Assembly (NCBI RefSeq): GCF_001637325.1
Contig: NZ_LRXL01000037.1
Location: 558,001 to 622,000 of the forward strand
Reading direction: 5' to 3'
Source of the DNA: Cochleicola gelatinilyticus
GTDB lineage: Bacteria; Bacteroidota; Bacteroidia; Flavobacteriales; Flavobacteriaceae
DNA length: 64,000 nucleotides
The translations under genes were made by a program, and so were the position numbers. The notes under the pieces were generated by a model that searched no databases, was not told the DNA's origin, and was given only the letters and a program-made list of their open reading frames with translations. Positions 1 to 64,000 of the stretch are shown here, one piece after another; the stretch's first letter is position 1; the number at the start of each line of letters is the position of its first letter.

Positions 1-286
1 GTAAAAAATCTTCCGTGACAAAAATTGTCATAGCAGTTCCTTCTCTAAGTTCACCATAACGTTCTATGGAAAGTTGATAGGAGGTGAGTTCTGCAGTACC
101 AGAAAACCAATATTCTTTAAATTGTTGTGAAAGCATTCTTGAGTTAGAAGTTGCTTCAGAAGGGGTCTCTTTATTTATATGAGCTTGGTCTTTACTTCTT
201 GACTTTTGTTTGGTTGTTTCAGAAGTGTCACACCCATAAAAAAGCAGGATGCTACTAACTGCTATAATTTTCAGAAATAAAGCCAT
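1..286 (-). CDS. Lipoprotein, cut off by the window edge (C-terminus missing)
   Basis: The first 95 codons are present; the gene runs off the left edge. It starts MALFLKIIAV with a short hydrophobic stretch ending in a lipobox (LLFYGC, Cys19), so the product should be a lipid-anchored envelope protein. A Ser/Thr/Lys-rich linker follows, then a folded part containing YWFSGTAELTSYQL and GTAMTIFV. It lies 28 bp downstream of maf in the same direction. Similar lipoproteins beside maf in Flavobacteriaceae are, to my recollection, sometimes mislabelled 'septum formation inhibitor' because of this position; nothing here indicates a Maf fold. Function unknown. Confidence 0.75.
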   Translation of the reverse strand, partial: MALFLKIIAVSSILLFYGCDTSETTKQKSRSKDQAHINKETPSEATSNSRMLSQQFKEYWFSGTAELTSYQLSIERYGELREGTAMTIFVTEDFL

Positions 287-314
287 ATGTACGTCGTGAT
301 TTTCAGTAAAAATA

Positions 315-914
315 CTACAAAATCTTTCCGTCAGCAATGTCGAGCAGGGTTTTATAAACGAGATGAGTAGGAAGTCCCATGACGTTAAAATACGAACCTT
401 CAATACGGTTTATACCGATGTAACCAATCCATTCTTGAATCCCATAGCTGCCTGCTTTATCGAACGGTTGATATGCAGTTAGATAGTAATCGATCTCAGC
501 TTCGGTAAGAGGATTAAACCAGACTTTGGTCGTATCATTTATCAAATATTGTGATGTTTTACTGGTAAAACAGACCGAGGTAATAACTTCATGTAGGTCT
601 CCACTAAGGTGTTGTAACATCTTCTTTGCATCCTCTTTGTCTACTGGCTTTCCAATCGCTTTTCCGTCTTTCCAAACAATGGTGTCGCTGGTGATAAGCA
701 CATCGTTATCTAAAAGATCTTGAAATGCCGAAGCTTTTAGTTTCGCCAAATAATCGGTGATTGCTGGTCCTTTTAACACCTTGGCAGGGAAGACTTCTTC
801 TATTTCCCGTACATCTATAGTAAAATCGATATCTAAGTCGTGGAAAAAATTTTGTCGACGAGGGGAACCTGATGCCAAAATTATTTTGAGGTGTTGTAAT
901 TTTTCTTTCAGCAT
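315..914 (-). CDS. maf: Maf-family nucleoside triphosphate pyrophosphatase
   Basis: This 199-aa protein has the full Maf signature. ASGSPRR at residues 14-20 is the family's nucleotide-binding motif, and TSDTIV (Asp77) carries the catalytic acid. Length matches the family (about 190-200 aa). Known members hydrolyse non-canonical or methylated NTPs to monophosphates plus pyrophosphate in the cytoplasm, cleaning the nucleotide pool; the older name refers to septum inhibition on overexpression. It sits in a leftward envelope cluster with kdsC and a UbiA-type transferase upstream and a lipoprotein downstream. Which base it prefers cannot be told from sequence alone. Confidence 0.93.
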   Translation of the reverse strand: MLKEKLQHLKIILASGSPRRQNFFHDLDIDFTIDVREIEEVFPAKVLKGPAITDYLAKLKASAFQDLLDNDVLITSDTIVWKDGKAIGKPVDKEDAKKMLQHLSGDLHEVITSVCFTSKTSQYLINDTTKVWFNPLTEAEIDYYLTAYQPFDKAGSYGIQEWIGYIGINRIEGSYFNVMGLPTHLVYKTLLDIADGKIL

Positions 915-1073
915 TTTTTAGTTATTTTGGTTATTCTTAAATAGTCTTTCAACTAAACTACAGTTTTATTTTCCGAAGATGTATTGGTCATTTTTAGGCA
1001 GAAGTATAAAGATGACAAATCATAAAGGAGTAAGAGGCAGGGTAGCCATGTAATCACATCGAAATGGATTTAA

Positions 1074-1664
1074 TTATAACTTTTTTTGAAGATTAGTTTT
1101 TACATGTTTCTCCCACTCGCTTTTTAATATACTTAGTACGATACTGTCGCGTCTTCCATCGGGGGCGGTTGCGTTATTGCGTAAAACCCCTTCGACCGTG
1201 CAACCAATACTTTTCATAGCTGCAATACTTCGCGCATTGTTGTTATCAGCTCTAAACTCTACGCGTTCTAATTCGAGTACTTCAAAAGCGAATTCTAATA
1301 ATAAAAATTTGCAATTGGGATTCAATCCAGTACGTTGAAACTCTTTTCCATACCAAGTATACCCTAAAGATGTAGTTTTATGATGGGTACTATAATCGTA
1401 GAATCGTGTGGTTCCAGCATAGGCTTTTTTATGTTTGTCGTACACAATAAAAGGATAAGAAGTTCCTGCCTCCCGAGCCTTTACTGCAACATCGATATAA
1501 TGTTTAAGATTTTCTTTGCCACTAGCTTTTAATAGAGAATAGGTCCAGAGTTCGGGCTCATTACGAGAAAATTCTTTTAAACGATCGTAATCGCCTGTCA
1601 CTAGAGGCCTTAATGATACTCGGTTGTTTTCTAAAATATAATCTCTGTTAAAGTCAATCGTCAT
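1074..1664 (-). CDS. GNAT N-acetyltransferase, RimJ/RimL type
   Basis: The 196-aa protein opens with NRVSLRPLVTGDYDRL, the usual first strand and helix of RimJ/RimL-like GNAT enzymes. It continues with GYTWYGKEFQRTGLN (acetyl-CoA-binding region), then RVEFRADNNNARSIAAMKSIG and EGVLRNNATAPDGRRDS, which are the classic C-terminal blocks of this subfamily. It should transfer acetyl from acetyl-CoA to an amine, perhaps a protein N-terminus or a small molecule; the substrate is unknown. It lies 23 bp from the UbiA-like gene in the same direction but looks like a passenger in an otherwise envelope-related cluster. Confidence 0.88.
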   Translation of the reverse strand: MTIDFNRDYILENNRVSLRPLVTGDYDRLKEFSRNEPELWTYSLLKASGKENLKHYIDVAVKAREAGTSYPFIVYDKHKKAYAGTTRFYDYSTHHKTTSLGYTWYGKEFQRTGLNPNCKFLLLEFAFEVLELERVEFRADNNNARSIAAMKSIGCTVEGVLRNNATAPDGRRDSIVLSILKSEWEKHVKTNLQKKL

Positions 1665-1687
1665 ATATTATGCTATTTTTTGATTGC

Positions 1688-2599
1688 CTACAAGATAAGA
1701 AACCCAAATAATAAAATAGAGCACATTCCCGAAAACATGATCCCTTTTAACCACAAAGAAAGTCGTGCAAAGTCTTTTTTAGTTTCTGCCGACCACGCCT
1801 TTATACTCGTGTATAATAAAGGTGCAACAACTAAGAAAAGCATATAAAATACGGCAAATTGATATTGATATAAGAACGTATACATAAAATAGATCACCAT
1901 ACTTATCGAAAGAGTGATTAGGGCAAATACAATATACCTTGTACGTTTTCTTCCAATAACAATTGGTAAAGTTTTATGTCCTGCATTTTTGTCCCCATTT
2001 ATATCTTGAACATCTTTAACAATCTCACGAATAAAATTTAAACAGAAGGCAAATACCGCATAATACAAGATTACTTTAGAGGCATGTAATTGTGTTACAG
2101 AAATCCGACTTGTGATTGCAGGATAAACATCAAATAGAATGACAATTAATAAGCTAAAAGCTACCAGTAGGGATACTACCAAGTTTTTAAGTAGCAACAT
2201 TCCTTTAAAATAGGTAGCATATAAATAGAGAAGTGCGGCGACTCCTATAAATATTGATGCGAATCCTGGACGTCCAATTACGTTCGAAGTATAAAATCCC
2301 ATACCTACACCAGCAAGTGTGAGTAGAATGTATAGACGGTCTGCTGATTTTTCCGAAATATTACGACCTACAATCACACTTTGAGGTTTATTTATACGGT
2401 CGGCTTGCACATCGTAAATATCATTAATGCAATTTCCGGCTGCGGCAATGCATACCGATGCAAATACCAAAATAATAAATTGAGGAGTATCTAATGCGGT
2501 AGAAACCTCTAAAGGAATAAGTAACCCAAACTTGATCAATAGTTGAATTAACATGATCATGATGAGATTCGGGTAACGGATGAGGTTAAGATAACTCAA
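1688..2599 (-). CDS. UbiA-family prenyltransferase (geranylgeranylglycerol-phosphate type)
   Basis: This 303-aa integral membrane protein has about eight or nine hydrophobic segments. It carries both aspartate-rich motifs of the UbiA superfamily: N56-xxx-D60-xx-D63-xxx-D67 in the first half and D196-xx-D199-xxx-D203 in the second. These bind the Mg-diphosphate of a prenyl donor. Bacteroidota homologues are usually annotated geranylgeranylglycerol-phosphate geranylgeranyltransferase by similarity, but the acceptor in flavobacteria is not established. The call to superfamily is firm and to substrate weak. It lies 33 bp after kdsC, in one leftward run with DUF2520. Confidence 0.85.
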   Translation of the reverse strand: MSYLNLIRYPNLIMIMLIQLLIKFGLLIPLEVSTALDTPQFIILVFASVCIAAAGNCINDIYDVQADRINKPQSVIVGRNISEKSADRLYILLTLAGVGMGFYTSNVIGRPGFASIFIGVAALLYLYATYFKGMLLLKNLVVSLLVAFSLLIVILFDVYPAITSRISVTQLHASKVILYYAVFAFCLNFIREIVKDVQDINGDKNAGHKTLPIVIGRKRTRYIVFALITLSISMVIYFMYTFLYQYQFAVFYMLFLVVAPLLYTSIKAWSAETKKDFARLSLWLKGIMFSGMCSILLFGFLIL

Positions 2600-2632
2600 T
2601 GTTTAAAAAGTCTGAGTTTTATAGAATAACTA

Positions 2633-3166
2633 TTAATCATATTTCGCACTAATACCTGCTGGGCGAATCCATTTTCCTTGAACTTTTAATACCTGCTCAA
2701 TTACATCACGAACACATCCTTTACCGCCATCCTTATGTGAGATGTATTTTGAAACTCCTTTAATTTCTGGAACAGCATCTTGTGGGCAAACAGGTAAACC
2801 AACCTGCTGCATCACTTCAAAATCGGGAATATCGTCCCCCATATACAATACATTTTCAGGCTTTAGATTATTCGATTTAAAATACGCTGCCAATACTTCT
2901 ACTTTTTGATGGGCTCCTAAATGAATGTCTTTTATTCCCAGTCCGGCAAGACGAACACGAACCCCTTCATTAGATCCTCCCGATATAATGCAAACATTAA
3001 ATCCTTTGTCCATTGCAGTTTTCAAGGCGAATCCATCTTTGGTATGCATGGTGCGATACATTTCTCCTTCAGTGGTGATCGAGATGGTACCATCGGTTAA
3101 AACACCATCCACATCGAAAACAAAAGTGGTAATGTGTTGCAAGTATTCTTTATAGCTTTTTTCCAT
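2633..3166 (-). CDS. kdsC: 3-deoxy-D-manno-octulosonate 8-phosphate phosphatase (KdsC-type HAD)
   Basis: The 177-aa, cap-less HAD phosphatase has motif I FDVDGVLTDG (nucleophile Asp18, acid Asp20), a lysine-containing middle (HQKVE) and motif IV MGDDIPD (Asp111/Asp112). This compact C0-type architecture is typical of KdsC, which releases phosphate from Kdo-8-P to give Kdo for lipopolysaccharide. The next enzyme, KdsB (CMP-Kdo synthetase), is encoded in this window at 53837 as a fusion protein. The gene lies 63 bp after the DUF2520 gene. A more general HAD phosphatase is possible, but length and motif spacing fit KdsC best. Confidence 0.85.
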   Translation of the reverse strand: MEKSYKEYLQHITTFVFDVDGVLTDGTISITTEGEMYRTMHTKDGFALKTAMDKGFNVCIISGGSNEGVRVRLAGLGIKDIHLGAHQKVEVLAAYFKSNNLKPENVLYMGDDIPDFEVMQQVGLPVCPQDAVPEIKGVSKYISHKDGGKGCVRDVIEQVLKVQGKWIRPAGISAKYD

Positions 3167-3229
3167 GGGATGTATTAAAATAAGATTGGTATTTAAGTTT
3201 CATTGACATTTAACATACACAGCATTAAG

Positions 3230-3985
3230 TTATTTAAACTGCTCTTGTATCGATATAGTAAGCATCTTGTATAGCTCGATATAAGGACTGCCTTCTAGCA
3301 AATGTAAGTGATTTTCGATCGTTTTATGATCGTTTCTTTTTGCAGGTCCTGTTTGTGCTTCTGCGGGAGAAAGTGTTTTAATTTTTCGAGCCGTTTCAGC
3401 AATAAGAGGTTGCAATAGTTTAAAATCTAATTCGTGTTCTGTGAGAAGTTCTTCGGAAATGTGATACAAGTGATTCACAAAATTATTTACGAAGACTGCT
3501 GCTAGATGTACTTTCTCACGTGCTTCGGAAGAAACCTCTGTTACATTTTCTGAAAGTAAAGAGCCCAACTGATGGAGCAACTTAAGGTCTGAAGCATTTT
3601 CAGCTTCAATACAAATGGGAATGTTTGTAAAATTTACCGATTGTGTTTTTGTAAAAGTTTGAAGCGGATAAAAAACACCTCTCTTATTATGATTAGATAA
3701 TGCTTTCAGGGAAACGCTTCCCGAGGTGTGAACTACGAGTCGATCCCGAAATGGTATCGTTTCAGAAAAGGAGGCAATGGCATCATCTGTAATGCCAACA
3801 ATATAAATATCTGCTGATTTAATTTCTGAAAGTTGAGTCGTAAAATCAAAGCCTTTCCATTCCGAAGAAAACACCTGTGAATTTCTATTATATATTTGAA
3901 GCACATCAACATGATCGCTTTTCTGAAGCGAACGACAGAGTTGTTGATTAACATTTCCGAATCCTAAAAAAACCACCTTAATCAT
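3230..3985 (-). CDS. Rossmann-fold DUF2520 protein
   Basis: The chosen start (MIKVVFLGFGNV) places the dinucleotide-binding motif GFGNV right at the N-terminus; an upstream in-frame Met would add only five residues (MYFSL). The protein is then 251 aa. The N-terminal half is a Rossmann domain of the pyrroline-5-carboxylate reductase type, with VHTSGSVS and GVFYPLQTF motifs. The C-terminal half is the helical DUF2520 domain (VFVNNFVNHLY, LLQPLIAET, TGPAKRND). It probably binds NAD(P), but no reaction is established for the family. It heads a leftward run with kdsC and the UbiA-like gene and is divergent from ccsA. Confidence 0.85.
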   Translation of the reverse strand: MIKVVFLGFGNVNQQLCRSLQKSDHVDVLQIYNRNSQVFSSEWKGFDFTTQLSEIKSADIYIVGITDDAIASFSETIPFRDRLVVHTSGSVSLKALSNHNKRGVFYPLQTFTKTQSVNFTNIPICIEAENASDLKLLHQLGSLLSENVTEVSSEAREKVHLAAVFVNNFVNHLYHISEELLTEHELDFKLLQPLIAETARKIKTLSPAEAQTGPAKRNDHKTIENHLHLLEGSPYIELYKMLTISIQEQFK

Positions 3986-4055
3986 CAGGCTAAAATACAC
4001 AAGAGTTTACGAATACAAAACAGACTTTTTAGTATTTAAAACGATTGTAATTCAT

Positions 4056-4063
4056 TATTTTTG
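4056..4063 (+). promoter_or_regulatory. -7 promoter element (TATTTTTG) of the cytochrome c biogenesis gene
   Basis: TATTTTTG matches the Bacteroidota -7 consensus TAnnTTTG and lies 17 bp before the ATG at 4081. No convincing -33 TTTG is seen at the right distance, so only the -7 half is supported. Confidence 0.5.
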
Positions 4064-4080
4064 CACAAAAATTACCAGCT

Positions 4081-7000
4081 ATGCAAAAGAAGTTAGCTTC
4101 CATTCTGTTCTCCACTCGTTTAACCGCAATTTTGTTCTTAGTATTTGCTGCCGCGATGGCCACGGGAACGCTAATGGATGCATCTTCCGACACTTCACCA
4201 ACTCCATATTCTAGAGAAATGATCTACAATACTTGGTGGTTCGAAGCGATTATGGTTTTTTTCGTGATTAATTTTATTGGAAACATATTTCGTTTCCGAC
4301 TTCATAAAAAAGAAAAGTGGTCCACACTTATTTTGCACCTCTCCTTTATTCTAATTTTAATTGGTGCTTTTGTTACACGTTATATTGGATATGAGGGAGT
4401 AATACATATCAGGGAAGGAGCTACCGAAAATGTGATGCTATCTGAGCAGGTGTATCTCAATGCATTTATAGATGGAGATTATGAGATAGACGGGGTTCCA
4501 CAACGACGTAAGATCGCTCCCAAAAAATTGCGCCTTTCTGAACGACTTAATAACGACTTTTCTATTTCTACCGATTATAATAATGTCCCAGTAACCATTA
4601 GGTATAAGGATTTTATTAAAAATGCTGAAGAGGGGTTAATCATGACCGATGATGGTGAAGAGTATTTAAAAATTGTTGAGGCAGGTGATGGCAATCGCCA
4701 CGACCATTGGATGAAACTTGGTGAGGTCGCCAATATTCATAATATTTTATTTGCAGTAAACAAGCCTACTCCAGGAGCCATTAATATTACCTACAAAGAA
4801 GATGGTAGTTATACTATTGAAGCTCCTTTTGATGGAGATTTTATGAGAATGGCAGACCAAATGCGAGGAACTGTTGTAAAAGATAGCGTACAACCCTTAA
4901 TGCTGCGTTCTTTATATCAATTGGCGGGAATGTCGTTTGTTATTCCAGACCCAGTAACGAAAGGTAAAAATGGAATTGTGCGTGCTGCTAAAGAGAATCC
5001 ATCGAATAAAGATGCACTTATTGTTGATGTAACCGTTGGTGAGGAGACAAAAACTGTAGAACTTTTAGGCGGTAAGGGAGTTTCTCCCGATCCTGTTGGT
5101 GCTGACTTTGGGTCTACAAAAGTATATTTAACATATGGTTCTAAAACATACGATTTGCCGTTTAGCATTACCCTCAATGATTTTATTGCTGAAAAGTATC
5201 CTGGTACCGAAAAAAGTTACAAATCATTTAAGAGTATCGTTACTGTTAATGAGTTGGAAGGAACGGGCACAAAAGATGAAGAGATCTATATGAATCATGT
5301 TTTAGACAGAGACGGATACCGGTTTTTCCAGTCGGGCTTCGATCCAGATGAGAAAGGTACGATCCTCTCAGTTAATCACGATAGAGTGGGAACATGGATC
5401 ACTTATATTGGGTATTTCTTGTTGTATTTCGGGCTTATGGCAATTCTTTTCGACAAACGTTCCCGGTTTGGTACACTTGAGAAAACGTTGAATAAAATTA
5501 AAAAGAAAAAATCTGAACTTACACTGCTAGCAGCACTTATAGTTTCGGTATCCGGCTTTGCTCAAGATGCTAAAGAACACGACCACATTGGTATTACCGA
5601 TAAAACTGTAGTAGATTCTATAATCAAAGCCAATGCGGTGAGTAAAGCTCATGCTGCTGAATTTGCTAAGTTGATCATTCAAGACAACGGTCGTATGAAA
5701 CCGATCAATACCTTTGCTAGTGAATTACTTCGAAAAGTAAGTAAAAGCAATAGTTACGAAGGACTTGATGCGAATCAGGTATTTATTTCCATGACTGAAA
5801 ATCCGCGTTTGTGGTCTCAGGTGCCAATTATTGCTTTAATGCGGGGTAACGATAGTATTAGGGATGTTGTGGGTGTTCCCGCAGAGACAAAACACATTGC
5901 CCTGCTGGATCTTTTCGATACCAAAGCGAATTATAAATTAGAGCCTTATCTGGAAGCTGCTACGAAGACCAATACTCCCAATCAATTTCAGAAAGATTTT
6001 GTGAAAGCTCATGAAAACTATTATTTATTAAATCAGGCACTCAGCGGAAGCATTTTAAAGATTTTTCCTCAGCCTAACGATGAGAACAATAAGTGGGTTT
6101 CGTATCCAGAACTTTCAGAAGCAGCGATAAAGGGTAAAGATTCACTTTTTACAAAGAATATACTTCCTACTTACTTTTTAGTATTGGCTGAAGCTCGAAA
6201 AACTGGAGATTACAGTAGGGCAGAAGAGGTGCTAGGTCTTATTACCGATTTTCAACATAAATACGGGAGTGAAATAATGCCGTCCGATACGAAAATAAAA
6301 GCTGAGATTATTTATAATAAGGTGGATATCTTTAATCGTTTGTATAAGTATTTCTCTGTGGTAGGGATTTTGATGTTTATTTTTATAGTTGTTCAGATCT
6401 TTCGGGAAGGAAAAGTAATGTATAGGTTGGTACAACTGTGTAAATATATTATTTGGTCGTTCTTTATCGCTATGACACTTGGTCTTGCGGCGCGTTGGTA
6501 TATTAGTGGACATGCACCCTGGACCGATGCTTACGAATCGATCATCTATGTTGCATGGGCCACCACCTTTTTCGGACTCGCTTTTGGAAGAAAAAGTGAT
6601 TTGACCATTGCCTCGACAGCATTTGTGGGAGCGATTGTATTGTGGGTTGCTAATCAGAATTGGTTAGACCCAGCTATTTCTACATTGGTGCCAGTACTGG
6701 ACAGTTACTGGTTAATGATTCACGTTGCTGTAATTGTGGGGAGCTACGGACCTCTAACATTAGGTTTAATTTTAGGAGCGACCTCATTATTACTTATGAT
6801 TTTGACTACAAAGGAGAACTTTGTTAAAATGGACTTGAATATAAAGGAACTTACCATTATTACCGAAATGGCTCTTACTGTTGGTTTGGTCATGCTTACT
6901 ATTGGAAACTTTTTAGGAGGACAATGGGCAAATGAAAGTTGGGGACGCTATTGGGGTTGGGATCCTAAAGAGACTTGGGCACTAATTAGTATCATGATTT

Positions 7001-7257
7001 ATGCATTTGTAATACACGCACGTTTGGTTCCAGGACTTCGCGGTAAGTGGCTCTTTAATGTCATGGCCATATTCGCGTATGCATCGATTATGATGACCTA
7101 TTTTGGAGTTAACTTTTACCTTACCGGATTGCATTCTTACGCCAGCGGTGATGTTCCTGTTACTCCAACGTTCGTATATTATCTTATTGCATTTTTTGTA
7201 CTGCTTAGTATCGTATCTTATTTTAGATATAAAAAATATTATATAAAAAAAGGATAG
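4081..7257 (+). CDS. ccsA: Fused cytochrome c biogenesis protein, ResB-like plus CcsA (system II)
   Basis: This is a 1058-aa membrane protein. Residues about 1-470 hold N-terminal membrane segments, a large periplasmic ResB-like part (FQSGFDPD, then GTWITYIGYFLLYFGL) and a further helix. A second periplasmic part follows (about 500-740). The C-terminal 300 residues form the multi-span CcsA domain with the haem-handling motif WGRYWGWDPKETWALI starting at Trp954. System II machines carry haem across the membrane and attach it to CxxCH of apocytochromes c; fusion of both halves is common in Bacteroidota. It stands alone, with a -7 promoter upstream and a hairpin overlapping its stop codon. Confidence 0.93.
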   Translation: MQKKLASILFSTRLTAILFLVFAAAMATGTLMDASSDTSPTPYSREMIYNTWWFEAIMVFFVINFIGNIFRFRLHKKEKWSTLILHLSFILILIGAFVTRYIGYEGVIHIREGATENVMLSEQVYLNAFIDGDYEIDGVPQRRKIAPKKLRLSERLNNDFSISTDYNNVPVTIRYKDFIKNAEEGLIMTDDGEEYLKIVEAGDGNRHDHWMKLGEVANIHNILFAVNKPTPGAINITYKEDGSYTIEAPFDGDFMRMADQMRGTVVKDSVQPLMLRSLYQLAGMSFVIPDPVTKGKNGIVRAAKENPSNKDALIVDVTVGEETKTVELLGGKGVSPDPVGADFGSTKVYLTYGSKTYDLPFSITLNDFIAEKYPGTEKSYKSFKSIVTVNELEGTGTKDEEIYMNHVLDRDGYRFFQSGFDPDEKGTILSVNHDRVGTWITYIGYFLLYFGLMAILFDKRSRFGTLEKTLNKIKKKKSELTLLAALIVSVSGFAQDAKEHDHIGITDKTVVDSIIKANAVSKAHAAEFAKLIIQDNGRMKPINTFASELLRKVSKSNSYEGLDANQVFISMTENPRLWSQVPIIALMRGNDSIRDVVGVPAETKHIALLDLFDTKANYKLEPYLEAATKTNTPNQFQKDFVKAHENYYLLNQALSGSILKIFPQPNDENNKWVSYPELSEAAIKGKDSLFTKNILPTYFLVLAEARKTGDYSRAEEVLGLITDFQHKYGSEIMPSDTKIKAEIIYNKVDIFNRLYKYFSVVGILMFIFIVVQIFREGKVMYRLVQLCKYIIWSFFIAMTLGLAARWYISGHAPWTDAYESIIYVAWATTFFGLAFGRKSDLTIASTAFVGAIVLWVANQNWLDPAISTLVPVLDSYWLMIHVAVIVGSYGPLTLGLILGATSLLLMILTTKENFVKMDLNIKELTIITEMALTVGLVMLTIGNFLGGQWANESWGRYWGWDPKETWALISIMIYAFVIHARLVPGLRGKWLFNVMAIFAYASIMMTYFGVNFYLTGLHSYASGDVPVTPTFVYYLIAFFVLLSIVSYFRYKKYYIKKG

Positions 7258-7277
7258 GTTTTAAAACCTATCCTTTT
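7247..7277. terminator. Bidirectional hairpin terminator
   Basis: Arms AAAAAGGATAGG and CCTATCCTTTTT flank a TTTTAAAA loop region. The stem begins inside the last codons of ccsA and includes its TAG stop. A- and T-runs on either side let it serve ccsA and the leftward regulator gene that ends at 7352. Confidence 0.85.
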
Positions 7278-7351
7278 TCGCCATTTTAGTTGGGGATATT
7301 CGGGGGAGTTACAGGGGAAATTCTGTGTTCCTTTTAGATTACTGAAAGGAG

Positions 7352-8629
7352 TTAATTATAAATATAGTCAGGTTGAGCGTCAAGCATTCGGTAATCATCT
7401 TGAATGTGCTCACTAATTTCTAACTTATGGTAGAGCTCTACAATAAGTTCTTCAATATCTTTTTCGGTAGTTTTTAATTTACGGGCAATTTTGTGATTGT
7501 CTTTTCCTTCAGAAATGTACTGAAGTAGTTTTATTTCGAACCCGTCCAGATCGTATTGCATAATAAGATTTTCAAGGTATAGTTCTTTAATCATTTCCGC
7601 TGGCGTTGAACTATTTACAACTTCTTGCCTCTTTAAGAAAATTCGCATTTCAGTTTGTCGCAATTGCATTTCTTCTTTAATAGCACGCATTCGGTAAAGA
7701 ATAGAATACGTAAGAATAAGCATTTCAACGATAGCTGCTGCTTTTAAATGAATAGATTGTGTATTTAAAAAAGAAACTCCCATGTTCTGAAGCACAAAAT
7801 AATCGAATGCAAAGAGTAATGGGATACTATATGCAATTACAAAAAATTTGGGATAATTTTTTTTGCTGAAAAGCAATATTCCAGCAACAAAATAAACACC
7901 TAGCACTGCAAAAAGAATAGTATTGGCTGCAGTAATAAGAGAGGTATTCTTTAAAAACCAACCAAAGCATAATACAAGACCAGTAATTCCTAATGAGATG
8001 TGTGTAAGCCCCATTAATTTAGGTGAATAGTCTTTTAAATTTAAATACTTTGAAGCAAAAGTGGTGCTTGCCAAAGTTGCTAATAACAATAATGCAGATT
8101 GAATAATATTGTTTAGATGATTGTTTTCTAATAGTTCTGAAGGCACAAAAATACCGTCACTAAAAAAGAAAACAGCAGTAAATCCTAATAATGTTAAAGA
8201 ATAATAGAGGTATAGTTTCTCTTCGAAAAGCAAGAAACAAACAAAGTTTAATAATATTACCATAAATGCAAAGCCATAATACATTCCTTTGCGAAAAGAT
8301 ACTTGGTTATCTAATGATGACAATGCCATCGAAGCAGTATTAGATTCTAACAAAAAAGAGTTTTCTGAAGCGACTAACTCATTTTCTAAAATGTTTAATG
8401 CAGGCTTTGTTTGTGTTTTCAAGCTTGTTACTTGATTTTTTTTAGACAGATTTAATTTGGTTGAAGCAGTTGCATTTTTTGCAGGTGCCTTTCTGTTAGA
8501 TACAATTTCTTTGCTTTTTAAGACAGTTGATGCAGCAGAACTCTTTAATACAAAAGCATTTGCATTGAGAGAAGCACCTAACATTATCATTAAAAGACAC
8601 AAAGCGAGGGGTAAAATTTGCAATCTCAT
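7352..8629 (-). CDS. Membrane-bound regulator: signal peptide, about seven TM helices, C-terminal HTH
   Basis: I start at the Met giving MRLQILPLALCLLMIM, a normal signal peptide ending in ANAF; an upstream Met would put 18 polar residues before it. The resulting 425-aa protein has a low-complexity Ser/Thr/Lys extracytoplasmic part (about 30-100). About seven membrane helices follow (about 115-320, beginning YYGFAFMVILLNFVCFLLF), like 7TM-DISM sensors. A coiled linker then leads to a C-terminal LuxR-like helix-turn-helix (FEIKLLQYISEGKDNHKIAR, then TTEKDIEELIVEL). It probably senses an envelope cue and acts on DNA while membrane-anchored. The ligand and targets are unknown, and it stands alone. 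Confidence 0.75.
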   Translation of the reverse strand: MRLQILPLALCLLMIMLGASLNANAFVLKSSAASTVLKSKEIVSNRKAPAKNATASTKLNLSKKNQVTSLKTQTKPALNILENELVASENSFLLESNTASMALSSLDNQVSFRKGMYYGFAFMVILLNFVCFLLFEEKLYLYYSLTLLGFTAVFFFSDGIFVPSELLENNHLNNIIQSALLLLATLASTTFASKYLNLKDYSPKLMGLTHISLGITGLVLCFGWFLKNTSLITAANTILFAVLGVYFVAGILLFSKKNYPKFFVIAYSIPLLFAFDYFVLQNMGVSFLNTQSIHLKAAAIVEMLILTYSILYRMRAIKEEMQLRQTEMRIFLKRQEVVNSSTPAEMIKELYLENLIMQYDLDGFEIKLLQYISEGKDNHKIARKLKTTEKDIEELIVELYHKLEISEHIQDDYRMLDAQPDYIYN

Positions 8630-8714
8630 AAATAGGTTTTTAATAGTTTGGGTAGGGCAATATAGTAAATAATTGCGCTTCACCCAATTTTTGTGTATTT
8701 AATCGATGAAATAC

Positions 8715-8749
8715 ACAAAAAAAATGCTGCTTTTTAAAGAACAGCATTA
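8715..8749 (-). terminator. Terminator of fumC
   Basis: Read on the minus strand, AATGCTG and CAGCATT form a 7-bp stem around a 12-base loop, followed immediately by a run of seven Ts. It lies about 40 bp after the fumC stop. Confidence 0.8.
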
Positions 8750-8786
8750 TTATTTGTATTAAAAACGTCTATAATCGAGTTGATTT

Positions 8787-10181
8787 TTAATTTGAACCTA
8801 CCATATCCTCTGGTTTTACCCATTCATCAAATTCAGCTTCAGTAAGATATCCTAAATTTACAGCCTCTTCTTTTAGTGTAGTTCCGTTTTTATGCGCCGT
8901 ATTAGCAATTTCGGCTGCTTTATAATATCCAATTTTAGTGTTCAATGCAGTAACAAGCATTAATGAATTGTTTAATTGCCGCTTAATCACTTCAGTATTA
9001 GCCTCAATTCCCTTTGCACAATGCTCTTCAAAAGAACTGCAAGCATCTCCGATGAGTTGTGCAGATTGCAGAAAATTAGACGCCATTACGGGTTTAAAAA
9101 CATTTAATTCATACTGTCCTTGCATTCCTCCAACAGCAATCGCCATATCATTCCCAATTACTTGAGCACAAACCATGGTTAAAGCTTCACATTGTGTAGG
9201 ATTTACTTTTCCAGGCATTATAGAAGAACCAGGCTCGTTTGCGGGAATTGTAATTTCACCAATTCCACTTCTTGGACCACTCGCAAGCATGCGTATATCA
9301 TTCGCAATTTTATTTAGAGAAACTGCTAACTGTTTTAGCGCACCATGTGACTCTACAATGGCATCGTGAGCTGCAAGCGCTTCAAATTTATTTTTAGCAG
9401 TTATAAAAGGAAGGTCTGTAAATTCTGAAATGTATTCAGCCACTTTAACATCATATCCCTTTGGGGTATTAATCCCAGTTCCAACCGCGGTACCGCCCAA
9501 AGCCAACTCAGCTAAATGAGGAAGTGTATTTTGTAAGGCTGCAAGACCATGTTCTAATTGAGAAACATAACCACTAAACTCTTGTCCTAAGGTTAGAGGA
9601 GTAGCATCCATTAAATGTGTTCGCCCAATTTTAACTACATTTTTAAATTGATCTGATTTTTCTTTTAATGTTTTATGTAAGGCAGTCACTCCAGGTATGG
9701 TAACCTCTACAAGTTTTTTGTAAGCAGCGATGTGCATTCCAGTAGGAAAAGTATCGTTTGAGGATTGAGATTTATTTACATCATCGTTTGGTTGCAATGT
9801 TTTCTCTCCTTCCCCGATAGTATGTCCAGCAAGTTGGTGTGCGCGATTGGCAACTACTTCATTAACATTCATATTACTTTGAGTTCCACTTCCAGTTTGC
9901 CAAATAACTAATGGAAATTGATTGTCATGCATCCCTGTGAGTATTTCATCACAAACAGCAGCAATAAGATCTCTTTTCTCTTCGGAAAGAACCCCTAATT
10001 CACAATTCGTGTAAGCGGCTGCTTTTTTTAAATAAGCAAATCCATAAACGATTTCCAATGGCATAGAGCCTGGAACGCCAATTTTAAAATTGTTGCGGGA
10101 ACGTTCTGTTTGCGCTCCCCATAATTTGTCTGAAGGAACTTTAACTGCTCCCATTGTGTCTTTTTCTATTCTATATGCCAT
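8787..10181 (-). CDS. fumC: Class II fumarate hydratase
   Basis: The 464-aa protein is full length for FumC. It carries the fumarase/aspartase signature [11 protein letters not shown] (residues 318-328) on the flexible loop with the catalytic serine, [14 protein letters not shown] in the substrate site and [10 protein letters not shown]. The iron-sulfur-free, oxygen-stable enzyme interconverts fumarate and L-malate in the TCA cycle as a cytoplasmic homotetramer. Argininosuccinate lyase and aspartase share the fold, but [13 protein letters not shown] and overall similarity favour fumarase. The gene is monocistronic, with a strong promoter (10200-10229) and a terminator (8715-8749). Confidence 0.96.
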
Positions 10182-10199
10182 GATGAAATATGTATACTA

Positions 10200-10229
10200 C
10201 AAAGGTACAAAATTGGAAACCCTTCTCAA
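10200..10229 (-). promoter_or_regulatory. fumC: Promoter of fumC (-33 TTG, 19 bp, -7 TACCTTTG)
   Basis: On the minus strand TTG (10229-10227) is followed after 19 bp by TACCTTTG (10207-10200), an excellent match to the Bacteroidota TTG-N19-TAnnTTTG promoter. It lies about 19 bp before the fumC ATG at 10181. Confidence 0.75.
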
Positions 10230-10270
10230 GAAAACAATGTTTATTTCCTGTGGATAAATTGAAATTTTTA

Positions 10271-10302
10271 TTGTTTTTTCTGAAAAAATCCTACTATCTT
10301 TG
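10271..10302 (+). promoter_or_regulatory. Promoter of the 56-aa membrane microprotein (-33 TTG, -7 TATCTTTG)
   Basis: TTG at 10271 and TATCTTTG at 10295-10302, 21 bp apart, match the Bacteroidota promoter pattern. The element ends 26 bp before the ATG at 10329, which supports the short ORF being expressed. Confidence 0.65.
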
Positions 10303-10328
10303 ACACATCATTTAAAGACGCTTTACTT

Positions 10329-10499
10329 ATGTTCGATTTTGACCAATATTTAGGATTTTTAGCTTTTTTAACCATTTTAACCATCGGTTTCTGGTTAATG
10401 ATATTTTTGGTATCTATTATTCCTTATTGGATAGGTGGTGCATTATATGAAAATTGGAAGTTAAAGCGAGAAGCTAAGAAAAATGAAAAGAACGCCTAA
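10329..10499 (+). CDS. 56-aa single-pass membrane microprotein
   Basis: A short ORF encodes MFDFDQYLGF, then one strongly hydrophobic segment (about residues 8-38, broken by Pro33), then a charged basic tail (KLKREAKKNEKNA). The sequence predicts a single membrane helix with a positive, probably cytoplasmic, C-terminus. A well-formed promoter lies upstream (10271-10302) and a strong terminator begins 37 bp after the stop, so this looks like a complete monocistronic transcription unit. It sits alone between fumC and a convergent surface-protein gene. I do not recognise the family and assign no function. Confidence 0.65.
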   Translation: MFDFDQYLGFLAFLTILTIGFWLMIFLVSIIPYWIGGALYENWKLKREAKKNEKNA

Positions 10500-10534
10500 A
10501 CCAAGGTGTAATCTATTATTTGTATATAAAAAAT

Positions 10535-10567
10535 TAAAAAGGAAACTCGATCGAGCTTCCTTTTTTT
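10535..10567. terminator. Bidirectional hairpin terminator
   Basis: AAAAAGGAA and TTCCTTTTT flank a perfect CTCGATCGAG palindrome, with one A/C mismatch in the stem. T-runs on both strands suit the convergent genes ending at 10499 (+) and 10583 (-). Confidence 0.82.
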
Positions 10568-10582
10568 AATTGTATAGGTTTT

Positions 10583-11311
10583 CTATTTAATATAAATCTG
10601 ACTAGTTAAGGTCGCACGTCCCCAGTTGTAATTCGGCCCTGTATTGTCCCACATGCTAAAGCGGTATTCATACGGATCATTACCCGATTCAACGTATTGC
10701 TCAATATAACCCTGTATTTCATAATTAAAAATTCGTTCTTCAGATGATGGAGCGAAAGTTTCAATATAAATATTGGAAATTGTATTCATATTGCTAATAT
10801 TATTGTTTGAACCAGTTTCCTCTGAAACAAGAGTAACTTTTCTAGAACCTTCTTCCATTTCAACACCTTGCTTAATAAACCGTATTCCTACATATGTGGA
10901 AGGTGGATAGTTTTGAAGTGCCGTGCCCACAGGTACAGAATAATTAATAATTACCTTGGCTTCAACAAATGGGGGTATTACAACAATACTACTTAAGCCT
11001 AAATTTAAATTATCTACGGTTTCGTTTCCATTTAAAGTAAGTTCTACTGGATATTCAGCTATATCACCAATTACATCATATAAAAGGTAAGATTTAAATT
11101 TTGATACGAAACCGTCACTGTCTGTAGTAAGTAAGAAATTTCCTGATTTTGTAGGTAAGTCCTGTACTCGCATGGTACCATTTACATCTAATGTGGCTTT
11201 TGGCTCAAGAGTATTTATACCAACTTGAGCAAACGTAGATGCCGTGGACAGTACTAAAATTAGGGTATTTAAACCTATATTCTTACTAGCGGGGATAGTA
11301 AATTTAATCAT
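10583..11311 (-). CDS. Secreted surface protein with VGINT/ATLDVNG head
   Basis: The 242-aa protein has a signal sequence (hydrophobic LNTLILVLSTASTFAQ). The block QVGINTLEPKATLDVNG follows at about residues 29-45; it is very common at the N-terminus of flavobacterial surface or tail-fibre-like proteins. The remainder is beta-rich, with no cysteines or catalytic motifs that I can see, and ends YNWGRATLTSQIYIK. No type IX sorting domain is apparent. It lies 94 bp after the upstream outer-membrane receptor gene in the same direction. Its function is not known. Confidence 0.72.
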   Translation of the reverse strand: MIKFTIPASKNIGLNTLILVLSTASTFAQVGINTLEPKATLDVNGTMRVQDLPTKSGNFLLTTDSDGFVSKFKSYLLYDVIGDIAEYPVELTLNGNETVDNLNLGLSSIVVIPPFVEAKVIINYSVPVGTALQNYPPSTYVGIRFIKQGVEMEEGSRKVTLVSEETGSNNNISNMNTISNIYIETFAPSSEERIFNYEIQGYIEQYVESGNDPYEYRFSMWDNTGPNYNWGRATLTSQIYIK

Positions 11312-11405
11312 CGGGGACGAATTTGCTAAATTTTTATAGTTGGCTAAACTAATAAAAATGAGGCAACTAGAAACAAATTCCTAAAAAAAATATTTTCAGT
11401 TTATT

Positions 11406-13913
11406 TTACCCCTCAAAATCTCCATCATCATCATTGCTATTTTGAGGATTACGCTGTCTTTGTTTTTTCTGATTAAAACGGTAGGTAAACGAAAGGTTAA
11501 TTTGTCGTTGTCTCCACTGAAATTCACTATCACTCGTAAACGTATTTGTTTCAGTAAACGTACGTCTCTTTCTACTGTTTAAAAGATCGCTTACATTTAA
11601 GCCCAGCGTACCATTGTCGTTCATGATATCTTTACTAAAAGCTAAATTGACAGAAAGAATGCCTTCAGATTCAGATTGTGCTGTATTACTTGGTCCACGG
11701 TAGAAGGCTGTGGTTTGCCAATCTATTTTTGAAGGAAGCGTAACCTTGGCACTTCCTCGTGCAAACCAACTTGAATTTTCGGTTCCGTAATCAACACCAT
11801 TAAAAGAACCTTCAGACTTAAAATTAAAATAATTAAAACTTCCGTTGAGGCGCAACCATTTTGCAGGATTGTACAAGATACCTGCTTCCACTCCGTAACG
11901 ATCGTTTGTAGATAGGTTAAAAGGAATGGTACGAATAATTGGAACACCATTCGGAGTTACATTTCCAGTATCTTCTTGAACTCGTTCGAAAGAGTCGGTT
12001 TCATGTTGGTAATATATAGAACCCGTCAATGTAAGATTCGAAGACCATCTCTTAAGGTATCCAATATCGAAAGCATTAGAATAAGCAGGATCTAAGTTAG
12101 GGTTACCCTGAAAAATATTTGTTTCACTCGATCGAGATGGAAATGGGTTGATAAAAAATCCACGTGGACGGTTTATTCTACGGTTATATCCTAGGGTGAT
12201 ATTTTCGTTTTCTTTTAATTCAAACGTTAAATTTATTGTTGGGAACAATCCAAGATAATTTTTATCGAAGTTTAGGGCAACATCATCGGTTTCTGTAATA
12301 ACTAGATCATCAGCCTCTACATTTCCTTTTAATTGTGTGTTTTCAAGTCGTAGTCCTAATAAAAAAGAGAATTTCCCAAATTTATTTCCATACTGTGAAT
12401 ACAGAGCATTTACATTTTCTTGGTAAGTAAATTTATTGCTTAAACTGTCATTTCGCATAAAATTTCCAGAAACTCCGTTTTCTTCTAAAAGTTCATAATC
12501 TACAATCGATTTTTCAAAATTACCTCGATATCCTGCTTCAAACTGAGCATTTTCACCAATGGGGCGAACATAATCAATTTGTGCTAAATATTCATTTTGC
12601 TCTTCTTTGGTAGTAATATCTTCTGCAGGAAATATTTCATTATTTGGAAAAATATTACGCTCATCAATATAAGAGCGCTGGGTTTCATTATCATTTTCAT
12701 ACTGAAGATCTGCAGTTAATTTATGCCCTTCATCATTAAAATTGTTGGCATAGTTTAAAGAAAATTGATAGCTGGTATCTTCTTCCGTTTCAGTTTCTGT
12801 GCGTATTCTGTTAAAAGTAAGGAAGTCTAAATTGTCTAGTTCTTTCGAATCGTTAACTGTAACGTCTTCATCATCTCCAAGTCTAAAGAAAACACTTCCG
12901 GTGATTGATGAATTTTCAGTTAAAAAATATTCCAATCCAAGGTTTGTATTAAATCCTTGTCGTTCCCTATCGTATTCGCGGTCTTCAATAATTCTTCTAA
13001 CTGTTGGAGCAATTACTGTTTGTTCCCCAGTAATAGGGTCTGTAACAATTCTATCTTTGTAAGTATTATCAAAAAAAGCATTTCCAGGAGCATTGCTATA
13101 GCGAAAACCAGTGGTATTAAAAAGATTGAACTTGTCTGTTCGAAGGTTTACGTTTGCTGAAATATTACTGTTTAATGGCGCTCCAATTGTTGTTTGTACC
13201 GACCCGTTTAAGCCAAGGGTTTTCTCTTTCCGAAGTATAATATTTAAAATACCAGCAGTTCCTTCAGCGTCATATCTAGCAGAAGGAGAGGTGATTACCT
13301 CTACACGTTCGATAGCGTCTGCAGGTAATTGTCGAAGTGCATCTGTAGAGCCAAAACCAGCGATGGCAGATGGCTTTCCATTAATTAAAATTCGCACATT
13401 TTCATTACCACGTAAACTAATTGCTCCTTCAACATCTACCGTTACAGAGGGGACGTTATTTAAAGCATCACTTACAGTCGCTCCAGCGGTAGTAAGGTCT
13501 TTACCAATGTTGTAAATCTTTTTATCAAGACGAATTTGTACTTCGGTCGTTTCGGCACGTACTACAACTTCATCCAGACTAGCTGCATCTAGTGCTAAAG
13601 AAACGGCGGGCAGAGTTATATTTTTTGTAAGACGCTGCTGGGTTAGATTTTTTGTTTGATAAGAAATAAAGTCAAACTGAATTCTATATAAACCTTTTGG
13701 AACTTCAATGGAGTAGTTTCCATCACCATCTGAAATACCACCAGTAACTAATTCGTTTTGAGGATTAAAAAATGATACAGTAGCATACTCTAAAGGATAA
13801 TTAGTACCCTCTTCTAGGATTTCTCCTTTTACGGTTATAGTTTCGTTTTCAGTTCTTTGGGCTAATGTGGTCATAGAGACCATAAATAGTAGAAAAAGGG
13901 AGGTAAGTCGCAT
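11406..13913 (-). CDS. Outer-membrane beta-barrel receptor with carboxypeptidase-regulatory and plug domains
   Basis: The 835-aa protein has a signal peptide (MRLTSLFLLFMVSMTTLAQ) and a carboxypeptidase-regulatory-like domain (about 24-110: VKGEILEEGTNYPLEYATV). A plug domain follows (about 120-230: VSDALNNVPSVTVDVEGAISLRG begins it; LPADAIERVEVITSPSARYDAEGTAGILNI closes it), then a long barrel of the outer-membrane beta-barrel family 3 type. It ends in a Gln/Asn/Asp-rich tail (NSNDDDGDFEG). TonB-linked receptors import siderophores, vitamins or oligomers. The substrate is unknown, since no SusD partner or other clue lies beside it. Confidence 0.88.
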   Translation of the reverse strand: MRLTSLFLLFMVSMTTLAQRTENETITVKGEILEEGTNYPLEYATVSFFNPQNELVTGGISDGDGNYSIEVPKGLYRIQFDFISYQTKNLTQQRLTKNITLPAVSLALDAASLDEVVVRAETTEVQIRLDKKIYNIGKDLTTAGATVSDALNNVPSVTVDVEGAISLRGNENVRILINGKPSAIAGFGSTDALRQLPADAIERVEVITSPSARYDAEGTAGILNIILRKEKTLGLNGSVQTTIGAPLNSNISANVNLRTDKFNLFNTTGFRYSNAPGNAFFDNTYKDRIVTDPITGEQTVIAPTVRRIIEDREYDRERQGFNTNLGLEYFLTENSSITGSVFFRLGDDEDVTVNDSKELDNLDFLTFNRIRTETETEEDTSYQFSLNYANNFNDEGHKLTADLQYENDNETQRSYIDERNIFPNNEIFPAEDITTKEEQNEYLAQIDYVRPIGENAQFEAGYRGNFEKSIVDYELLEENGVSGNFMRNDSLSNKFTYQENVNALYSQYGNKFGKFSFLLGLRLENTQLKGNVEADDLVITETDDVALNFDKNYLGLFPTINLTFELKENENITLGYNRRINRPRGFFINPFPSRSSETNIFQGNPNLDPAYSNAFDIGYLKRWSSNLTLTGSIYYQHETDSFERVQEDTGNVTPNGVPIIRTIPFNLSTNDRYGVEAGILYNPAKWLRLNGSFNYFNFKSEGSFNGVDYGTENSSWFARGSAKVTLPSKIDWQTTAFYRGPSNTAQSESEGILSVNLAFSKDIMNDNGTLGLNVSDLLNSRKRRTFTETNTFTSDSEFQWRQRQINLSFTYRFNQKKQRQRNPQNSNDDDGDFEG

Positions 13914-14000
13914 ATATTGGTTTTAGAACATATGACTGCGAAATTACCATTGGGTTTAGTCTGTTTATGCTAAAATTCTGTTAAATGAAAAACCCAATTA

Positions 14001-14342
14001 TTAAAGGATATCTAGCACTTTTTCAGGAGGACGTCCAATAACGGCTTTCGTGCCTTTTATAACAATCGGACGTTCAATAAGTTTTGGGTTTTCGAGCATG
14101 ATCTCAATTAATTCGTCATCGCTAAACGATTTACCTTTAAATTCTTCTTTCCAGATAGCCTCTCCTTTTCGAACCAACTCGATGGGTGTCATGTCTAAAA
14201 GTTCCAAGATATTTTTTAATTCTGTTTTTGAAGGTGTTGTTTCTAAGTACTTTACAATTTCGATGGTTTCCCCTTTTTCTTCCAATAATTGAAGCGTTTG
14301 TCTTGATTTGCTGCAACGAGGATTATGATATATTGTAATCAT
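14001..14342 (-). CDS. arsC: ArsC/Spx-family thioredoxin-fold protein, probable glutaredoxin-dependent arsenate reductase
   Basis: The 113-aa protein starts ITIYHNPRCSKSRQTLQLL. Cys10 followed by Ser-Lys-Ser-Arg is the active-site loop of plasmid R773-type ArsC, which reduces arsenate to arsenite using glutathione/glutaredoxin. The C-terminal RPIVIKGTKAVIGRPPEKVLDIL is the family hallmark (the conserved Arg/Pro segment). Length is slightly below E. coli ArsC (141 aa), as for YfgD-like chromosomal versions. No arsenite pump or ArsR is adjacent, so a housekeeping redox role is possible. It sits 32 bp after the unknown gene at 14375. Confidence 0.85.
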   Translation of the reverse strand: MITIYHNPRCSKSRQTLQLLEEKGETIEIVKYLETTPSKTELKNILELLDMTPIELVRKGEAIWKEEFKGKSFSDDELIEIMLENPKLIERPIVIKGTKAVIGRPPEKVLDIL

Positions 14343-14374
14343 GTTTGTAATTTTTAAAATAATGTATTTAAAAT

Positions 14375-14851
14375 TTAATTTCTTAATTCTTCAATTTCTA
14401 TGGTATAATCGTACTGAAGATCTTCATGCAGTTTTTCAATTTTCTTATCAATAAAATCTAGTTGTCGATCGTAGAGGTTTTTCAGGGTTGTATTTCGTTG
14501 TATAGAAGGTTTAAAACTTTTTAACTGCTCACAGAAATAGAGAAGGAGTTCTACTTCGGTTTCCTTTTTTTGTGAATACCGAATGTATTTTTTGGTTTCC
14601 CGAAGCACTTTTCGAACACTTTTCTTAATATAGTAAAAGTTTGTGTGGGTAATATTCTGAAAGTGTGTATCTATTTCATTTTTAACACTTTGAATATATG
14701 TTTCTTCATCTGAAGCTTCAAACAAAAGATAGGTGAGTAATTCTTTGTTTTCTTTTTTAAATTTAGATAGACGCAAACATAATTGCTGGACTTCTTCCGT
14801 AGAACGAAACTTTAGTTCTTTTTTTATTTCGGTTACGGTAGCTGTTTTCAA
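14375..14851 (-). CDS. Conserved helical protein of unknown function
   Basis: This 158-aa cytoplasmic protein has no signal peptide or membrane segment. It is rich in Lys, Glu and Leu and appears almost entirely alpha-helical. Motif-like patches are ELKFRSTEEVQQLCLRLSKF near the N-terminus, SVRKVLRETKKYIRYSQKKETEVELLLYFC in the middle and a coiled C-terminus (DKKIEKLHEDLQYDYTIEIEEL). I recognise no catalytic motif. It precedes arsC by 32 bp in the same direction, which suggests co-transcription but not a shared function. Confidence 0.7.
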   Translation of the reverse strand: MKTATVTEIKKELKFRSTEEVQQLCLRLSKFKKENKELLTYLLFEASDEETYIQSVKNEIDTHFQNITHTNFYYIKKSVRKVLRETKKYIRYSQKKETEVELLLYFCEQLKSFKPSIQRNTTLKNLYDRQLDFIDKKIEKLHEDLQYDYTIEIEELRN

Positions 14852-14927
14852 TAGAAATTATTTGAAATTTAAATGTACAAAAAGGACTTGAATTTATGGT
14901 AAATACAGAATTCTTTTCAGTGAAAAA

Positions 14928-16061
14928 TTAGTGGTATTGTTCCCACCAATTAGAAGTAGGTGATGCTTCTCCAAGAATGACAGGTTCTCCAATAATAGGA
15001 GTTGTAATTTTAATATTTGCTTGAGAAGCTGCTTTATACACTCGATCGGCAGGATCGGTCCATGAATGAAGCGCAAGTTTAAAAGCACCCCAGTGAATAG
15101 GGAGCATTAATGTTGCTTGTACATCGATTGTTGCTTGAACGGTCTCTTCTGGCATCATGTGGATTAAAGGCCACTGCGTATCGTATTGTCCACATTCCAT
15201 TAGTGCAATATCGAAAGGCCCATATTTTTCTCCAATGTCTTTAAAATGGGTATCGTATCCAGAATCTCCACTGCAAAATATGTTGCTGCCATTTCCTTTA
15301 ATGACCCACGAACTCCATTGTGTCCGCATACGATCAAGAATTCCCCTTCCCGAAAAATGTCTGGCGGGTGTTGCAACGAGGTTAATACCATCAAAGCTGG
15401 CGCTTTCCCACCAGTCTAATTCGGTGATCTTTTCGGGCGCTACTCCCCATGATTTTAAATGGGCACCCACTCCTAGGGGAACGTAGAATCGTGCTGTCTT
15501 GTCTTTCAATTTTTTAATACTTCCGTAATCCAAATGGTCGTAATGATCGTGTGAAATAAGTATGGCATCCAATTGAGGAATTGCTTCAATAGCTAGTGGT
15601 AATGTGTCGTTGAAGCGTTTGCTACCCAGCCAGGGATGTGGAGCTGGAACATCGCCAAGCATAGGGTCTAAGAATATTTTTTTACCATCAATCTCTATAA
15701 GTAGCGCAGAATGGCCGAACCAAGTAATTTTTGTAATAGTGTCTGCTGTTGCTTGTATTTCTTCTGAAGTAATCTTGTTTACAGGAATAGATTTATCGGG
15801 GATTTTATTGCCTTTTGTAAAATATTCTTTTAAGGTTTTAGTATAGTTCATGTCTCCCTCAACACTAGTTTCCGAAAGGTTTTTAAACTTTCCGTCTAAT
15901 TGGTTTTTAGACCTATTGATCCGCTCGAGATCGTCTCCTTTGGGGGCAGCCCCGAATTGAGGAGAAAAGTATAAGAAAAGAAACGTTACAAATAGTAATA
16001 TTCCGATAATAGAGGAAATAATTCCGAGGATCATTTTAAAGATTCTAAAGAGTTTGTACAT
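14928..16061 (-). CDS. Membrane-anchored metallo-beta-lactamase-fold hydrolase
   Basis: The 377-aa protein has an N-terminal membrane helix (about residues 9-32). The domain starts KITWFGHSALLIEIDGKKIFLDPM and carries the metal motif HDHYDH (His171, His173, Asp175, His176). Later ligands are in TPARHFSGRG, FCSGDSGYDTHF and MLPIHWGAF. This arrangement matches the UlaG/NAPE-PLD-like branch, whose members cut phosphodiester or lactone bonds. NAPE-PLD-like enzymes act on N-acyl-phosphatidylethanolamines, and the anchor would suit a lipid substrate, but that is inference. It lies 35 bp after the first miaE. Confidence 0.85.
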   Translation of the reverse strand: MYKLFRIFKMILGIISSIIGILLFVTFLFLYFSPQFGAAPKGDDLERINRSKNQLDGKFKNLSETSVEGDMNYTKTLKEYFTKGNKIPDKSIPVNKITSEEIQATADTITKITWFGHSALLIEIDGKKIFLDPMLGDVPAPHPWLGSKRFNDTLPLAIEAIPQLDAILISHDHYDHLDYGSIKKLKDKTARFYVPLGVGAHLKSWGVAPEKITELDWWESASFDGINLVATPARHFSGRGILDRMRTQWSSWVIKGNGSNIFCSGDSGYDTHFKDIGEKYGPFDIALMECGQYDTQWPLIHMMPEETVQATIDVQATLMLPIHWGAFKLALHSWTDPADRVYKAASQANIKITTPIIGEPVILGEASPTSNWWEQYH

Positions 16062-16096
16062 GTGTTTTAAAGTTCATGGCTTAGACCAAACCTTTA

Positions 16097-16678
16097 TTAC
16101 CCGTGAATTGTTTCAGATTTACCGTACCTAGTAATTACTTCTGCTTCAAATTCGATGAGCTCTTTCCAACGTTTTTCTACATCGAGTCCCTTTCCGTATT
16201 GTCGGGCAAATCCCAAAAATGTCGTGTAATGCCCGGCTTCACTAATCATTAATTCTCTGTAAAACGCTGCAAGTTCAACATCTTTAATACGCTCAGAAAG
16301 CAATTTAAAACGTTCGCAACTTCTCGCTTCTATCATGGCAGAAAACAGCAATCTATCTACCATACTTTGCTGTCTGCTCCCTCCTTTATTCATAAATTTA
16401 TAAAGTTCATTTACGTAACTATCTTTTCGTTCCCGACCGAGTGTAAAGCCTCTCTTTTTAATGATCTCATGGACCATTTCGAAGTGTTCTAATTCTTCTT
16501 TTGCTAATTTTAATAGATCTGTAACAAGTTCTTCGTGTTCAGAATTAAGGGTTATAATTGTAATGGCATTGGTAGCAGCTTTTTGTTCGCACCACGCATG
16601 ATCGGTAAGAATTTCCTCTATATTGTTTTCTACGAGAGCAGCCCATCTCGGGTCTGTAGCTAATTTTAAACGCAGCAT
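16097..16678 (-). CDS. miaE: tRNA-(ms2io6A)-hydroxylase, copy 1
   Basis: The 193-aa ferritin-like di-iron protein has all predicted ligands: Glu31 (WCEQKAA), Glu62 with His65 (EELEHF), Glu117 (EARSCERF), and Glu147 with His150 (SEAGHY). MiaE hydroxylates the isopentenyl group of ms2i6A at position 37 of tRNAs reading UNN codons, using O2. It ends with SETIHG, shared with a second intact copy at 46015; the two proteins are alignable end to end. It lies immediately before the metallo-hydrolase gene, in the same direction. Confidence 0.9.
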   Translation of the reverse strand: MLRLKLATDPRWAALVENNIEEILTDHAWCEQKAATNAITIITLNSEHEELVTDLLKLAKEELEHFEMVHEIIKKRGFTLGRERKDSYVNELYKFMNKGGSRQQSMVDRLLFSAMIEARSCERFKLLSERIKDVELAAFYRELMISEAGHYTTFLGFARQYGKGLDVEKRWKELIEFEAEVITRYGKSETIHG

Positions 16679-16929
16679 TGATTTTTTTGTGTGAATATAG
16701 GGAAAGTTCTTGTCTTGCCATTTATAAGGTTTAAGATTTATAAAAACAGGTATTAAATAATTTAATTTAATGTACTTTTTAATTAGGCTATTCTTTCTGT
16801 AAGAAAAATGCTGTTAATATAAACGAACACTCAATTCCAACTTGTATTACTGAATAATTCCAACTTTTTTTTCTATTTTAGGACCAACCTAAAACTTAAT
16901 TTAATTAATAATAATTTAAAAAAAGAAAC

Positions 16930-17262
16930 ATGAGCGAAACTGAAAATAAATTAGCCGAATTAAAAGCTACCGCAGAAAGTCAGTTAAAAGAGTGTGGAGT
17001 AAGTAAAGTCGATAACGATAGACTCGATGAACTTGTAGGTCGAATGCGAACTATGGTAAACAATAGAGATGCAGTATTGGTGTCTACAGGAGATGAAACA
17101 GAATTAGAAACAGTTCGTAGAAATTTTGTTGTAAAAAAATTAGGGGTTGATGATAAGGATAAAGGACGTGAAGCTGTTCAGGCAGTTGGAGAAAAAATGT
17201 CTGGAATTCGCATGAAAAGTCGAGCGGCTTTTTATTACTTATTACAAGATCACTTGAAATAA
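16930..17262 (+). CDS. DUF2853 family protein
   Basis: This is a small acidic 110-aa protein, helical throughout, without signal or membrane segment. The block VSTGDETELETVRRNFVVKKLGV and the C-terminal MKSRAAFYYLLQDHL fit the DUF2853 family, which has solved structures but no established function. It stands alone, with an A/T-rich leader containing a TTTTAGG/CCTAAAA hairpin (16874-16892), and is followed by a strong bidirectional terminator shared with convergent prfB. Confidence 0.8.
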   Translation: MSETENKLAELKATAESQLKECGVSKVDNDRLDELVGRMRTMVNNRDAVLVSTGDETELETVRRNFVVKKLGVDDKDKGREAVQAVGEKMSGIRMKSRAAFYYLLQDHLK

Positions 17263-17286
17263 TATATATCGCTAATACAGGCGAAC

Positions 17287-17324
17287 AAAAAAAGGCTGTT
17301 TTCTGTAGAAAACAGCCTTTTTTA
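17287..17324. terminator. Bidirectional hairpin terminator
   Basis: A perfect 13-bp stem (AAAGGCTGTTTTC and GAAAACAGCCTTT) with a four-base loop is flanked by A- and T-runs. It sits between the convergent DUF2853 and prfB genes. Confidence 0.92.
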
Positions 17325-17344
17325 ATTTAATAATCTATATTACT

Positions 17345-18452
17345 TTATAACTCGTTAGTTTCTTCCTTTTGCCCCGTCATCATTAAATAGGCCTTTAAAA
17401 ATTCATCAATGTTCCCATCTAGAATTGCATCGGTGTTTCCACTTTCATACCCTGTACGTACATCTTTAACGAGTTTATAGGGGTGCAACACGTAATTTCG
17501 AATTTGCGAGCCCCATTCAATCGCCATTTTACTGTCCTCAATCTCTGCGCGTTGCGCTTGTTGTTTGCGCAGTTCAATTTCGTACAATTGAGATTTTAGC
17601 ATCTGCATAGCTTTCTCACGGTTTTCCAATTGCGATCGGGTTTCACTATTGTGAATTACAATACCACTAGGTTTATGGGTAAGAATCGCTTTAGTTTCCA
17701 CTTTATTTACATTTTGTCCTCCAGCACCACTACTGCGCGCAAAGTCCCAAGATATATCCGATGGATTAATGTCGATCTCAATCGAATCGTCGGCTAATGG
17801 ATACACATAGACACTTGCAAAACTGGTGTGTCTTTTTGCATTACTGTCGAAAGGAGAAATACGTACTAAGCGATGTACTCCGTTTTCACTTTTTAACCAG
17901 CCAAACGCATATTCACCATCTATTTCGATCGTGACAGTTTTTATACCAGCAACATCACCCGATTGAAAATTGAGCTCTTTTACTTTAAATCCGTTTTTTT
18001 CTGCCCACATGAGATACATGCGCATGAGCATTTCTGCCCAATCGCAACTTTCGGTCCCACCGGCACCAGCAGTGATTTGAAGTACGGCACTCATTGAGTC
18101 CCCCTCTTCACTTAACATGTTTCTAAATTCGAGTGCTTCAACCGCTTCTAGGGCTTTTCCAAATCGAATTTCAACATTTTCGGCAATGCCTTCGCCTTCT
18201 TTAAAGAATTCGTAAATCACCTCGGCATCTTCAAAAAGATCGACGGCGGCTTGATAATCATCCACCCATTTCTTTTTATTCCGAAGTAATTTCATAAATG
18301 CTTCTGCCTCTTGCGGATTGTTCCAGAAGTTCGGGTCGAAGGTTTTTTCTTCGTCGTTTCTTATTTCTATTTGCTTACCAGCAACGTCAAAGATACCTCC
18401 TTAACGCATCCAGGCGATCTCTGAGATCATTGAGTTGATCTAATGTAATCAT
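17345..18452 (-). CDS. prfB: Peptide chain release factor 2, with programmed +1 frameshift
   Basis: Translation starts at ATG 18452 (MITLDQLNDLRDRLDALRRYL) and reaches an in-frame TGA at 18389-18387. The slippery stretch is AGG AGG TAT CTT TGA C; slipping +1 on CTT reads GAC and continues DVAGKQIEIRNDEEKTFDPN into the long frame. The product is then 368 aa, normal for RF2. The body has the catalytic GGQ (about 244-246, SGAGGQNVNKVET) and the UGA-recognition tripeptide SPF (RISPFDS). RF2 releases peptides at UGA/UAA, and low RF2 at the TGA promotes frameshifting, giving autoregulation. A naive start at 18295 would lose 52 residues. Confidence 0.95.
18387..18404 (-). promoter_or_regulatory. prfB: prfB programmed +1 frameshift site
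   Basis: Minus-strand TTA AGG AGG TAT CTT TGA has an SD-like AGGAGG three bases before the CTT slippery codon, and the UGA is followed by C, the poorest termination context. This matches the classic bacterial prfB recoding site. Both flanking reading frames give convincing RF2 sequence. Confidence 0.93.
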
Positions 18453-18709
18453 TGTCTTCAGTTTAGAGTACACTGCCCGCAATAGACGGACAATAATGGG
18501 TTTTTTTATATAAACCCCGAACTGTAAAAGTAGCATTTAACCCCTTCAGAAAAAAGAAAAATAACGATCCATGTTCCTAAAAGGCAAGAATAATTAATCA
18601 TTAATATTTTCTTAGATTTATACCTGGTTAAAACCCTCTGATATTCTCATAGTTTTGAAGACCAATAATATTTTCCCTTGATTTTTAATGAATAAATACC
18701 CAGCAGACT

Positions 18710-21118
18710 ATGAAACGATTTACAGTCCTATTCTTTTTCTTCGGAATCCAATTACTTGCCGCTCAATTTCTAGATAAAAAGGAACAATTACGGTCTTATG
18801 AAGGTTTTTTTAATTTTCACTATTCGGAAACTGAAGGAGAAATATATCTAGAGGTGCCTGCCGATAAAATTAATTCAGAATTTCTGTATGTACATTCGTT
18901 ACGCACAGGAGTAGGCTCGAACGATATAGGATTAGACAGGGGGCAATTAGGAGGAGGCGTTGTTGTATCATTTCTAAAAAGTGGTAACAAGTTACTTTTA
19001 GTACAAAAGAATTTAAACTTCCGTGCCGAAAGTAACAACGAACTGGAACGAAAATCGATTGAGGAAGCATTTGCGACTTCTGTATTATTTGGATTTGACA
19101 TAAAAGAGACCAAAGGAACTACTTATATTATTGATTTTACTCCATTTTTGTTACTTGATGCACATGGCGTGGCAACAAAACTTAAAAAACAAAAAGAAGG
19201 TACTTATAAACTGGATAAGACACGTAATACCCTTTGGATGGAACGAACAAAATCTTTTCCGAAGAATTCAGAATTTGAAGCCATGCTTACTTTTACAGGA
19301 GAACCCACAGGAAAAAATCTTAGGAAGGTTTCTCCCGATGCTTCAGTTATTACCGTAATACAACATCACAGTTTCGTTGCCCTGCCAGACAAAAAGTATA
19401 CTCCAAGAGTGTTTCAACCAGGGTGTGGTGCTTTTCCCTTAACGTTTATGGATTACAGCACACCCATTTGGGAGCCTATTACCAAACGCTTTATAACCCG
19501 ACACCGGTTAACAAAAAAACACCCCGAAGCAGCGCAGAGCGAAGCTGTAGAACCCATTATATATTATCTCGACCCAGGTACTCCAGAACCAGTTCGTAGT
19601 GCACTGTTAGAGGGAGCCTTGTGGTGGAATGAGGCATTTGAAGCTATTGGATACACGAATGCATTTCAAGTAAAAATGCTTCCTCCCGATGCCGACCCGA
19701 TGGATGTTCGGTACAATACCATACAATGGGTGCATCGTTCAACCCGTGGATGGAGTTATGGGAGTAGTGTGACAGACCCTCGAACAGGCGAAATAATAAA
19801 AGGGCATGTTAGCTTAGGAAGCTTACGAATTAGACAGGATTTTATGATCGCTCAAGCATTAATGAACCAGCCATTTAAAAACAATAATGCGAACTACCAA
19901 CCGATGCTGGAAATGGCATTAGCACGCATTAGACAGTTGGCTGCTCATGAAGTAGGACATACCTTGGGTTTTGCTCATAATTTTGCGGCAAGTGCGACTA
20001 ATAACGCAAGCGTAATGGATTATCCACATCCCTTTTTAAAATTAGAGAATGGCACAATAGATTTTTCGAAAGCATATGATAGCGGAATAGGAACTTGGGA
20101 TAAAGTAACAGTGGCTTATAGTTATGCCGATTTTTCAAAAACTATGTCTGAAGCTGTTGCACTCCAAAAAATCATAGAAAATGCAGCTGCCGAAGGACAC
20201 CGATTTATTAGCGACTCGGATGCTCGATCACAGGGAGGGGCTCACTCAACGGCACATTTATGGGATAACGGGAGTAATGCTTCAGTAGCATTAAAAACAA
20301 CTCTTGAAATTCGTAAAACCGCCATCAATAACTTTTCCGTAGATAACATTAGAACAGGAGATCCATATTCAGTATTAGAAGACGTGTTTGTTCCGCTATA
20401 TTTCTACCATCGTTTTCAAACAGAAGCGGCAGTTAAGCTTATTGGAGGTATAGAATATCGGTATGGAGTAAAAGGGGATGAGATGTTTATACAACGTATA
20501 TTATCAAAAAAGGATCAAATGCAGGCGCTAAAAAATGTTTTAGAAACCTTAAGTCCAGAAGCCCTAGCGATACCAAAAGAAATACTGGAACTATTTCCTC
20601 CACGTGCATACGGGTATCAACGCACTCGGGAATCTTTTAAAAGCAAAACAGGTGTAAGTTTTGATGCATTAGGGGCTGCTGCAACAGCAGGCGACATGAC
20701 AATTGCATTGTTGTTAAACCCCGAGCGATGCAATAGATTGGTGCAACAAAAAGCGTTAGATCCTAGAAATTTAGGGTTAGAGGAAATGCTTACAGAAATA
20801 ATTAAAACGGTGTTTTTAGAAAGTAAACAAAGCGCTTATGAAAATGAAATAACACAAACCCTTCAATTTATTACTGTGCAGCAAGTTATTGGTTTAATCT
20901 CTTCTGAAAAAAGTACTCATCAAACGAAAGCGTTAGCAAATCAGATTTTAAATAATCTATTAAAAAAATACATGAATTCTACTAATGCTTATTCTGAAGA
21001 AATAATTAGAATGATTGAAGAATACAGAGCTCAGCCAGAAAAATTTGAAAAAATAAAACCTCCAAAAATTCCCGATGGAAGCCCTATTGGGAGTTTTCAA
21101 TGTTTTGTTTCACAATAG
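18710..21118 (+). CDS. Secreted zinc metalloprotease with HExxHxxGxxH motif (DUF5117-type)
   Basis: The 802-aa protein has a signal peptide (FTVLFFFFGIQLLAAQF). Its N-terminal half fits the DUF5118/DUF5117 region found with these proteases (GVGSNDIGLDRGQLGG). Zinc-binding HEVGHTLGFAHN starts at His413, followed by a Met-turn-like NASVMDYPHP, the metzincin layout. The C-terminal third is helical. It should be a periplasmic or surface endopeptidase; the substrate is unknown. It is transcribed away from prfB and followed 52 bp later by a small secreted protein. Confidence 0.87.
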   Translation: MKRFTVLFFFFGIQLLAAQFLDKKEQLRSYEGFFNFHYSETEGEIYLEVPADKINSEFLYVHSLRTGVGSNDIGLDRGQLGGGVVVSFLKSGNKLLLVQKNLNFRAESNNELERKSIEEAFATSVLFGFDIKETKGTTYIIDFTPFLLLDAHGVATKLKKQKEGTYKLDKTRNTLWMERTKSFPKNSEFEAMLTFTGEPTGKNLRKVSPDASVITVIQHHSFVALPDKKYTPRVFQPGCGAFPLTFMDYSTPIWEPITKRFITRHRLTKKHPEAAQSEAVEPIIYYLDPGTPEPVRSALLEGALWWNEAFEAIGYTNAFQVKMLPPDADPMDVRYNTIQWVHRSTRGWSYGSSVTDPRTGEIIKGHVSLGSLRIRQDFMIAQALMNQPFKNNNANYQPMLEMALARIRQLAAHEVGHTLGFAHNFAASATNNASVMDYPHPFLKLENGTIDFSKAYDSGIGTWDKVTVAYSYADFSKTMSEAVALQKIIENAAAEGHRFISDSDARSQGGAHSTAHLWDNGSNASVALKTTLEIRKTAINNFSVDNIRTGDPYSVLEDVFVPLYFYHRFQTEAAVKLIGGIEYRYGVKGDEMFIQRILSKKDQMQALKNVLETLSPEALAIPKEILELFPPRAYGYQRTRESFKSKTGVSFDALGAAATAGDMTIALLLNPERCNRLVQQKALDPRNLGLEEMLTEIIKTVFLESKQSAYENEITQTLQFITVQQVIGLISSEKSTHQTKALANQILNNLLKKYMNSTNAYSEEIIRMIEEYRAQPEKFEKIKPPKIPDGSPIGSFQCFVSQ

Positions 21119-21140
21119 CTTTATAGTTAAATATATTTAA

Positions 21141-21148
21141 TATTTTTG
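21141..21148 (+). promoter_or_regulatory. -7 promoter element (TATTTTTG)
   Basis: TATTTTTG lies 22 bp before the ATG at 21171. It may start a transcript for the small secreted protein separately from the protease upstream. No clear -33 element is seen. Confidence 0.4.
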
Positions 21149-21170
21149 AATACCAACCTTCAGGGGATTG

Positions 21171-21803
21171 ATGAGTATGATAAAAAAAATACTTTTCTTT
21201 TTAATGCTTATTTCGGTTACTTGCGTCTTTTCACAAAATGACAAGACATATGTCGATCAATTAATTGACGAATTTATTCTAGAATTAAAAGATAAAGGAA
21301 TAGATCAATTCTTTTATACCCAGCGATATTGTGTAGGTGAAATTGTGATTTATGACCTTGGAAACAATCAGCGGTGTATTAGTAAGGGGACAAATTACGA
21401 AACCTATTTTTTTTGGGAGAAGGATGAAATTGTTTATGGAAAAAAAATTGATAACTGCGGAAGCTATTACCCCTTAATAATTGAAAATAAAGATCTTATT
21501 ACTTTTATGAATTTTCACTTTCAAGAACTTCGTTTTGGATTTGTACGGCCATTTATTTCAGAAAATAGGAGAAAAGTACCTTCTTTACGAACCCCTATTT
21601 ATGCCTGTTATCGAAATTTTCAATTTATTAAAGGTGACGAGACTGTAGGACAGACTTACAACACTCGTTCTACGACAACAGAGCCTGATATGGAAAACGT
21701 AAATTATATTTACAATAGCAATCTTAAAATAGTACTTTTTGATAGATTGCTTAACACAGCAATTGAGAATATTGAATTGAGTACAGATCTAAAAAGAATA
21801 TAA
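21171..21803 (+). CDS. Secreted protein of unknown function
   Basis: The start is taken at ATG 21171 (MSMIKKILFFLML); a TTG three bases upstream is less likely. A signal peptide ends near VTCVFSQ, leaving about 190 residues. The mature part has Tyr/Phe-rich strands and Cys residues in RYCVGE, QRCISKG and DNCGSYY, which could form periplasmic disulfides. I recognise no family. It lies between the metalloprotease and threonine aldolase, the latter starting only 5 bp after its stop, so it is probably co-transcribed with it. Confidence 0.68.
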   Translation: MSMIKKILFFLMLISVTCVFSQNDKTYVDQLIDEFILELKDKGIDQFFYTQRYCVGEIVIYDLGNNQRCISKGTNYETYFFWEKDEIVYGKKIDNCGSYYPLIIENKDLITFMNFHFQELRFGFVRPFISENRRKVPSLRTPIYACYRNFQFIKGDETVGQTYNTRSTTTEPDMENVNYIYNSNLKIVLFDRLLNTAIENIELSTDLKRI

Positions 21804-21808
21804 TTACT

Positions 21809-22831
21809 ATGACCATTGACCTTAGAAGTGATACTGTAACTAAGCCAACTGCTGCCATGTTACAAGCAATTATAAATGCAGAAACTGGCGATGATGTATA
21901 TAAAGAAGATCCCACTGTAAACGAGTTAGAAGAAAAGTTAGCATCTCTCTTCGGATTGGATAATGCGTTATTTTTTCCCACGGGGAGTATGGCGAATCAA
22001 GCTGCCATTAAATTACATACACAACCAGGAGAGCAACTCATTTGTGATAAATGGGCACATGTATTTAACTATGAAGGCGGTGGTGTTTCATTTAATAGTG
22101 GCGTTTCTTGTAAATTAATAGATGGAAGCAGAGGGATGATTACAGCGGCCCAAGTAGAAGAAAACATAAATCCTCCTGATTTTTATCATAGTCCGTTAAC
22201 CACATTGGTGTGTCTAGAAAACACAACCAATAAAGGGGGAGGGGCATGTTATGATTTGGAAGAAATAAAAAAAATTCGCTCTGTTTGTACTGCACATGGT
22301 CTAGGTTTACATTTAGATGGAGCGCGCTTATTTAATGCATTAGTGGCAAAAAATGAAGACCCAAAAGTGTACGGGGAAATTTTCGATACAATTTCTATAT
22401 GTCTTAGCAAAGGTCTTGGCACTCCGTTAGGAACAGTGCTCATTGGGACAAAAGAAATAATGAAAAATGCAATACGTGTTCGGAAAGTATTGGGGGGAGG
22501 GATGCGCCAAATAGGTTTTATGGCTGCTGCTGGCATTTATGCCTTAGAACATCATGTTAAACGATTATCGGAAGATCACCAAAAGGCTACAGAAATTTCA
22601 GAGGTTCTAAAAAAACAAAGTTATATCGCATCAGTAGAGCCTACAGAGACCAATATTGTTATTTTTACACTCAAGCCTGCTTTTTCAGAAGAAGTCTTTA
22701 TGAAAGATCTTTCAGAAAAGAAGATTCGAATAAGTGCTATGGGAAAAGGAAAGCTAAGGGTGGTAACACATTACGATTATACCGAGGAGATGCACAAATA
22801 TTTTTTAGATACGCTTAACGCTTATAGCTAA
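21809..22831 (+). CDS. ltaE: Low-specificity L-threonine aldolase
   Basis: The 340-aa PLP enzyme (fold type I) has the family opener IDLRSDTVTKPT, the acidic GDDVYKEDPTVNELE, substrate/PLP residues in HLDGARLFNA and the PLP lysine Lys201 in ICLSKGLGTPLG. It cleaves L-threonine (or allo-threonine) to glycine plus acetaldehyde in the cytoplasm. This can feed glycine to the cleavage system, whose T-protein is encoded at 60515. Its stop codon overlaps that of the convergent YegP-like gene by 4 bp. Confidence 0.93.
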   Translation: MTIDLRSDTVTKPTAAMLQAIINAETGDDVYKEDPTVNELEEKLASLFGLDNALFFPTGSMANQAAIKLHTQPGEQLICDKWAHVFNYEGGGVSFNSGVSCKLIDGSRGMITAAQVEENINPPDFYHSPLTTLVCLENTTNKGGGACYDLEEIKKIRSVCTAHGLGLHLDGARLFNALVAKNEDPKVYGEIFDTISICLSKGLGTPLGTVLIGTKEIMKNAIRVRKVLGGGMRQIGFMAAAGIYALEHHVKRLSEDHQKATEISEVLKKQSYIASVEPTETNIVIFTLKPAFSEEVFMKDLSEKKIRISAMGKGKLRVVTHYDYTEEMHKYFLDTLNAYS

Positions 22832-23151
22832 AGTTCTTTCGTCTCAGCATCAACCGCATGTTTTTGAACCGAAACAATACCATTTTGCAAACCAGATTCC
22901 CCAACATAAAGCTGACTGCTACCAATAATTTTTCCGTTTTTTGCTTTTAGGTTAAAGAAAAATTTTCCGTTTCTAGATGTTTTACGTTCAAACTTAGTGT
23001 CATCGGCACAATTTTTTTGAACGGATGCTATTCCATTTAAAGCGCTCATCTTACTTTCGTACGTTTCACTTGTTAAAATCACCTGTCCATTCGCAGCTTT
23101 TAGAACGAAGTGAAATGTGCCTTTTTCTTTATTTTTGGTTAACTCGAACAT
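22828..23151 (-). CDS. YegP-like DUF1508 tandem-repeat protein
   Basis: The 107-aa protein is two copies of the roughly 50-residue DUF1508 unit. Copy 1 (about 1-50) contains FHFVLKAANGQVILTSETYESKMSALNGI; copy 2 (about 55-105) contains FFFNLKAKNGKIIGSSQLYVGESGLQNGI. The shared F-L-KA-NG-I--S--Y pattern defines the family. The family is small, cytoplasmic and of unknown role. Its terminal codon overlaps that of the threonine aldolase gene in convergent orientation, leaving no room for a terminator between them. Confidence 0.88.
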   Translation of the reverse strand: MFELTKNKEKGTFHFVLKAANGQVILTSETYESKMSALNGIASVQKNCADDTKFERKTSRNGKFFFNLKAKNGKIIGSSQLYVGESGLQNGIVSVQKHAVDAETKEL

Positions 23152-23391
23152 AATCTATTAATGTTTTAATTTGGATTGTTAAAATTCTAAAAAAAAATTG
23201 ATTTAGCTCTATTGAAACAATAAATTAATACCGTAGAACTAATATTTTTTGGACGTTGTACTTAATCCTCTTAATTTGACAACTAGTCGAAAATGAAGGA
23301 GGGCAATGAAAGTTTGTCCGTTTTTTTTTAGTAAATTTATGTCTATAGCACTAATTTCGTGTCAAATAAATAACCTTAAACATCAACAAAC

Positions 23392-25083
23392 ATGAAAAAA
23401 ATTATTTTATTAGGTCTTTCTTTACTGGTTGCTTCTGTAGCTTTTGGACAAGATCTACCAACAAACCCTGAGCCTGGTAAATGTTACATTCGTTGTGTAA
23501 CTCCTGACGTTTGGGTGAACCAAGAAGTGACGGTACAGGTATCCCCTGCATACAAAAAATTAAGAGTGGTACCAGCACAATACGAAAGAGAAACAATGAC
23601 CGTAGATGCTAAATCTGCTGGAACTACCTTAGAGGTGATCCCTGCAGAGTACGCTACAGAGTCTTTTGACATTGTTACAAAGGAAGCCTCTCAAAGTCTT
23701 ATTAAAATAGGTTCAGAAAAATCTACCGATACTGAAACAGTAACTGTGTCTGACGCAAGTTATAGTCTTCGTGTGGTTCCTGCAGTTTACGAAAACAGAG
23801 ATTTCGAAGTAGTAGTGCAACCAGCGTATCAAAAAGTTGAAATTGTACCAGCAGTATACGAAACAAGAGATGTCGTAATTACTGTAAAAGAGCCATCGCA
23901 GCGATTAGAGGTTATTCCAGCGCAATGGGGAACTGAAACTGTAACTTATACAAAGAAAGAAGGTGGATCGTCTATTAGAACTACTCCTGCTAGTTTTACT
24001 TCAGACTACGAGTCTATTGAGGTTAAGCCTGCTACGGCTCGTTGGGAAATGAGTGATACTCCAGCTGCTGAGTGTGCTTCAAGCGACCCTAACGATTGTA
24101 GATACTGGTGTTATAAGGGAATTCCTGCTGAATTTACTACAGTAAGTGTACAGCGTTTAGCAACAGACGCATCTTTCGTGAAAACTCCAGATTGTGCTGA
24201 CGGAAGTAACTCAAGTGGCGAAGATTGTACTGGAACGTATACAAAAACGGTTATGACAAGTCCTGCAACGACTCGTGTAATTGATATTCCTGGTGAAACT
24301 AAAACAGTTAAAACTACTGTTATGGTAACGCCTCCAACAACGAGAACTATTACTGTTCCTGAAGTTAGAAAAACAATGTCTAAAAGAGTTATGGTAACAC
24401 CTCCAACTACAGAGCGAATCGAAATTCCTGCTGAGACTAAAACGGTAACTAAAACTCTTTACTCTAACGAAACTACAAGAGTAGAAACTTCTCCTGCAGT
24501 ATCTAAGACGTTTACGAAGCGAGTAATGAAAACTCCTCCAACCACTAGAACTGTAAACATTTCTGGTAAGTCTCAATCACTTACTGTTACAAAACTAGTA
24601 GCAGACGCAAGAGTAGAAGAGGAAACAGTTCCTGCTGTAAGTAAAACAGTTACAAAAGAAGTTCTTCAACAAAAAGGTGGTCTTACTACTTGGAAAGAAG
24701 TTGATTGTGAGTTAGTAGAATATCAAGCACTTCCAATAAACTGGAACTTAGGTAGCGCTACATTAACTGCAGAAGCTAAAAGTCTTATTGATACGCGCTT
24801 AATGCCTGTTTTAAATCAGAACGAAGGAGCTCGATTAGAAATTGTTTCTCATACAGATTCAAGAGGAAGTAAAACTTCGAATCAAGATCTTTCTGAAAGA
24901 AGAGCTCAAGCTGTTGTAACATACCTTCAAGCGAAAGGAATAAACAGTAGTTTATTAGTAGCTAATGGTTTTGGTGAAACAAGACTTAAAAACAGATGTG
25001 CAGACGGAGTATCTTGTACAGAACGTGAGCACGCTATTAACCGTAGAACTGAATTCAGATTAATGAATAACAGTGGTAAATAG
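23392..25083 (+). CDS. OmpA-family protein with two kinds of internal repeats
   Basis: The 563-aa protein has a signal peptide (ILLGLSLLVASVAFGQ). Repeats of the form 'L-V(V/I)PA-YE....V' occupy about 55-200 (LRVVPAQYE, LEVIPAEYA, LRVVPAVYE, VEIVPAVYE, LEVIPAQWG). A Cys-containing segment follows (about 215-285: DPNDCRYWCYKG, GEDCTGTY), then Thr/Pro repeats (about 285-420: TPPTTRTI, TPPTTERI, TPPTTRTV). The C-terminal OmpA domain (about 440-558) includes SHTDSRGSKTSNQDLSERRAQAV, the peptidoglycan-binding loop. It probably ties the outer membrane to peptidoglycan. The repeats have no function I know. Confidence 0.85.
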   Translation: MKKIILLGLSLLVASVAFGQDLPTNPEPGKCYIRCVTPDVWVNQEVTVQVSPAYKKLRVVPAQYERETMTVDAKSAGTTLEVIPAEYATESFDIVTKEASQSLIKIGSEKSTDTETVTVSDASYSLRVVPAVYENRDFEVVVQPAYQKVEIVPAVYETRDVVITVKEPSQRLEVIPAQWGTETVTYTKKEGGSSIRTTPASFTSDYESIEVKPATARWEMSDTPAAECASSDPNDCRYWCYKGIPAEFTTVSVQRLATDASFVKTPDCADGSNSSGEDCTGTYTKTVMTSPATTRVIDIPGETKTVKTTVMVTPPTTRTITVPEVRKTMSKRVMVTPPTTERIEIPAETKTVTKTLYSNETTRVETSPAVSKTFTKRVMKTPPTTRTVNISGKSQSLTVTKLVADARVEEETVPAVSKTVTKEVLQQKGGLTTWKEVDCELVEYQALPINWNLGSATLTAEAKSLIDTRLMPVLNQNEGARLEIVSHTDSRGSKTSNQDLSERRAQAVVTYLQAKGINSSLLVANGFGETRLKNRCADGVSCTEREHAINRRTEFRLMNNSGK

Positions 25084-25121
25084 TGTTATAATACACTAAA
25101 ATAACCATCGACACGTTTTAA

Positions 25122-25157
25122 GAGAATTCCCATTAATTTGGGAATTCTTTTTTTTTG
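25122..25157 (+). terminator. Terminator of the OmpA-family gene
   Basis: A perfect 10-bp stem (AGAATTCCCA and TGGGAATTCT) with a six-base loop is followed by ten Ts. Confidence 0.92.
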
Positions 25158-25204
25158 TGTCATCTTTGGCACATAATATGTTGAATATATTTAAAATACA
25201 TCTT

Positions 25205-25672
25205 ATGAAACGACTCTTGATAATTGTTTTTTTATTTTCGGGCTTTCTTGGTTTTGCCCAAGATGAGTTAATTACTCTTAATTGGCATACAGATCTTGAA
25301 GAGGCAGAGAAAATTTCTCAAGCTGAGAACAAACAAATTTTGGTTTATTTCACAGGAAGTGACTGGTGTTCTCCTTGTATTGCACTAAAAAAAGATTTTT
25401 TTGAAACTTCAGAATTTGCAGATCGAGCAGATAATTTTGTATTGGTAATGATAGATTATCCTAGACGAGTCGATATACTTTCCGAAGACCAATTGGCATA
25501 CAATAAAAAAATTGTAGCAAAATATAATAAGAATAAGTCGTTTCCAAAACTTGTAATGTTAAACGCTAAAGGACAAGAGTTAGGAAAGTTATCTGGATAT
25601 AGTTCTTTTAATACCTATAAAGATACCAGTCATCATTTTGCTTTTGTAGATAAATTTAGCTCTTCTAATTAA
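25205..25672 (+). CDS. Secreted thioredoxin-family protein
   Basis: The start at 25205 gives a clean signal peptide (MKRLLIIVFLFSGFLGFAQ); an upstream in-frame start would add 16 residues before it. The mature 136 residues form a thioredoxin fold with FTGSDWCSPC (Cys55 and Cys58), then KSFPKLVMLNAKG with the cis-Pro. This resembles the thiol-disulfide DUF255/thioredoxin_7-like group common in Bacteroidota. It should act in the periplasm on disulfides; CSPC resembles neither DsbA (CPHC) nor cytosolic thioredoxin (CGPC). The partner is unknown. It is flanked by terminators on both sides and so is probably monocistronic. Confidence 0.85.
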   Translation: MKRLLIIVFLFSGFLGFAQDELITLNWHTDLEEAEKISQAENKQILVYFTGSDWCSPCIALKKDFFETSEFADRADNFVLVMIDYPRRVDILSEDQLAYNKKIVAKYNKNKSFPKLVMLNAKGQELGKLSGYSSFNTYKDTSHHFAFVDKFSSSN

Positions 25673-25729
25673 AGCAAGAACAAAATAATGGATTAGTTTT
25701 AAGTTTAGTAAGGGAAGCCAATCTAAAAT

Positions 25730-25764
25730 AAAAATCCACGAATATAATTTATTCGTGGATTTTT
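25730..25764. terminator. Bidirectional hairpin terminator
   Basis: A perfect 13-bp stem (AAAATCCACGAAT and ATTCGTGGATTTT) with a seven-base loop lies between the convergent thioredoxin and ybaB genes. Confidence 0.9.
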
Positions 25765-25823
25765 AGTAGTCAAAATAATAGAAGTACAATTCTATTAAAT
25801 TACAATTTAAAGCACATCATGTT

Positions 25824-26147
25824 TTATTTTAAAAGGTCCATTCCAGGGATATTTGGCATGCCTTCTTTTGCTACAGCACCTATTTCGGTTTCGTTAATTT
25901 CTGTAGCTTTAGCTATTGCCTTATTAAGAGTGAGTACTAAATAATCTTCTAGTTGCTCTTTGTCTTCCAAAAGGGCATCATCTAAAGAAATGTTTTTAAT
26001 TTCTCTATTGGCAGTAATTGTCACTTTTATTAATCCATCATTACTCGATTCATCTACTAATACTGTGTCAAGCCTCTTTTTTGTGGCTTCAACTTTTTCT
26101 TGGGTTTCTTTGAGTTTCCCCATCATTCCCATTAAATCTCCAAACAT
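25824..26147 (-). CDS. YbaB/EbfC family nucleoid-associated protein
   Basis: The start at 26147 ([20 protein letters not shown]) gives 107 aa, the usual length. Two upstream in-frame ATGs (26168, 26189) lie at or before the predicted transcription start, because a -7 element is at 26171-26178. The protein has an N-terminal coiled helix, a [16 protein letters not shown] strand region and a final helix, as in YbaB dimers that bind DNA without strong specificity. In many bacteria ybaB follows dnaX in an operon; here dnaX is some 20 kb away and the gene is divergent from an S9 peptidase. Confidence 0.9.
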
Positions 26148-26170
26148 ATCTTTCTTTTTTATATTCATTG

Positions 26171-26202
26171 CAAATTTACTACTTTGCACCGCTACAATTC
26201 AA
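26171..26202 (-). promoter_or_regulatory. Promoter of ybaB (-33 TTG, -7 TAAATTTG)
   Basis: Minus-strand TAAATTTG (26178-26171) has TTG 21 bp upstream (26202-26200). Its position decides the start codon of ybaB in favour of 26147. Confidence 0.6.
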
Positions 26203-26212
26203 CCTTTTGTTT

Positions 26213-28348
26213 ATGAAAATCGCACTAATTGTTTCTCTTACGTTACTAAGTTCTGCTATTTCTTGTAATAGTAAGGAAACCTCAAAAAATACTATGAAAA
26301 TAACCCCTCCTACAACCGAAAAAAATGCTAAAAACCTTGAAATGCACGGCGATATTCGCGTAGATAATTATTATTGGTTAAACGACAAAGAAAATCCTGA
26401 AGTGATCGATTATCTAGAAAGAGAGAACGATTATTACAATAAAATGACAGCTCATACCGATGGTTTAAAAAAATCATTGTTCGAAGAAATGAAGGAGCGA
26501 ATCAAAGAAGACGATTCATCTGTGCCGTATAAATTAAATGGGTACTATTATATCACGCGTTTTGAAAAAGGAAACGATTACCCAATATATACTAGAAAAA
26601 AAGAAACATTAGATGCGGAAGAAGAAATCCTTTTTAATGTCAATGAAATGGCTGAAGGATTTTCATATTACAACTTAAATGGAATAAATATAAGTCCGAA
26701 TAATAAATTAGTTTCGTTTGGAATCGACACCGTGAGCCGAAGAAAATATACCATTTTTATAAAAAACCTTGAAACGGGTGAGCTTCTTGAAGAAAATATT
26801 CCACAAACAACAGGAAGTGCAACATGGGCAAACGATAATAAAACATTATTTTATACCCGAAAAGACGAAAAAACTTTACGTTCTAATCAGATCTACAAAC
26901 ACACTTTAGGAACTAATGCTTCAGAAGATGAATTAATTTTTACTGAAGAAGATGAAACTTTCGGAACGTATATCTACAAGACAAAGTCGAAGAAGTATTT
27001 AGTAATTGGCTCTTACAGCACACTTACTTCTGAATTTAGAATTCTTGATGCCAATACTCCAAATAAACCTTTTAAAGTCTTTCAGCCAAGAGAGCGTGGA
27101 TTAGAATATAGTATATCTCACTTCGGAAGCTATTTCTACGTACTTACAAATAAAGATAAAGCCATCAACTTTAAATTGATGAAGACTTCAGAAACTGCAA
27201 CAGGGAAAGAGCATTGGAGCGATGTAATCTCTCATCGGGAAGACGTACTTTTGGAAGATATCGATATTTTTAAGGAATATCTGGTAGTAAGTGAACGCAG
27301 TAATGGTCTAAATAAAATTCATATACAACGGTGGGACGGAAGCAAAGAGTACTATTTGCCTTTCGAAAATGAAACCTACACCGCTTATACTGTTCAAAAT
27401 CCTGAATTTGACACAAAGATACTTCGCTATGGTTACAATGCATTAGGAACTCCTGCATCGATAATCGATTTTAATATGGAGTCTAAAGAAAAGGAAGTTA
27501 AAAAAGAAACAGAAGTACTTGGCGGTAAGTTCAACAAAGATAATTACGAATCGAAACGTGTATGGGCGACGGCAGAAGACGGTACTAAAATTCCTATTTC
27601 GATAATTTATAAAAAAGGATTCGAACAAAACGGTAAAAGTCCATTGCTCTTGTATGCGTATGGTTCGTATGGCTCAACGATCGACCCTTATTTTTCTACA
27701 GTACGGTTAAGTTTGCTAGATCGTGGATTTGCTTTTGCAATCGCACACGTTCGTGGCGGAGAATACTTAGGACGTCAATGGTATGAAGACGGAAAATTAT
27801 TGAAAAAGAAAAATACATTTACCGATTTTGTAGATGCTTCTAAATTTTTAATTACTGAAAATTATACCTCTAAAGAGCATTTATACGCTTCTGGAGGTTC
27901 TGCCGGAGGACTATTAATGGGAGCCATCGTAAATATGGCACCTGAATTATATAACGGAGTGATTGCTTCTGTGCCTTTTGTAGATGTAGTAACGACCATG
28001 CTTGATGATAGCATTCCTCTTACCACTGGAGAGTACGATGAATGGGGAAATCCAAATGAAAAAGAATACTACGAGTATATGAAGTCGTATTCCCCTTACG
28101 ATAATGTGGAAGCGAAAGAGTATCCCAATATGTTAGTAACAACTGGCTTGCACGATTCACAAGTGCAGTATTGGGAACCAGCAAAATGGGTTGCAAAGCT
28201 TAGAGAACTAAAAAAGGATGACAATTTATTACTACTACAAACTAACATGGATGCAGGGCATGGAGGAGCATCGGGTCGTTTTGAAGCATTAAAGGAAGTA
28301 GCTATAGATTATGCCTTTCTACTTGATATGGAGGGGATAAAAGAGTAA
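26213..28348 (+). CDS. S9 prolyl-oligopeptidase family lipoprotein peptidase
   Basis: The start at 26213 gives a lipoprotein signal (ALIVSLTLLSSAISC) and 711 aa. A seven-bladed beta-propeller (about 60-420) precedes the alpha/beta-hydrolase domain. The catalytic serine is in ASGGSAGGLLMG (about Ser563), Asp in TGLHDSQVQYWEP and His in DAGHGGASGR. ENDYYNKMT and RGGEYLGRQWYEDGKLLKKKNTF-type motifs favour oligopeptidase B/protease II-like enzymes, which cut short peptides. The lipid anchor would place it in the envelope. It is monocistronic and divergent from ybaB. Confidence 0.9.
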   Translation: MKIALIVSLTLLSSAISCNSKETSKNTMKITPPTTEKNAKNLEMHGDIRVDNYYWLNDKENPEVIDYLERENDYYNKMTAHTDGLKKSLFEEMKERIKEDDSSVPYKLNGYYYITRFEKGNDYPIYTRKKETLDAEEEILFNVNEMAEGFSYYNLNGINISPNNKLVSFGIDTVSRRKYTIFIKNLETGELLEENIPQTTGSATWANDNKTLFYTRKDEKTLRSNQIYKHTLGTNASEDELIFTEEDETFGTYIYKTKSKKYLVIGSYSTLTSEFRILDANTPNKPFKVFQPRERGLEYSISHFGSYFYVLTNKDKAINFKLMKTSETATGKEHWSDVISHREDVLLEDIDIFKEYLVVSERSNGLNKIHIQRWDGSKEYYLPFENETYTAYTVQNPEFDTKILRYGYNALGTPASIIDFNMESKEKEVKKETEVLGGKFNKDNYESKRVWATAEDGTKIPISIIYKKGFEQNGKSPLLLYAYGSYGSTIDPYFSTVRLSLLDRGFAFAIAHVRGGEYLGRQWYEDGKLLKKKNTFTDFVDASKFLITENYTSKEHLYASGGSAGGLLMGAIVNMAPELYNGVIASVPFVDVVTTMLDDSIPLTTGEYDEWGNPNEKEYYEYMKSYSPYDNVEAKEYPNMLVTTGLHDSQVQYWEPAKWVAKLRELKKDDNLLLLQTNMDAGHGGASGRFEALKEVAIDYAFLLDMEGIKE

Positions 28349-28362
28349 TTAAAAAAAACTTA

Positions 28363-28370
28363 GTATCTTT
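28363..28370 (+). promoter_or_regulatory. -7 promoter element (TATCTTTG) of the cysteate-synthase-like gene
   Basis: TATCTTTG is a perfect TAnnTTTG match, 57 bp before the ATG at 28428. No clear -33 TTG is seen at the right spacing. Confidence 0.55.
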
Positions 28371-28427
28371 GCCCTGTTTTAAAAACTGAAGTGATTTAAC
28401 TTCTAATTTATAACAAAATAACTCTGT

Positions 28428-29465
28428 ATGAAAGAAGGAATTAAAGCCTATTCGAATGTGTTAGAATTAATTGGTGATACACCGTTAATTAAGCTTAACA
28501 ACATTACGGAAAAAATGCAAGGTAATTATTTTGCAAAAGTAGAAGCATTCAATCCAGGACACTCAAGCAAAGACCGAATAGCATTACACATTATTGAAGA
28601 AGCCGAAGCAAAGGGGATTTTAAAACCTGGGGATACCATTATCGAGACCACAAGTGGTAATACGGGTTTTAGTATTGCAATGGTGAGTATTATTAAAGGA
28701 TACAAATGTATTCTGGCGGTAAGTTCTAAATCTTCTAAAGATAAAATAGACATGCTTAGAACAATGGGGGCTTCTGTCTATGTTTGTCCAGCGCATGTTC
28801 CAGCAGATGACCCTAGATCGTATTACGAAGTAGCTAAGCGGCTTCATAAAGAAACCGAAGGTTCTGTCTACATAAATCAATATTTTAACAAGCTCAATAT
28901 TGAGGCTCACTATAAGACTACTGGTCCTGAAATCTGGAAACAGACAAATGGGCAAATCACGCATTTAGTGGCTTGTAGTGGTACAGGAGGAACAATCTCA
29001 GGAACTGCAAAATATTTGAAAGAACAAAATCCTAATATTCAAGTTATAGGGATCGACGCTTATGGGTCGGTGCTACAGAAGTATCATGAAACCAGAGAAT
29101 TAGATAAGAATGAAATCTATCCATATCGAATTGAAGGTCTTGGTAAGAATCTAATACCCTCTGCTACCGATTTCGATCAGATTGACTATTTTATTAAAGT
29201 TACAGACGAAAGTAGTGCACACACCGCACGTGAACTAGCAAGAACAGAAGGGTTGTTTGCAGGGTATACGAGTGGAGCTGCTATGCAAGGGTTGAAACAA
29301 CTGGATGAAGAAGGCGTTTTTTCGAAAGACAGCAATGTTGTCGTTATATTTCCCGATCACGGTTCGCGTTATATGAGTAAAATCTATAGTGACGACTGGA
29401 TGGATCAGCAAGGTTTTATGGAAATGGAACCTGAAGAAGTTTCTGATGTACAATACATTAAGTAA
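28428..29465 (+). CDS. PLP-dependent beta-replacement enzyme, candidate cysteate synthase
   Basis: The 345-aa fold-type II enzyme resembles cysteine synthase/cystathionine beta-synthase. NPGHSSKDR carries the PLP lysine Lys48, TTSGNTGFS is the substrate Asn loop, [10 protein letters not shown] the phosphate loop, and TSGAAMQG lies near the C-terminus. It lacks CBS regulatory domains. Cysteine synthases usually have PSGSVKDR, so PGHSSKDR marks a distinct subgroup. The next gene is an alpha-oxoamine synthase. A cysteate synthase plus such an enzyme is the published pair for capnine/sulfonolipid synthesis in Bacteroidota, so O-phosphoserine plus sulfite to L-cysteate is my preferred reaction; ordinary cysteine or cystathionine synthesis is the alternative. 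Confidence 0.75.
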
Positions 29466-29484
29466 GTTAAAATAACTATCAGAA

Positions 29485-29518
29485 TAAAAAGTCGTTACTA
29501 ACAATAACGGCTTTTTTT
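29485..29518 (+). terminator. Terminator after the cysteate-synthase-like gene
   Basis: GTCGTTA and TAACGGC pair (one G-T) around a short loop, followed by a T-run. It separates two same-direction genes that also have separate promoters. Confidence 0.7.
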
Positions 29519-29567
29519 CTGTTCATTTCTTAGCGATAAAGGGTATGGTAGTGAAGAGAAATTTCAG

Positions 29568-29575
29568 TATTTTTG
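29568..29575 (+). promoter_or_regulatory. -7 promoter element (TATTTTTG) of the alpha-oxoamine synthase gene
   Basis: TATTTTTG lies 29 bp before the ATG at 29605, so the gene can be transcribed apart from its upstream neighbour. Confidence 0.5.
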
Positions 29576-29604
29576 CCCCTTGCAATCATAATTTTTGACA
29601 TTTG

Positions 29605-30864
29605 ATGAAAGATTTATTCGATAAAATTTATAAAGACAAAGGTCCCTTAGGTAAGTGGGCAGAACAAGCGGAAGGGTATTTTGTATTTCCAAAGCTAGAA
29701 GGTCCTATTTCAAACCGAATGGGTTTTAAAGGTAAGGAAGTGATCACGTGGAGTGTGAACGATTACCTAGGGCTTGCAAATCACCCTGAAGTTCGTAAAG
29801 TAGATGCTGAAGCAGCTGCTGAATACGGTTCTGCGTATCCAATGGGTGCACGTATGATGAGTGGTCACACAGATCTCCATGAGCAACTTCAAAATGAATT
29901 AGCAGAATTTGTAAGTAAAGAAGCTGCCTATCTTTTAAATTTTGGATATCAGGGAATGGTTTCTACTGTAGATGCCTTGGTTTCTAAAGATGATGTTATT
30001 GTATATGATGTAGATGCCCACGCCTGTATTATCGATGGTGTTCGTCTACATTTAGGACAGCGTTTTACCTACAAGCACAACGATATGGAAAGTATCGAAA
30101 AAAATCTAAAACGTGCTGAAAAAGTTGCAGAAAAAACTGGCGGAGGAATTCTTTTAATTTCTGAAGGGGTCTTCGGAATGCGTGGAGAACAAGGGAAATT
30201 GAAAGAAATTGTCGCTCTTAAGAAAAAATATAAATTTAGACTTTTTGTTGATGATGCTCATGGTTTCGGAACGCTTGGAAAAACAGGTGCCGGAGCAGGA
30301 GAGGAGCAGGGAGTGCAAGATGAGATCGATGTATACTTCGCAACATTCGCAAAGTCTTTAGCAAGTACGGGAGCTTTTATAGCCGCTGACGAAGAAATTA
30401 TTAATTACCTTAAATATAATTTGCGTTCACAGATGTTCGCAAAATCTTTACAAATGCAATTAGTTGTAGGTGCGTTAAAGCGTCTTGATATGTTGCGTAC
30501 TATGCCCGAGCTTAAAGAAAAACTTTGGAAAAATGTTGATGCTTTACAAAACGGACTTAAAGAACGTGGTTTCGATATTGGAACGACGCAGAGTTGTGTA
30601 ACACCAGTCTATCTTAAAGGAAGTATTCCTGAAGCAATGGCTCTTGTGAAAGATTTGCGTGAAAATCATGGTATTTTCTGTTCGATTGTAGTATACCCTG
30701 TTATTCCTAAAGGATTAATTCTTTTAAGAATGATCCCTACAGCTTCCCATACAATGGAAGATATTAACGAAACACTGGAAGCATTCTCAGCAATCCGAGA
30801 GCGACTAGAAAACGGAACATACAAGAGACTTTCAGCAGCAGTTGCTGCAGCTATGGGCGAGTAA
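29605..30864 (+). CDS. Alpha-oxoamine synthase, candidate cysteate/serine C-acyltransferase
   Basis: The start is ATG 29605 (MKDLFDKI), since the triplet before it is TTG. The 419-aa PLP enzyme of the serine palmitoyltransferase/KBL/BioF family has DYLGLANHPEV, HDVDAHAC-like YDVDAHAC, FVDDAHGFGTLG (Asp217) and the PLP lysine Lys250 (TFAKSLASTGAF). The family condenses an amino acid with an acyl-thioester and releases CO2. In flavobacteria the candidate products are 3-ketocapnine (from cysteate, sulfonolipids) or 3-ketosphinganine (from serine). The upstream cysteate-synthase-like gene favours cysteate. BioF or Kbl are less likely given the long N-terminal extension and no biotin or threonine-degradation neighbours. 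Confidence 0.82.
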   Translation: MKDLFDKIYKDKGPLGKWAEQAEGYFVFPKLEGPISNRMGFKGKEVITWSVNDYLGLANHPEVRKVDAEAAAEYGSAYPMGARMMSGHTDLHEQLQNELAEFVSKEAAYLLNFGYQGMVSTVDALVSKDDVIVYDVDAHACIIDGVRLHLGQRFTYKHNDMESIEKNLKRAEKVAEKTGGGILLISEGVFGMRGEQGKLKEIVALKKKYKFRLFVDDAHGFGTLGKTGAGAGEEQGVQDEIDVYFATFAKSLASTGAFIAADEEIINYLKYNLRSQMFAKSLQMQLVVGALKRLDMLRTMPELKEKLWKNVDALQNGLKERGFDIGTTQSCVTPVYLKGSIPEAMALVKDLRENHGIFCSIVVYPVIPKGLILLRMIPTASHTMEDINETLEAFSAIRERLENGTYKRLSAAVAAAMGE

Positions 30865-30885
30865 ACTTTATAGTTTTATAAAATT

Positions 30886-30924
30886 AAAAAAGCACCTGTT
30901 ATTTTATAGCAGGTGCTTTTTTAA
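30886..30924. terminator. Bidirectional hairpin terminator
   Basis: AAAAAAGCACCTG and CAGGTGCTTTTTT form a long stem around TTATTTTATAG, between convergent genes. Confidence 0.9.
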
Positions 30925-30973
30925 TAAAACAATTTTTAAAACTCTAGTGTCTATTAAAGACATCGGTTTTATG

Positions 30974-31071
30974 TAACGCATACATAAGTTTTGCGTTAGG
31001 GATAGCAGTGAAAATCCTGCCTAAGCAGATTGAAACGTATAGCCCGACCTGAGGTGACGAGGGGAACGCCC
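30974..31071 (+). repeat. Structured intergenic element, copy 1 (GCGTTAGGGAT ... AGCCCGACC ... GGGAACGCCC)
   Basis: The core runs from GCGTTAGGGAT (30993-31003) through AGCCCGACC (31041-31049) to GGGAACGCCC (31062-31071). TAACGCA/TGCGTTA (30974-30980, 30992-30998) and GCAG/CTGC (31005-31008, 31017-31020) form hairpins. The same three blocks in the same order recur on the minus strand at 37508-37604 with unrelated filler. It lies between a terminator and the last codon of the GNAT-like gene. It may belong to a flavobacterial RNA or repeat family such as Flavo-1, which I cannot confirm without a covariance-model search. Confidence 0.7.
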
Positions 31072-31080
31072 AAAGTGGAT

Positions 31081-32199
31081 TTAGAGTGACTTTTTAAAGG
31101 TGCTTCTTTCTTTGTGTTGAATTGGAGAGTAATCTTTCCAGAGTAATTGCACGGCTGTATTTTCAATAAGTTCGGGGTTGGTTTCTACCGTATCGATGCC
31201 TTTTGAATTAAATAAATATTGCATCTCTTCGAAAATAATAGCGGTAACTCCTTTTCCTTGATATTCTGGATCGATGCCTATTAAATAAAAAGCGGCACGG
31301 TCATTTTTTCGTTGTGCTTTCCATAAATGATACCAGCCAAAGGGGAGAAGGCGTCCGTTAGCTTTTTTTAATGCTTTGGTAAACGAAGGCATGACAATAG
31401 AAAATGCGATAAGATTTCCTTTTTCGTCCTGTATACACGTAATATAATCTGGCTGAATAAAGGTAAAATATTTCTCTTTGTAGTAGTCAATTTGATATTG
31501 TTGTACCGGCACAAATGTTTGTAGTGTATTATACGTCTTATTTAAAAGATCGAACATCACATCTACGTAGGGAAGAATTTCCTTTTTGTTCTTAAATGTA
31601 ATTACTGAAAGCTTGTAGCGTTGTTTTACTATTTTCGAAAACTTAGCTACTTTTTCTTTAATGGACGAAGGAATGCTTAGTTTATATTCTACCCAGGTTG
31701 CTTGTTTTTCGAAACCTAATTTCTCAAAATGTTCTGCATAATATGGATAGTGGTACCAGGTAATCATGGTATTCATCTCATCGAATCCCTTGGTTAAAAT
31801 CCCCGCTTTTTCCATGTTCGAAAACCCGACAGGACCTTCGGCATATTCTAAATTATGAGCATTTCCAGCTTCATACACTTTTTCTAACAACGCTTTGGTT
31901 ACTTCAATATCATCGATCATGTCTAACCAACCAAAACGAACTTTCTTTTTTCCTATTTCGTTAATTTCTAGATGGTTAATTATTACCGCAATGCGCCCAA
32001 CAATCTCATTTTCTTTATAGGCAAGAAAATAGGATGCTTCTGCATTTTTAAAAACTGGATTCTTTGTTTTGTCCAGTGTTTCCATTTCGTCTTTTATCAA
32101 CGGTGGAACCCAGAACTCACAGTTTTTATACAGAGTAAATGGAAAGGTTACAAACTGTTTAAGTTCTTGTGTAGAGTGAATTTCTTTTATCGTAATCAT
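31081..32199 (-). CDS. GNAT-fold N-acetyltransferase-like protein
   Basis: The 372-aa protein has an N-terminal GNAT-like half (FPFTLYKNCEFWVPPLIKDE; ASYFLAYKENEIVGRIAVIIN) and a C-terminal GNAT core (AFYLIGIDPEYQGKGVTAIIFEEM, with the acetyl-CoA loop YQGKG). The double layout resembles large GNAT proteins found across Bacteroidota, some mislabelled GTP cyclohydrolase. No membrane segment is seen. The substrate is unknown, possibly an amino sugar or peptide. It probably shares a transcript with the outer-membrane protein whose gene ends 11 bp upstream. Confidence 0.8.
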   Translation of the reverse strand: MITIKEIHSTQELKQFVTFPFTLYKNCEFWVPPLIKDEMETLDKTKNPVFKNAEASYFLAYKENEIVGRIAVIINHLEINEIGKKKVRFGWLDMIDDIEVTKALLEKVYEAGNAHNLEYAEGPVGFSNMEKAGILTKGFDEMNTMITWYHYPYYAEHFEKLGFEKQATWVEYKLSIPSSIKEKVAKFSKIVKQRYKLSVITFKNKKEILPYVDVMFDLLNKTYNTLQTFVPVQQYQIDYYKEKYFTFIQPDYITCIQDEKGNLIAFSIVMPSFTKALKKANGRLLPFGWYHLWKAQRKNDRAAFYLIGIDPEYQGKGVTAIIFEEMQYLFNSKGIDTVETNPELIENTAVQLLWKDYSPIQHKERSTFKKSL

Positions 32200-32210
32200 A
32201 GAGTCATAAG

Positions 32211-33215
32211 CTAAAGTCTTCCGTCGCCATTATCGTCCTCATCTTCAAAACCATCTTTGCGTTTGTTATTCTTTTTCTCTTTTTTGTTTTTTTCTTTTCT
32301 TCTCTTGTCACGACCCGACTTTCCTTTTTCTTCAATAAACTCGTCTTTCGAATGCATATCGAAACGGTATGCTGCACCCACTCGTACATACAGCCTAGAG
32401 GGAGTGTCTTTAAAGTTTACCATTCCAGAAAGGTCAACATGCAGATCTTTATTAATTAAAACAGCTGCTCCACCTCGTAACAATTGGTCGGCGTAAAAAT
32501 CGCTTTTTAATCCTTGATTTTCAAGAAAAACTGAAAAATAATCTGTGACCGAATGCGTAAGGGTAACAATATATCCATAGGTTGGGAAGTCTGTAGTGAC
32601 GCGGTCTACAATGATATTTGTAACAAATACCCAACCGCCAATCCAATTATTTTGTGTGGATAAAACAAATTTAGGACTAATAGTTTGTTCAAATTCTGGC
32701 GAAAACGGATTGTCTTCGAAGTCGAAGTTAACTCCAGCGTATAGGGAAATAGCAGGTATGAGATCTGCCCATTGAAATCTATTATTTGCTTTCCAACTAT
32801 ATAAATTAGGACCTTCAAGTTGTCTTTTGCGATACGGATCGTAAAAAAGATATTTTGCTCCGAGTGTATTGCTTCGGAAGTTTGCAAATTTATCTTCACT
32901 AACGACTGAAGAATTTGCAAAATTTACCGTATTCGATTGAAATTCTCCAATTAAACTAATTTCAAGCTCTTCTTTTAATAATCCATAGCGTAAACTATAA
33001 TCCCAACTAAAGGCATCTGTTTCAGTATTAAATAAGCGATGTTCTTCTTTGCCCAACGAAAAACCAGTTTCTAGTTGTAGTACATTTGTACCCACCGAAA
33101 ATGCACCTTGAGAAACTCCAGGGCGATTGGTGTTAATCATATCTGTATACTGAGCGGATACTTGTAAGAGTGGGGTAAAAACAAGAATAAGAAATAGAAG
33201 GATGGGGTGGTGCAT
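32211..33215 (-). CDS. Outer-membrane beta-barrel protein (transporter/MetA-like) with charged tail
   Basis: The start is set at 33215 (MHHPILLFLILVFTPLLQVSAQ, a signal peptide) because a -7 element TATCTTTG lies inside the upstream extension. This gives 334 aa. The mature protein opens MINTNRPGVSQGAFSVG..LQLETGF, the typical start of the MetA-pathway 'transporter' barrels, and alternates hydrophobic strands to about residue 290. The last roughly 40 residues are a highly charged Lys/Arg run followed by an acidic end (EDEDDNGDGRL), probably periplasmic and unstructured. The transported substrate is unknown. Confidence 0.8.
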   Translation of the reverse strand: MHHPILLFLILVFTPLLQVSAQYTDMINTNRPGVSQGAFSVGTNVLQLETGFSLGKEEHRLFNTETDAFSWDYSLRYGLLKEELEISLIGEFQSNTVNFANSSVVSEDKFANFRSNTLGAKYLFYDPYRKRQLEGPNLYSWKANNRFQWADLIPAISLYAGVNFDFEDNPFSPEFEQTISPKFVLSTQNNWIGGWVFVTNIIVDRVTTDFPTYGYIVTLTHSVTDYFSVFLENQGLKSDFYADQLLRGGAAVLINKDLHVDLSGMVNFKDTPSRLYVRVGAAYRFDMHSKDEFIEEKGKSGRDKRRKEKNKKEKKNNKRKDGFEDEDDNGDGRL

Positions 33216-33233
33216 ACAGTTCGTTGTTTCTTT

Positions 33234-33241
33234 CAAAGATA
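33234..33241 (-). promoter_or_regulatory. -7 promoter element (TATCTTTG) of the outer-membrane protein gene
   Basis: Minus-strand TATCTTTG lies 18 bp before the ATG at 33215 and within the longer possible ORF, so it argues for the shorter start. Confidence 0.6.
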
Positions 33242-33295
33242 TAAGTTTTATCATTTATTTAATAGTTGATTTTCTTCTTTTTCTACAGCAATCCG

Positions 33296-33303
33296 TATTT
33301 TTG
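33296..33303 (+). promoter_or_regulatory. -7 promoter element (TATTTTTG) of the DUF4834 gene
   Basis: TATTTTTG lies 18 bp before the ATG at 33322, divergent from the promoter at 33234-33241. Confidence 0.45.
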
Positions 33304-33321
33304 AAAAAAGTATAATTTATT

Positions 33322-33585
33322 ATGATGACTTTTCTAAAAACGATTTTAGTCATACTTCTCGTATATTTTGGACTAAAGTTTTTAATACGTTTGTTGACGC
33401 CTTACATTATGCGATATGTCGCAAAAAAAGCAGGACAAAAATTCGAACAAGCTTTTGGGCAAAATCCAATGCGTTCAGAACCACAAAAAGAAGGAAAAGT
33501 AACTATCGATAAAAAACCTCCTTCTACACGACGAACTAAAGAAACAGTTGGAGAGTATGTTGATTTTGAAGAGATAAAAGAGTAA
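33322..33585 (+). CDS. DUF4834-like small membrane protein
   Basis: The 87-aa protein has one N-terminal membrane segment (FLKTILVILLVYFGLKFLIRLL) and a soluble tail with FEQAFGQNPM, a Lys/Arg-rich stretch and an acidic end (GEYVDFEEIKE). This matches the DUF4834 proteins that, in Flavobacteriaceae, sit just before a YfhO-family gene, as here. The function is unknown. The final GEYVDFEEIKE looks like a conserved short linear motif. Confidence 0.72.
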   Translation: MMTFLKTILVILLVYFGLKFLIRLLTPYIMRYVAKKAGQKFEQAFGQNPMRSEPQKEGKVTIDKKPPSTRRTKETVGEYVDFEEIKE

Positions 33586-33623
33586 ATCTCCAATTATATT
33601 TCTAACCTATTTATTTGTTTATT

Positions 33624-33643
33624 AATTGTGTAGAAATACACAA
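33624..33643. other. Perfect hairpin with GAAA tetraloop
   Basis: ATTGTGTA and TACACAAT pair perfectly around GAAA, a stable GNRA-type loop. It lacks a T-run, so it is not a clear intrinsic terminator; it could be an mRNA 3' end stabiliser or processing site between DUF4834 and yfhO. Confidence 0.45.
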
Positions 33644-33708
33644 TCAATACACGGTTAATTCTACCATATTTTTTATACTTTTCACGCTACATTTTTCACT
33701 TCTTTTCT

Positions 33709-36183
33709 ATGCGTTATTCCATTAAAAGTTTTATACCTCATTTCGTAGTTGTAGTCCTCTTCGTAATTATTGCACTGGCATATTTTAGTCCAGTATTACA
33801 AGGAAAGAAGATCTTTCAAAGCGACATTGTTCAATATACTGGGATGGCCAAACAGCAAATTGACCATCGTGAAGAAACTGGTGAAGAGTTATATTGGACC
33901 GATGCTGCTTTCGGAGGAATGCCAACCTATCAATTAGGAGCAAAATACCCGCATAATTATATAAAAAAGCTAGATCTTACCCTACGTTTTCTTCCGAGGC
34001 CCGCAGATTATCTCTTTCTATATTTTATAGGAATGTATATTTTATTTCTAGTTCTTAAAGTTGATTACAAACTCGCATTTTTAGGGGCGTTAGCTTTCGG
34101 TTTTTCTACATATCTCATTATTATTTTAGGCGTAGGGCATAATGCCAAAGCCCATGCCATTGCTTACATGCCTCTTGTTCTAAGCGGAATTATTTTAACC
34201 TTTCGAGGAAAGTATGTGTACGGATTTTTATTAACTACAGTCGCTATGGCGCTAGAGTTAGTAACCAACCACTTTCAAATGACGTATTATTTGTTGTTGT
34301 TAGTGGTGTGCGTAGGGGTTGCTTATTTAATTGATGCTTATCGTAAGAAGCGATTGAAGCACTTCGGAATTTCTATAGCAATAATGGCTTTAGGTGTTTT
34401 AATTGCTGTTGGCTTAAATGCAACCAACATTCTGGCAACAAAAGAATATGCAGATAGCTCCACTCGTGGAAAAACAGACTTAACCATACATCCAGATGGC
34501 ACGCCTAAAGAAGTTTCAGAAGGATTGGATTATGAGTACATTACAGAATACAGCTACGGAAAATGGGAAAGCTTAAATCTATTTATTCCTAGTTTTATGG
34601 GAGGAGGTTCTGGAGATCCACTTCCCGATGATTCTCAAGCACAAGAGTTTTTATATAAAATGGGCGTTTCTCCTCAACAGGCGAATCAAATACTCAATCA
34701 GGTGCCCGTGTATTGGGGTGACCAAACAATTGTGGCTGCGCCAGCCTATGTGGGAGCGGTAACACTATTTCTGGCCGTGCTTGCTTTATTTTTAATTCGA
34801 GGTCGAATAAAGTGGTGGTTAGTTTCTGCGTTTGTGCTAAGCCTTTTACTTTCTTGGGGAGATAATTTTTCTGGGTTAACGCGATTTTTCGTTGAGTACG
34901 TACCACTGTATAATAAATTTAGGGCGGTGTCCTCAATACAAGTTATTATTGAATTGGTTTTACCAATACTTGCGGTGGTTGGGTTGCATCACTATTTTAC
35001 CTTTACTTCAGTAACTCAATCTTCCGAAGAGCTTTCTAACCGTGAAGAACGACGCAAGAAAGCATTATTATACGCAACAGCAATTGTGGGAGGAGCCACG
35101 GTTCTTTTGATCGTATTGAAATCTGTGTTTCTTGATTTTGCAAGTCCATATGATAAATACTTTATTGAAGACCTCGGAATGGGATTTGTAGAAGCTATTA
35201 GAGAAGATAGAATGACATTATTAACAAACGATGCCATACGTTCTCTAATTTTTGTGTTGCTCACAGCTGCTGCACTTTGGCTAAATTTTAAATCTAAATT
35301 GAAAGAATTTGCTACAATTATCGTAATCGCAGGATTAATTGTATTCGATTTGGTAGGCGTGGATAGACGGTATGTAAATAACGATGATTTTGTACAGTCA
35401 CGAGTCATGGACCAACCGTTTCAGAAAAGCTCTGCAGACGAAATGATTTTACAAGATGACGGGCACTACAGGGTGTACGATGCCACTGCGCAGGCTTTTA
35501 ATAGTGGACGTGCAAGTTTTTATCATAATGCTCTGGGAGGATATCACGCCGCCAAACCTGGAAGAATGCAGGATTTAAATGAGTTTTACATTAGCAAGGG
35601 AAATATCGGAATGTTAAACATGCTTAACGTAAAGTATATTATCACACAAGGAGAAAACGGAGCTGCGTATGCTCAAAGAAACCCCTATGTAAATGGGCCT
35701 GTTTGGTTTGTAGATAATGTAATATTTACCGAAAACGCCAATCAAGAAATTCGGGAACTAGACAGTTTAGATACCAAAAGGACAGTGGTGGTCGATTCAA
35801 AATTTAAAAATCTCATTCCTACAAAACAAATTAAAAGAGATAGCGCTGCAACCATAGAGTTGGTGCATCACGAACCAGAATACCTCGTTTATGAAGCATC
35901 TACAACTTCGCCGCAACTTGCTGTATTTTCTGAAGTGTATTATCCAAATGGGTGGAACGCATACATCGATGGTACATTAGCAGAATATATTCGTGTAAAT
36001 TATGCGCTTCGTGGAATGGCTGTTCCTGCAGGAAATCACAAAATCGAATTTAAATTTGAACCAACCGTCGTACAAACGGGAAGTATGATTTCACTAACAA
36101 GCAGTATTGTTTTTCTTTTACTGTTACTTGGCGGACTCTATTACAATTTTAAAGTAAAGAAGTCTTCTAGAGATACGAAATAA
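33709..36183 (+). CDS. YfhO-family membrane glycosyltransferase-like protein
   Basis: The 824-aa protein has about a dozen membrane helices. It begins FIPHFVVVVLFVIIALAYFSPVLQGKKIFQSDIVQY with the conserved short luminal acidic motif of YfhO/GT-C-like enzymes. A large extracytoplasmic domain follows (about 560-790: HYRVYDATAQAFNSGRASFYH, AVFSEVYYPNGWNAYIDG), and one last helix. In Firmicutes YfhO adds sugars to teichoic acids from lipid-linked donors; the flavobacterial acceptor is unknown. It overlaps the start of the following glycosyltransferase gene (TAATG), so the two are translationally coupled and probably act in one pathway. Confidence 0.85.
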   Translation: MRYSIKSFIPHFVVVVLFVIIALAYFSPVLQGKKIFQSDIVQYTGMAKQQIDHREETGEELYWTDAAFGGMPTYQLGAKYPHNYIKKLDLTLRFLPRPADYLFLYFIGMYILFLVLKVDYKLAFLGALAFGFSTYLIIILGVGHNAKAHAIAYMPLVLSGIILTFRGKYVYGFLLTTVAMALELVTNHFQMTYYLLLLVVCVGVAYLIDAYRKKRLKHFGISIAIMALGVLIAVGLNATNILATKEYADSSTRGKTDLTIHPDGTPKEVSEGLDYEYITEYSYGKWESLNLFIPSFMGGGSGDPLPDDSQAQEFLYKMGVSPQQANQILNQVPVYWGDQTIVAAPAYVGAVTLFLAVLALFLIRGRIKWWLVSAFVLSLLLSWGDNFSGLTRFFVEYVPLYNKFRAVSSIQVIIELVLPILAVVGLHHYFTFTSVTQSSEELSNREERRKKALLYATAIVGGATVLLIVLKSVFLDFASPYDKYFIEDLGMGFVEAIREDRMTLLTNDAIRSLIFVLLTAAALWLNFKSKLKEFATIIVIAGLIVFDLVGVDRRYVNNDDFVQSRVMDQPFQKSSADEMILQDDGHYRVYDATAQAFNSGRASFYHNALGGYHAAKPGRMQDLNEFYISKGNIGMLNMLNVKYIITQGENGAAYAQRNPYVNGPVWFVDNVIFTENANQEIRELDSLDTKRTVVVDSKFKNLIPTKQIKRDSAATIELVHHEPEYLVYEASTTSPQLAVFSEVYYPNGWNAYIDGTLAEYIRVNYALRGMAVPAGNHKIEFKFEPTVVQTGSMISLTSSIVFLLLLLGGLYYNFKVKKSSRDTK

Positions 36184-37469
36184 TGGTAAAACGAGCACTG
36201 ATTATTACCTATTATTGGCCTCCGGCCGGTGGACCGGGCGTGCAGAGATGGTTAAAGTTTGTAAAGTATTTTAAGGAATTCGACATTGAGCCTGTGGTGT
36301 ACATTCCAGAAAACCCGCATTACCCCATCGTAGACGAGAGTTTTGTTTCTGAAATTCCCTTAGACATTAAAATTTTAAAACATCCTATAAAAGAACCCTA
36401 TCGTTTTGCTGGGATGCTTTCAAAAAAGAAAACCAACACCATTAGTAAAGGTATAATAAATAAAAAAGAGCAATCTTTTATAGAAAAAGCGATGTTGTAT
36501 GTGCGAGGAAACTTTTTTATCCCCGATGCACGCATTGGTTGGGTAAAACCTTCAGTAGCTTTTCTTAAAAAAGAACTTGTTAATAATCTGGTAGATTGTA
36601 TTATTACCACGGGACCACCACACAGTCTTCACCTTATCGGGATGCAGCTTCAAAAACAATTAAACCTTCCTTGGATAGCAGATTTTCGGGATCCTTGGAC
36701 CACCATACACTATCATAAAGAATTAAAACTAAGTAAAGCTGCCGCCCAGAAGCATAAACAAATGGAAACCGAGGTGCTTCAAAAAGCAGATCAGATTGTA
36801 GTGACAAGCCCGACCACAAAGAAAGAATTTAAACAGCTCACCAACACACCAATAGAGGTTATTACAAATGGCTATGAAGTTTCAGAAGACATTTACCCCA
36901 TACCAGACACTTCATTTTCAATAGCACATATAGGTTCGTTACTAAGTGAGCGAAATCCTAAGATTCTTTGGAAGGTACTTTCAGAAATAGCTTCAGAAAA
37001 TAAAGAATTTGCAACCGATCTAGAATTAAAATTAGTGGGAGCAGTAAGTGAAACCATCATATCGAGTATTGAAGACGCAGGACTAAAAACGGCGTTAAAA
37101 ACAATTGGATATGTTACTCACGCCGAAGCATTAAAAATGCAGCATAATGCGCAATTATTACTCGTTGTGGAGATGGATCGACCAGAGACCCGTGCGATTA
37201 TCCCTGGGAAACTTTTCGAATATCTTGCAGCGCAACGTCCTATAATTGCTTTAGGTCCCAAAGGAAGTGACATTCAAGAAATTTTACAACAAACGCATAG
37301 TGGTCAATTCTTCACATATCAAGATGAAGAGGCTTTAAAAGAGCTTCTATTAACACATTATAAGGCTTTTAAAGATGGGACACTTTCGATACAAACCAAT
37401 GCAATAGAAAATTATAGCAGGAGGGAGCTCACAAGAAAGATGGCAGCATTAATTCGAAGCGCATGTTAA
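36183..37469 (+). CDS. Glycosyltransferase, GT4-like
   Basis: The 428-aa protein has a GT-B fold. N-terminal ITYYWPPAGGPGVQRWLKF is the glycine-rich first strand-loop typical of group-1 glycosyltransferases. DFRDPWT and QIVVTSPTTKKEF mark the middle, and the C-terminal nucleotide-sugar domain has HIGSLLSERNPK, PGKLFEYLAAQRPIIAL (the E-x7-E-like region) and GSDIQEIL. It should add a sugar from a nucleotide or lipid donor at the cytoplasmic membrane face. Its start codon overlaps the YfhO stop. Confidence 0.88.
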   Translation: MVKRALIITYYWPPAGGPGVQRWLKFVKYFKEFDIEPVVYIPENPHYPIVDESFVSEIPLDIKILKHPIKEPYRFAGMLSKKKTNTISKGIINKKEQSFIEKAMLYVRGNFFIPDARIGWVKPSVAFLKKELVNNLVDCIITTGPPHSLHLIGMQLQKQLNLPWIADFRDPWTTIHYHKELKLSKAAAQKHKQMETEVLQKADQIVVTSPTTKKEFKQLTNTPIEVITNGYEVSEDIYPIPDTSFSIAHIGSLLSERNPKILWKVLSEIASENKEFATDLELKLVGAVSETIISSIEDAGLKTALKTIGYVTHAEALKMQHNAQLLLVVEMDRPETRAIIPGKLFEYLAAQRPIIALGPKGSDIQEILQQTHSGQFFTYQDEEALKELLLTHYKAFKDGTLSIQTNAIENYSRRELTRKMAALIRSAC

Positions 37470-37507
37470 TTTAGTTTTTTTGCAAATATTATATTAGTTT
37501 TATTCAT

Positions 37508-37604
37508 GGACGTTCCCGCTAAGGCGGTCGGGCTTTCGCTACTCGCTTTTTCGTTGCTTTGGGGCAACTCAAAGAGCTTACACAAGCCGCTCAATCCCTA
37601 ACGC
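37508..37604 (-). repeat. Structured intergenic element, copy 2 (GCGTTAGGGAT ... AGCCCGACC ... GGGAACGTCC)
   Basis: On the minus strand GCGTTAGGGAT (37604-37594) is followed by three small hairpins, GCTT/AAGC, GTTGC/GCAAC and CCGC/GCGG. AGCCCGACC (37534-37526) and GGGAACGTCC (37517-37508) are placed as in copy 1 at 30974. Block order and sequence are kept while the loops differ, which suggests a structured RNA or mobile repeat. It lies between same-direction genes and opposite to them. Confidence 0.7.
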
Positions 37605-37646
37605 GGGTTTTTAGTGAGTTTAAAATTTTATTCGTAAAAATTGTCT

Positions 37647-37654
37647 TACTTTTG
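37647..37654 (+). promoter_or_regulatory. pyrR: -7 promoter element (TACTTTTG) of the pyrR operon
   Basis: TACTTTTG matches TAnnTTTG and lies 28 bp before the pyrR ATG at 37683. It starts a transcription unit after the repeat element. Confidence 0.55.
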
Positions 37655-37682
37655 TTGGCTGAATACTATTCAGAACTTTCCT

Positions 37683-38222
37683 ATGAGTCAAAAAGTGTTA
37701 TTAAACGAAACCGAGGTCCATATTGCACTTCATCGTTTAGCTTGTCAGTTAATTGAAAAGCACGACACGTTTAGTGATACCGTACTCGTTGGCATACAAC
37801 CAAGAGGGATATTTCTTGCCAACCGACTTAAAACACTTTTACAAACCGATTATAAGATTAAAGATGTGTCTTTAGGGCATTTAGATATTACCTTTTATCG
37901 GGATGATTTTCGAAGAAGTACAAAACCACTAGAAGCGAATAAAACCAACATTAATTTTATAGTAGAAGATAAAAAGGTTGTTTTTATTGATGATGTCCTC
38001 TATACTGGACGTAGTATTCGTTCGGCATTAACCGCTATACAATCCTTTGGGAGACCTTCAGAAATAGAACTTCTTACATTAATCGACCGACGCTTTAGTC
38101 GTCACCTTCCTATTCAGCCCGATTATCGTGGCAGACAGGTAGATGCGATTAATAATGAAAAAGTAAAAGTATGCTGGAAAGAAAACGATGGGGAAGATGC
38201 TGTATATCTGGTAAATAGTTAA
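37683..38222 (+). CDS. pyrR: PyrR-type uracil phosphoribosyltransferase/pyr regulator
   Basis: The start at ATG 37683 (MSQKVLLNETEVHIALHRLA) gives 179 aa, the standard length. The PRPP-binding loop VVFIDDVLYTGRS is at residues 99-111, and GIQPRGIFLANRL and LGHLDITFYRDDFRR complete the PyrR signature. PyrR binds pyr mRNA in Firmicutes to trigger attenuation and also makes UMP from uracil and PRPP. Here it is directly upstream of pyrB, with a 90-bp spacer holding competing hairpins (38240-38295), consistent with local control, though PyrR-RNA regulation is not established in Bacteroidota. Confidence 0.92.
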   Translation: MSQKVLLNETEVHIALHRLACQLIEKHDTFSDTVLVGIQPRGIFLANRLKTLLQTDYKIKDVSLGHLDITFYRDDFRRSTKPLEANKTNINFIVEDKKVVFIDDVLYTGRSIRSALTAIQSFGRPSEIELLTLIDRRFSRHLPIQPDYRGRQVDAINNEKVKVCWKENDGEDAVYLVNS

Positions 38223-38239
38223 GGCTATTTACGCAACAA

Positions 38240-38296
38240 GCTTTAAGCTATATGCAATAGGCAGCTTAAAGCAACATGCCTTAAGCCTATAGCGTT
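38240..38296 (+). promoter_or_regulatory. Competing hairpins between pyrR and pyrB, attenuator-like
   Basis: GCTTTAAGCT (38240-38249) and AGCTTAAAGC (38263-38272) are perfect 10-bp arms. ATAGGC (38257-38262), in the first loop, can instead pair with GCCTAT (38285-38290), which is followed by AGCGTTTTT. The two structures exclude each other, like an antiterminator and a weak terminator. The second stem is short, so this may be only a degenerate intergenic repeat. Confidence 0.4.
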
Positions 38297-38312
38297 TTTG
38301 AATAAAAAACTA

Positions 38313-39251
38313 ATGAAAGAACTAAGTGTAAATCACTTATTGGGAATTAAATACGTTACCGAGGATGACATTCAGCTCATCTTCGAAACTGCCGATCATT
38401 TTAAAGAAGTAATAAATCGTCCCATTAAGAAAGTGCCTTCGCTTCGTGACATTACAATCGCCAATCTATTTTTTGAAAATAGTACACGAACACGACTTTC
38501 GTTTGAGTTGGCAGAAAAACGACTTTCTGCAGATGTTATTAATTTTTCTGCAGCCTCTTCGTCAGTAAAAAAAGGAGAAACCCTCATCGATACCGTAAAC
38601 AATATTCTGTCTATGAAAGTGGACATGGTTGTAATGAGACACCCCAATCCAGGGGCAGGTGTTTTTCTATCCAAACACGTAAATGCTAGTATTGTAAATG
38701 CTGGTGATGGAGCGCATGAACATCCGACCCAAGCATTACTGGATGCTTATTCAATTCGTGAAAAATTAGGAGATGTTGCCGGAAAAAAAGTCGTAATTGT
38801 GGGAGATATTCTTCATTCTCGTGTAGCATTATCGAATATATTTGCTCTTCAAAAACTTGGAGCTTCGGTTAAAGTGTGTGGTCCTAAGACACTTATTCCG
38901 AAATATATAGAAAGTTTAAATGTTAGTTTCGAACCAAATTTAAGAAAAGCTCTAGAATGGTGTGATGTTGCTAACATGCTCCGAGTACAAAATGAACGAA
39001 TGGACATTAGTTTTTTCCCTTCAACAAGAGAATATACTCAGCAATTTGGAGTGAATAAAAAATTATTAGATTCACTTAATAAAGAAATTGTATTAATGCA
39101 CCCAGGACCTATTAACCGAGGTGTTGAAATTACCAGTGATGTTGCAGACAGCAAACAAGCCATTATATTAGACCAAGTACAAAATGGAGTTGCTGTGCGC
39201 ATGGCCGTGCTCTATTTATTAGCTTCAAAAATACAACACAATGAAGATTGA
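38313..39251 (+). CDS. pyrB: Aspartate carbamoyltransferase catalytic subunit
   Basis: The start is ATG 38313 (MKELSVNHLLGIKYV); the upstream extension begins with TTG. The 312-aa protein has the carbamoyl-phosphate motif FFENSTRTRLSFELA (STRT 57-60), HPTQALLDAYS, and the aspartate-binding MHPGPINRGVEI. It joins carbamoyl phosphate and aspartate in pyrimidine synthesis. No pyrI regulatory gene is present, so feedback control probably relies on something else, such as PyrR upstream. It overlaps the next gene by 11 bp. Confidence 0.95.
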   Translation: MKELSVNHLLGIKYVTEDDIQLIFETADHFKEVINRPIKKVPSLRDITIANLFFENSTRTRLSFELAEKRLSADVINFSAASSSVKKGETLIDTVNNILSMKVDMVVMRHPNPGAGVFLSKHVNASIVNAGDGAHEHPTQALLDAYSIREKLGDVAGKKVVIVGDILHSRVALSNIFALQKLGASVKVCGPKTLIPKYIESLNVSFEPNLRKALEWCDVANMLRVQNERMDISFFPSTREYTQQFGVNKKLLDSLNKEIVLMHPGPINRGVEITSDVADSKQAIILDQVQNGVAVRMAVLYLLASKIQHNED

Positions 39252-39576
39252 AAATCACGAAAACTTTGTGATACTAGCCGACGAAAAAGATGATGCAGCC
39301 GATTTTGCCTCTTTTCTAGAATATCAAATTCCGAATAAATTTAAAGGGCAAAACGTCGTTTTAAACCTTTCGGATTACAAAGAACTGGAACTCCCCGAAT
39401 TATTATTGTTCTTAAAAGTTTCTAACTTGCACCGCAAAACAAAACACTCTTTTGTAATTGTGAACGATGCTATTAATCCTGATGATATCCCTATGGAAAT
39501 GATTGTAGTTCCTACACTACAAGAAGGGCAAGATATTATTGAAATGGAAGCCATAGAGCGTGATCTCGGGTTTTAA
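39241..39576 (+). CDS. STAS-like small protein preceding rnz
   Basis: The 111-aa cytoplasmic protein has alternating strands and helices (NVVLNLSDYKELELPELLLFLKVSNLHRKTKHSFVIVNDAI), the core pattern of STAS/anti-sigma-antagonist-like folds, but I see no clear phosphorylatable Ser in the usual DxSG/DLS loop beyond LNLSD. Flavobacterial genomes often carry such a protein directly before ribonuclease Z, as here. It overlaps pyrB by 11 bp (translational coupling) and precedes rnz by 76 bp. The function is unknown. Confidence 0.7.
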   Translation: MKIENHENFVILADEKDDAADFASFLEYQIPNKFKGQNVVLNLSDYKELELPELLLFLKVSNLHRKTKHSFVIVNDAINPDDIPMEMIVVPTLQEGQDIIEMEAIERDLGF

Positions 39577-39652
39577 ACAACCTTTGTATAATGAATAATG
39601 ATTTATACCAACCGATCATTATTTGCCGTGTATTCACCCTTAATTTTTCAAA

Positions 39653-40558
39653 ATGAAACTTACCATTCTCGGTTGCCATTCTGCTACACCACGTTGGGAC
39701 GCACATCCAACAGCACAGGTGTTAGAAGTTCGTGGTCATCTGTTTTTGATCGATTGTGGGGAAGGTACACAGGTACAACTGCGAAGGTATAAGGTAAAGT
39801 TTGCTCGTATTAAACATGTGTTTATCTCGCATTTACATGGCGATCATTTTTTTGGCCTTGTCGGATTAATATCTACGTTTCGCTTGTTGGGAAGGGAAGC
39901 AGATCTTCATGTATACGGCCCTAAGGGCATAAAAGAAGCTATTACGCTTCAGTTAAAGCTAGGAAAATCGTGGACCAATTACAATTTGTATTTCCACGAA
40001 TTAGAGAGTAATGCTTCAGAACTTATTTTTGAAGACGAAAAAGTTTCAGTAAAAACAATTCCATTAGAGCATCGCGTATATACCAATGGGTTTCTATTTA
40101 AAGAAAAACCTAAAGCCCGAAAACTAAATGTTGAAGCAGCACGTGCAGCACATATCGATCAGAGTTATTTTCAAAAAATAAAATTAGGAAATGATGTGGT
40201 CAATGAAAAAGGGGACCTCATACCTAACGAACACGTTACATTTCCACCAGACGCACCAAAATCGTATGCCTATTGTAGTGACACGGCGTATGCTCCTGCA
40301 ATCGTTCCTATCATCGAAGGCGCAGATAGGCTGTATCATGAAGCAACGTTCTTAGAACAACATGCAGACCTTGCTGAAAAAACAAAGCATAGTACAAGTA
40401 AAGAGGCTGCGGCTATTGCCAAAAAAGCTGGGGTAGGCACATTAATTCTTGGACATTATTCGGGACGCTATAAAGATCTAGAAATGTTTCGTACAGAAGC
40501 ACAAGAGCTTTTTGAACGTGTTGAACTAGCGGAAGATGGGAAAGTTTTCGAATGGTGA
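39653..40558 (+). CDS. rnz: Ribonuclease Z
   Basis: The 301-aa metallo-beta-lactamase-fold nuclease starts KLTILGCHSATPRWDAHPTAQ. It carries the zinc motif HLHGDHFFGL (His60, His62, Asp64, His65), LIDCGEGTQVQLRR, and late ligands in YCSDTAYAPA, HEATFLEQHADLAEKTKHSTSKEA and LGHYSGRY. The flexible arm region is near residues 150-200. tRNase Z removes the 3' trailer from tRNA precursors to expose the discriminator base for CCA addition. Length and motifs are those of the short bacterial form. Confidence 0.95.
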   Translation: MKLTILGCHSATPRWDAHPTAQVLEVRGHLFLIDCGEGTQVQLRRYKVKFARIKHVFISHLHGDHFFGLVGLISTFRLLGREADLHVYGPKGIKEAITLQLKLGKSWTNYNLYFHELESNASELIFEDEKVSVKTIPLEHRVYTNGFLFKEKPKARKLNVEAARAAHIDQSYFQKIKLGNDVVNEKGDLIPNEHVTFPPDAPKSYAYCSDTAYAPAIVPIIEGADRLYHEATFLEQHADLAEKTKHSTSKEAAAIAKKAGVGTLILGHYSGRYKDLEMFRTEAQELFERVELAEDGKVFEW

Positions 40559-40641
40559 TTGTTAAAAATTTAATACATATTTAATAATCTAGTTTTTATA
40601 TCATTCTGTAAATCTCGTACCTTGCCACAAAGCTTCAAAGT

Positions 40642-41286
40642 ATGAATCAAGATCTTCAGAACTACCGTAAATCTTATGAAAAAGGCGAATTAAACCAATC
40701 GATTGTGTGCGACAATCCGATAGAGCAATTTCAGCAATGGTTTAAAGAAACGGAAGCTTCAGAAACCGTTGCAGAGATTAATGCAATGACACTTTCTACC
40801 ATGGGTACCGATGGATTTCCACGGGGACGAGTGGTATTGTTAAAAGAAATAACTTCAGAAGGATTTATCTTTTATACCAACTATACAAGTGAAAAGGGAA
40901 TTTCTATTGAAGCATTTCCACATGTCTGCATTTCTTTTTATTGGGGGATTATGGAACGACAGATTAGTGTAAAAGGAATTGCTGAAAAAATTTCGGAAGA
41001 AAAATCCACTGCTTATTTTCATTCCCGTCCAAGAAAGAGTCAGTTAGGAGCGTTAGTTTCAGAACAAAGTTCTCCTGTTGAGAGTCGAAACGTCTTGGAA
41101 AATAGACTTGCTGAACTAGAAGTTGCTTACGAAGGAAAGGAAATTCCGAAGCCATCGCATTGGGGAGGATATTTAATTAGACCCACAGCATTTGAATTTT
41201 GGCAGGGAAGACGAAGTCGTTTACACGACCGAATTCAGTATATCCAAGAAGGTAAAGAATGGAAAATTCAACGTCTGCAGCCTTAA
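40642..41286 (+). CDS. pdxH: Pyridoxamine 5'-phosphate oxidase
   Basis: The 214-aa FMN enzyme has GFPRGRVVLLKE and FIFYTNYTSEKG (FMN and substrate site), SFYWGIMERQISVKG, and the C-terminal PTAFEFWQGRRSRLHDR with conserved Trp and Arg residues, ending IQRLQP. It oxidises pyridoxamine or pyridoxine 5'-phosphate to PLP with O2. Many enzymes in this window use PLP (threonine aldolase, threonine synthase, the 28428 and 29605 enzymes). It is full length and stands between rnz and the SixA-like gene. Confidence 0.96.
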   Translation: MNQDLQNYRKSYEKGELNQSIVCDNPIEQFQQWFKETEASETVAEINAMTLSTMGTDGFPRGRVVLLKEITSEGFIFYTNYTSEKGISIEAFPHVCISFYWGIMERQISVKGIAEKISEEKSTAYFHSRPRKSQLGALVSEQSSPVESRNVLENRLAELEVAYEGKEIPKPSHWGGYLIRPTAFEFWQGRRSRLHDRIQYIQEGKEWKIQRLQP

Positions 41287-41331
41287 TTTTTACTTTATAA
41301 TAGAAATAAGAACATCAATTAAAAATAATAT

Positions 41332-41820
41332 ATGAAAACACTTTATATGGTTCGACACGCTAAATCCTCATGGAAACATGATGTTGGCGATCACCAAAGA
41401 CCTTTGAAGGGTAGAGGAAAACGAGATGGGAAATTGGTGTCTCAATATGTCGCTAAAAATTTTGAGCCACCTCAAAAAATTGTTAGTAGTGATGCTAATA
41501 GAGCTTTATCTACTGCACATTACTTTAAAGATGCGTTAAATATTTCGGAGGCTGATTTTTCAACGAACAGTGCTCTTTACGATTTTAGCGGACAGCAGGT
41601 AATGCAAATTGTGAAAAGTTTGGAAGATCAACAGGATCGTATTATGATCGTTGGACATAATCATGCGTTTACTTCAATTGCAAATATGCTTGGAAACAAG
41701 TATATTGACAATGTGCCGACTTGCGGCTTTGTAATGATCGAATTTCCCGTGGATTCTTGGAAAGATATCACAACAGGAAAAACGGTTAAAACGGTATTCC
41801 CAAGAGATTTAAAAAAATAA
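41332..41820 (+). CDS. SixA-like histidine phosphatase
   Basis: The 162-aa protein has the RHG-type motif MVRHAKSSW near the N-terminus (His8), RPLKGRGKRDG, SDANRALSTA and MIVGHNHA (second catalytic His). This is the SixA branch of the histidine phosphatase superfamily, which removes phosphate from phosphohistidine on phosphotransfer proteins. The next gene, ppk1, overlaps its stop codon (TAATG), and Ppk1 forms a phosphohistidine intermediate, so a link to polyphosphate metabolism is plausible but unproven. Confidence 0.85.
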   Translation: MKTLYMVRHAKSSWKHDVGDHQRPLKGRGKRDGKLVSQYVAKNFEPPQKIVSSDANRALSTAHYFKDALNISEADFSTNSALYDFSGQQVMQIVKSLEDQQDRIMIVGHNHAFTSIANMLGNKYIDNVPTCGFVMIEFPVDSWKDITTGKTVKTVFPRDLKK

Positions 41821-43910
41821 TGACAGAGATAAAAATCGATTCAAATACGACCAACCAATATAGAAATCGTGAATTAAGTTGGTTGCAATTTAATGCACGT
41901 GTGTTACAGGAAGCTGCGGACACATCTGTACCGCTCATCGAACGCCTTCGTTTTTTAGGTATTTTTTCTAATAATTTGGATGAATTTTTTAAAGTTCGTT
42001 ATGCGACTGTTAAGAGAATTGCAGATGCTGGTAAGGGCGGAAAAAGTGTGTTGGGAGGAATCACAGCGAAAGATTTATTAGAAGAGATCACACAAACGGT
42101 GATACATCAACAATCTACCAGCCTTCGTATTCTAAAATCGATTAAAGGAGAGCTTCAGAAAGAAAACATATTTGTTATAGATGAAACTGAAGTTTCAGAA
42201 ACTCAAAGTCAATTTATTTCAGAATATTTTATTAGAAAGGTAAGCCCGGCGCTAGTTACCATCATGATAGGTGAATTAGAGCAATTTCCCTCGTTAAAAG
42301 ATAGTGCGGCATATCTCGCTGTTCGAATGGTCATGTCTAAAGAAGATGAAACATTTGAAGAGAAAAATAATTATGCATTAATTGAGATTCCAAAGGTGAT
42401 TGAGCGGTTTGTGGTCCTGCCACAAGAGGGTGATAAACAATACATAATAATCTTAGATGATCTTATTAGGTATTGTTTGCATAACATTTTTAGCATATTT
42501 AAATATTCCAGTATTTCAGCCCATATGATTAAAATTACGAGGGATGCAGAATTGGATATCGACAGTGATCTAAGTCGTAGTTTTATAGATAAAATTTCTA
42601 AAAGTGTAAAAAACAGAAGTGTAGGAGATCCGGTTCGATTTGTATACGATAAAAAGATTGACAGAAAAACCTTGAAGTATCTTTTAGATAAAATGGGTGT
42701 TGATGAAACCGATAGTTTAATTCCTGGAGGTCGCTACCACAATCGAAGAGATTATATGGGGTTTCCAAGCTTAGGAAGAGAGGATCTTTTGTATGAAAAA
42801 ATTACACCATTACGAATACCAGACTTAAAATTACAAGGAAGTTTGTTTGAAATGATCGCTCAAAAGGACTTTCTTTTGTATGCTCCCTATCAAACTTTTT
42901 CTTACGTAGTTAAATTTTTACGAGAAGCAGCGTTAGATCCAAAAGTAAGAGCTATAAAAATTACTATTTATCGGCTTGCGCAGGTGTCGCATATTGCCAG
43001 TTCTTTAATTAATGCTGCAAAGAACGGTAAAGAAGTTACGGTACAAATTGAATTACAAGCTCGATTCGATGAAGAAGCAAATATTAGTTATGCAGAACAA
43101 ATGCAAAGTGAAGGAGTGCAACTTATATTTGGGGTGTCTGGATTAAAAGTACATTGCAAAGCGTGTTACATAGAACGAATAGAAAACGAAAAATTAAAAC
43201 GGTATGTGTTTGTAAGCACAGGAAATTTTAACGAATCTACAGCACGGCTTTATACAGACTATACCTTATTCACTTCCAACCAGAAGATTTGCAAAGAGAT
43301 TAATAAAGTGTTCGATTTTTTTGAAGTGAATTACAAAATAAAAAAATACAAACATCTTATTGTATCTCCGCATTATACTAGAAATGCCTTGTATCACCTA
43401 ATTGATACCGAAATTGAAAACAAAAAGAATGGCAATTCAAGCGGAATTAAACTGAAACTTAATAGCCTTTCCGATTTTAAAATTATCGATAAATTGTATC
43501 AAGCAAGTCGCGCTGGGGTAGAAATAAAACTAATTGTGAGAGGTATTTGTTGTTTAATTCCTGGAGTAAAGGGAATGAGTGAAACTATTGAGGTTATTAG
43601 TATCGTCGATAAATTTTTAGAGCATCCAAGATTATTTATTTTTGAAAATGCAGGGGATACAAAAATCTATATTTCTTCAGCAGATTTTATGGGTAGAAAT
43701 CTTGATAGTAGGGTAGAAATATCCTGCCCTATCTATGATGAAGCCATTAAAAAAGAAATTCTTGACACCTTCGAAATTAGTTGGAGCGATAATGTAAAAG
43801 CTCGTGTTATTTCAGATAAGCAAGACAATGCCTATCGTAAAAACAGAAAAGAAAAAGTTCGTTCACAATTCAAATTATACGAATATTACCAACAAAAATT
43901 AAACGCCTAA
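41820..43910 (+). CDS. ppk1: Polyphosphate kinase 1
   Basis: The 696-aa protein begins NRELSWLQFNARVLQEA, diagnostic of PPK1. It carries FLGIFSNNLDEFFKVR, GRYHNRRDYMGFP, then KITIYRLAQVS and LKVHCKACYIER, where the His is the predicted phospho-acceptor. STGNFNESTARLYTDYTLF and SADFMGRNLDSRVEI follow in the phospholipase-D-like domains. It reversibly polymerises the gamma-phosphate of ATP into inorganic polyphosphate. The start overlaps the upstream SixA-like stop and ppx starts 3 bp after its own stop, so synthesis and breakdown genes are coupled. Confidence 0.96.
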   Translation: MTEIKIDSNTTNQYRNRELSWLQFNARVLQEAADTSVPLIERLRFLGIFSNNLDEFFKVRYATVKRIADAGKGGKSVLGGITAKDLLEEITQTVIHQQSTSLRILKSIKGELQKENIFVIDETEVSETQSQFISEYFIRKVSPALVTIMIGELEQFPSLKDSAAYLAVRMVMSKEDETFEEKNNYALIEIPKVIERFVVLPQEGDKQYIIILDDLIRYCLHNIFSIFKYSSISAHMIKITRDAELDIDSDLSRSFIDKISKSVKNRSVGDPVRFVYDKKIDRKTLKYLLDKMGVDETDSLIPGGRYHNRRDYMGFPSLGREDLLYEKITPLRIPDLKLQGSLFEMIAQKDFLLYAPYQTFSYVVKFLREAALDPKVRAIKITIYRLAQVSHIASSLINAAKNGKEVTVQIELQARFDEEANISYAEQMQSEGVQLIFGVSGLKVHCKACYIERIENEKLKRYVFVSTGNFNESTARLYTDYTLFTSNQKICKEINKVFDFFEVNYKIKKYKHLIVSPHYTRNALYHLIDTEIENKKNGNSSGIKLKLNSLSDFKIIDKLYQASRAGVEIKLIVRGICCLIPGVKGMSETIEVISIVDKFLEHPRLFIFENAGDTKIYISSADFMGRNLDSRVEISCPIYDEAIKKEILDTFEISWSDNVKARVISDKQDNAYRKNRKEKVRSQFKLYEYYQQKLNA

Positions 43911-43913
43911 TAA

Positions 43914-44828
43914 TTGTTACACATAGAAAAATATGCCGCAGTAGATATTGGGTCTAACGCCATAAGGTTGTTAGTCGCATCTGTAATCGAACAGGAAGGA
44001 AAAGATACATTATTTAAAAAAACATCATTAGTGCGAGTTCCAATTCGATTGGGAGCAGATGTTTTTTTAGAAGGAGAAATTTCAGAAACTAACGCAGCAC
44101 GTATGGTAGATGCCATGCAGGCATTCAAATTATTAGTTAAAACTCATAATATAGTTCGATTTAGGGCGTGTGCTACTTCAGCGATGCGGGAAGCGAAAAA
44201 TGGCGCGGCTATTGCCGAAAATATTGAAAATGAAACTGGCTTAAAGATTAATATTATTGATGGAAATGATGAAGCTGCCATAATTGCATCAACCGATCTT
44301 AAATCATTGATACAAGATAATAAAGTCTTTCTTTACGTAGATGTTGGTGGTGGAAGTACGGAATTTACAATTTTCGCAGACGGCCATACCGTAGCATCTC
44401 GCTCTTTTAAATTAGGTACGGTGCGATTAATTAACGATATGGTGGAAGACACTATGTGGGAACAGGTAGAGCAATGGATTAAAGAAAACACCAAGGAATA
44501 TACGAAAGTGAGTATGATTGGTTCTGGAGGAAATATAAATCACATTTATAAAAATAGTGGTGTAAAATTAGGGAAACCTTTAAGTTATTTTTTTCTTGCT
44601 AACTACTTTGAGCTTATACGCAACTATTCTTATGAAGAACGTATCACAGAGCTAAATATGAATCCCGATCGTGCGGATGTTATTATTCCAGCAACACGAA
44701 TTTATTTATCTGCAATGAAATGGGGAAAAGCAAAGAATTGTTATGTTCCGAAGATCGGACTTTCAGACGGAATTATTAAAAGTCTGTACAACGAAAAAAT
44801 AGCTGAAAAAACATCGAAAGTTTTTTAA
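43914..44828 (+). CDS. ppx: Ppx/GppA-family exopolyphosphatase
   Basis: The start is probably TTG at 43914, 3 bp after the ppk1 stop, because no ATG or GTG lies near the N-terminus and the family motif AAVDIGSNAIRLLVA begins at residue 8. The 304-aa protein has the actin/Hsp70-like ATPase fold with FRACATSAMREAKNG, LYVDVGGGSTEFTIF (phosphate loop) and IGSGGNINHIYK. It hydrolyses polyphosphate ends or pppGpp; the short length, without the C-terminal HD-like domain of E. coli Ppx, fits the compact form. Its stop codon overlaps that of the convergent rluA-type gene. Confidence 0.9.
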   Translation: MLHIEKYAAVDIGSNAIRLLVASVIEQEGKDTLFKKTSLVRVPIRLGADVFLEGEISETNAARMVDAMQAFKLLVKTHNIVRFRACATSAMREAKNGAAIAENIENETGLKINIIDGNDEAAIIASTDLKSLIQDNKVFLYVDVGGGSTEFTIFADGHTVASRSFKLGTVRLINDMVEDTMWEQVEQWIKENTKEYTKVSMIGSGGNINHIYKNSGVKLGKPLSYFFLANYFELIRNYSYEERITELNMNPDRADVIIPATRIYLSAMKWGKAKNCYVPKIGLSDGIIKSLYNEKIAEKTSKVF

Positions 44829-45688
44829 ACAGGAAATAATTTTTGAAATTTCTTAGGAAGAGGTAACATGATAGAAATTTCTTCAGATGTAAATGGATGT
44901 CTAAATGAAAGCGAGCTAGCTTGTAGAAACAATCCTTTTCCTTTTAGAATAGCTCCTTCTATACCATATAATGCATCTCCTAAAATCGGAGAGCCAATCT
45001 CTGCCATATGTTTTCGCAATTGGTGCCTCCGTCCGGTTAAAGGTTGTAATTGAACGAGATTTAAATATACATATTTAGAGGAAGCAACTGTTTTAAGCAC
45101 TTTATAGTTAGTTGCCGATTTCTTTCCGTCTACTGCAATATCAAGGTGTTGCGTTTTTATCATAGCGCCTTGCGTTACTGCATGATAGGTTTTTACAATT
45201 TGTTTTTTTTTAAACAATAAGTTTAAAGCTTGTAACGCAGATTTACTTTTACCAATTACTAATAAGCCATTTGTGGCGAAGTCAAGTCTGTGTGCTGGTT
45301 GTGGTTGTAATAAGGCATCTGGTTGTTGACTTTTCTTCAAATTGAAAGACAACGCATTCACAATCGTTTTTGCTTTATTTCCACTAACCAAGATCCCTGC
45401 TGGTTTATGAATGATTGCAAGGTGATCATCTTCGTAACAAACCGATAATGACAGTTCTATTTGTTTTTTCAGAAATAGTTCTTCATCTCTGTATAGTGTG
45501 ATAATTTCACCACCATTTATATAGTTGCTACCATGCGCCACCGAATCATTTAAAAAAATCAATTCTTTTTTAAAAGCTTTCTTTAAAGCTGATTTGGTGG
45601 AAACTGTTTCAAAAACTCCTACACAATAATCTAAAAGTCTTGTAGAAGATGGTAATGGTGCTACACGATGAGTTTCTTGTTTTTTAAT
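44825..45688 (-). CDS. RluA-family pseudouridine synthase, apparently with an ATT start codon
   Basis: The catalytic part has IIHKPAGILVSG, the motif HRLDFATNGLLVIGK (catalytic Asp), and LQPLTGRRHQLRKHMAEIGSPILGD. The first canonical start (TTG 45562) would begin in the middle of the S4 RNA-binding domain. Open frame continues upstream with good S4-like sequence (RVAPLPSSTRLLDYCVGVFE, then TKSALKKAFKKELIFLND) to a stop at 45694-45692. In that stretch there is no ATG, GTG or TTG; the best candidate is ATT 45688 followed by AAA AAA CAA GAA, 11 bp after the upstream gene's stop. The full protein is then 287 aa. The target uridine in rRNA or tRNA is not determinable. Confidence 0.8.
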   Translation of the reverse strand: MKKQETHRVAPLPSSTRLLDYCVGVFETVSTKSALKKAFKKELIFLNDSVAHGSNYINGGEIITLYRDEELFLKKQIELSLSVCYEDDHLAIIHKPAGILVSGNKAKTIVNALSFNLKKSQQPDALLQPQPAHRLDFATNGLLVIGKSKSALQALNLLFKKKQIVKTYHAVTQGAMIKTQHLDIAVDGKKSATNYKVLKTVASSKYVYLNLVQLQPLTGRRHQLRKHMAEIGSPILGDALYGIEGAILKGKGLFLQASSLSFRHPFTSEEISIMLPLPKKFQKLFPV

Positions 45689-45699
45689 TATCTACGTTT

Positions 45700-46011
45700 T
45701 TAAATTTTTGATGCTTTTTTCTTTTTACTATCAGTATAAGCATTCGCCATAGTCATATTTAGCATGCCCGTAATCTCAAGGTCGTAGCCGTAATTTTTTA
45801 ATTTATATTGAAGCGCGGTTATTTCGTTTTTGCTCAGTGTAGAGAGGTCACAATCTACTTTATGCCATACACTTTTGCCTTCACTATTTTCAACAAAACA
45901 ATAACACCATTTTTTAACCATCGAATTGGTTGGTTGTTGCGCCATACTTGTTATACTAAGGGTAGCAAAGCATGCTACAAAAAATATCTGAAATGTTTTA
46001 ATAGAAATCAT
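45700..46011 (-). CDS. Small secreted protein with peptidoglycan-binding-like repeat
   Basis: The 103-aa protein has a signal peptide (FQIFFVACFATLSITSMAQ) and two Cys in KKWCYCFVEN plus one in KVDCDLS. A C-terminal ALQYKLKNYGYDLEITGMLNMTMANAY is laid out like the PG_binding_1 motif (LQ-L-GY-G-T--A) and is followed by a lysine-rich end. A cell-wall role is plausible. It lies 3 bp after the second miaE and just before the pseudouridine synthase, in a tight leftward operon that starts with dnaX. Confidence 0.65.
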   Translation of the reverse strand: MISIKTFQIFFVACFATLSITSMAQQPTNSMVKKWCYCFVENSEGKSVWHKVDCDLSTLSKNEITALQYKLKNYGYDLEITGMLNMTMANAYTDSKKKKASKI

Positions 46012-46014
46012 AGG

Positions 46015-46623
46015 TTACCCATGTATCGTTTCATTTTTGCTAAGACCTTTCATTACCTCTGCTTCAAAAGCGAGTAATTCCTGCCATTTCTTATCTACTT
46101 CGGTACGACTTTCACCATATTTTCGAGCGAACTGAAGAAACATTGTATAATGATTGGCTTCACTTACCATTAGATTCCGATAAAATTCGGCAAGTTTTTT
46201 ATCTTCTAGTTGTTCACTCAACAAACGAAAACGTTCACAGCTTCGTGCTTCAATAAGTGCTGCGTATAAAAGTCGGTGAACCAGTTGTGTGGTTCGACTC
46301 CCGCCTTTTGGAAAAAACTTTGTAATAGCAATTACATAGTCATCTTTTCGATCCCGACCCATGATCCATCCACGCTCTAAAATCTTGTCATGTACCATTT
46401 TAAAGTGACTAATTTCTTCTTTAACCAGAGCTACCATTTCTTGAATTAACTCCGAATATTCTGGAAAACTTACAATCAAAGAGATGGCTGTAGAAGCAGC
46501 TTTTTGTTCACAATAAGCGTGATCTGTTAGAATTTCTTCAATATTTTTTTCTACAATATTAACCCATCGAGGATCGGTAGGAAGTTGTAGCCCTAGCATT
46601 TTTATTGGATTTTCTTCTTTCAT
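46015..46623 (-). CDS. miaE: tRNA-(ms2io6A)-hydroxylase, copy 2
   Basis: The 202-aa protein could also start 8 codons later at MLGLQLPTDPRW, which aligns with the start of the first copy (16097-16678). All di-iron ligands are retained: YCEQKAA, EEISHF, EARSCERF and SEANHY. Both copies share IEEILTDHA and end in ETIHG, so they are true paralogues that diverged through most of the surface. It lies 6 bp after dnaX. Whether both act on tRNA, or one has a new substrate, is open. Confidence 0.87.
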   Translation of the reverse strand: MKEENPIKMLGLQLPTDPRWVNIVEKNIEEILTDHAYCEQKAASTAISLIVSFPEYSELIQEMVALVKEEISHFKMVHDKILERGWIMGRDRKDDYVIAITKFFPKGGSRTTQLVHRLLYAALIEARSCERFRLLSEQLEDKKLAEFYRNLMVSEANHYTMFLQFARKYGESRTEVDKKWQELLAFEAEVMKGLSKNETIHG

Positions 46624-46629
46624 GTATTT

Positions 46630-48492
46630 TTAAATATCTAGGTCGAATTCTTTTCTTAATTGTTCGATAAGAGGGTTCTTTTCTTTTAGTTTTTGAAACT
46701 TTTCAATAGGAGTATACGCATAGCGTTTTACAGCCGTTTCATTCACTTCAATAGAAAGGTCGATATCGTAATTTTCCAGTTGTTCTCTAATAAAACCAAG
46801 CAGATCGTATTTAGCGCGTTCCACCTCGGTTTTAATGGTTTGGTTGGGGAATTCTAAATGAATTAAAGATCCTTCTAGCCTGGGAACACCCATAGTAAGG
46901 TGAGATAACAAATTATACTTACCATCACTTTCAACTTTCTTAGTATACTCGTTCCAAGTTGCGATCATTGCCTCTTCGGTAAATTCTTTTGTAGGTAGAT
47001 TTTTCTGATCGGGTTGTTTAGCTACCAATTCCTCCTGTAATTCTTTTTTCTTCTGAATGCTTTTTAATGAAAGTCCAGATACCTTTTTGGCATTGCGTTC
47101 CGCCAGTAATTGCGGGCGATCGATTACTTTTTCTTTTTTTTCTTCGGAAGGTTTTTTAAAGGTTGATACCATTGCAACATTAGAACTTTCTGAAGCTTCT
47201 TCTATAGTAGCATCTTCCGTTTTCTGAATAGTTTCAGTACTTTGAGAAGCATTATTATTCAAGGAGGCTTCTGAAGGGCCATCCAGTTTTATTTCCGAAG
47301 TACTATTATTTACTTGATTCTCTGATGTTGTTTCAGAAAATACAGGTTCTGTTGCCTGTTTTTTAAAGTGGGAGGGAGGTAATACAAAACGATCTTTACC
47401 CGCTAGTAAGAAGGAATTAGAGTTTTTTTTTTCACCCTTTGCAGTAAGGGAGGCTAATTGTAACAAGCAAAGTTCGACCAATAATCGCTGATTGCGACTA
47501 TTTTTATAAGTAAGATCGCAGCTGTTGGCTATTTGAATCGCTTCTAATAGAAACTCGGTGCTTGTTTTTTGGGATTGTTCGAAATACATCGTTTTTACTT
47601 GTTCCCCAACTTCAAGAAGTGAAATTGTTTCTTGGTTTTTACAAACAAGCAAGTCGCGAAAATGGGAAGCAATACCCATTATAAAATGATGACCATCAAA
47701 TCCTTTTGCCAAAATTTCATTGTATGCTATTAAAACCTGCGGAATGTTGTTGGATAGAAGGAGGTCGGTAATTTTAAAATAATACGTATAATCTAAGACA
47801 TTTAAGTTTTCGGTAACCGCTTCACGAGTCATAGTTTTCCCAGAAAAACTAACAACTCGATCGAAAATAGAAAGCGCATCTCTAAGGGCTCCGTCTGCTT
47901 TTTGAGCGATTACATGAAGTGCGTCATCTTCGGCTTCTATACCTTCAGAACGGGCGACTTCTGCCAAATGACCTTTTATATCCTGTACAGTAATTCGTCT
48001 AAAATCGAAGATTTGGCACCGAGATAAAATGGTTGGGATAATCTTATGCTTTTCGGTTGTGGCAAGAATAAAAATCGCATGCTTCGGCGGTTCTTCTAAT
48101 GTTTTTAAAAATGCATTAAAAGCGGCAGATGAAAGCATGTGCACCTCATCGATAATATACACTTTATAATTTCCAACCTGAGGAGGAATTCGAACTTGAT
48201 CTATAAGATTACGAATATCATCTACTGAATTATTAGAAGCCGCATCGAGTTCGAAAATGTTAAAAGCAAAATCTTCGTCTTCTTTTTCGGTACCGTCTTG
48301 ATTAATTTTTTTTGCAAGAATACGAGCACAAGTAGTTTTCCCTACACCACGAGGTCCTGTAAATAAAAGAGCCTGAGCTAAATGATCATTTTTAATAGCG
48401 TTTTCTAACGTATTAGTAATAGCTTGTTGTCCTACAACGTCTTTAAAAACGGTAGGGCGGTACTTTCTTGCTGATACAATAAAATGTTCCAT
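46630..48492 (-). CDS. dnaX: DNA polymerase III subunit gamma/tau
   Basis: The start is ATG 48492 (MEHFIVSARKYRPTVFKDVVGQ), giving 620 aa; the TTG at 48504 lies inside a -7 element. The AAA+ clamp-loader core has Walker A GPRGVGKTT (46-54), FELDAASNNSVDDIR, Walker B VYIIDEVHML, EEPPKHAIFILATTE and the SRC motif LSRCQIF. The zinc module normally between Walker A and ELDAASN (four Cys) is absent, replaced by INQDGTEKEDEDFAFN. A Ser/Glu-rich linker (about 360-470) precedes the C-terminal polymerase-interacting domain. It heads the dnaX-miaE-small protein-rluA run. Confidence 0.95.
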   Translation of the reverse strand: MEHFIVSARKYRPTVFKDVVGQQAITNTLENAIKNDHLAQALLFTGPRGVGKTTCARILAKKINQDGTEKEDEDFAFNIFELDAASNNSVDDIRNLIDQVRIPPQVGNYKVYIIDEVHMLSSAAFNAFLKTLEEPPKHAIFILATTEKHKIIPTILSRCQIFDFRRITVQDIKGHLAEVARSEGIEAEDDALHVIAQKADGALRDALSIFDRVVSFSGKTMTREAVTENLNVLDYTYYFKITDLLLSNNIPQVLIAYNEILAKGFDGHHFIMGIASHFRDLLVCKNQETISLLEVGEQVKTMYFEQSQKTSTEFLLEAIQIANSCDLTYKNSRNQRLLVELCLLQLASLTAKGEKKNSNSFLLAGKDRFVLPPSHFKKQATEPVFSETTSENQVNNSTSEIKLDGPSEASLNNNASQSTETIQKTEDATIEEASESSNVAMVSTFKKPSEEKKEKVIDRPQLLAERNAKKVSGLSLKSIQKKKELQEELVAKQPDQKNLPTKEFTEEAMIATWNEYTKKVESDGKYNLLSHLTMGVPRLEGSLIHLEFPNQTIKTEVERAKYDLLGFIREQLENYDIDLSIEVNETAVKRYAYTPIEKFQKLKEKNPLIEQLRKEFDLDI

Positions 48493-48501
48493 AGGCCTCA
48501 A

Positions 48502-48509
48502 CAAATATA
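48502..48509 (-). promoter_or_regulatory. dnaX: -7 promoter element (TATATTTG) of dnaX
   Basis: Minus-strand TATATTTG ends 9 bp before the dnaX ATG. If used, transcription would start within about 5 bases of the start codon, giving a nearly leaderless mRNA. No -33 element is clear. Confidence 0.4.
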
Positions 48510-48573
48510 AGTATGTGGGACTATTTATTGAAAAGTTGCACGTGTAATTTTACGCTATTTATTAACATTAAAG

Positions 48574-48581
48574 TACATTTG
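48574..48581 (+). promoter_or_regulatory. rnpB: -7 promoter element (TACATTTG) of rnpB
   Basis: TACATTTG lies 4 bp before the predicted 5' end of RNase P RNA, the spacing expected for this element. Confidence 0.6.
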
Positions 48582-48584
48582 TAA

Positions 48585-48901
48585 CAGCAGGCCACCTTAT
48601 CGTCTTGTTTTATAAATAAAGCAGGGAGGAAAGTCCGAGCACCATAGGGAAGCATAGCGGCTAACAGCCGTCGTCATGTTATATATATGAAAGGACCAGT
48701 GCAACAGAAAGAATGTACAGATAATGCTGTAGTGAAACCAGGTAAACTCTATGCGGTGAAATGTCACGTAAACCTGTGCTTAAGGGTTCCCGCCCGATGC
48801 AGGAGGGTAGGCAGATAGAGTATTTCGGTAACGAAATATCCAGATAAATGATAAGGCTTTTAGTGTTCTAAAAGACAGAACTCGGCTTATAGGCCTGCTT
48901 T
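48585..48901 (+). ncRNA. rnpB: RNase P RNA
   Basis: The roughly 317-nt RNA has the universal blocks in order: GAGGAAAGTCCGAGC near the 5' end, CAGTGCAACAGAAAGAA in the middle, and ACAGAACTCGGCTTATAGGCC at the 3' end, the last including the P4 strand that pairs with GAGGAAAGTCCGAGC-region bases. The closing P1 helix is AGCAGGCC (48586-48593) with GGCCTGCT (48892-48899), followed by Ts as a terminator. This catalytic RNA cuts the 5' leader from tRNA precursors; ribonuclease Z (39653) handles the 3' end. It is divergent from dnaX and its 3' end overlaps the convergent STAS-like gene. Confidence 0.96.
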
Positions 48902-49285
48902 TTTAAAATATTTTAATTGACTTTCCATGTGTTTTTCAGCATCCTGTAGGTTTTCAAAAATTTCAAAAGAACCAGGATGAAATTTTTTTTCAAACATTAC
49001 TATTTCCTTTGATTTTTCTGAATAACATACTACAGCAACCCCTAAAAACAATGGGTAAATTACTGGTTTTAAATAACTAATGGGGTCTACGGTATAATCA
49101 TTTACCCGATTAGATATATAACCGAAAGGTTTGTCTTTATAATATTTGTTGAAGACATCATCTATTATAATACGTTCTTGAGTAGATATAACACTGCCTT
49201 CTTTGGCTGTACCAATTAAGTATGTGGGGTATATCTCAAAGCGGATAAAATCCAATTCAAGAATTTCTGGTTGTGGGGTTACCAT
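48887..49285 (-). CDS. STAS/SpoIIAA-like protein overlapping rnpB
   Basis: The 132-aa cytoplasmic protein has alternating strands and helices in the pattern of the SpoIIAA-like group (ELDFIRFEIYPTYLIGTAKEGSVIS, YYKDKPFGYISNRVNDYTVDP, IYPLFLGVAVVCYSEKSKEIVMFEKKF). It ends in a helical tail (LQDAEKHMESQLKYFKKAGL). Its last five codons, including the TAA stop, overlap the final 15 bases of rnpB on the opposite strand. I assign no function. Confidence 0.68.
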   Translation of the reverse strand: MVTPQPEILELDFIRFEIYPTYLIGTAKEGSVISTQERIIIDDVFNKYYKDKPFGYISNRVNDYTVDPISYLKPVIYPLFLGVAVVCYSEKSKEIVMFEKKFHPGSFEIFENLQDAEKHMESQLKYFKKAGL

Positions 49286-49590
49286 GAATTCTTAGTTTAA
49301 ATTAATATGGGGTTTATTTTTTGGTGTATTACTATACAACCATCACTAAAGCTACCGATTGTTTTTCCCATTTTAATAATATCTCGTGTTATAAATATGT
49401 TAAACTAAATTTAGAGACCATTCATTTTATAATACAATTTAACGCTATAAATTATGCGAATTTTTGATTTTCAAGTAATTAAACAGAATGTTTGTTTTAA
49501 TAGCTTCTACAATTTTGAGAGTAGTATTAAAGGTATTGTAAATTCCTAAAAATGGTATATAAAGATTCGATATGACTTATTCTTTTAAAA
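49286..49590. other. Gene-free AT-rich stretch of 305 bp
   Basis: This is the only gap above 300 bp. It holds no ORF I can support, no clear hairpin with a T-run, no tRNA and no copy of the intergenic element. A 31-codon ORF (49454-49549) lacks a promoter and family resemblance. The left end probably contains the promoter of the STAS-like gene and the right end the 3' untranslated region of rsmD. Confidence 0.5.
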
Positions 49591-50127
49591 TTAAATTTCA
49601 AAAAAACTAAATACAGAACCGCCATACCTACGTGCTTCCTTAAAATTAACGACGTGAGATAAATCTGTATGTTTGGTATGTTCAATGATTACAATACCTT
49701 CAGAATTGAGTAAATCATTATTAAAAATTTTTTCAACCATTTTTTGAAGGTCCTCTGGAGTAAATGCATATGGAGGGTCTGCAAAAACCACATCGAAGCT
49801 TCTATGTTTCGAATTGAGGTATTTTTTAACATCTGCTTTTACAGTGCTTATTTGAAAAGATAACTCTTCAGCAATACTATTTATATATTTCACACATCCG
49901 TAATGCATATCAACGGCGGTGATATCTTCTGTTCCTCTAGAAGCAAATTCGTAACTTATATTTCCCGTTCCTGCGAAAAGATCTAACAGGGAACTATTGT
50001 GAAAATCGATGCGATGTCGAAGAATATTAAATAAAGCTTCTTTAGCAAAATCTGTTGTAGGGCGTACAGGAAGATTTTTTGGTGCTGTTAGTCGTTTGCC
50101 TTTATATGTGCCTGAAATAATTCGCAT
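49591..50127 (-). CDS. rsmD: 16S rRNA (guanine-966-N2) methyltransferase
   Basis: The 178-aa protein begins MRIISGTYKGKRLTAPKNLPVRPTTD, the RsmD opener. It has the SAM-binding LDLFAGTGNISYEFASRG and the catalytic DPPYAF (in VVFADPPYAF). RsmD methylates N2 of G966 in the loop that contacts P-site tRNA in the 30S subunit. It is full length for the family (180-200 aa). Its start overlaps the stop of the DUF3822 gene (TAATG), so it is translationally coupled to it. Confidence 0.94.
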   Translation of the reverse strand: MRIISGTYKGKRLTAPKNLPVRPTTDFAKEALFNILRHRIDFHNSSLLDLFAGTGNISYEFASRGTEDITAVDMHYGCVKYINSIAEELSFQISTVKADVKKYLNSKHRSFDVVFADPPYAFTPEDLQKMVEKIFNNDLLNSEGIVIIEHTKHTDLSHVVNFKEARRYGGSVFSFFEI

Positions 50128-50984
50128 TAGGATAGTACTTGATGAATTAAGTAATGCTGGTGATCTTCTAAATTTGTTTCAGAAGGAGTTGTTCTATTGT
50201 CTTTAAAAAATTCAATGTTCCGAATATATGTATATAGTGCGGTATAAAGATTATCGTCTCGTGTAATCTTTCCGAAGATATAGGCCTGTGTATTTTCTGT
50301 AGAAAGTTGAAGTTGTTCCATCGCGAATAATACATAATATATAAAATCCTCTGTAGTACGAAACGGATAGCTGTTGCAAAGTTCTAGTTGTCCATTTTTT
50401 ATAATAATACAGTCGAAATGCTCTTTTTGTACATGAAGAAAGATTTTTGGCAATATAGAATGTCTTTCTTTTTTAAGAATACTCTCCAAAAGAACGGATG
50501 TGGCATGATAATATTGAAAAGTTCCAAAACGCTCAAAAAAGTAATTGTTAATGTTTACAAAAGGGACATAAACTACAATCACATCTCCAAGAGTTACCTT
50601 ATCATGTGCGATAAAATCGTTTCCTAATATCTTTGTATTAAACTTAAGATATTCTACAGCTTTCTCAGGATCGAATAGGGAAGAAGGGACCAATGTATAA
50701 CAATCGGTTGCGTAGACTACAGAAACTTCATCGAATGATACGCCTAGTTCCTCTTTTTGCTTTACTATTTTGTTAATCTCAAAAAGTAACTCTTCTGGTG
50801 TTCGACTGTTCGAAAACTCTTTTTCATAAAAGAAAAGTGTTTCGCAGGAGGAACCTTGCTGTATCAAAAAAGAAAGTCCGGTCAATGAAACTTGAACGGA
50901 CAGTCTTTTCGATATAGAATTTGATATGTTATTTGTCTTGTGCAGTGTCGTACTTTTTAGGCCAGTTACCAGTAGTATTAACAT
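50127..50984 (-). CDS. DUF3822 family protein
   Basis: The 285-aa protein from the first ATG (50984) has family-like sequence starting only near residue 28 (RLSVQVSLTGLSFLIQ). The ATG lies 56 bp inside the preceding gene and the codons between offer no ATG, GTG or TTG, so the true start is uncertain. Motifs such as VVYATDCYTLVPSSLFDPEKA, LGDVIVVYVPFVNINNYFFERFG and FDCIIIKNGQLELCNSYPF suggest an actin/Hsp70-like fold as in PilM-type proteins, which I infer only from pattern. The family characteristically sits before rsmD in Bacteroidota. Confidence 0.78.
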   Translation of the reverse strand: MLILLVTGLKSTTLHKTNNISNSISKRLSVQVSLTGLSFLIQQGSSCETLFFYEKEFSNSRTPEELLFEINKIVKQKEELGVSFDEVSVVYATDCYTLVPSSLFDPEKAVEYLKFNTKILGNDFIAHDKVTLGDVIVVYVPFVNINNYFFERFGTFQYYHATSVLLESILKKERHSILPKIFLHVQKEHFDCIIIKNGQLELCNSYPFRTTEDFIYYVLFAMEQLQLSTENTQAYIFGKITRDDNLYTALYTYIRNIEFFKDNRTTPSETNLEDHQHYLIHQVLS

Positions 50985-51600
50985 CGGTCATAGAACCTAC
51001 CGAAATATAGGCACCATTTACACCATCTACAGATACAACTTGCTTTTCTTGAGCCAATAAATCTTTGTTTTTATCACCAAGAATTAAATCTTTGGCAACA
51101 CGAGCTTCAAAAACAGGATATTTGGATTTATTTTTTACAATGCTTCCAGCTTTTAATTCGAATTTTTCATTAACTCCTTCTATAGGAACGTTCATCATTG
51201 TTTTAAAACGATCGCTTCCTTTGTATAAAGAATCTTTAACAGAGGTAAAACCTAACGTATCGGTTACAATTTCTTCGATAATATATCCTCCAGTAAGTGC
51301 ATCTAGTCCGTAAGCCTTGTTTTTAGCTTGATCAGCATAACTTGTATCACGTCTTACAGTGATAGCATATTTTGCAGTATCTAAAAATCGTATTAAACTA
51401 TCAAAATCTCCAGTAAATTTTCCTGTAATTTCTTGATGCGCTAATTCTGCATTCTTAATATCTTTTAAGTTTTTAATGACTTTGGCGTAGCGAGCCTCTT
51501 TTACTTTGTTAAAATTAACAGGGCCGATTACTGAATTGTAAAGTTGATATCCTAAAAAGACGATAACAACCCAAAGAACTAACTGAATTACTAATTTCAT
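50929..51600 (-). CDS. Membrane-anchored protein of unknown function
   Basis: The 223-aa protein has an N-terminal membrane anchor (LVIQLVLWVVIVFLGYQLYNSV) directly followed by NFNKVKEARYAKVIKNLKDIKNAELAHQEITGKFTGDFDSLIRFLDT. This arrangement, an anchor then a long helix, then the phrase A-x-x-A-H-x-x-x-x-G-x-F, resembles type-II-secretion/pilin-like subunits but lacks the prepilin peptidase site. The rest is beta-rich. With DUF3822 (possibly PilM-like) downstream, a shared envelope apparatus can be imagined, but this is weak. Its end overlaps the DUF3822 start by 56 bp. Confidence 0.65.
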   Translation of the reverse strand: MKLVIQLVLWVVIVFLGYQLYNSVIGPVNFNKVKEARYAKVIKNLKDIKNAELAHQEITGKFTGDFDSLIRFLDTAKYAITVRRDTSYADQAKNKAYGLDALTGGYIIEEIVTDTLGFTSVKDSLYKGSDRFKTMMNVPIEGVNEKFELKAGSIVKNKSKYPVFEARVAKDLILGDKNKDLLAQEKQVVSVDGVNGAYISVGSMTDVNTTGNWPKKYDTAQDK

Positions 51601-51727
51601 TGTATGATAGTTTAAGTGTTTTTTTTAGAGTAAGGTCTATCGCAAATCTACAATTTTTTTTTGTTCGTTAAAGTATATTCTGAAAAAATCATAGCTATCT
51701 TTAAACCCACTTAGTAACCTTCGATAC

Positions 51728-53152
51728 ATGGATGTACCACATTTTTATAGCCTTTTAAAATCTGACTTCCCATTTAACACAACTGCAAAACAAGACATTA
51801 CGCTTCAATTATTAGCTGCTTTTGTCTTGAATGATGTAGCAAATGAGACCTTTTTACTAAAAGGTTATGCGGGTACTGGAAAAACAACAATTGTAGGAAC
51901 CCTAGTGAAAAACCTCTGGAAAGTAAAACAATCACCTGTTTTATTAGCCCCTACGGGTAGAGCAGCTAAGGTAATTAGTAATTATTCTAACAAGGAAGCG
52001 TTTACAATTCATAAGAAAATATATTTCCCAAAAGGAGAAAAGGGAGGTGGTGTTTCGTTCACACTTCAGAAAAACAAGCATAGAAATACAATATTTATCG
52101 TCGATGAAGCTTCTATGATCCCGGATATTAATCAAGACGCAAAACTATTTGAGAATGGTTCATTACTAGATGACCTTATGGAATACGTATATTCTGGACA
52201 CAATTGTAAATTATTACTTATAGGAGATACTGCACAATTGCCTCCTATAAAATTAGATATTAGTCCAGCTCTAGATGCCCGAACGCTCGAAAATCATTAT
52301 AATAAAGAGGTTGTTTCTATAGAGCTCGATGAAGTAGTGCGGCAAGAAAGAGAAAGTGGTATTCTTATAAATGCTACTAAATTAAGAGAACATCTTGACG
52401 AGGGCTTTTACGACACGTTTAAGTTTTCTGAACTACCTTATACAGATGTAATTCGCCCGTTAGATGGCAACGAGTTGTTAGAAGCAATTAGCGATTCGTA
52501 TCACCAACTAGGAAACGAAGACACCGTAATTATTGTTAGATCTAATAAAAGAGCCAATCTGTACAATCAGAACATTCGTAATCGTATTCTATTTCAAGAA
52601 GAAGAATTGGCTGCAGGAGATTATCTAATGGTGGTAAAAAACAATTATTTCTGGGTAAAAACTACCAGTGAAGCTGGGTTTATTGCCAATGGTGATATTA
52701 TAAAAATTTTAGAGATCTTCGGAATTAAAGAGCTCTACGGATTTAAATTTGCTGAAGTACAAGTACAAATGGTGGATTATCCAGATATGAAGCCGTTTGA
52801 AACAGTATTACTTTTAGATACTCTTACTTCGGAAACACCTTCGCTGCCGTATGAAGATTCCAACCGTTTGTATCAAGAAGTGATGAAAGATTACGCAGAT
52901 GAAAAATCAAAATATAAAAAGTTCATGGCGGTAAAAAAGAACAAATACTTTAATGCGCTACAAGTAAAATTCTCATACGCTATTACGTGTCATAAATCTC
53001 AAGGAGGACAATGGAATACCGTTTTTGTTGAGCAGCCTTATTTACCTAACGGAATCGATAAAGAATACTTAAGGTGGTTGTATACAGCCATTACCCGAGC
53101 AAAAGAAAAATTATACCTCATTGGTTTTAAGAATGAGTTTTTTGTAGATTAG
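51728..53152 (+). CDS. RecD/Pif1-like superfamily 1B helicase
   Basis: The 474-aa protein has Walker A GYAGTGKTT (46-54), Walker B IVDEASM, motif III GDTAQLPPI, NKRANLYN (motif IV-like), the UvrD-C-terminal region YAITCHKSQGGQWNTVFV and motif VI YTAITRAKEKLYLIGF. It lacks the long N-terminal part of RecD2 and has no RecB/RecC neighbours. Compact AAA-type helicases of this kind occur in Bacteroidota, and a role in 5'-3' unwinding or repair is inferred. It is followed immediately by the DUF4126 gene (start 5 bp after its stop). Confidence 0.88.
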   Translation: MDVPHFYSLLKSDFPFNTTAKQDITLQLLAAFVLNDVANETFLLKGYAGTGKTTIVGTLVKNLWKVKQSPVLLAPTGRAAKVISNYSNKEAFTIHKKIYFPKGEKGGGVSFTLQKNKHRNTIFIVDEASMIPDINQDAKLFENGSLLDDLMEYVYSGHNCKLLLIGDTAQLPPIKLDISPALDARTLENHYNKEVVSIELDEVVRQERESGILINATKLREHLDEGFYDTFKFSELPYTDVIRPLDGNELLEAISDSYHQLGNEDTVIIVRSNKRANLYNQNIRNRILFQEEELAAGDYLMVVKNNYFWVKTTSEAGFIANGDIIKILEIFGIKELYGFKFAEVQVQMVDYPDMKPFETVLLLDTLTSETPSLPYEDSNRLYQEVMKDYADEKSKYKKFMAVKKNKYFNALQVKFSYAITCHKSQGGQWNTVFVEQPYLPNGIDKEYLRWLYTAITRAKEKLYLIGFKNEFFVD

Positions 53153-53157
53153 TGGCA

Positions 53158-53736
53158 ATGGATACCTTTTCAGTTTTAATCAGTTTATTTTTAGGCATTG
53201 GTCTTGCGGCTTCTGCAGGTTTTCGAGTGTTTCTTCCTTTACTTGCTTTAAGCATTGCTGGATATTACGAATACATTCCGCTAACGGAAAATTGGGAATG
53301 GATAGGAAGTTTAACAGCAATTATTACTTTAGCTGCTGCCACATTCCTTGAAATATTCGGGTACTACATTCCATGGTTCGATAATTTATTAGATACGATT
53401 GCCTTACCATTAGCAACGGTAGCGGGCACTATTGTTATAGTAGCGACTGTTGCCGATATGGATCCAGTTGTAACCTGGGCTTTGGCCATTATCGCTGGAG
53501 GGGGTACTGCATCAGCAATAAAAGGGAATGCAGCGGCATTACGGGTAGGGTCGACCGCAACAACTGGTGGTATTGCAAACCCTTTAGTAACAACTGTAGA
53601 AACAGGAACTGCAACGATTATGTCTGTTGCATCAATTTTTATACCCATAGTCGCATTTATAGTTGTACTTCTATTATTTTATGGAATCTTTAGATTTTAT
53701 AAAAAGCTTCGGAAAAAGCCATCGCCACGTCCTTGA
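53158..53736 (+). CDS. DUF4126 membrane protein
   Basis: The start is ATG 53158 (MDTFSVLISLFLGIGLAASAGFRVFLPLLALS); a GTG 6 bp upstream overlaps the helicase stop. The 192-aa protein has about five membrane helices with Gly/Ala-rich, transporter-like sequence (GIGLAASAGFRVFLPLL, GGGTASAIKGNAAALRVGSTATTGG). This matches DUF4126, a family of unknown role. The small-residue repeats suggest tight helix packing and possibly a channel. It ends in a basic cytoplasmic tail. Confidence 0.82.
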   Translation: MDTFSVLISLFLGIGLAASAGFRVFLPLLALSIAGYYEYIPLTENWEWIGSLTAIITLAAATFLEIFGYYIPWFDNLLDTIALPLATVAGTIVIVATVADMDPVVTWALAIIAGGGTASAIKGNAAALRVGSTATTGGIANPLVTTVETGTATIMSVASIFIPIVAFIVVLLLFYGIFRFYKKLRKKPSPRP

Positions 53737-53836
53737 TCTTTTATATTTTTGACAACTTTCAGAAAAAAGGAAACGATAATGAGGAAGCAACCAAAAGTCG
53801 TTTTCGGTATCTAATTAATAAGTCCTCACAGATTCT

Positions 53837-55669
53837 ATGAAAATAATAGCTATGATTCCCGCGCGTTACGGCGCATCGAGATTTCCCGGAAAATTAATGC
53901 AAGACCTTGGTGGTAAGACAGTTATTGTGCGTACCTATGAGGCTGCAAAAGCAACCGAACTTTTTGATGAAGTGTATGTGGTAACCGATAGTGACGTAAT
54001 TTTTCAAGAAATAGAAATGAATGGGGGAAAAGCAATCATGAGCGTAAAAACACATGATTGTGGAAGTGATCGTATTGCAGAAGCGGTCGAAAATATGGAT
54101 GTTGATATTGTGGTGAATGTTCAAGGGGACGAACCTTTTACTAGTAAGGAAGGTTTAGAGCAGGTGTTGCGTGTCTTTGATGGTCCAGACGCAGAAAAGA
54201 TTGATCTTGCTTCACTAATGACCGAAATTCACGACTGGAAGGAGATTAGCGACCCTAACTGTGTAAAAGTGATAGTAGATAAAGATAATTTTGCACAGTA
54301 TTTTTCACGCTCTCCAATTCCATATCCAAGAGATAAAAATGCTGCAGTTCAATACTATAAACATAAAGGGATTTACGCTTTTAGAAAACAAGCAATTTTA
54401 GATTTCTATAGATTACCAATGCGATCTTTGGAAGCTGCAGAAAAGATTGAATGCATTCGGTATTTAGAATATGGTAAAAATATTAAAATGGCAATATCAA
54501 ACACACAAGGAATAGAAATAGATACGCCAGAAGATCTAGTGCGTGCGAATAAAATATTAAAAGAAGAAAAAAGAGAAACGGTTAATAATAAATACAGAAA
54601 TTTTCCAATGGTGCCAAAAGTGGTATTCGGACAGGGAAGTTTCGACCAACTTTCTTCAATCTTAAACCCACAACGAAAAGATAAAGCTCCTTTTATATTC
54701 TTAGTGGATGACGTTTTTAAAGAGAATAAAATCTTTGTCGATCGTATAAACTTGAGGTTTAATGATAAATTAATTTTTATCTCAGCAGACGAAGAGCCAA
54801 AAACATCTCAAGTAGATCAGATTGTTAAAGAGATTAAAGAAGAGTTTACCTATAAACCTTCGGGAATTGTTGGTGTTGGTGGAGGCACAATTCTAGACTT
54901 GACCAAAGCTGTAGCAATTATGTTAACTAATAAGGGAAGTGCTTCCGACTATCAAGGTTGGGATCTCGTTAAAACTAAGGCGGTTTATCATGTTGGAGTT
55001 CCAACAATCTCAGGTACTGGTGCAGAAGTGTCGAGAACTACGGTTCTTACAGGACCCGTTAGAAAACTAGGGATTAATAGTGATTTTACACCATTCGATC
55101 AAGTTATCTTAGACCCAAATCTAACGATAGGTGTTCCTAAAAATCAATGGTTTTACACGGGAATGGATTGCTTTATTCATTGTGTTGAATCTTTAAACGG
55201 AACTTTTTTAAATGCCTTTAGTCAAAGCTATGGTGAGAAAGCATACGATCTCTGTATGGAAATATTTTTAGAAGATGAAAATCTATCTGAAGAAGAATCA
55301 AGAGGAAAATTAATGATGGCTTCATGGCACGGAGGAATGAGCATCGCGTACTCTCAAGTTGGTGTCGCACATGCTATGAGTTATGGACTTTCTTATGTAT
55401 TAGGAACTAAGCACGGTATTGGAAACTGCATCGTTTTCGATCATTTAGAAGAATTTTACCCTAAAGATGTTGCATTGTTTAAAAAGATGGTCGACAAATT
55501 TAATATTACAATACCAAAAGGACTCTGTAGTAATCTTACCGAAAATCAAATAAATACGATGATCGATATCGCCCTTAGTCTTGTCCCCCTTTGGGAGAAT
55601 GCCTTAGGAGATAATTGGGAAACTATTATGACTCGTGATAAATTGAAACAGCTATATTTAAAAATGTAA
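53837..55669 (+). CDS. kdsB: Fusion of CMP-Kdo synthetase (KdsB) with a KdnB-like iron alcohol dehydrogenase
   Basis: One 610-aa ORF has two complete enzymes. Residues 1-243 are Kds[34 protein letters not shown] and [11 protein letters not shown] short Lys/Glu linker (about 243-256) leads to a group-III iron-containing dehydrogenase: [14 protein letters not shown] (348-361), [12 protein letters not shown], the metal region [14 protein letters not shown] (442-455) and TKHGIGN. KdnB in Shewanella oxidises Kdo at C8 as the first step to 8-amino-Kdo, so the fusion joins oxidation and CMP activation. No kdnA-type aminotransferase is in the window. There is no stop or frameshift at the junction. 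Confidence 0.85.
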
Positions 55670-55686
55670 TTGGATAATTACATTAT

Positions 55687-56223
55687 ATGGGCTTCACAAA
55701 ATTTTTATATACTACAGTCTTTGGTTGGAAAATCAACGGTGATTTTGATCGTGCTATAAAGCGGTCTGTATTAATTTGTGCGCCTCATACCAGTTATCAA
55801 GATTTTCTTATTTCGATTGCGGCAAGAAGAATCTTAAAAGTGGAGATTAACTTTGTTGGGAAAAAAGAATTATTTACCGGTGCTTTTGGATGGTTCTTTA
55901 AATGGATGGGGGGAGCACCGTTAAATCGGGGTACTTCAGAAAATAAAGTTGAAGCTATTTCAAAAGTAATTCAAGCACACGATGAGTTTCGACTTGCAAT
56001 CGCTCCCGAAGGAACCCGAAATAAAGTTGAGAAGTGGAAAACCGGATACTATTATATCGCTATTTCTGCAAATGTTCCAATTATTCCTATAGGTTTCGAT
56101 TATCCAAATAAAACAATTCATATCGGGAGCGCATTCTACCCAACAGGAAACATTCAAAACGACGAAAACACCTTGAAAAGTTTCTATAAAGGAATCATCG
56201 GAAAATTTCCCGATAAATGTTAA
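55687..56223 (+). CDS. 1-acyl-sn-glycerol-3-phosphate acyltransferase-like protein
   Basis: The 178-aa PlsC-like protein has the catalytic HX4D motif (His34-TSYQ-Asp39), GAPLNRGTSENKV, and the glycerophosphate motif PEGTR (Glu108-Arg111), then YYIAISANVPIIPIGFDY. This short form, starting with WKINGDFD, is a common Bacteroidota variant of the lysophospholipid acyltransferase superfamily; the acceptor could be lysophosphatidate or another lipid. It follows the KdsB-KdnB fusion by 17 bp, so it may be part of a lipid or LPS operon. Confidence 0.85.
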   Translation: MGFTKFLYTTVFGWKINGDFDRAIKRSVLICAPHTSYQDFLISIAARRILKVEINFVGKKELFTGAFGWFFKWMGGAPLNRGTSENKVEAISKVIQAHDEFRLAIAPEGTRNKVEKWKTGYYYIAISANVPIIPIGFDYPNKTIHIGSAFYPTGNIQNDENTLKSFYKGIIGKFPDKC

Positions 56224-56403
56224 TTCTAGCTACGAGAATTTAACAGAAATTTAGATTAATATCTTGTTAATAGAAATCACCTTGTGTTTCCGTAACACTT
56301 TGTTAATCAGATATGTGTTGTTAAATGTTAGTTAAGTGTTTTTTAGGTTTTTCAAAGTTGTTCTACTTATTCCTATCTATGTAGAAATAAAAAAAACAAA
56401 CTT

Positions 56404-57429
56404 ATGAAATCAATTAAATTTTTAGCAATGGCTGCAATCGTATCATTTGGTATGGTGTCTTGTAGCGACGATGATGATAACGGTGGCGAAATTCCATCTG
56501 AAGATCTTAGAGTAGAACTGTATGCTTCTAGTAATACCGATGGAAATGTTACTAAGTACGATATGAGTGATATGAGCAATACCACTTCAGAAATGTTTGT
56601 AACATTATCAACCGATTCTGAAGGTCTATATTATGATGATGACACTAACGAGTTAACATTGTCTTCAAGAGCCCCATTACAATTAAATACGTACGCAAAT
56701 ATTGATGCAGCAACAGATGGTGTTACATTAAATGCTACTATTAGTTCTTCACCAGTTTTATTAAGTCCTAGAGATTTAGCAGTAAACGACGACATTTATG
56801 TTGTGTCCGATAATGCAGATGTAGATGGTGATACTACTACGAATGATGGAAGATTATTTGTATTTGTAAAAGGAGATAACGGGTTTACACTTCGTAATAC
56901 TGTAACAGTAGATTTTGCAGTATGGGGTATTGAATTTGTTGGAAATAACCTGTATGCAGTTGTAGATAAAACAAATCAATTAGCAGTATTTACTAACTTT
57001 AGTGCATCAAATACTACAGACGCTACAGTAGCTGCAAGTAAAACGATTACAGTAGAAGGTATTGTTAGAACTCATGGTATTGGATACGATGATGGTACAA
57101 TGATCTTAACTGATATTGGTGATGCAGCAGTAGATAACGATGGAGGTTTCCATATTATAACCGATTTCGACTCTAAATTCTCTGGCGTTGCAGATGGTGG
57201 AACATTAGCGGTTAGCGATCAAGTTCGAGTTGCAGGAAGTAATACTTTTTTAGGAAATCCTATTTCGGCTGAATTTGATTCAGATACTAATACTGTTTTT
57301 ATTGCTGAAAGAGCAAATGGAGGAGGAAGAGTACTTGCTTTTACCAATGCTGATGCAGGCGGTAATATTGCACCTAGTGTAAATAATACATTAAGCGGTG
57401 CATCTTCATTGTATTTTTACAGTGAATAA
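56404..57429 (+). CDS. Surface lipoprotein, probable beta-propeller
   Basis: The 341-aa protein has a lipoprotein signal (FLAMAAIVSFGMVSC, Cys20) followed by SDDDDNGGE, an acidic patch like the lipoprotein surface-export signal of Bacteroidota. The mature part repeats blade-like units (LSPRDLAVNDDIYVVSDNADV, GIEFVGNNLYAVVDKTNQLAVF, THGIGYDDGTMILTDIGDAAV, SAEFDSDTNTVFIAERANGGG). This suggests a propeller of five to six blades exposed outside the cell. I see no enzyme motif. It is monocistronic, with a long A/T-rich leader and a strong terminator. Confidence 0.75.
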   Translation: MKSIKFLAMAAIVSFGMVSCSDDDDNGGEIPSEDLRVELYASSNTDGNVTKYDMSDMSNTTSEMFVTLSTDSEGLYYDDDTNELTLSSRAPLQLNTYANIDAATDGVTLNATISSSPVLLSPRDLAVNDDIYVVSDNADVDGDTTTNDGRLFVFVKGDNGFTLRNTVTVDFAVWGIEFVGNNLYAVVDKTNQLAVFTNFSASNTTDATVAASKTITVEGIVRTHGIGYDDGTMILTDIGDAAVDNDGGFHIITDFDSKFSGVADGGTLAVSDQVRVAGSNTFLGNPISAEFDSDTNTVFIAERANGGGRVLAFTNADAGGNIAPSVNNTLSGASSLYFYSE

Positions 57430-57452
57430 GTTCATACGAAACACTTAACTTA

Positions 57453-57488
57453 AAAGCCCTTTTCATTTCTGAAAAGGGCTTTTTTATT
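57453..57488. terminator. Bidirectional hairpin terminator
   Basis: AAAGCCCTTTTC and GAAAAGGGCTTT form a 12-bp stem with a short ATTTCT loop and a T-run, between convergent genes. Confidence 0.93.
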
Positions 57489-57504
57489 ATATAAAATTTA
57501 GACG

Positions 57505-58227
57505 TTATTCGTCAGCGGTTTCTTCCATCGTGTGATATACGTTTTGAACATCATCGTCTTCTTCTAATTTCTCTAAAAGTTTCTCTACATCGGCAGCTTC
57601 TTCCGAAGTAAGCTTCTTAGTTACTTGAGGAATTCGCTCGAAACCTGAAGATAAGATCTCAATGTTATTTTCTTCTAAATACGCTTGAATGGCACCAAAA
57701 CTTTCAAAAGGAGCGTAAATAAGAACTCCATCATCATCTTCGAAAATTTCTTCTACACCGTGATCGATAAGTTCTAACTCTAGTTCTTCCAATTCAATTC
57801 CTTCTCCATTAATTCTGAAATTACAGGTATGGTCGAACATAAATACGGTAGACCCAGATGTTCCTAAGCTTCCGTCTGTTTTATTAAAGTACGAACGTAC
57901 ATTAGCAACGGTTCGTGTGTTATTGTCGGTAGCTGTTTCAATAAGAATAGCAATTCCATGTTGCGCGTAGCCTTCAAACAAAACTTCTTTAAAATCTCCT
58001 AACGATTTATCGCTGGCGCGTTTAATTGCACGTTCAACGTTATCTTTAGGCATGTTTACCGCCTTGGCATTTTGAATTACAGCACGTAATCGGGCATTCG
58101 AATCGGGATCTGGTCCTCCTTCTTTTACTGCCATTACAATATCTTTTCCAATACGTGTAAACGCTTTCGACATCGCCGACCAACGTTTCATTTTTCTCGC
58201 TTTTCTAAATTCAAAAGCTCTTCCCAT
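57505..58227 (-). CDS. yebC: YebC/PmpR-family translation or transcription factor
   Basis: The 240-aa protein starts MGRAFEFRKARKMKRWSAMSKAFTRIGKDI, a diagnostic YebC opener (TACO1-like three-domain fold). It carries NMPKDNVERAIKRA, GTSGSTVFMFDH and an acidic C-terminus (EEDDDVQNVYHTMEE). YebC homologues were long called transcriptional regulators; recent work links them to relieving ribosome stalls at proline runs. Its -7 element is probably TATATTTG on the minus strand (58300-58293). It is monocistronic. Confidence 0.94.
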   Translation of the reverse strand: MGRAFEFRKARKMKRWSAMSKAFTRIGKDIVMAVKEGGPDPDSNARLRAVIQNAKAVNMPKDNVERAIKRASDKSLGDFKEVLFEGYAQHGIAILIETATDNNTRTVANVRSYFNKTDGSLGTSGSTVFMFDHTCNFRINGEGIELEELELELIDHGVEEIFEDDDGVLIYAPFESFGAIQAYLEENNIEILSSGFERIPQVTKKLTSEEAADVEKLLEKLEEDDDVQNVYHTMEETADE

Positions 58228-58292
58228 AATTCAAATTTGTTTAGTATGGCTTTCCGAAGAAACCCTTTATTCTTTAATAAATTAGTGCAACC

Positions 58293-58300
58293 CAAATATA
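58293..58300 (-). promoter_or_regulatory. yebC: -7 promoter element (TATATTTG) upstream of yebC
   Basis: A TAnnTTTG match on the minus strand, 65 bp before the yebC start. Confidence 0.4.
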
Positions 58301-58360
58301 AAAAATCCTACCTATACCCGCTAAAATTTAAAAAATGATTTTAGCAGCTCTTTTAGGAAG

Positions 58361-58642
58361 TTACCCCATTAGATTGTCTATTGTTTTGGCTAGTTCGAAA
58401 TCCTTCTCAGTAACTCCATCTGCATCATGTGTGGAAAGACTAATGCTTACCGTATTATACACATTCGACCAGTCTGGATGATGTTGTAGTCGCTCTGCTT
58501 CAAACGCAATGCGAGTCATCATGGTAAAGGCCTCTTTAAAGTTTTCAAATTCAAAGGCGGTGTGAATGCTATTTTCAAAATATTCCCAACCTTCAAAATC
58601 TTTCAGTTTTTCGTTAATTTCTTTCTCTGTAAATGCTTTCAT
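58361..58642 (-). CDS. 4a-hydroxytetrahydrobiopterin dehydratase
   Basis: The start is ATG 58642 (MKAFTEKEINEKLKDFEGWEYFE), giving 93 aa, the family length; a longer ORF would overlap the upstream gene. The pterin-binding histidines are in ERLQHHPDWSNVYNTVSISLSTHDADGVTEKDFELA, with the hallmark HHPDW. The enzyme dehydrates 4a-hydroxytetrahydropterin after aromatic amino acid hydroxylation. No phenylalanine hydroxylase lies nearby. It follows the epimerase-like gene by 4 bp. Confidence 0.9.
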   Translation of the reverse strand: MKAFTEKEINEKLKDFEGWEYFENSIHTAFEFENFKEAFTMMTRIAFEAERLQHHPDWSNVYNTVSISLSTHDADGVTEKDFELAKTIDNLMG

Positions 58643-58646
58643 AATT

Positions 58647-59507
58647 TTAATTTCTAAATGTTGTAATTTCCTCTGGTAATGTACTGTCTTCAATTACTTC
58701 GGAAACTGTAATTGTATACGGATCGGGTAAGGGATTTATTTTTGAAAGTATCGCCGCATACCGATCGTCATTACTAGTAAATACGCTCTTAAAGATAGGC
58801 ATTTTAGTATTCATAGTAGAAGCGATCTCCCGAAACAGGTCTTCATGATGCGTCATGTCGCTGCTTGCTAAGTGAAAAATTCCCGACAGTCGTTTGTTTA
58901 AAATATAGTGAATTTGCTGTGCAATTTTTTGTGCCGTAGTTACCGAAATAATAACATTAGGATATACCTCGAATGCCGCTTGATGTTTTATTGCTTCACG
59001 AAATTGGATGATCCGAGGGGAATGAATCCCTAAAACCATGGGCAATCGCAATACCGCTGTTTGTGCGGGGATTTCAGTAAGTAAAATTTTTTCTACGGAA
59101 GCTTTAAATTTTCCCTCAACACTTTCTGAAACAGGTTTGTCATTTTCATAAGAAGGAAGGTGGTGTCGCGCACTGAAAACACTAGCGGAAGATACATATA
59201 ATAAGTTGCTGTAATGATGCTGTTGAATGTATTTTGATAGTGTTTTGTATAACTGAAACTGTGCTGCAAAATCTCCGTGAATACAAGAAATTATAAAACT
59301 CGGGCGTATTTCCTCGAGAATAGTTTCAATAGTGTCTTCTTCTACACAATAACGATAAAAAACCTGATTCGATTTATAAAAGTCGTTAGGAGTGCAATAG
59401 GTTCCATAAACATCAAAATAGGAGGTAAGCTCCTTATAGATCGTATTGCCAATAAATCCACTAGCACCAAGAATTAGAACAATATTTGTACGTGCGGTTG
59501 TTTCCAT
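58647..59507 (-). CDS. NAD(P)-dependent epimerase/reductase-like protein (RmlD type)
   Basis: The 286-aa protein has an extended SDR fold: LILGASGFIGNTIYKEL (Gly-x-x-Gly-x-x-Gly near the N-terminus), SCIHGDFAAQF, and YVSSASVFSARHHLPSYENDKP, where Ser and Tyr/Lys positions deviate from the usual YxxxK (YENDK). The C-terminus resembles RmlD/SDR-like dTDP-rhamnose proteins (GIFHLASSDMTHHEDLF). The altered active site makes the enzymatic step uncertain. It lies 18 bp after glsA, in the same direction, before the pterin dehydratase. Confidence 0.75.
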   Translation of the reverse strand: METTARTNIVLILGASGFIGNTIYKELTSYFDVYGTYCTPNDFYKSNQVFYRYCVEEDTIETILEEIRPSFIISCIHGDFAAQFQLYKTLSKYIQQHHYSNLLYVSSASVFSARHHLPSYENDKPVSESVEGKFKASVEKILLTEIPAQTAVLRLPMVLGIHSPRIIQFREAIKHQAAFEVYPNVIISVTTAQKIAQQIHYILNKRLSGIFHLASSDMTHHEDLFREIASTMNTKMPIFKSVFTSNDDRYAAILSKINPLPDPYTITVSEVIEDSTLPEEITTFRN

Positions 59508-59525
59508 GTAAGACTCCTGTATCCG

Positions 59526-60440
59526 TTAAAAAATGGATAAATTGGTCGCTGTAGTAAATGCTTCCAAAGCTTTCATGCCTAGATATGAATTCCCTTTCGG
59601 ATTTAAACCCGGCGACCAACACGTTAACGTAAACTCGTTAGGTAATAGTGCCACAATTCCACCTCCAACACCACTTTTTCCAGGAAGTCCAACCTCGAAA
59701 GCAAATTCCCCGGCTTCATCGTAAAACCCACAAGTAAGTAGAATGGCATTTATCCGTTTTATTTGGTTAAGAGTGAGGTATTCACAATTTCGTTGACATT
59801 TCCCTCTATTGGCAAACAAATAAAATGAATTTGAAAGCTGCTCACAGGTCATTTCAAGTGAGCATTGATGGAAATAAAAGTCCATTACTGTTTCCACATC
59901 GTTGTGAAGATTATCAAACGATTTTAATAAGTTGGCAATTGCATAATTTGTAAAGCCAGTTTTTGCTTCAGATATTGCTACTTTTTCATTGTAGATAATC
60001 GATTCGTCATTAGCAATATTACGAACAAATTGTAAAAAATCTTTTTTAGGGTCATCGAGTTCAGATACTAATATATCTGCCATAACAATAGCTCCAGAAT
60101 TTATTAACGGATTTCTTGGAATTCCTTCTTCTTGTTCTAATAGCGCAAGATAATTAAATGGGTTTCCAGAGGGTTCAACATCCACCCGTTTCCAAACATC
60201 ATTTCCTATGAGAGACATTGCTTTTCCCAAAGTAAAAACTTTAGAAATACTCTGTATTGAAAAAGATTCATTCCAATCACCTACATAAAAATTATCTCCA
60301 TGTAATCGGTTTAAATACATTCCAAATTTATCGGGATCTACGTTTTTTAATTCGGGAATATAAGCTGCAACTTCACCGTGATCTTTGGTTTTTTTTAGGT
60401 CACTATATATTTTATCTAAAATTTTTTGATATTCAACCAT
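59526..60440 (-). CDS. glsA: Glutaminase A
   Basis: The 304-aa protein has the serine-dependent beta-lactamase-like fold. SIQSISKVFTLG carries the SxxK pair (Ser64, Lys67), PFNYLALLEQEEGIPRNPLINSGAI is the substrate loop, and GLPGKSGVGGGIVALLP is the C-terminal hallmark. It hydrolyses L-glutamine to glutamate and ammonia. It is full length for GlsA-type enzymes (about 305 aa). It shares direction and close spacing with the next two genes and so may start a small operon. Confidence 0.95.
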   Translation of the reverse strand: MVEYQKILDKIYSDLKKTKDHGEVAAYIPELKNVDPDKFGMYLNRLHGDNFYVGDWNESFSIQSISKVFTLGKAMSLIGNDVWKRVDVEPSGNPFNYLALLEQEEGIPRNPLINSGAIVMADILVSELDDPKKDFLQFVRNIANDESIIYNEKVAISEAKTGFTNYAIANLLKSFDNLHNDVETVMDFYFHQCSLEMTCEQLSNSFYLFANRGKCQRNCEYLTLNQIKRINAILLTCGFYDEAGEFAFEVGLPGKSGVGGGIVALLPNEFTLTCWSPGLNPKGNSYLGMKALEAFTTATNLSIF

Positions 60441-60514
60441 TAATTTACTTTAGGGTGTTTAGTTTACTAGCAATCAAATGTTTAATTATATTTTTTAGAC
60501 TAGACTAAAATATT

Positions 60515-61597
60515 TTATGCTTTATAAAATGGAGTTTTTACTACTGTTGCTGGTACGGTGTTTTTCCGAATCTGAATTATGATTTCTGTGCCTGGTTTAG
60601 AAAGTGCTGTCGGTACATAACCAAGTCCAATTCCCTTATTAACTGAAGGTGCCATAGTTCCACTTGTTACCTCTCCTATCTTTGTTCCGTCGGCATCAAC
60701 AATAGCATATCCTTGTCTAGGAATACCACGTTCGTTAAGTTCGAATCCAACTAATTTGCGTTGAACTCCATCTTCTTTTTGTTGTTTCAGATTGTCTGAG
60801 TTTACAAAATCTTTGGTGAATTTAGTTACCCATCCTAAACCAGCTTCTAAAGGAGAAGTAGTATCGTCGATGTCGTTTCCGTAGAGGCAATATCCCATTT
60901 CAAGTCGAAGCGTATCACGTGCAGCCAATCCAATTGGTTTTATTCCGAATTCAGCTCCTGCTTCCATTACTTTCGTCCAAACTTGTGCTACTTCCGAATT
61001 TTTACAATAGATTTCGAAACCGCCACTACCTGTGTATCCCGTAGCACTAATAATAACGTGTTCAATTCCAGCAAAATCAGCTATTTTAAAGGTGTAAAAT
61101 TTTATTTCTGAAAGATCTACCGAAGTAAGTGACTGCATCGCTTCAATCGCTTTAGGTCCTTGAATGGCAAGGAGTGAATAGTCTTCCGAGAGATTTTTCA
61201 TGTCAGCACCCACAGTGTTGTTTGCTTGAATCCAATCCCAGTCTTTCTCAATGTTTGAAGCATTTACAACCAACAACCATTTTTCTTCTTCAATGCGATA
61301 AATAATAAGGTCGTCAACAATTCCACCTTTTGCATTGGGTAAACAACTATATTGTGCTTGTCCATCTACCAATTTAGAGGCATCGTTGCTGCAAACACGT
61401 TGTATGAGCGCCAAAGCGTTAGGTCCTGTGATTAAAAATTCTCCCATGTGGGATACGTCAAATACGCCAACTGCATTTCTTACAGTTTCATGTTCGGCAT
61501 TAACACCTTCGTAGGATACAGGCATATTATACCCTGCAAAGGGTACCATTTTAGCGCCAAGTTTTTCGTGAATATTGGAGAGTGCTGTGTTTTTCAT
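60515..61597 (-). CDS. gcvT: Aminomethyltransferase, glycine cleavage T-protein
   Basis: The 360-aa protein has the T-protein motifs [26 protein letters not shown], the folate-binding [14 protein letters not shown] and [20 protein letters not shown]. It transfers the methylene from the aminomethyl-lipoyl H-protein to tetrahydrofolate, releasing ammonia. The P and H proteins are not in the window. No glycine riboswitch is seen in the short leader. A -7 element (TACCTTTG) lies 29 bp upstream. Threonine aldolase (21809) could supply its glycine. Confidence 0.95.
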
Positions 61598-61625
61598 AGG
61601 ATAGTATTGGTGAAATTTTAAAGTG

Positions 61626-61633
61626 CAAAGGTA
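61626..61633 (-). promoter_or_regulatory. gcvT: -7 promoter element (TACCTTTG) of gcvT
   Basis: Minus-strand TACCTTTG, 28 bp before the gcvT ATG at 61597, matches TAnnTTTG. It lies between gcvT and the thrC stop. Confidence 0.6.
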
Positions 61634-61644
61634 CTATTTACCGA

Positions 61645-62946
61645 TTAAGATTGTAATAAATAGGACTTGAATTCGGTATAGTTTTTAACAGAATGAGCTT
61701 TCTTTTTCTTCTTAATTAACTCTTGAATGTGTTTTGGAATTTCTAGTTTTATGCCAGTTGAGTTCTCAACAACATCTAAGAACTTAATTGGGTGGGCTGT
61801 TTCGAGAAAAATTCCTTCCTCTTCAGAATTATTTTTTAAGTATTTCTGAAGCCCTAAATAGCCGACGGCACCGTGCGGATCGGCAATATAGTTGTGCTTA
61901 TCGTATAATTCTTGAATAGCATTTTTTGTTTCCTTATCTGAAAATGAATAGGAGGTAAGTACTTTTGAAAGTGCCTTAAAATCGTTATTAAATAGCTTTT
62001 GAATGCGAATAAAATTACTCGGGTCACCAACATCCATTGCATTAGAAATAGTTGCTACGGAAGGTTTTGGAGAATAGGTTCCACTTTCCATAAAAGAAGG
62101 AATCACATCATTACTGTTTACGGAAGCCACAAATTGAGCGACCGGCATTCCTAATCGCTGAGCTACCATTCCTGCGCAGATGTTTCCGAAATTTCCGCTA
62201 GGTACTGAAAATACTAAAGGTTTAGAAAAATCTTTGCGTTGTTGATATGCGTAGGCAAAATAAAACGATTGCGGCAACCATCGTGCTACATTGATTGAAT
62301 TTGCCGAAGTTAACGAGCGATTTTTAATAATAGATTCGTCTAGAAATGCTTTTTTAACCATGGCCTGGCAATCATCGAAACTACCTTCAACTTCCAGTGC
62401 TGTGATGTTTTGTCCAAGAGTAGTTAATTGCTTTTCCTGAATATCGCTCACTTTTCCGCTAGGATAAAGAATTACCACCTTTACCCCTTCAACTCCCAAA
62501 AAGCCATTAGCTACTGCGCCACCAGTGTCACCACTGGTCGCAACCAGTACCGTAACTTCCTTTTTTTCTTTGGAAGTTTCAGAAAAGTACCCGAGACAGC
62601 GAGCCATAAAACGCGCGCCTACATCTTTAAAAGCCATGGTTGGACCGTGAAATAACTCTAGGGATGCTATGTTTTCAGTAACTGAAACTAGCGGAAAATC
62701 GAATGAAACCGTATCTTGAATGATCTCTTTGAGTGCCGAAGCAGGAATTTCGTTCCCAATAAACTGTTGAATCATTTCGAAGGCGATCTCTTCTTTTGAA
62801 TAATGCTGTATATCTTCAAAAAACGACTTTGGTAAAGGCTTAATTTGCTCCGGGAAATACAATCCCTTGTCGGGTGCGATTCCTCTAATTACTGCTTCTT
62901 TAAAAGAAGTCTGTGGTGCCTCCCCATTTAAACTATAGTATTTCAT
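61645..62946 (-). CDS. thrC: Threonine synthase
   Basis: The 433-aa PLP enzyme of fold type II starts MKYYSLNGEAPQTSFKEAVIRG. It has ELFHGPTMAFKDVGARF (the PLP lysine), ATSGDTGGAVANGFL, SVPSGNFGNICAGM and the C-terminal ETAHPIKFLDVVE. It converts O-phosphohomoserine to threonine. The length matches the E. coli-type (about 430 aa) rather than the plant type. The gene follows thrB by 35 bp, completing the last two steps of threonine synthesis; thrA (aspartokinase-homoserine dehydrogenase) would be expected just outside the window to the right. Confidence 0.96.
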   Translation of the reverse strand: MKYYSLNGEAPQTSFKEAVIRGIAPDKGLYFPEQIKPLPKSFFEDIQHYSKEEIAFEMIQQFIGNEIPASALKEIIQDTVSFDFPLVSVTENIASLELFHGPTMAFKDVGARFMARCLGYFSETSKEKKEVTVLVATSGDTGGAVANGFLGVEGVKVVILYPSGKVSDIQEKQLTTLGQNITALEVEGSFDDCQAMVKKAFLDESIIKNRSLTSANSINVARWLPQSFYFAYAYQQRKDFSKPLVFSVPSGNFGNICAGMVAQRLGMPVAQFVASVNSNDVIPSFMESGTYSPKPSVATISNAMDVGDPSNFIRIQKLFNNDFKALSKVLTSYSFSDKETKNAIQELYDKHNYIADPHGAVGYLGLQKYLKNNSEEEGIFLETAHPIKFLDVVENSTGIKLEIPKHIQELIKKKKKAHSVKNYTEFKSYLLQS

Positions 62947-62981
62947 ATCTGTATTATAATTTATACTCGTTTTGTATTTTC

Positions 62982-63926
62982 TTATTCCTCGTAAACTGAA
63001 ATAACCCGACTGCCCTTCTCACTCACTTTCGAAACATGTGTATCTATTTTTATTTCTGAAGTTTGGTATAGGGAATTTAGCTTTTCTGAAACAGCATCAG
63101 CAATTTCTTCCCCCTTACATAAGGCAAACATTGAAGGTCCCGAACCGCTTATACCAAATCCTAATGCTCCTGTTTGTAATGCGATATTTTTCGCTTTGTC
63201 AAACAAGGGAAGAAGCTCCTTTCGATAGGGCTCGATTAACACATCTTTTAAACTTCGAGAGATAAGATTGTAATTGCTCGTGTATAGCCCCGATACAAAT
63301 CCTGCAAGGTAGCCCGCTTGTTGTATCGCATGTTGTAAAGGCACTACTTTCGGTAATATTTCTCGGGCGTCTTTCGTGTTAATTACTAAATGAGGATGAA
63401 TAATAGTCACATATAAATTGGCAGGGGTTGGAAGCGAAACCACTTCAAAAGGATCGTATCCTGGAATAAGTGTAAATCCGCCAAAAATTGCGGGTGCAAC
63501 ATTGTCAGCATGTTCATTTCCGCTGGCAACTACTTCTCCTTTCATTCCGAAATACGCAAGTTCCTCAAGTGAAAGCGGATTCTCCAAAAACTGATTGATA
63601 CCAAATACAACGGCCGCCGCACTCGCCGCACTACCTCCCGTACCGCTTCCGAGGGGAATTCCTTTTTTAATCTGTAGTTCAAATCCAAAGTCTACTTTTA
63701 AATATTCCAGCATAGCCAATCCTGCTACTCCAGCAACATTTTTTGAAGCTTCTAATGGAAGAGTTGCTCCAGTAATAGAGGTGATGCGAATGCCATTTTT
63801 AGGGACCTTTGTTAAGGTGATTATATCTCCCATTCCTTCAATAGCAAAGCCTAGGACATCGAACCCGCAATTTACATTTGCAACTGTTGCCGGAGAAAAG
63901 ATAGTGACGGTTTTCTTGCTATTCAT
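62982..63926 (-). CDS. thrB: Homoserine kinase
   Basis: The start is ATG 63926 (MNSKKTVTIFSPATVANVNCGFDVLGFAIEG), giving 314 aa. The GHMP kinase loop is PLGSGTGGSAASAAAVVFG, and the C-terminal GFGISGSGPSMFALC is the third GHMP motif. The enzyme phosphorylates homoserine for threonine synthase (thrC, next gene). It is complete inside the window; no further gene can be identified in the last 74 bp to its right. Confidence 0.95.
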   Translation of the reverse strand: MNSKKTVTIFSPATVANVNCGFDVLGFAIEGMGDIITLTKVPKNGIRITSITGATLPLEASKNVAGVAGLAMLEYLKVDFGFELQIKKGIPLGSGTGGSAASAAAVVFGINQFLENPLSLEELAYFGMKGEVVASGNEHADNVAPAIFGGFTLIPGYDPFEVVSLPTPANLYVTIIHPHLVINTKDAREILPKVVPLQHAIQQAGYLAGFVSGLYTSNYNLISRSLKDVLIEPYRKELLPLFDKAKNIALQTGALGFGISGSGPSMFALCKGEEIADAVSEKLNSLYQTSEIKIDTHVSKVSEKGSRVISVYEE

Positions 63927-64000
63927 TATTTGTTTTTGTTTAAATATCTGCAATTGAATACACTAGTGCGATTGTGATTTTTATTAGTCTTTTATTAGTA

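Follow-up and report, generated by a model that had tools for sequence, protein, structure and literature searches.

The window that we analysed, a stretch of 64,000 nucleotides from the flavobacterium Cochleicola gelatinilyticus, holds at positions 53837 to 55669 of its forward strand an open reading frame of 610 aa that runs from ATG to TAA with no internal stop and joins a CMP-Kdo synthetase (KdsB) to an iron-type dehydrogenase. Kdo is the sugar through which the core is attached to lipid A in the outer membranes of most Gram-negative bacteria. The sequence-only reading had described a single polypeptide without stop or frameshift, and the domain matches agree with it; Pfam places CTP_transf_3 (PF02348) at residues 4–216 (E 1.9e-46), Fe-ADH at 261–427 (1.5e-25) and ADH_Fe_C at 440–543 (8.5e-13), the KdsB domain scores 262.1 bits against a cut-off of 193 for the NCBIfam family NF003952, and residues 2–247 match the CMP-Kdo synthetase 1gq9 among PDB sequences (3.1e-46). 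Because KdsB homology stops near residues 242–244 and KdnB homology begins at 252, the linker comes to about 8–10 residues, shorter than the figure of about 13 first given for it. A predicted model of the fused protein recovers both folds, with target-normalised TM scores of 0.93 to 5k8c and 0.86 to 1h6j (Foldseek); since the model is of moderate quality (28 sequences, mean pLDDT 72.2, pTM 0.54), it is used for fold comparison alone and not for domain arrangement. The features discussed below are collected in Table 1.

Table 1. Positions in the window of the fused gene, its domains, its key residues and related genes
Feature	Position	Strand	Evidence
Fused kdsB-kdnB gene, 610 aa	53837..55669	+	Single ORF; fused in 77/80 related loci and 17/149 genera
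KdsB domain, residues 1-242, cytidylyltransferase	53837..54562	+	PF02348; NF003952; PDB 1gq9, 3.1e-46
KdsB D98, predicted Mg ligand (A. aeolicus D95)	54128..54130	+	Invariant in 28 fused proteins; PMC3149649, PMC2901514
KdsB E227 (E. coli Gly233), proposed 8-amino selector	54515..54517	+	Covariation with KdnAB
KdsB D229, predicted Mg ligand (E. coli Asp235, A. aeolicus D219)	54521..54523	+	Invariant; PMC3149649, PMC2901514
Linker, residues 243-251	54563..54589	+	Varies among relatives; pLDDT <50 at 243-260
KdnB domain, residues 252-610, predicted Kdo 8-oxidase	54590..55666	+	PDB matches; tree; Foldseek 5k8c target TM 0.93
KdnB D444, predicted metal ligand	55166..55168	+	Aligned with FucO and 5k8c; invariant
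KdnB H448, predicted metal ligand	55178..55180	+	Aligned with FucO and 5k8c; invariant
KdnB H512, predicted metal ligand	55370..55372	+	Aligned with FucO and 5k8c; invariant
KdnB H526, predicted metal ligand	55412..55414	+	Aligned with FucO and 5k8c; invariant
PlsC-type acyltransferase, 178 aa, directly downstream of the fusion	55687..56223	+	PF01553; 52/52 fused loci >20 kb
DUF4126 protein, upstream of the fusion	53152-53736	+	30/52 long fused loci
KdsC-type Kdo-8-phosphate phosphatase, earlier Kdo step	2633..3166	-	TIGR01670, 131.8 bits, cut-off 106.95

A stop, frameshift or assembly error at the joint is ruled out, because the same fusion is found in frame in relatives of many genera. Among the best 80 of 350 relatives, a choice that biases the set towards fused genes, 77 loci carry both domains in one open frame; in the remaining three, kdsB and kdnB are separate, adjacent and in the same frame, the gap being a single stop in L082 and L083 and a few codons in L090. 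Titles in this set include Ulvibacter, Altibacter, Aequorivita, Aureisphaera, Marixanthomonas, Gilvibacter and Aquimarina, among others, or give only Flavobacteriaceae or a broader label. The domain order, which was to be sought in relatives, also recurs in an even draw of one genome per genus, with a full-length match in one open frame in 17 of 149 Flavobacteriaceae genera; in a further genus (G126) the match spans both domains with a stop, leaving two adjacent genes. Across a phylum sample of 345 genomes, 24 have a KdnB match, and a frame long enough for the fusion occurs only in the window's genome. On these comparisons we regard the fusion as a confirmed, conserved joining of two known enzymes. 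Apparent open frames of about 840–945 aa in the 149-genus sample, candidates for a larger fusion, were taken as an effect of joined matches; the only one translated (G116) has many stops between its parts, and the ORF lists of L094–L098, L110 and L112 contain separate genes.

The second domain had been assigned to KdnB by motif, and sequence, tree and fold all bear this out. Residues 252–608 match two PDB sequences, 3rf7 (from Shewanella denitrificans by its title; 4.4e-133, 448 bits) and the KdnB of S. oneidensis, 5k8c (9.4e-129, 434 bits), which is annotated as 3-deoxy-alpha-D-manno-octulosonate 8-oxidase, whereas the next iron-type dehydrogenase in the PDB reaches only 2.1e-23 and 86 bits. 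Identity is 54.8% to 5k8c and 18.3% to FucO. A tree was the test set by the sequence-only reading; in ours, of 45 rows, a starred branch of support 100 groups the window's domain with the KdnBs of flavobacteria, with both from Shewanella and with the more distant ones of Bacteroidota, against an outgroup of three iron-type dehydrogenases of E. coli, FucO, EutG and YiaY. These three share with the KdnB half the fold and the Asp/His/His/His metal site, but they carry the second His of the AH..AH motif where the window's protein and both Shewanella KdnBs have Tyr. D444, H448, H512 and H526 are unchanged across 28 fused proteins and occupy positions that we take to be the metal ligands of the iron-type dehydrogenase family. 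Sequence clade, predicted metal ligands and fold support the C-terminal half as KdnB, a predicted Kdo 8-oxidase, and a passage of PMC5125639 describes KdnB as the characterised member of dehydrogenase group cd08184. That this half is instead an ordinary iron-type alcohol dehydrogenase for some other alcohol, its fusion unrelated to Kdo, is scarcely credible: Pfam and NCBIfam do give the broad family only, with no equivalog cut-off reached, but the gap in bit scores, the single clade with KdnB, the attachment to KdsB and the co-occurrence with KdnA all speak against it.

The partner enzyme KdnA had been called missing. It is indeed absent from the window, but it is encoded in the genome, where a search for a kdnA gene of the DegT/DnrJ type returned 11 DegT-family matches with a single KdnA-like one among them (L006:1477-2688; 403 aa; contig C36 260986-262194). 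This protein matches S. oneidensis KdnA, 5k8b, over residues 1–395 (1e-150, 53.4% identity) and conserves the PLP lysine, Lys186; the three other strong DegT enzymes of the genome reach 28–35% identity to 5k8b over shorter stretches. The fused gene starts at C36 611837, which puts about 350 kb of that contig between it and kdnA. As for the remaining steps, a KdsB search of the genome gives one strong match, the fused protein (one other covers 57 residues at 2.7e-5), a KdsC-type gene lies within the window, though under the KdsC equivalog cut-off NF007019 (135.6 of 208), and a Kdo transferase gene (PF04413) is present in the genome, below equivalog cut-offs. Searches of plasmids for KdnA and KdnB, and of viral contigs for KdnA, returned no match. 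Both enzymes of the S. oneidensis pathway (5k8b, 5k8c) are represented here at 53–55% identity with catalytic residues conserved; the differences from Shewanella are that KdsB and KdnB form one chain, that KdnA is unlinked and that the host is a flavobacterium. Shewanella has a kdnA-kdsB-kdnB cluster, and clusters in some Bacteroidota resemble that arrangement (kdnA-kdsB-kdnB in L100, L101, L120 and L125; kdnA-kdsB-HAD-kdnB in L099).

KdnA and KdnB travel together. At thresholds of E ≤ 1e-80 for KdnA and E ≤ 1e-40 for KdnB, the 149 Flavobacteriaceae genera divide into 111 with both, 36 with neither, 2 with KdnB only and none with KdnA only, i.e. 111 with KdnA and 113 with KdnB (Fisher p 1.5e-32, relatedness ignored). 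Neither exception has an ordinary KdnB; in G083 the KdnB match covers residue 103 onwards only, with KdnA in fragments alongside, and in G130 a KdnB-like gene (L116:5643-6722, minus strand) in the normal operon place has two of its four metal ligands replaced and sits on a long branch; its genome lacks KdnA at E ≤ 1e-80 and its KdsB carries Gly, an apparent joint decay of the pathway. In other words, intact KdnB never occurs without KdnA in this family sample. KdnA was likewise found in all 50 genomes tested from the 80 named loci. The phylum sample (345 genomes; KdnB ≤ 1e-60, KdnA ≤ 1e-80) yielded KdnB in 24 and KdnA in 22, the unpaired cases being KdnB in G130, G285 and G309 and KdnA in G272. 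A second KdnAB type was seen in L121, L122, L123, L124, L207 and L210, where kdnA lies close to kdnB; KdnBs of this type are 46–48% identical to the window's and 51–55% to that of S. oneidensis.

We hypothesize, and hold it likely, that the fused gene encodes a bifunctional Kdo 8-oxidase/CMP-8-amino-Kdo synthetase within a complete pathway to 8-amino-3,8-dideoxy-manno-octulosonic acid (Kdo8N), the fusion having come about by loss of intervening genes. The KdnB half would oxidise free Kdo at C8 to the aldehyde, the separate KdnA would convert the aldehyde to Kdo8N, and the KdsB half would turn Kdo8N into CMP-Kdo8N for the Kdo transferase; E227, beside the Mg site, would recognise the 8-ammonium group, and the fusion would hold the enzymes of the first and last steps in a 1:1 ratio and may keep the aldehyde close. 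From the domains, the conserved catalytic residues, the KdnA gene in the genome, the co-occurrence, the covariation of E227 and the operon comparison we infer the substrates, the order of steps and the role of E227. With the other pathway genes also present in this genome, Kdo8N is probably produced by these marine flavobacteria as well.

Two routes had been suggested for the fused enzyme, and they fare differently. The route from Kdo through 8-oxo-Kdo and Kdo8N to CMP-Kdo8N is favoured, because intact KdnB never occurs without KdnA in the family and because KdsB bears a KdnAB-linked residue beside its metal site. The other route has the KdnB half oxidise CMP-Kdo made by the KdsB half, with activation first and transamination on the nucleotide sugar. 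The fusion itself fits either order, but we consider CMP-Kdo oxidation quite improbable: residue 227, which tracks KdnAB as set out below, fits a KdsB that sees the modified sugar; CMP-Kdo is short-lived; and in Shewanella KdnB reportedly oxidises Kdo with a metal and O2, KdnA aminates and activation comes last, a 2013 JBC paper being said to have placed the conversion of Kdo before its activation.

What, then, ties KdsB to KdnAB? The KdsB half has the fold of the E. coli and A. aeolicus enzymes and retains its cytidylyltransferase domain with both predicted Mg-ligand aspartates (Pfam, NCBIfam, PDB match, alignment), which are shared with those enzymes; passages of PMC2901514 and PMC3149649 assign the catalytic Mg to E. 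coli Asp235 and A. aeolicus D219, respectively. E227 lies two residues before the Mg-binding Asp, in the segment that follows the Kdo-binding domain and precedes the final part of the CTP-binding domain. E. coli KdsB has Gly at this place, two residues before Asp235, whereas the fused protein has Glu and a KdnB domain attached. Position 227 is Glu in all 110 KdsBs (107 different sequences) from loci with KdnB, of which KdnA was confirmed for 30 through the family and phylum samples and for 50 through the named genomes, the other 30 being classed on KdnB alone. In 28 KdsBs of KdnAB-negative genera it is Gly in 25, Glu in 2 (G019 and G100) and Ser in 1; these are the genera, among 38 that are KdnA-negative, that were returned as loci, with the two decayed ones apart (G083 and G130, both Gly) and with 7 weaker or missing KdsBs and second, weaker KdsB copies left out. 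No other of the 244 columns discriminates as well (overlap 0.07 against 0.21 for the next). Glu is also present in all 20 further unfused loci of KdnA-positive genera and in 79 of 79 members of the tree set beside the window. Outside the family, all 7 genomes that carry the close KdnAB type have Glu (5 of these belong to the 110 as well), and none of 37 KdsB rows of KdnAB-negative genomes does; the negatives were an arbitrary pick of 46 genomes (of the 60 searched, 11 gave no KdsB match, and 3 of the rows listed were left out). The four KdsB rows of G285 and G309 have Gly or Ala. E227 thus covaries with KdnAB; in KdnAB-negative genomes the residue is, with few exceptions, Gly, Ser or Ala.

These patterns lead us to read this KdsB as tuned to Kdo8N, which would place oxidation and amination before activation. 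Glu is not required in every case: Cys (3) or Ser (1) stands at 227 in four Bacteroidota genomes of the distant KdnAB type, though their KdnBs are as close to S. oneidensis KdnB (51–55%) as the window's. That exception, together with the kinship of most Glu-bearing KdsBs and the Glu kept by G019 and G100 without KdnAB, would suit a different view, in which E227 merely marks a lineage of related KdsBs and selects no substrate. We nevertheless find the lineage view rather unlikely, given that position 227 is the best of 244 columns and given the history of the residue. In a 129-row KdsB tree built without column 227, in which 55 of 124 inner branches have weak support and a number of long branches are flagged, the KdnAB label takes 11 changes and Glu 10; counted by eye, the best tree has 8 KdnAB-negative lineages nested among Glu-bearing ones, 7 of them without Glu, the eighth being G019/G100. 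Confined to starred branches, the tree offers 4 independent pairs, 3.6 agreeing on average and none opposite (p 0.125, where fewer than 6 pairs cannot reach 0.05).

The gene neighbourhood offers an account of how the fusion may have arisen. We compared the fused loci with 19 unfused family loci (L094–L112), hand-picked from the 149-genus sample and thus non-random. The unfused operon, kdsB-HAD-(CAT-like)-kdnB-plsC, contains orthologous kdsB and kdnB and usually has the same flanking AAA helicase and PlsC genes, and often DUF4126, as the fused loci, where, among the 52 longer than 20 kb, PlsC is found in 52, the AAA helicase in 50 and DUF4126 in 30. In 15 of the 19, kdsB and kdnB are separated by a HAD hydrolase gene (PF00702; e.g. 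L094:4277-4981, minus strand), and a CAT-like acetyltransferase gene occurs in 6 (L102, L103, L105 at 4875-5492 on the plus strand, L108, L109 and L112; matched by PF00302 in L105, L109 and L112). Neither gene was found in any of the 77 fused loci, and the best HAD homologue that the window's genome offers has 28% identity. Several KdnAB-negative genera present the converse arrangement, in which kdnB is absent from the interval from kdsB (or HAD/CAT) to plsC; the HAD gene adjoins kdsB in several KdnAB-negative genera. A separate observation is that plsC is kept beside kdsB with or without KdnAB. The operon HAD gene was considered as a Kdo-8-phosphate phosphatase and is unlikely to be one, because the window has a separate KdsC-type gene and the HAD protein weakly matches other HAD groups. 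No kdnA was found within about 10 kb of the fusion in the 52 fused loci longer than 20 kb.

We propose that the fusion arose, probably once, through loss of whatever gene or genes separated kdsB from kdnB in an ancestral flavobacterial operon. A combined KdsB and KdnB tree (24 fused and 28 unfused rows) puts all fused proteins in one group of 26 rows with support 83, which also holds L082 and L083, the pair whose frames are split by a single in-frame stop; one fused clade without these two is not rejected (p-AU 0.13), and on the KdsB-only tree fusion state needs 2 changes. The simplest history would be one fusion and one later re-split in L082/L083, with two fusions possible.

Whether the fusion brings any benefit is a closer call. 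KdsB and KdnB are separate chains in 94 of the 111 KdnAB genera, so the fusion is dispensable for the chemistry, and the channelling suggested at the outset can for the same reason be offered as a hypothesis only. Indeed, we give close to even standing to the view that the protein functions in Kdo8N synthesis as proposed and that its fusion is a near-neutral product of gene loss without channelling or regulatory benefit. The prevalence of unfused genes fits this view, as do the apparent re-splitting of L082 and L083 by an in-frame stop with both genes kept and a linker that varies in length and sequence; the persistence of the fusion across many genera argues the other way.

Kdo8N is called a hallmark of Shewanella species in passages of PMC6357163 and PMC3210612; PMC6357163 gives its C8 resonance as near 44–45 ppm. 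A passage of PMC4052302 mentions it in "other bacterial species", two of the three references given there being Shewanella papers, and a core structure of Arenibacter certesii has been published (cited in parts of PMC3210612 and PMC4052302). We saw no earlier report of a kdsB-kdnB fusion or of flavobacterial Kdo8N among the papers listed in searches of the open-access literature, a scope outside which most subscription journals fall. The fusion alone is of modest novelty; the breadth of the predicted flavobacterial Kdo8N pathway and the KdsB site add more. If the prediction is true, the inner core of many genera in this large and often marine family would contain a positively charged sugar, which would affect surface charge, cationic-peptide resistance and host recognition. 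The Glu/Gly site of KdsB would represent a one-residue handle on substrate choice, and the fusion would be a compact enzyme with two activities for the production of CMP-Kdo8N. A bolder joint claim, which we put forward tentatively as somewhat more doubtful than probable, is that about three quarters of Flavobacteriaceae genera normally use Kdo8N as the sugar attached to lipid A, that a single Gly-to-Glu change beside the KdsB Mg site switches the enzyme from Kdo to Kdo8N, and that in one lineage the fused oxidase-synthetase, with KdnA docked, passes on the reactive 8-aldehyde without release, all outer-membrane Kdo being aminated.

Relatives of these enzymes appear in other settings as well. 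The distant KdnBs of G285 and G309 (42–43%; L117:5565-6677 and L118:5729-6841, both on the minus strand), which occur without KdnA at E ≤ 1e-80, probably serve a different sugar; the domains read in L117 (G285) place its KdnB in a NeuB-type cluster, near NeuB, a cytidylyltransferase and DUF4910, and the L117 and L118 enzymes perhaps carry out terminal oxidation of a nonulosonic acid. In L119, a KdnA homologue (38%; 6041-7210, minus strand) adjoins a cytidylyltransferase gene near an ordinary iron-type dehydrogenase and is possibly involved in amination of another sugar acid. Lastly, the CAT-like enzyme of the unfused operons might add an acyl group to Kdo8N or to some other amine of the LPS; G019 and G067, both without kdnB, have a more distant CAT-like gene (36–37%; L242, L245).
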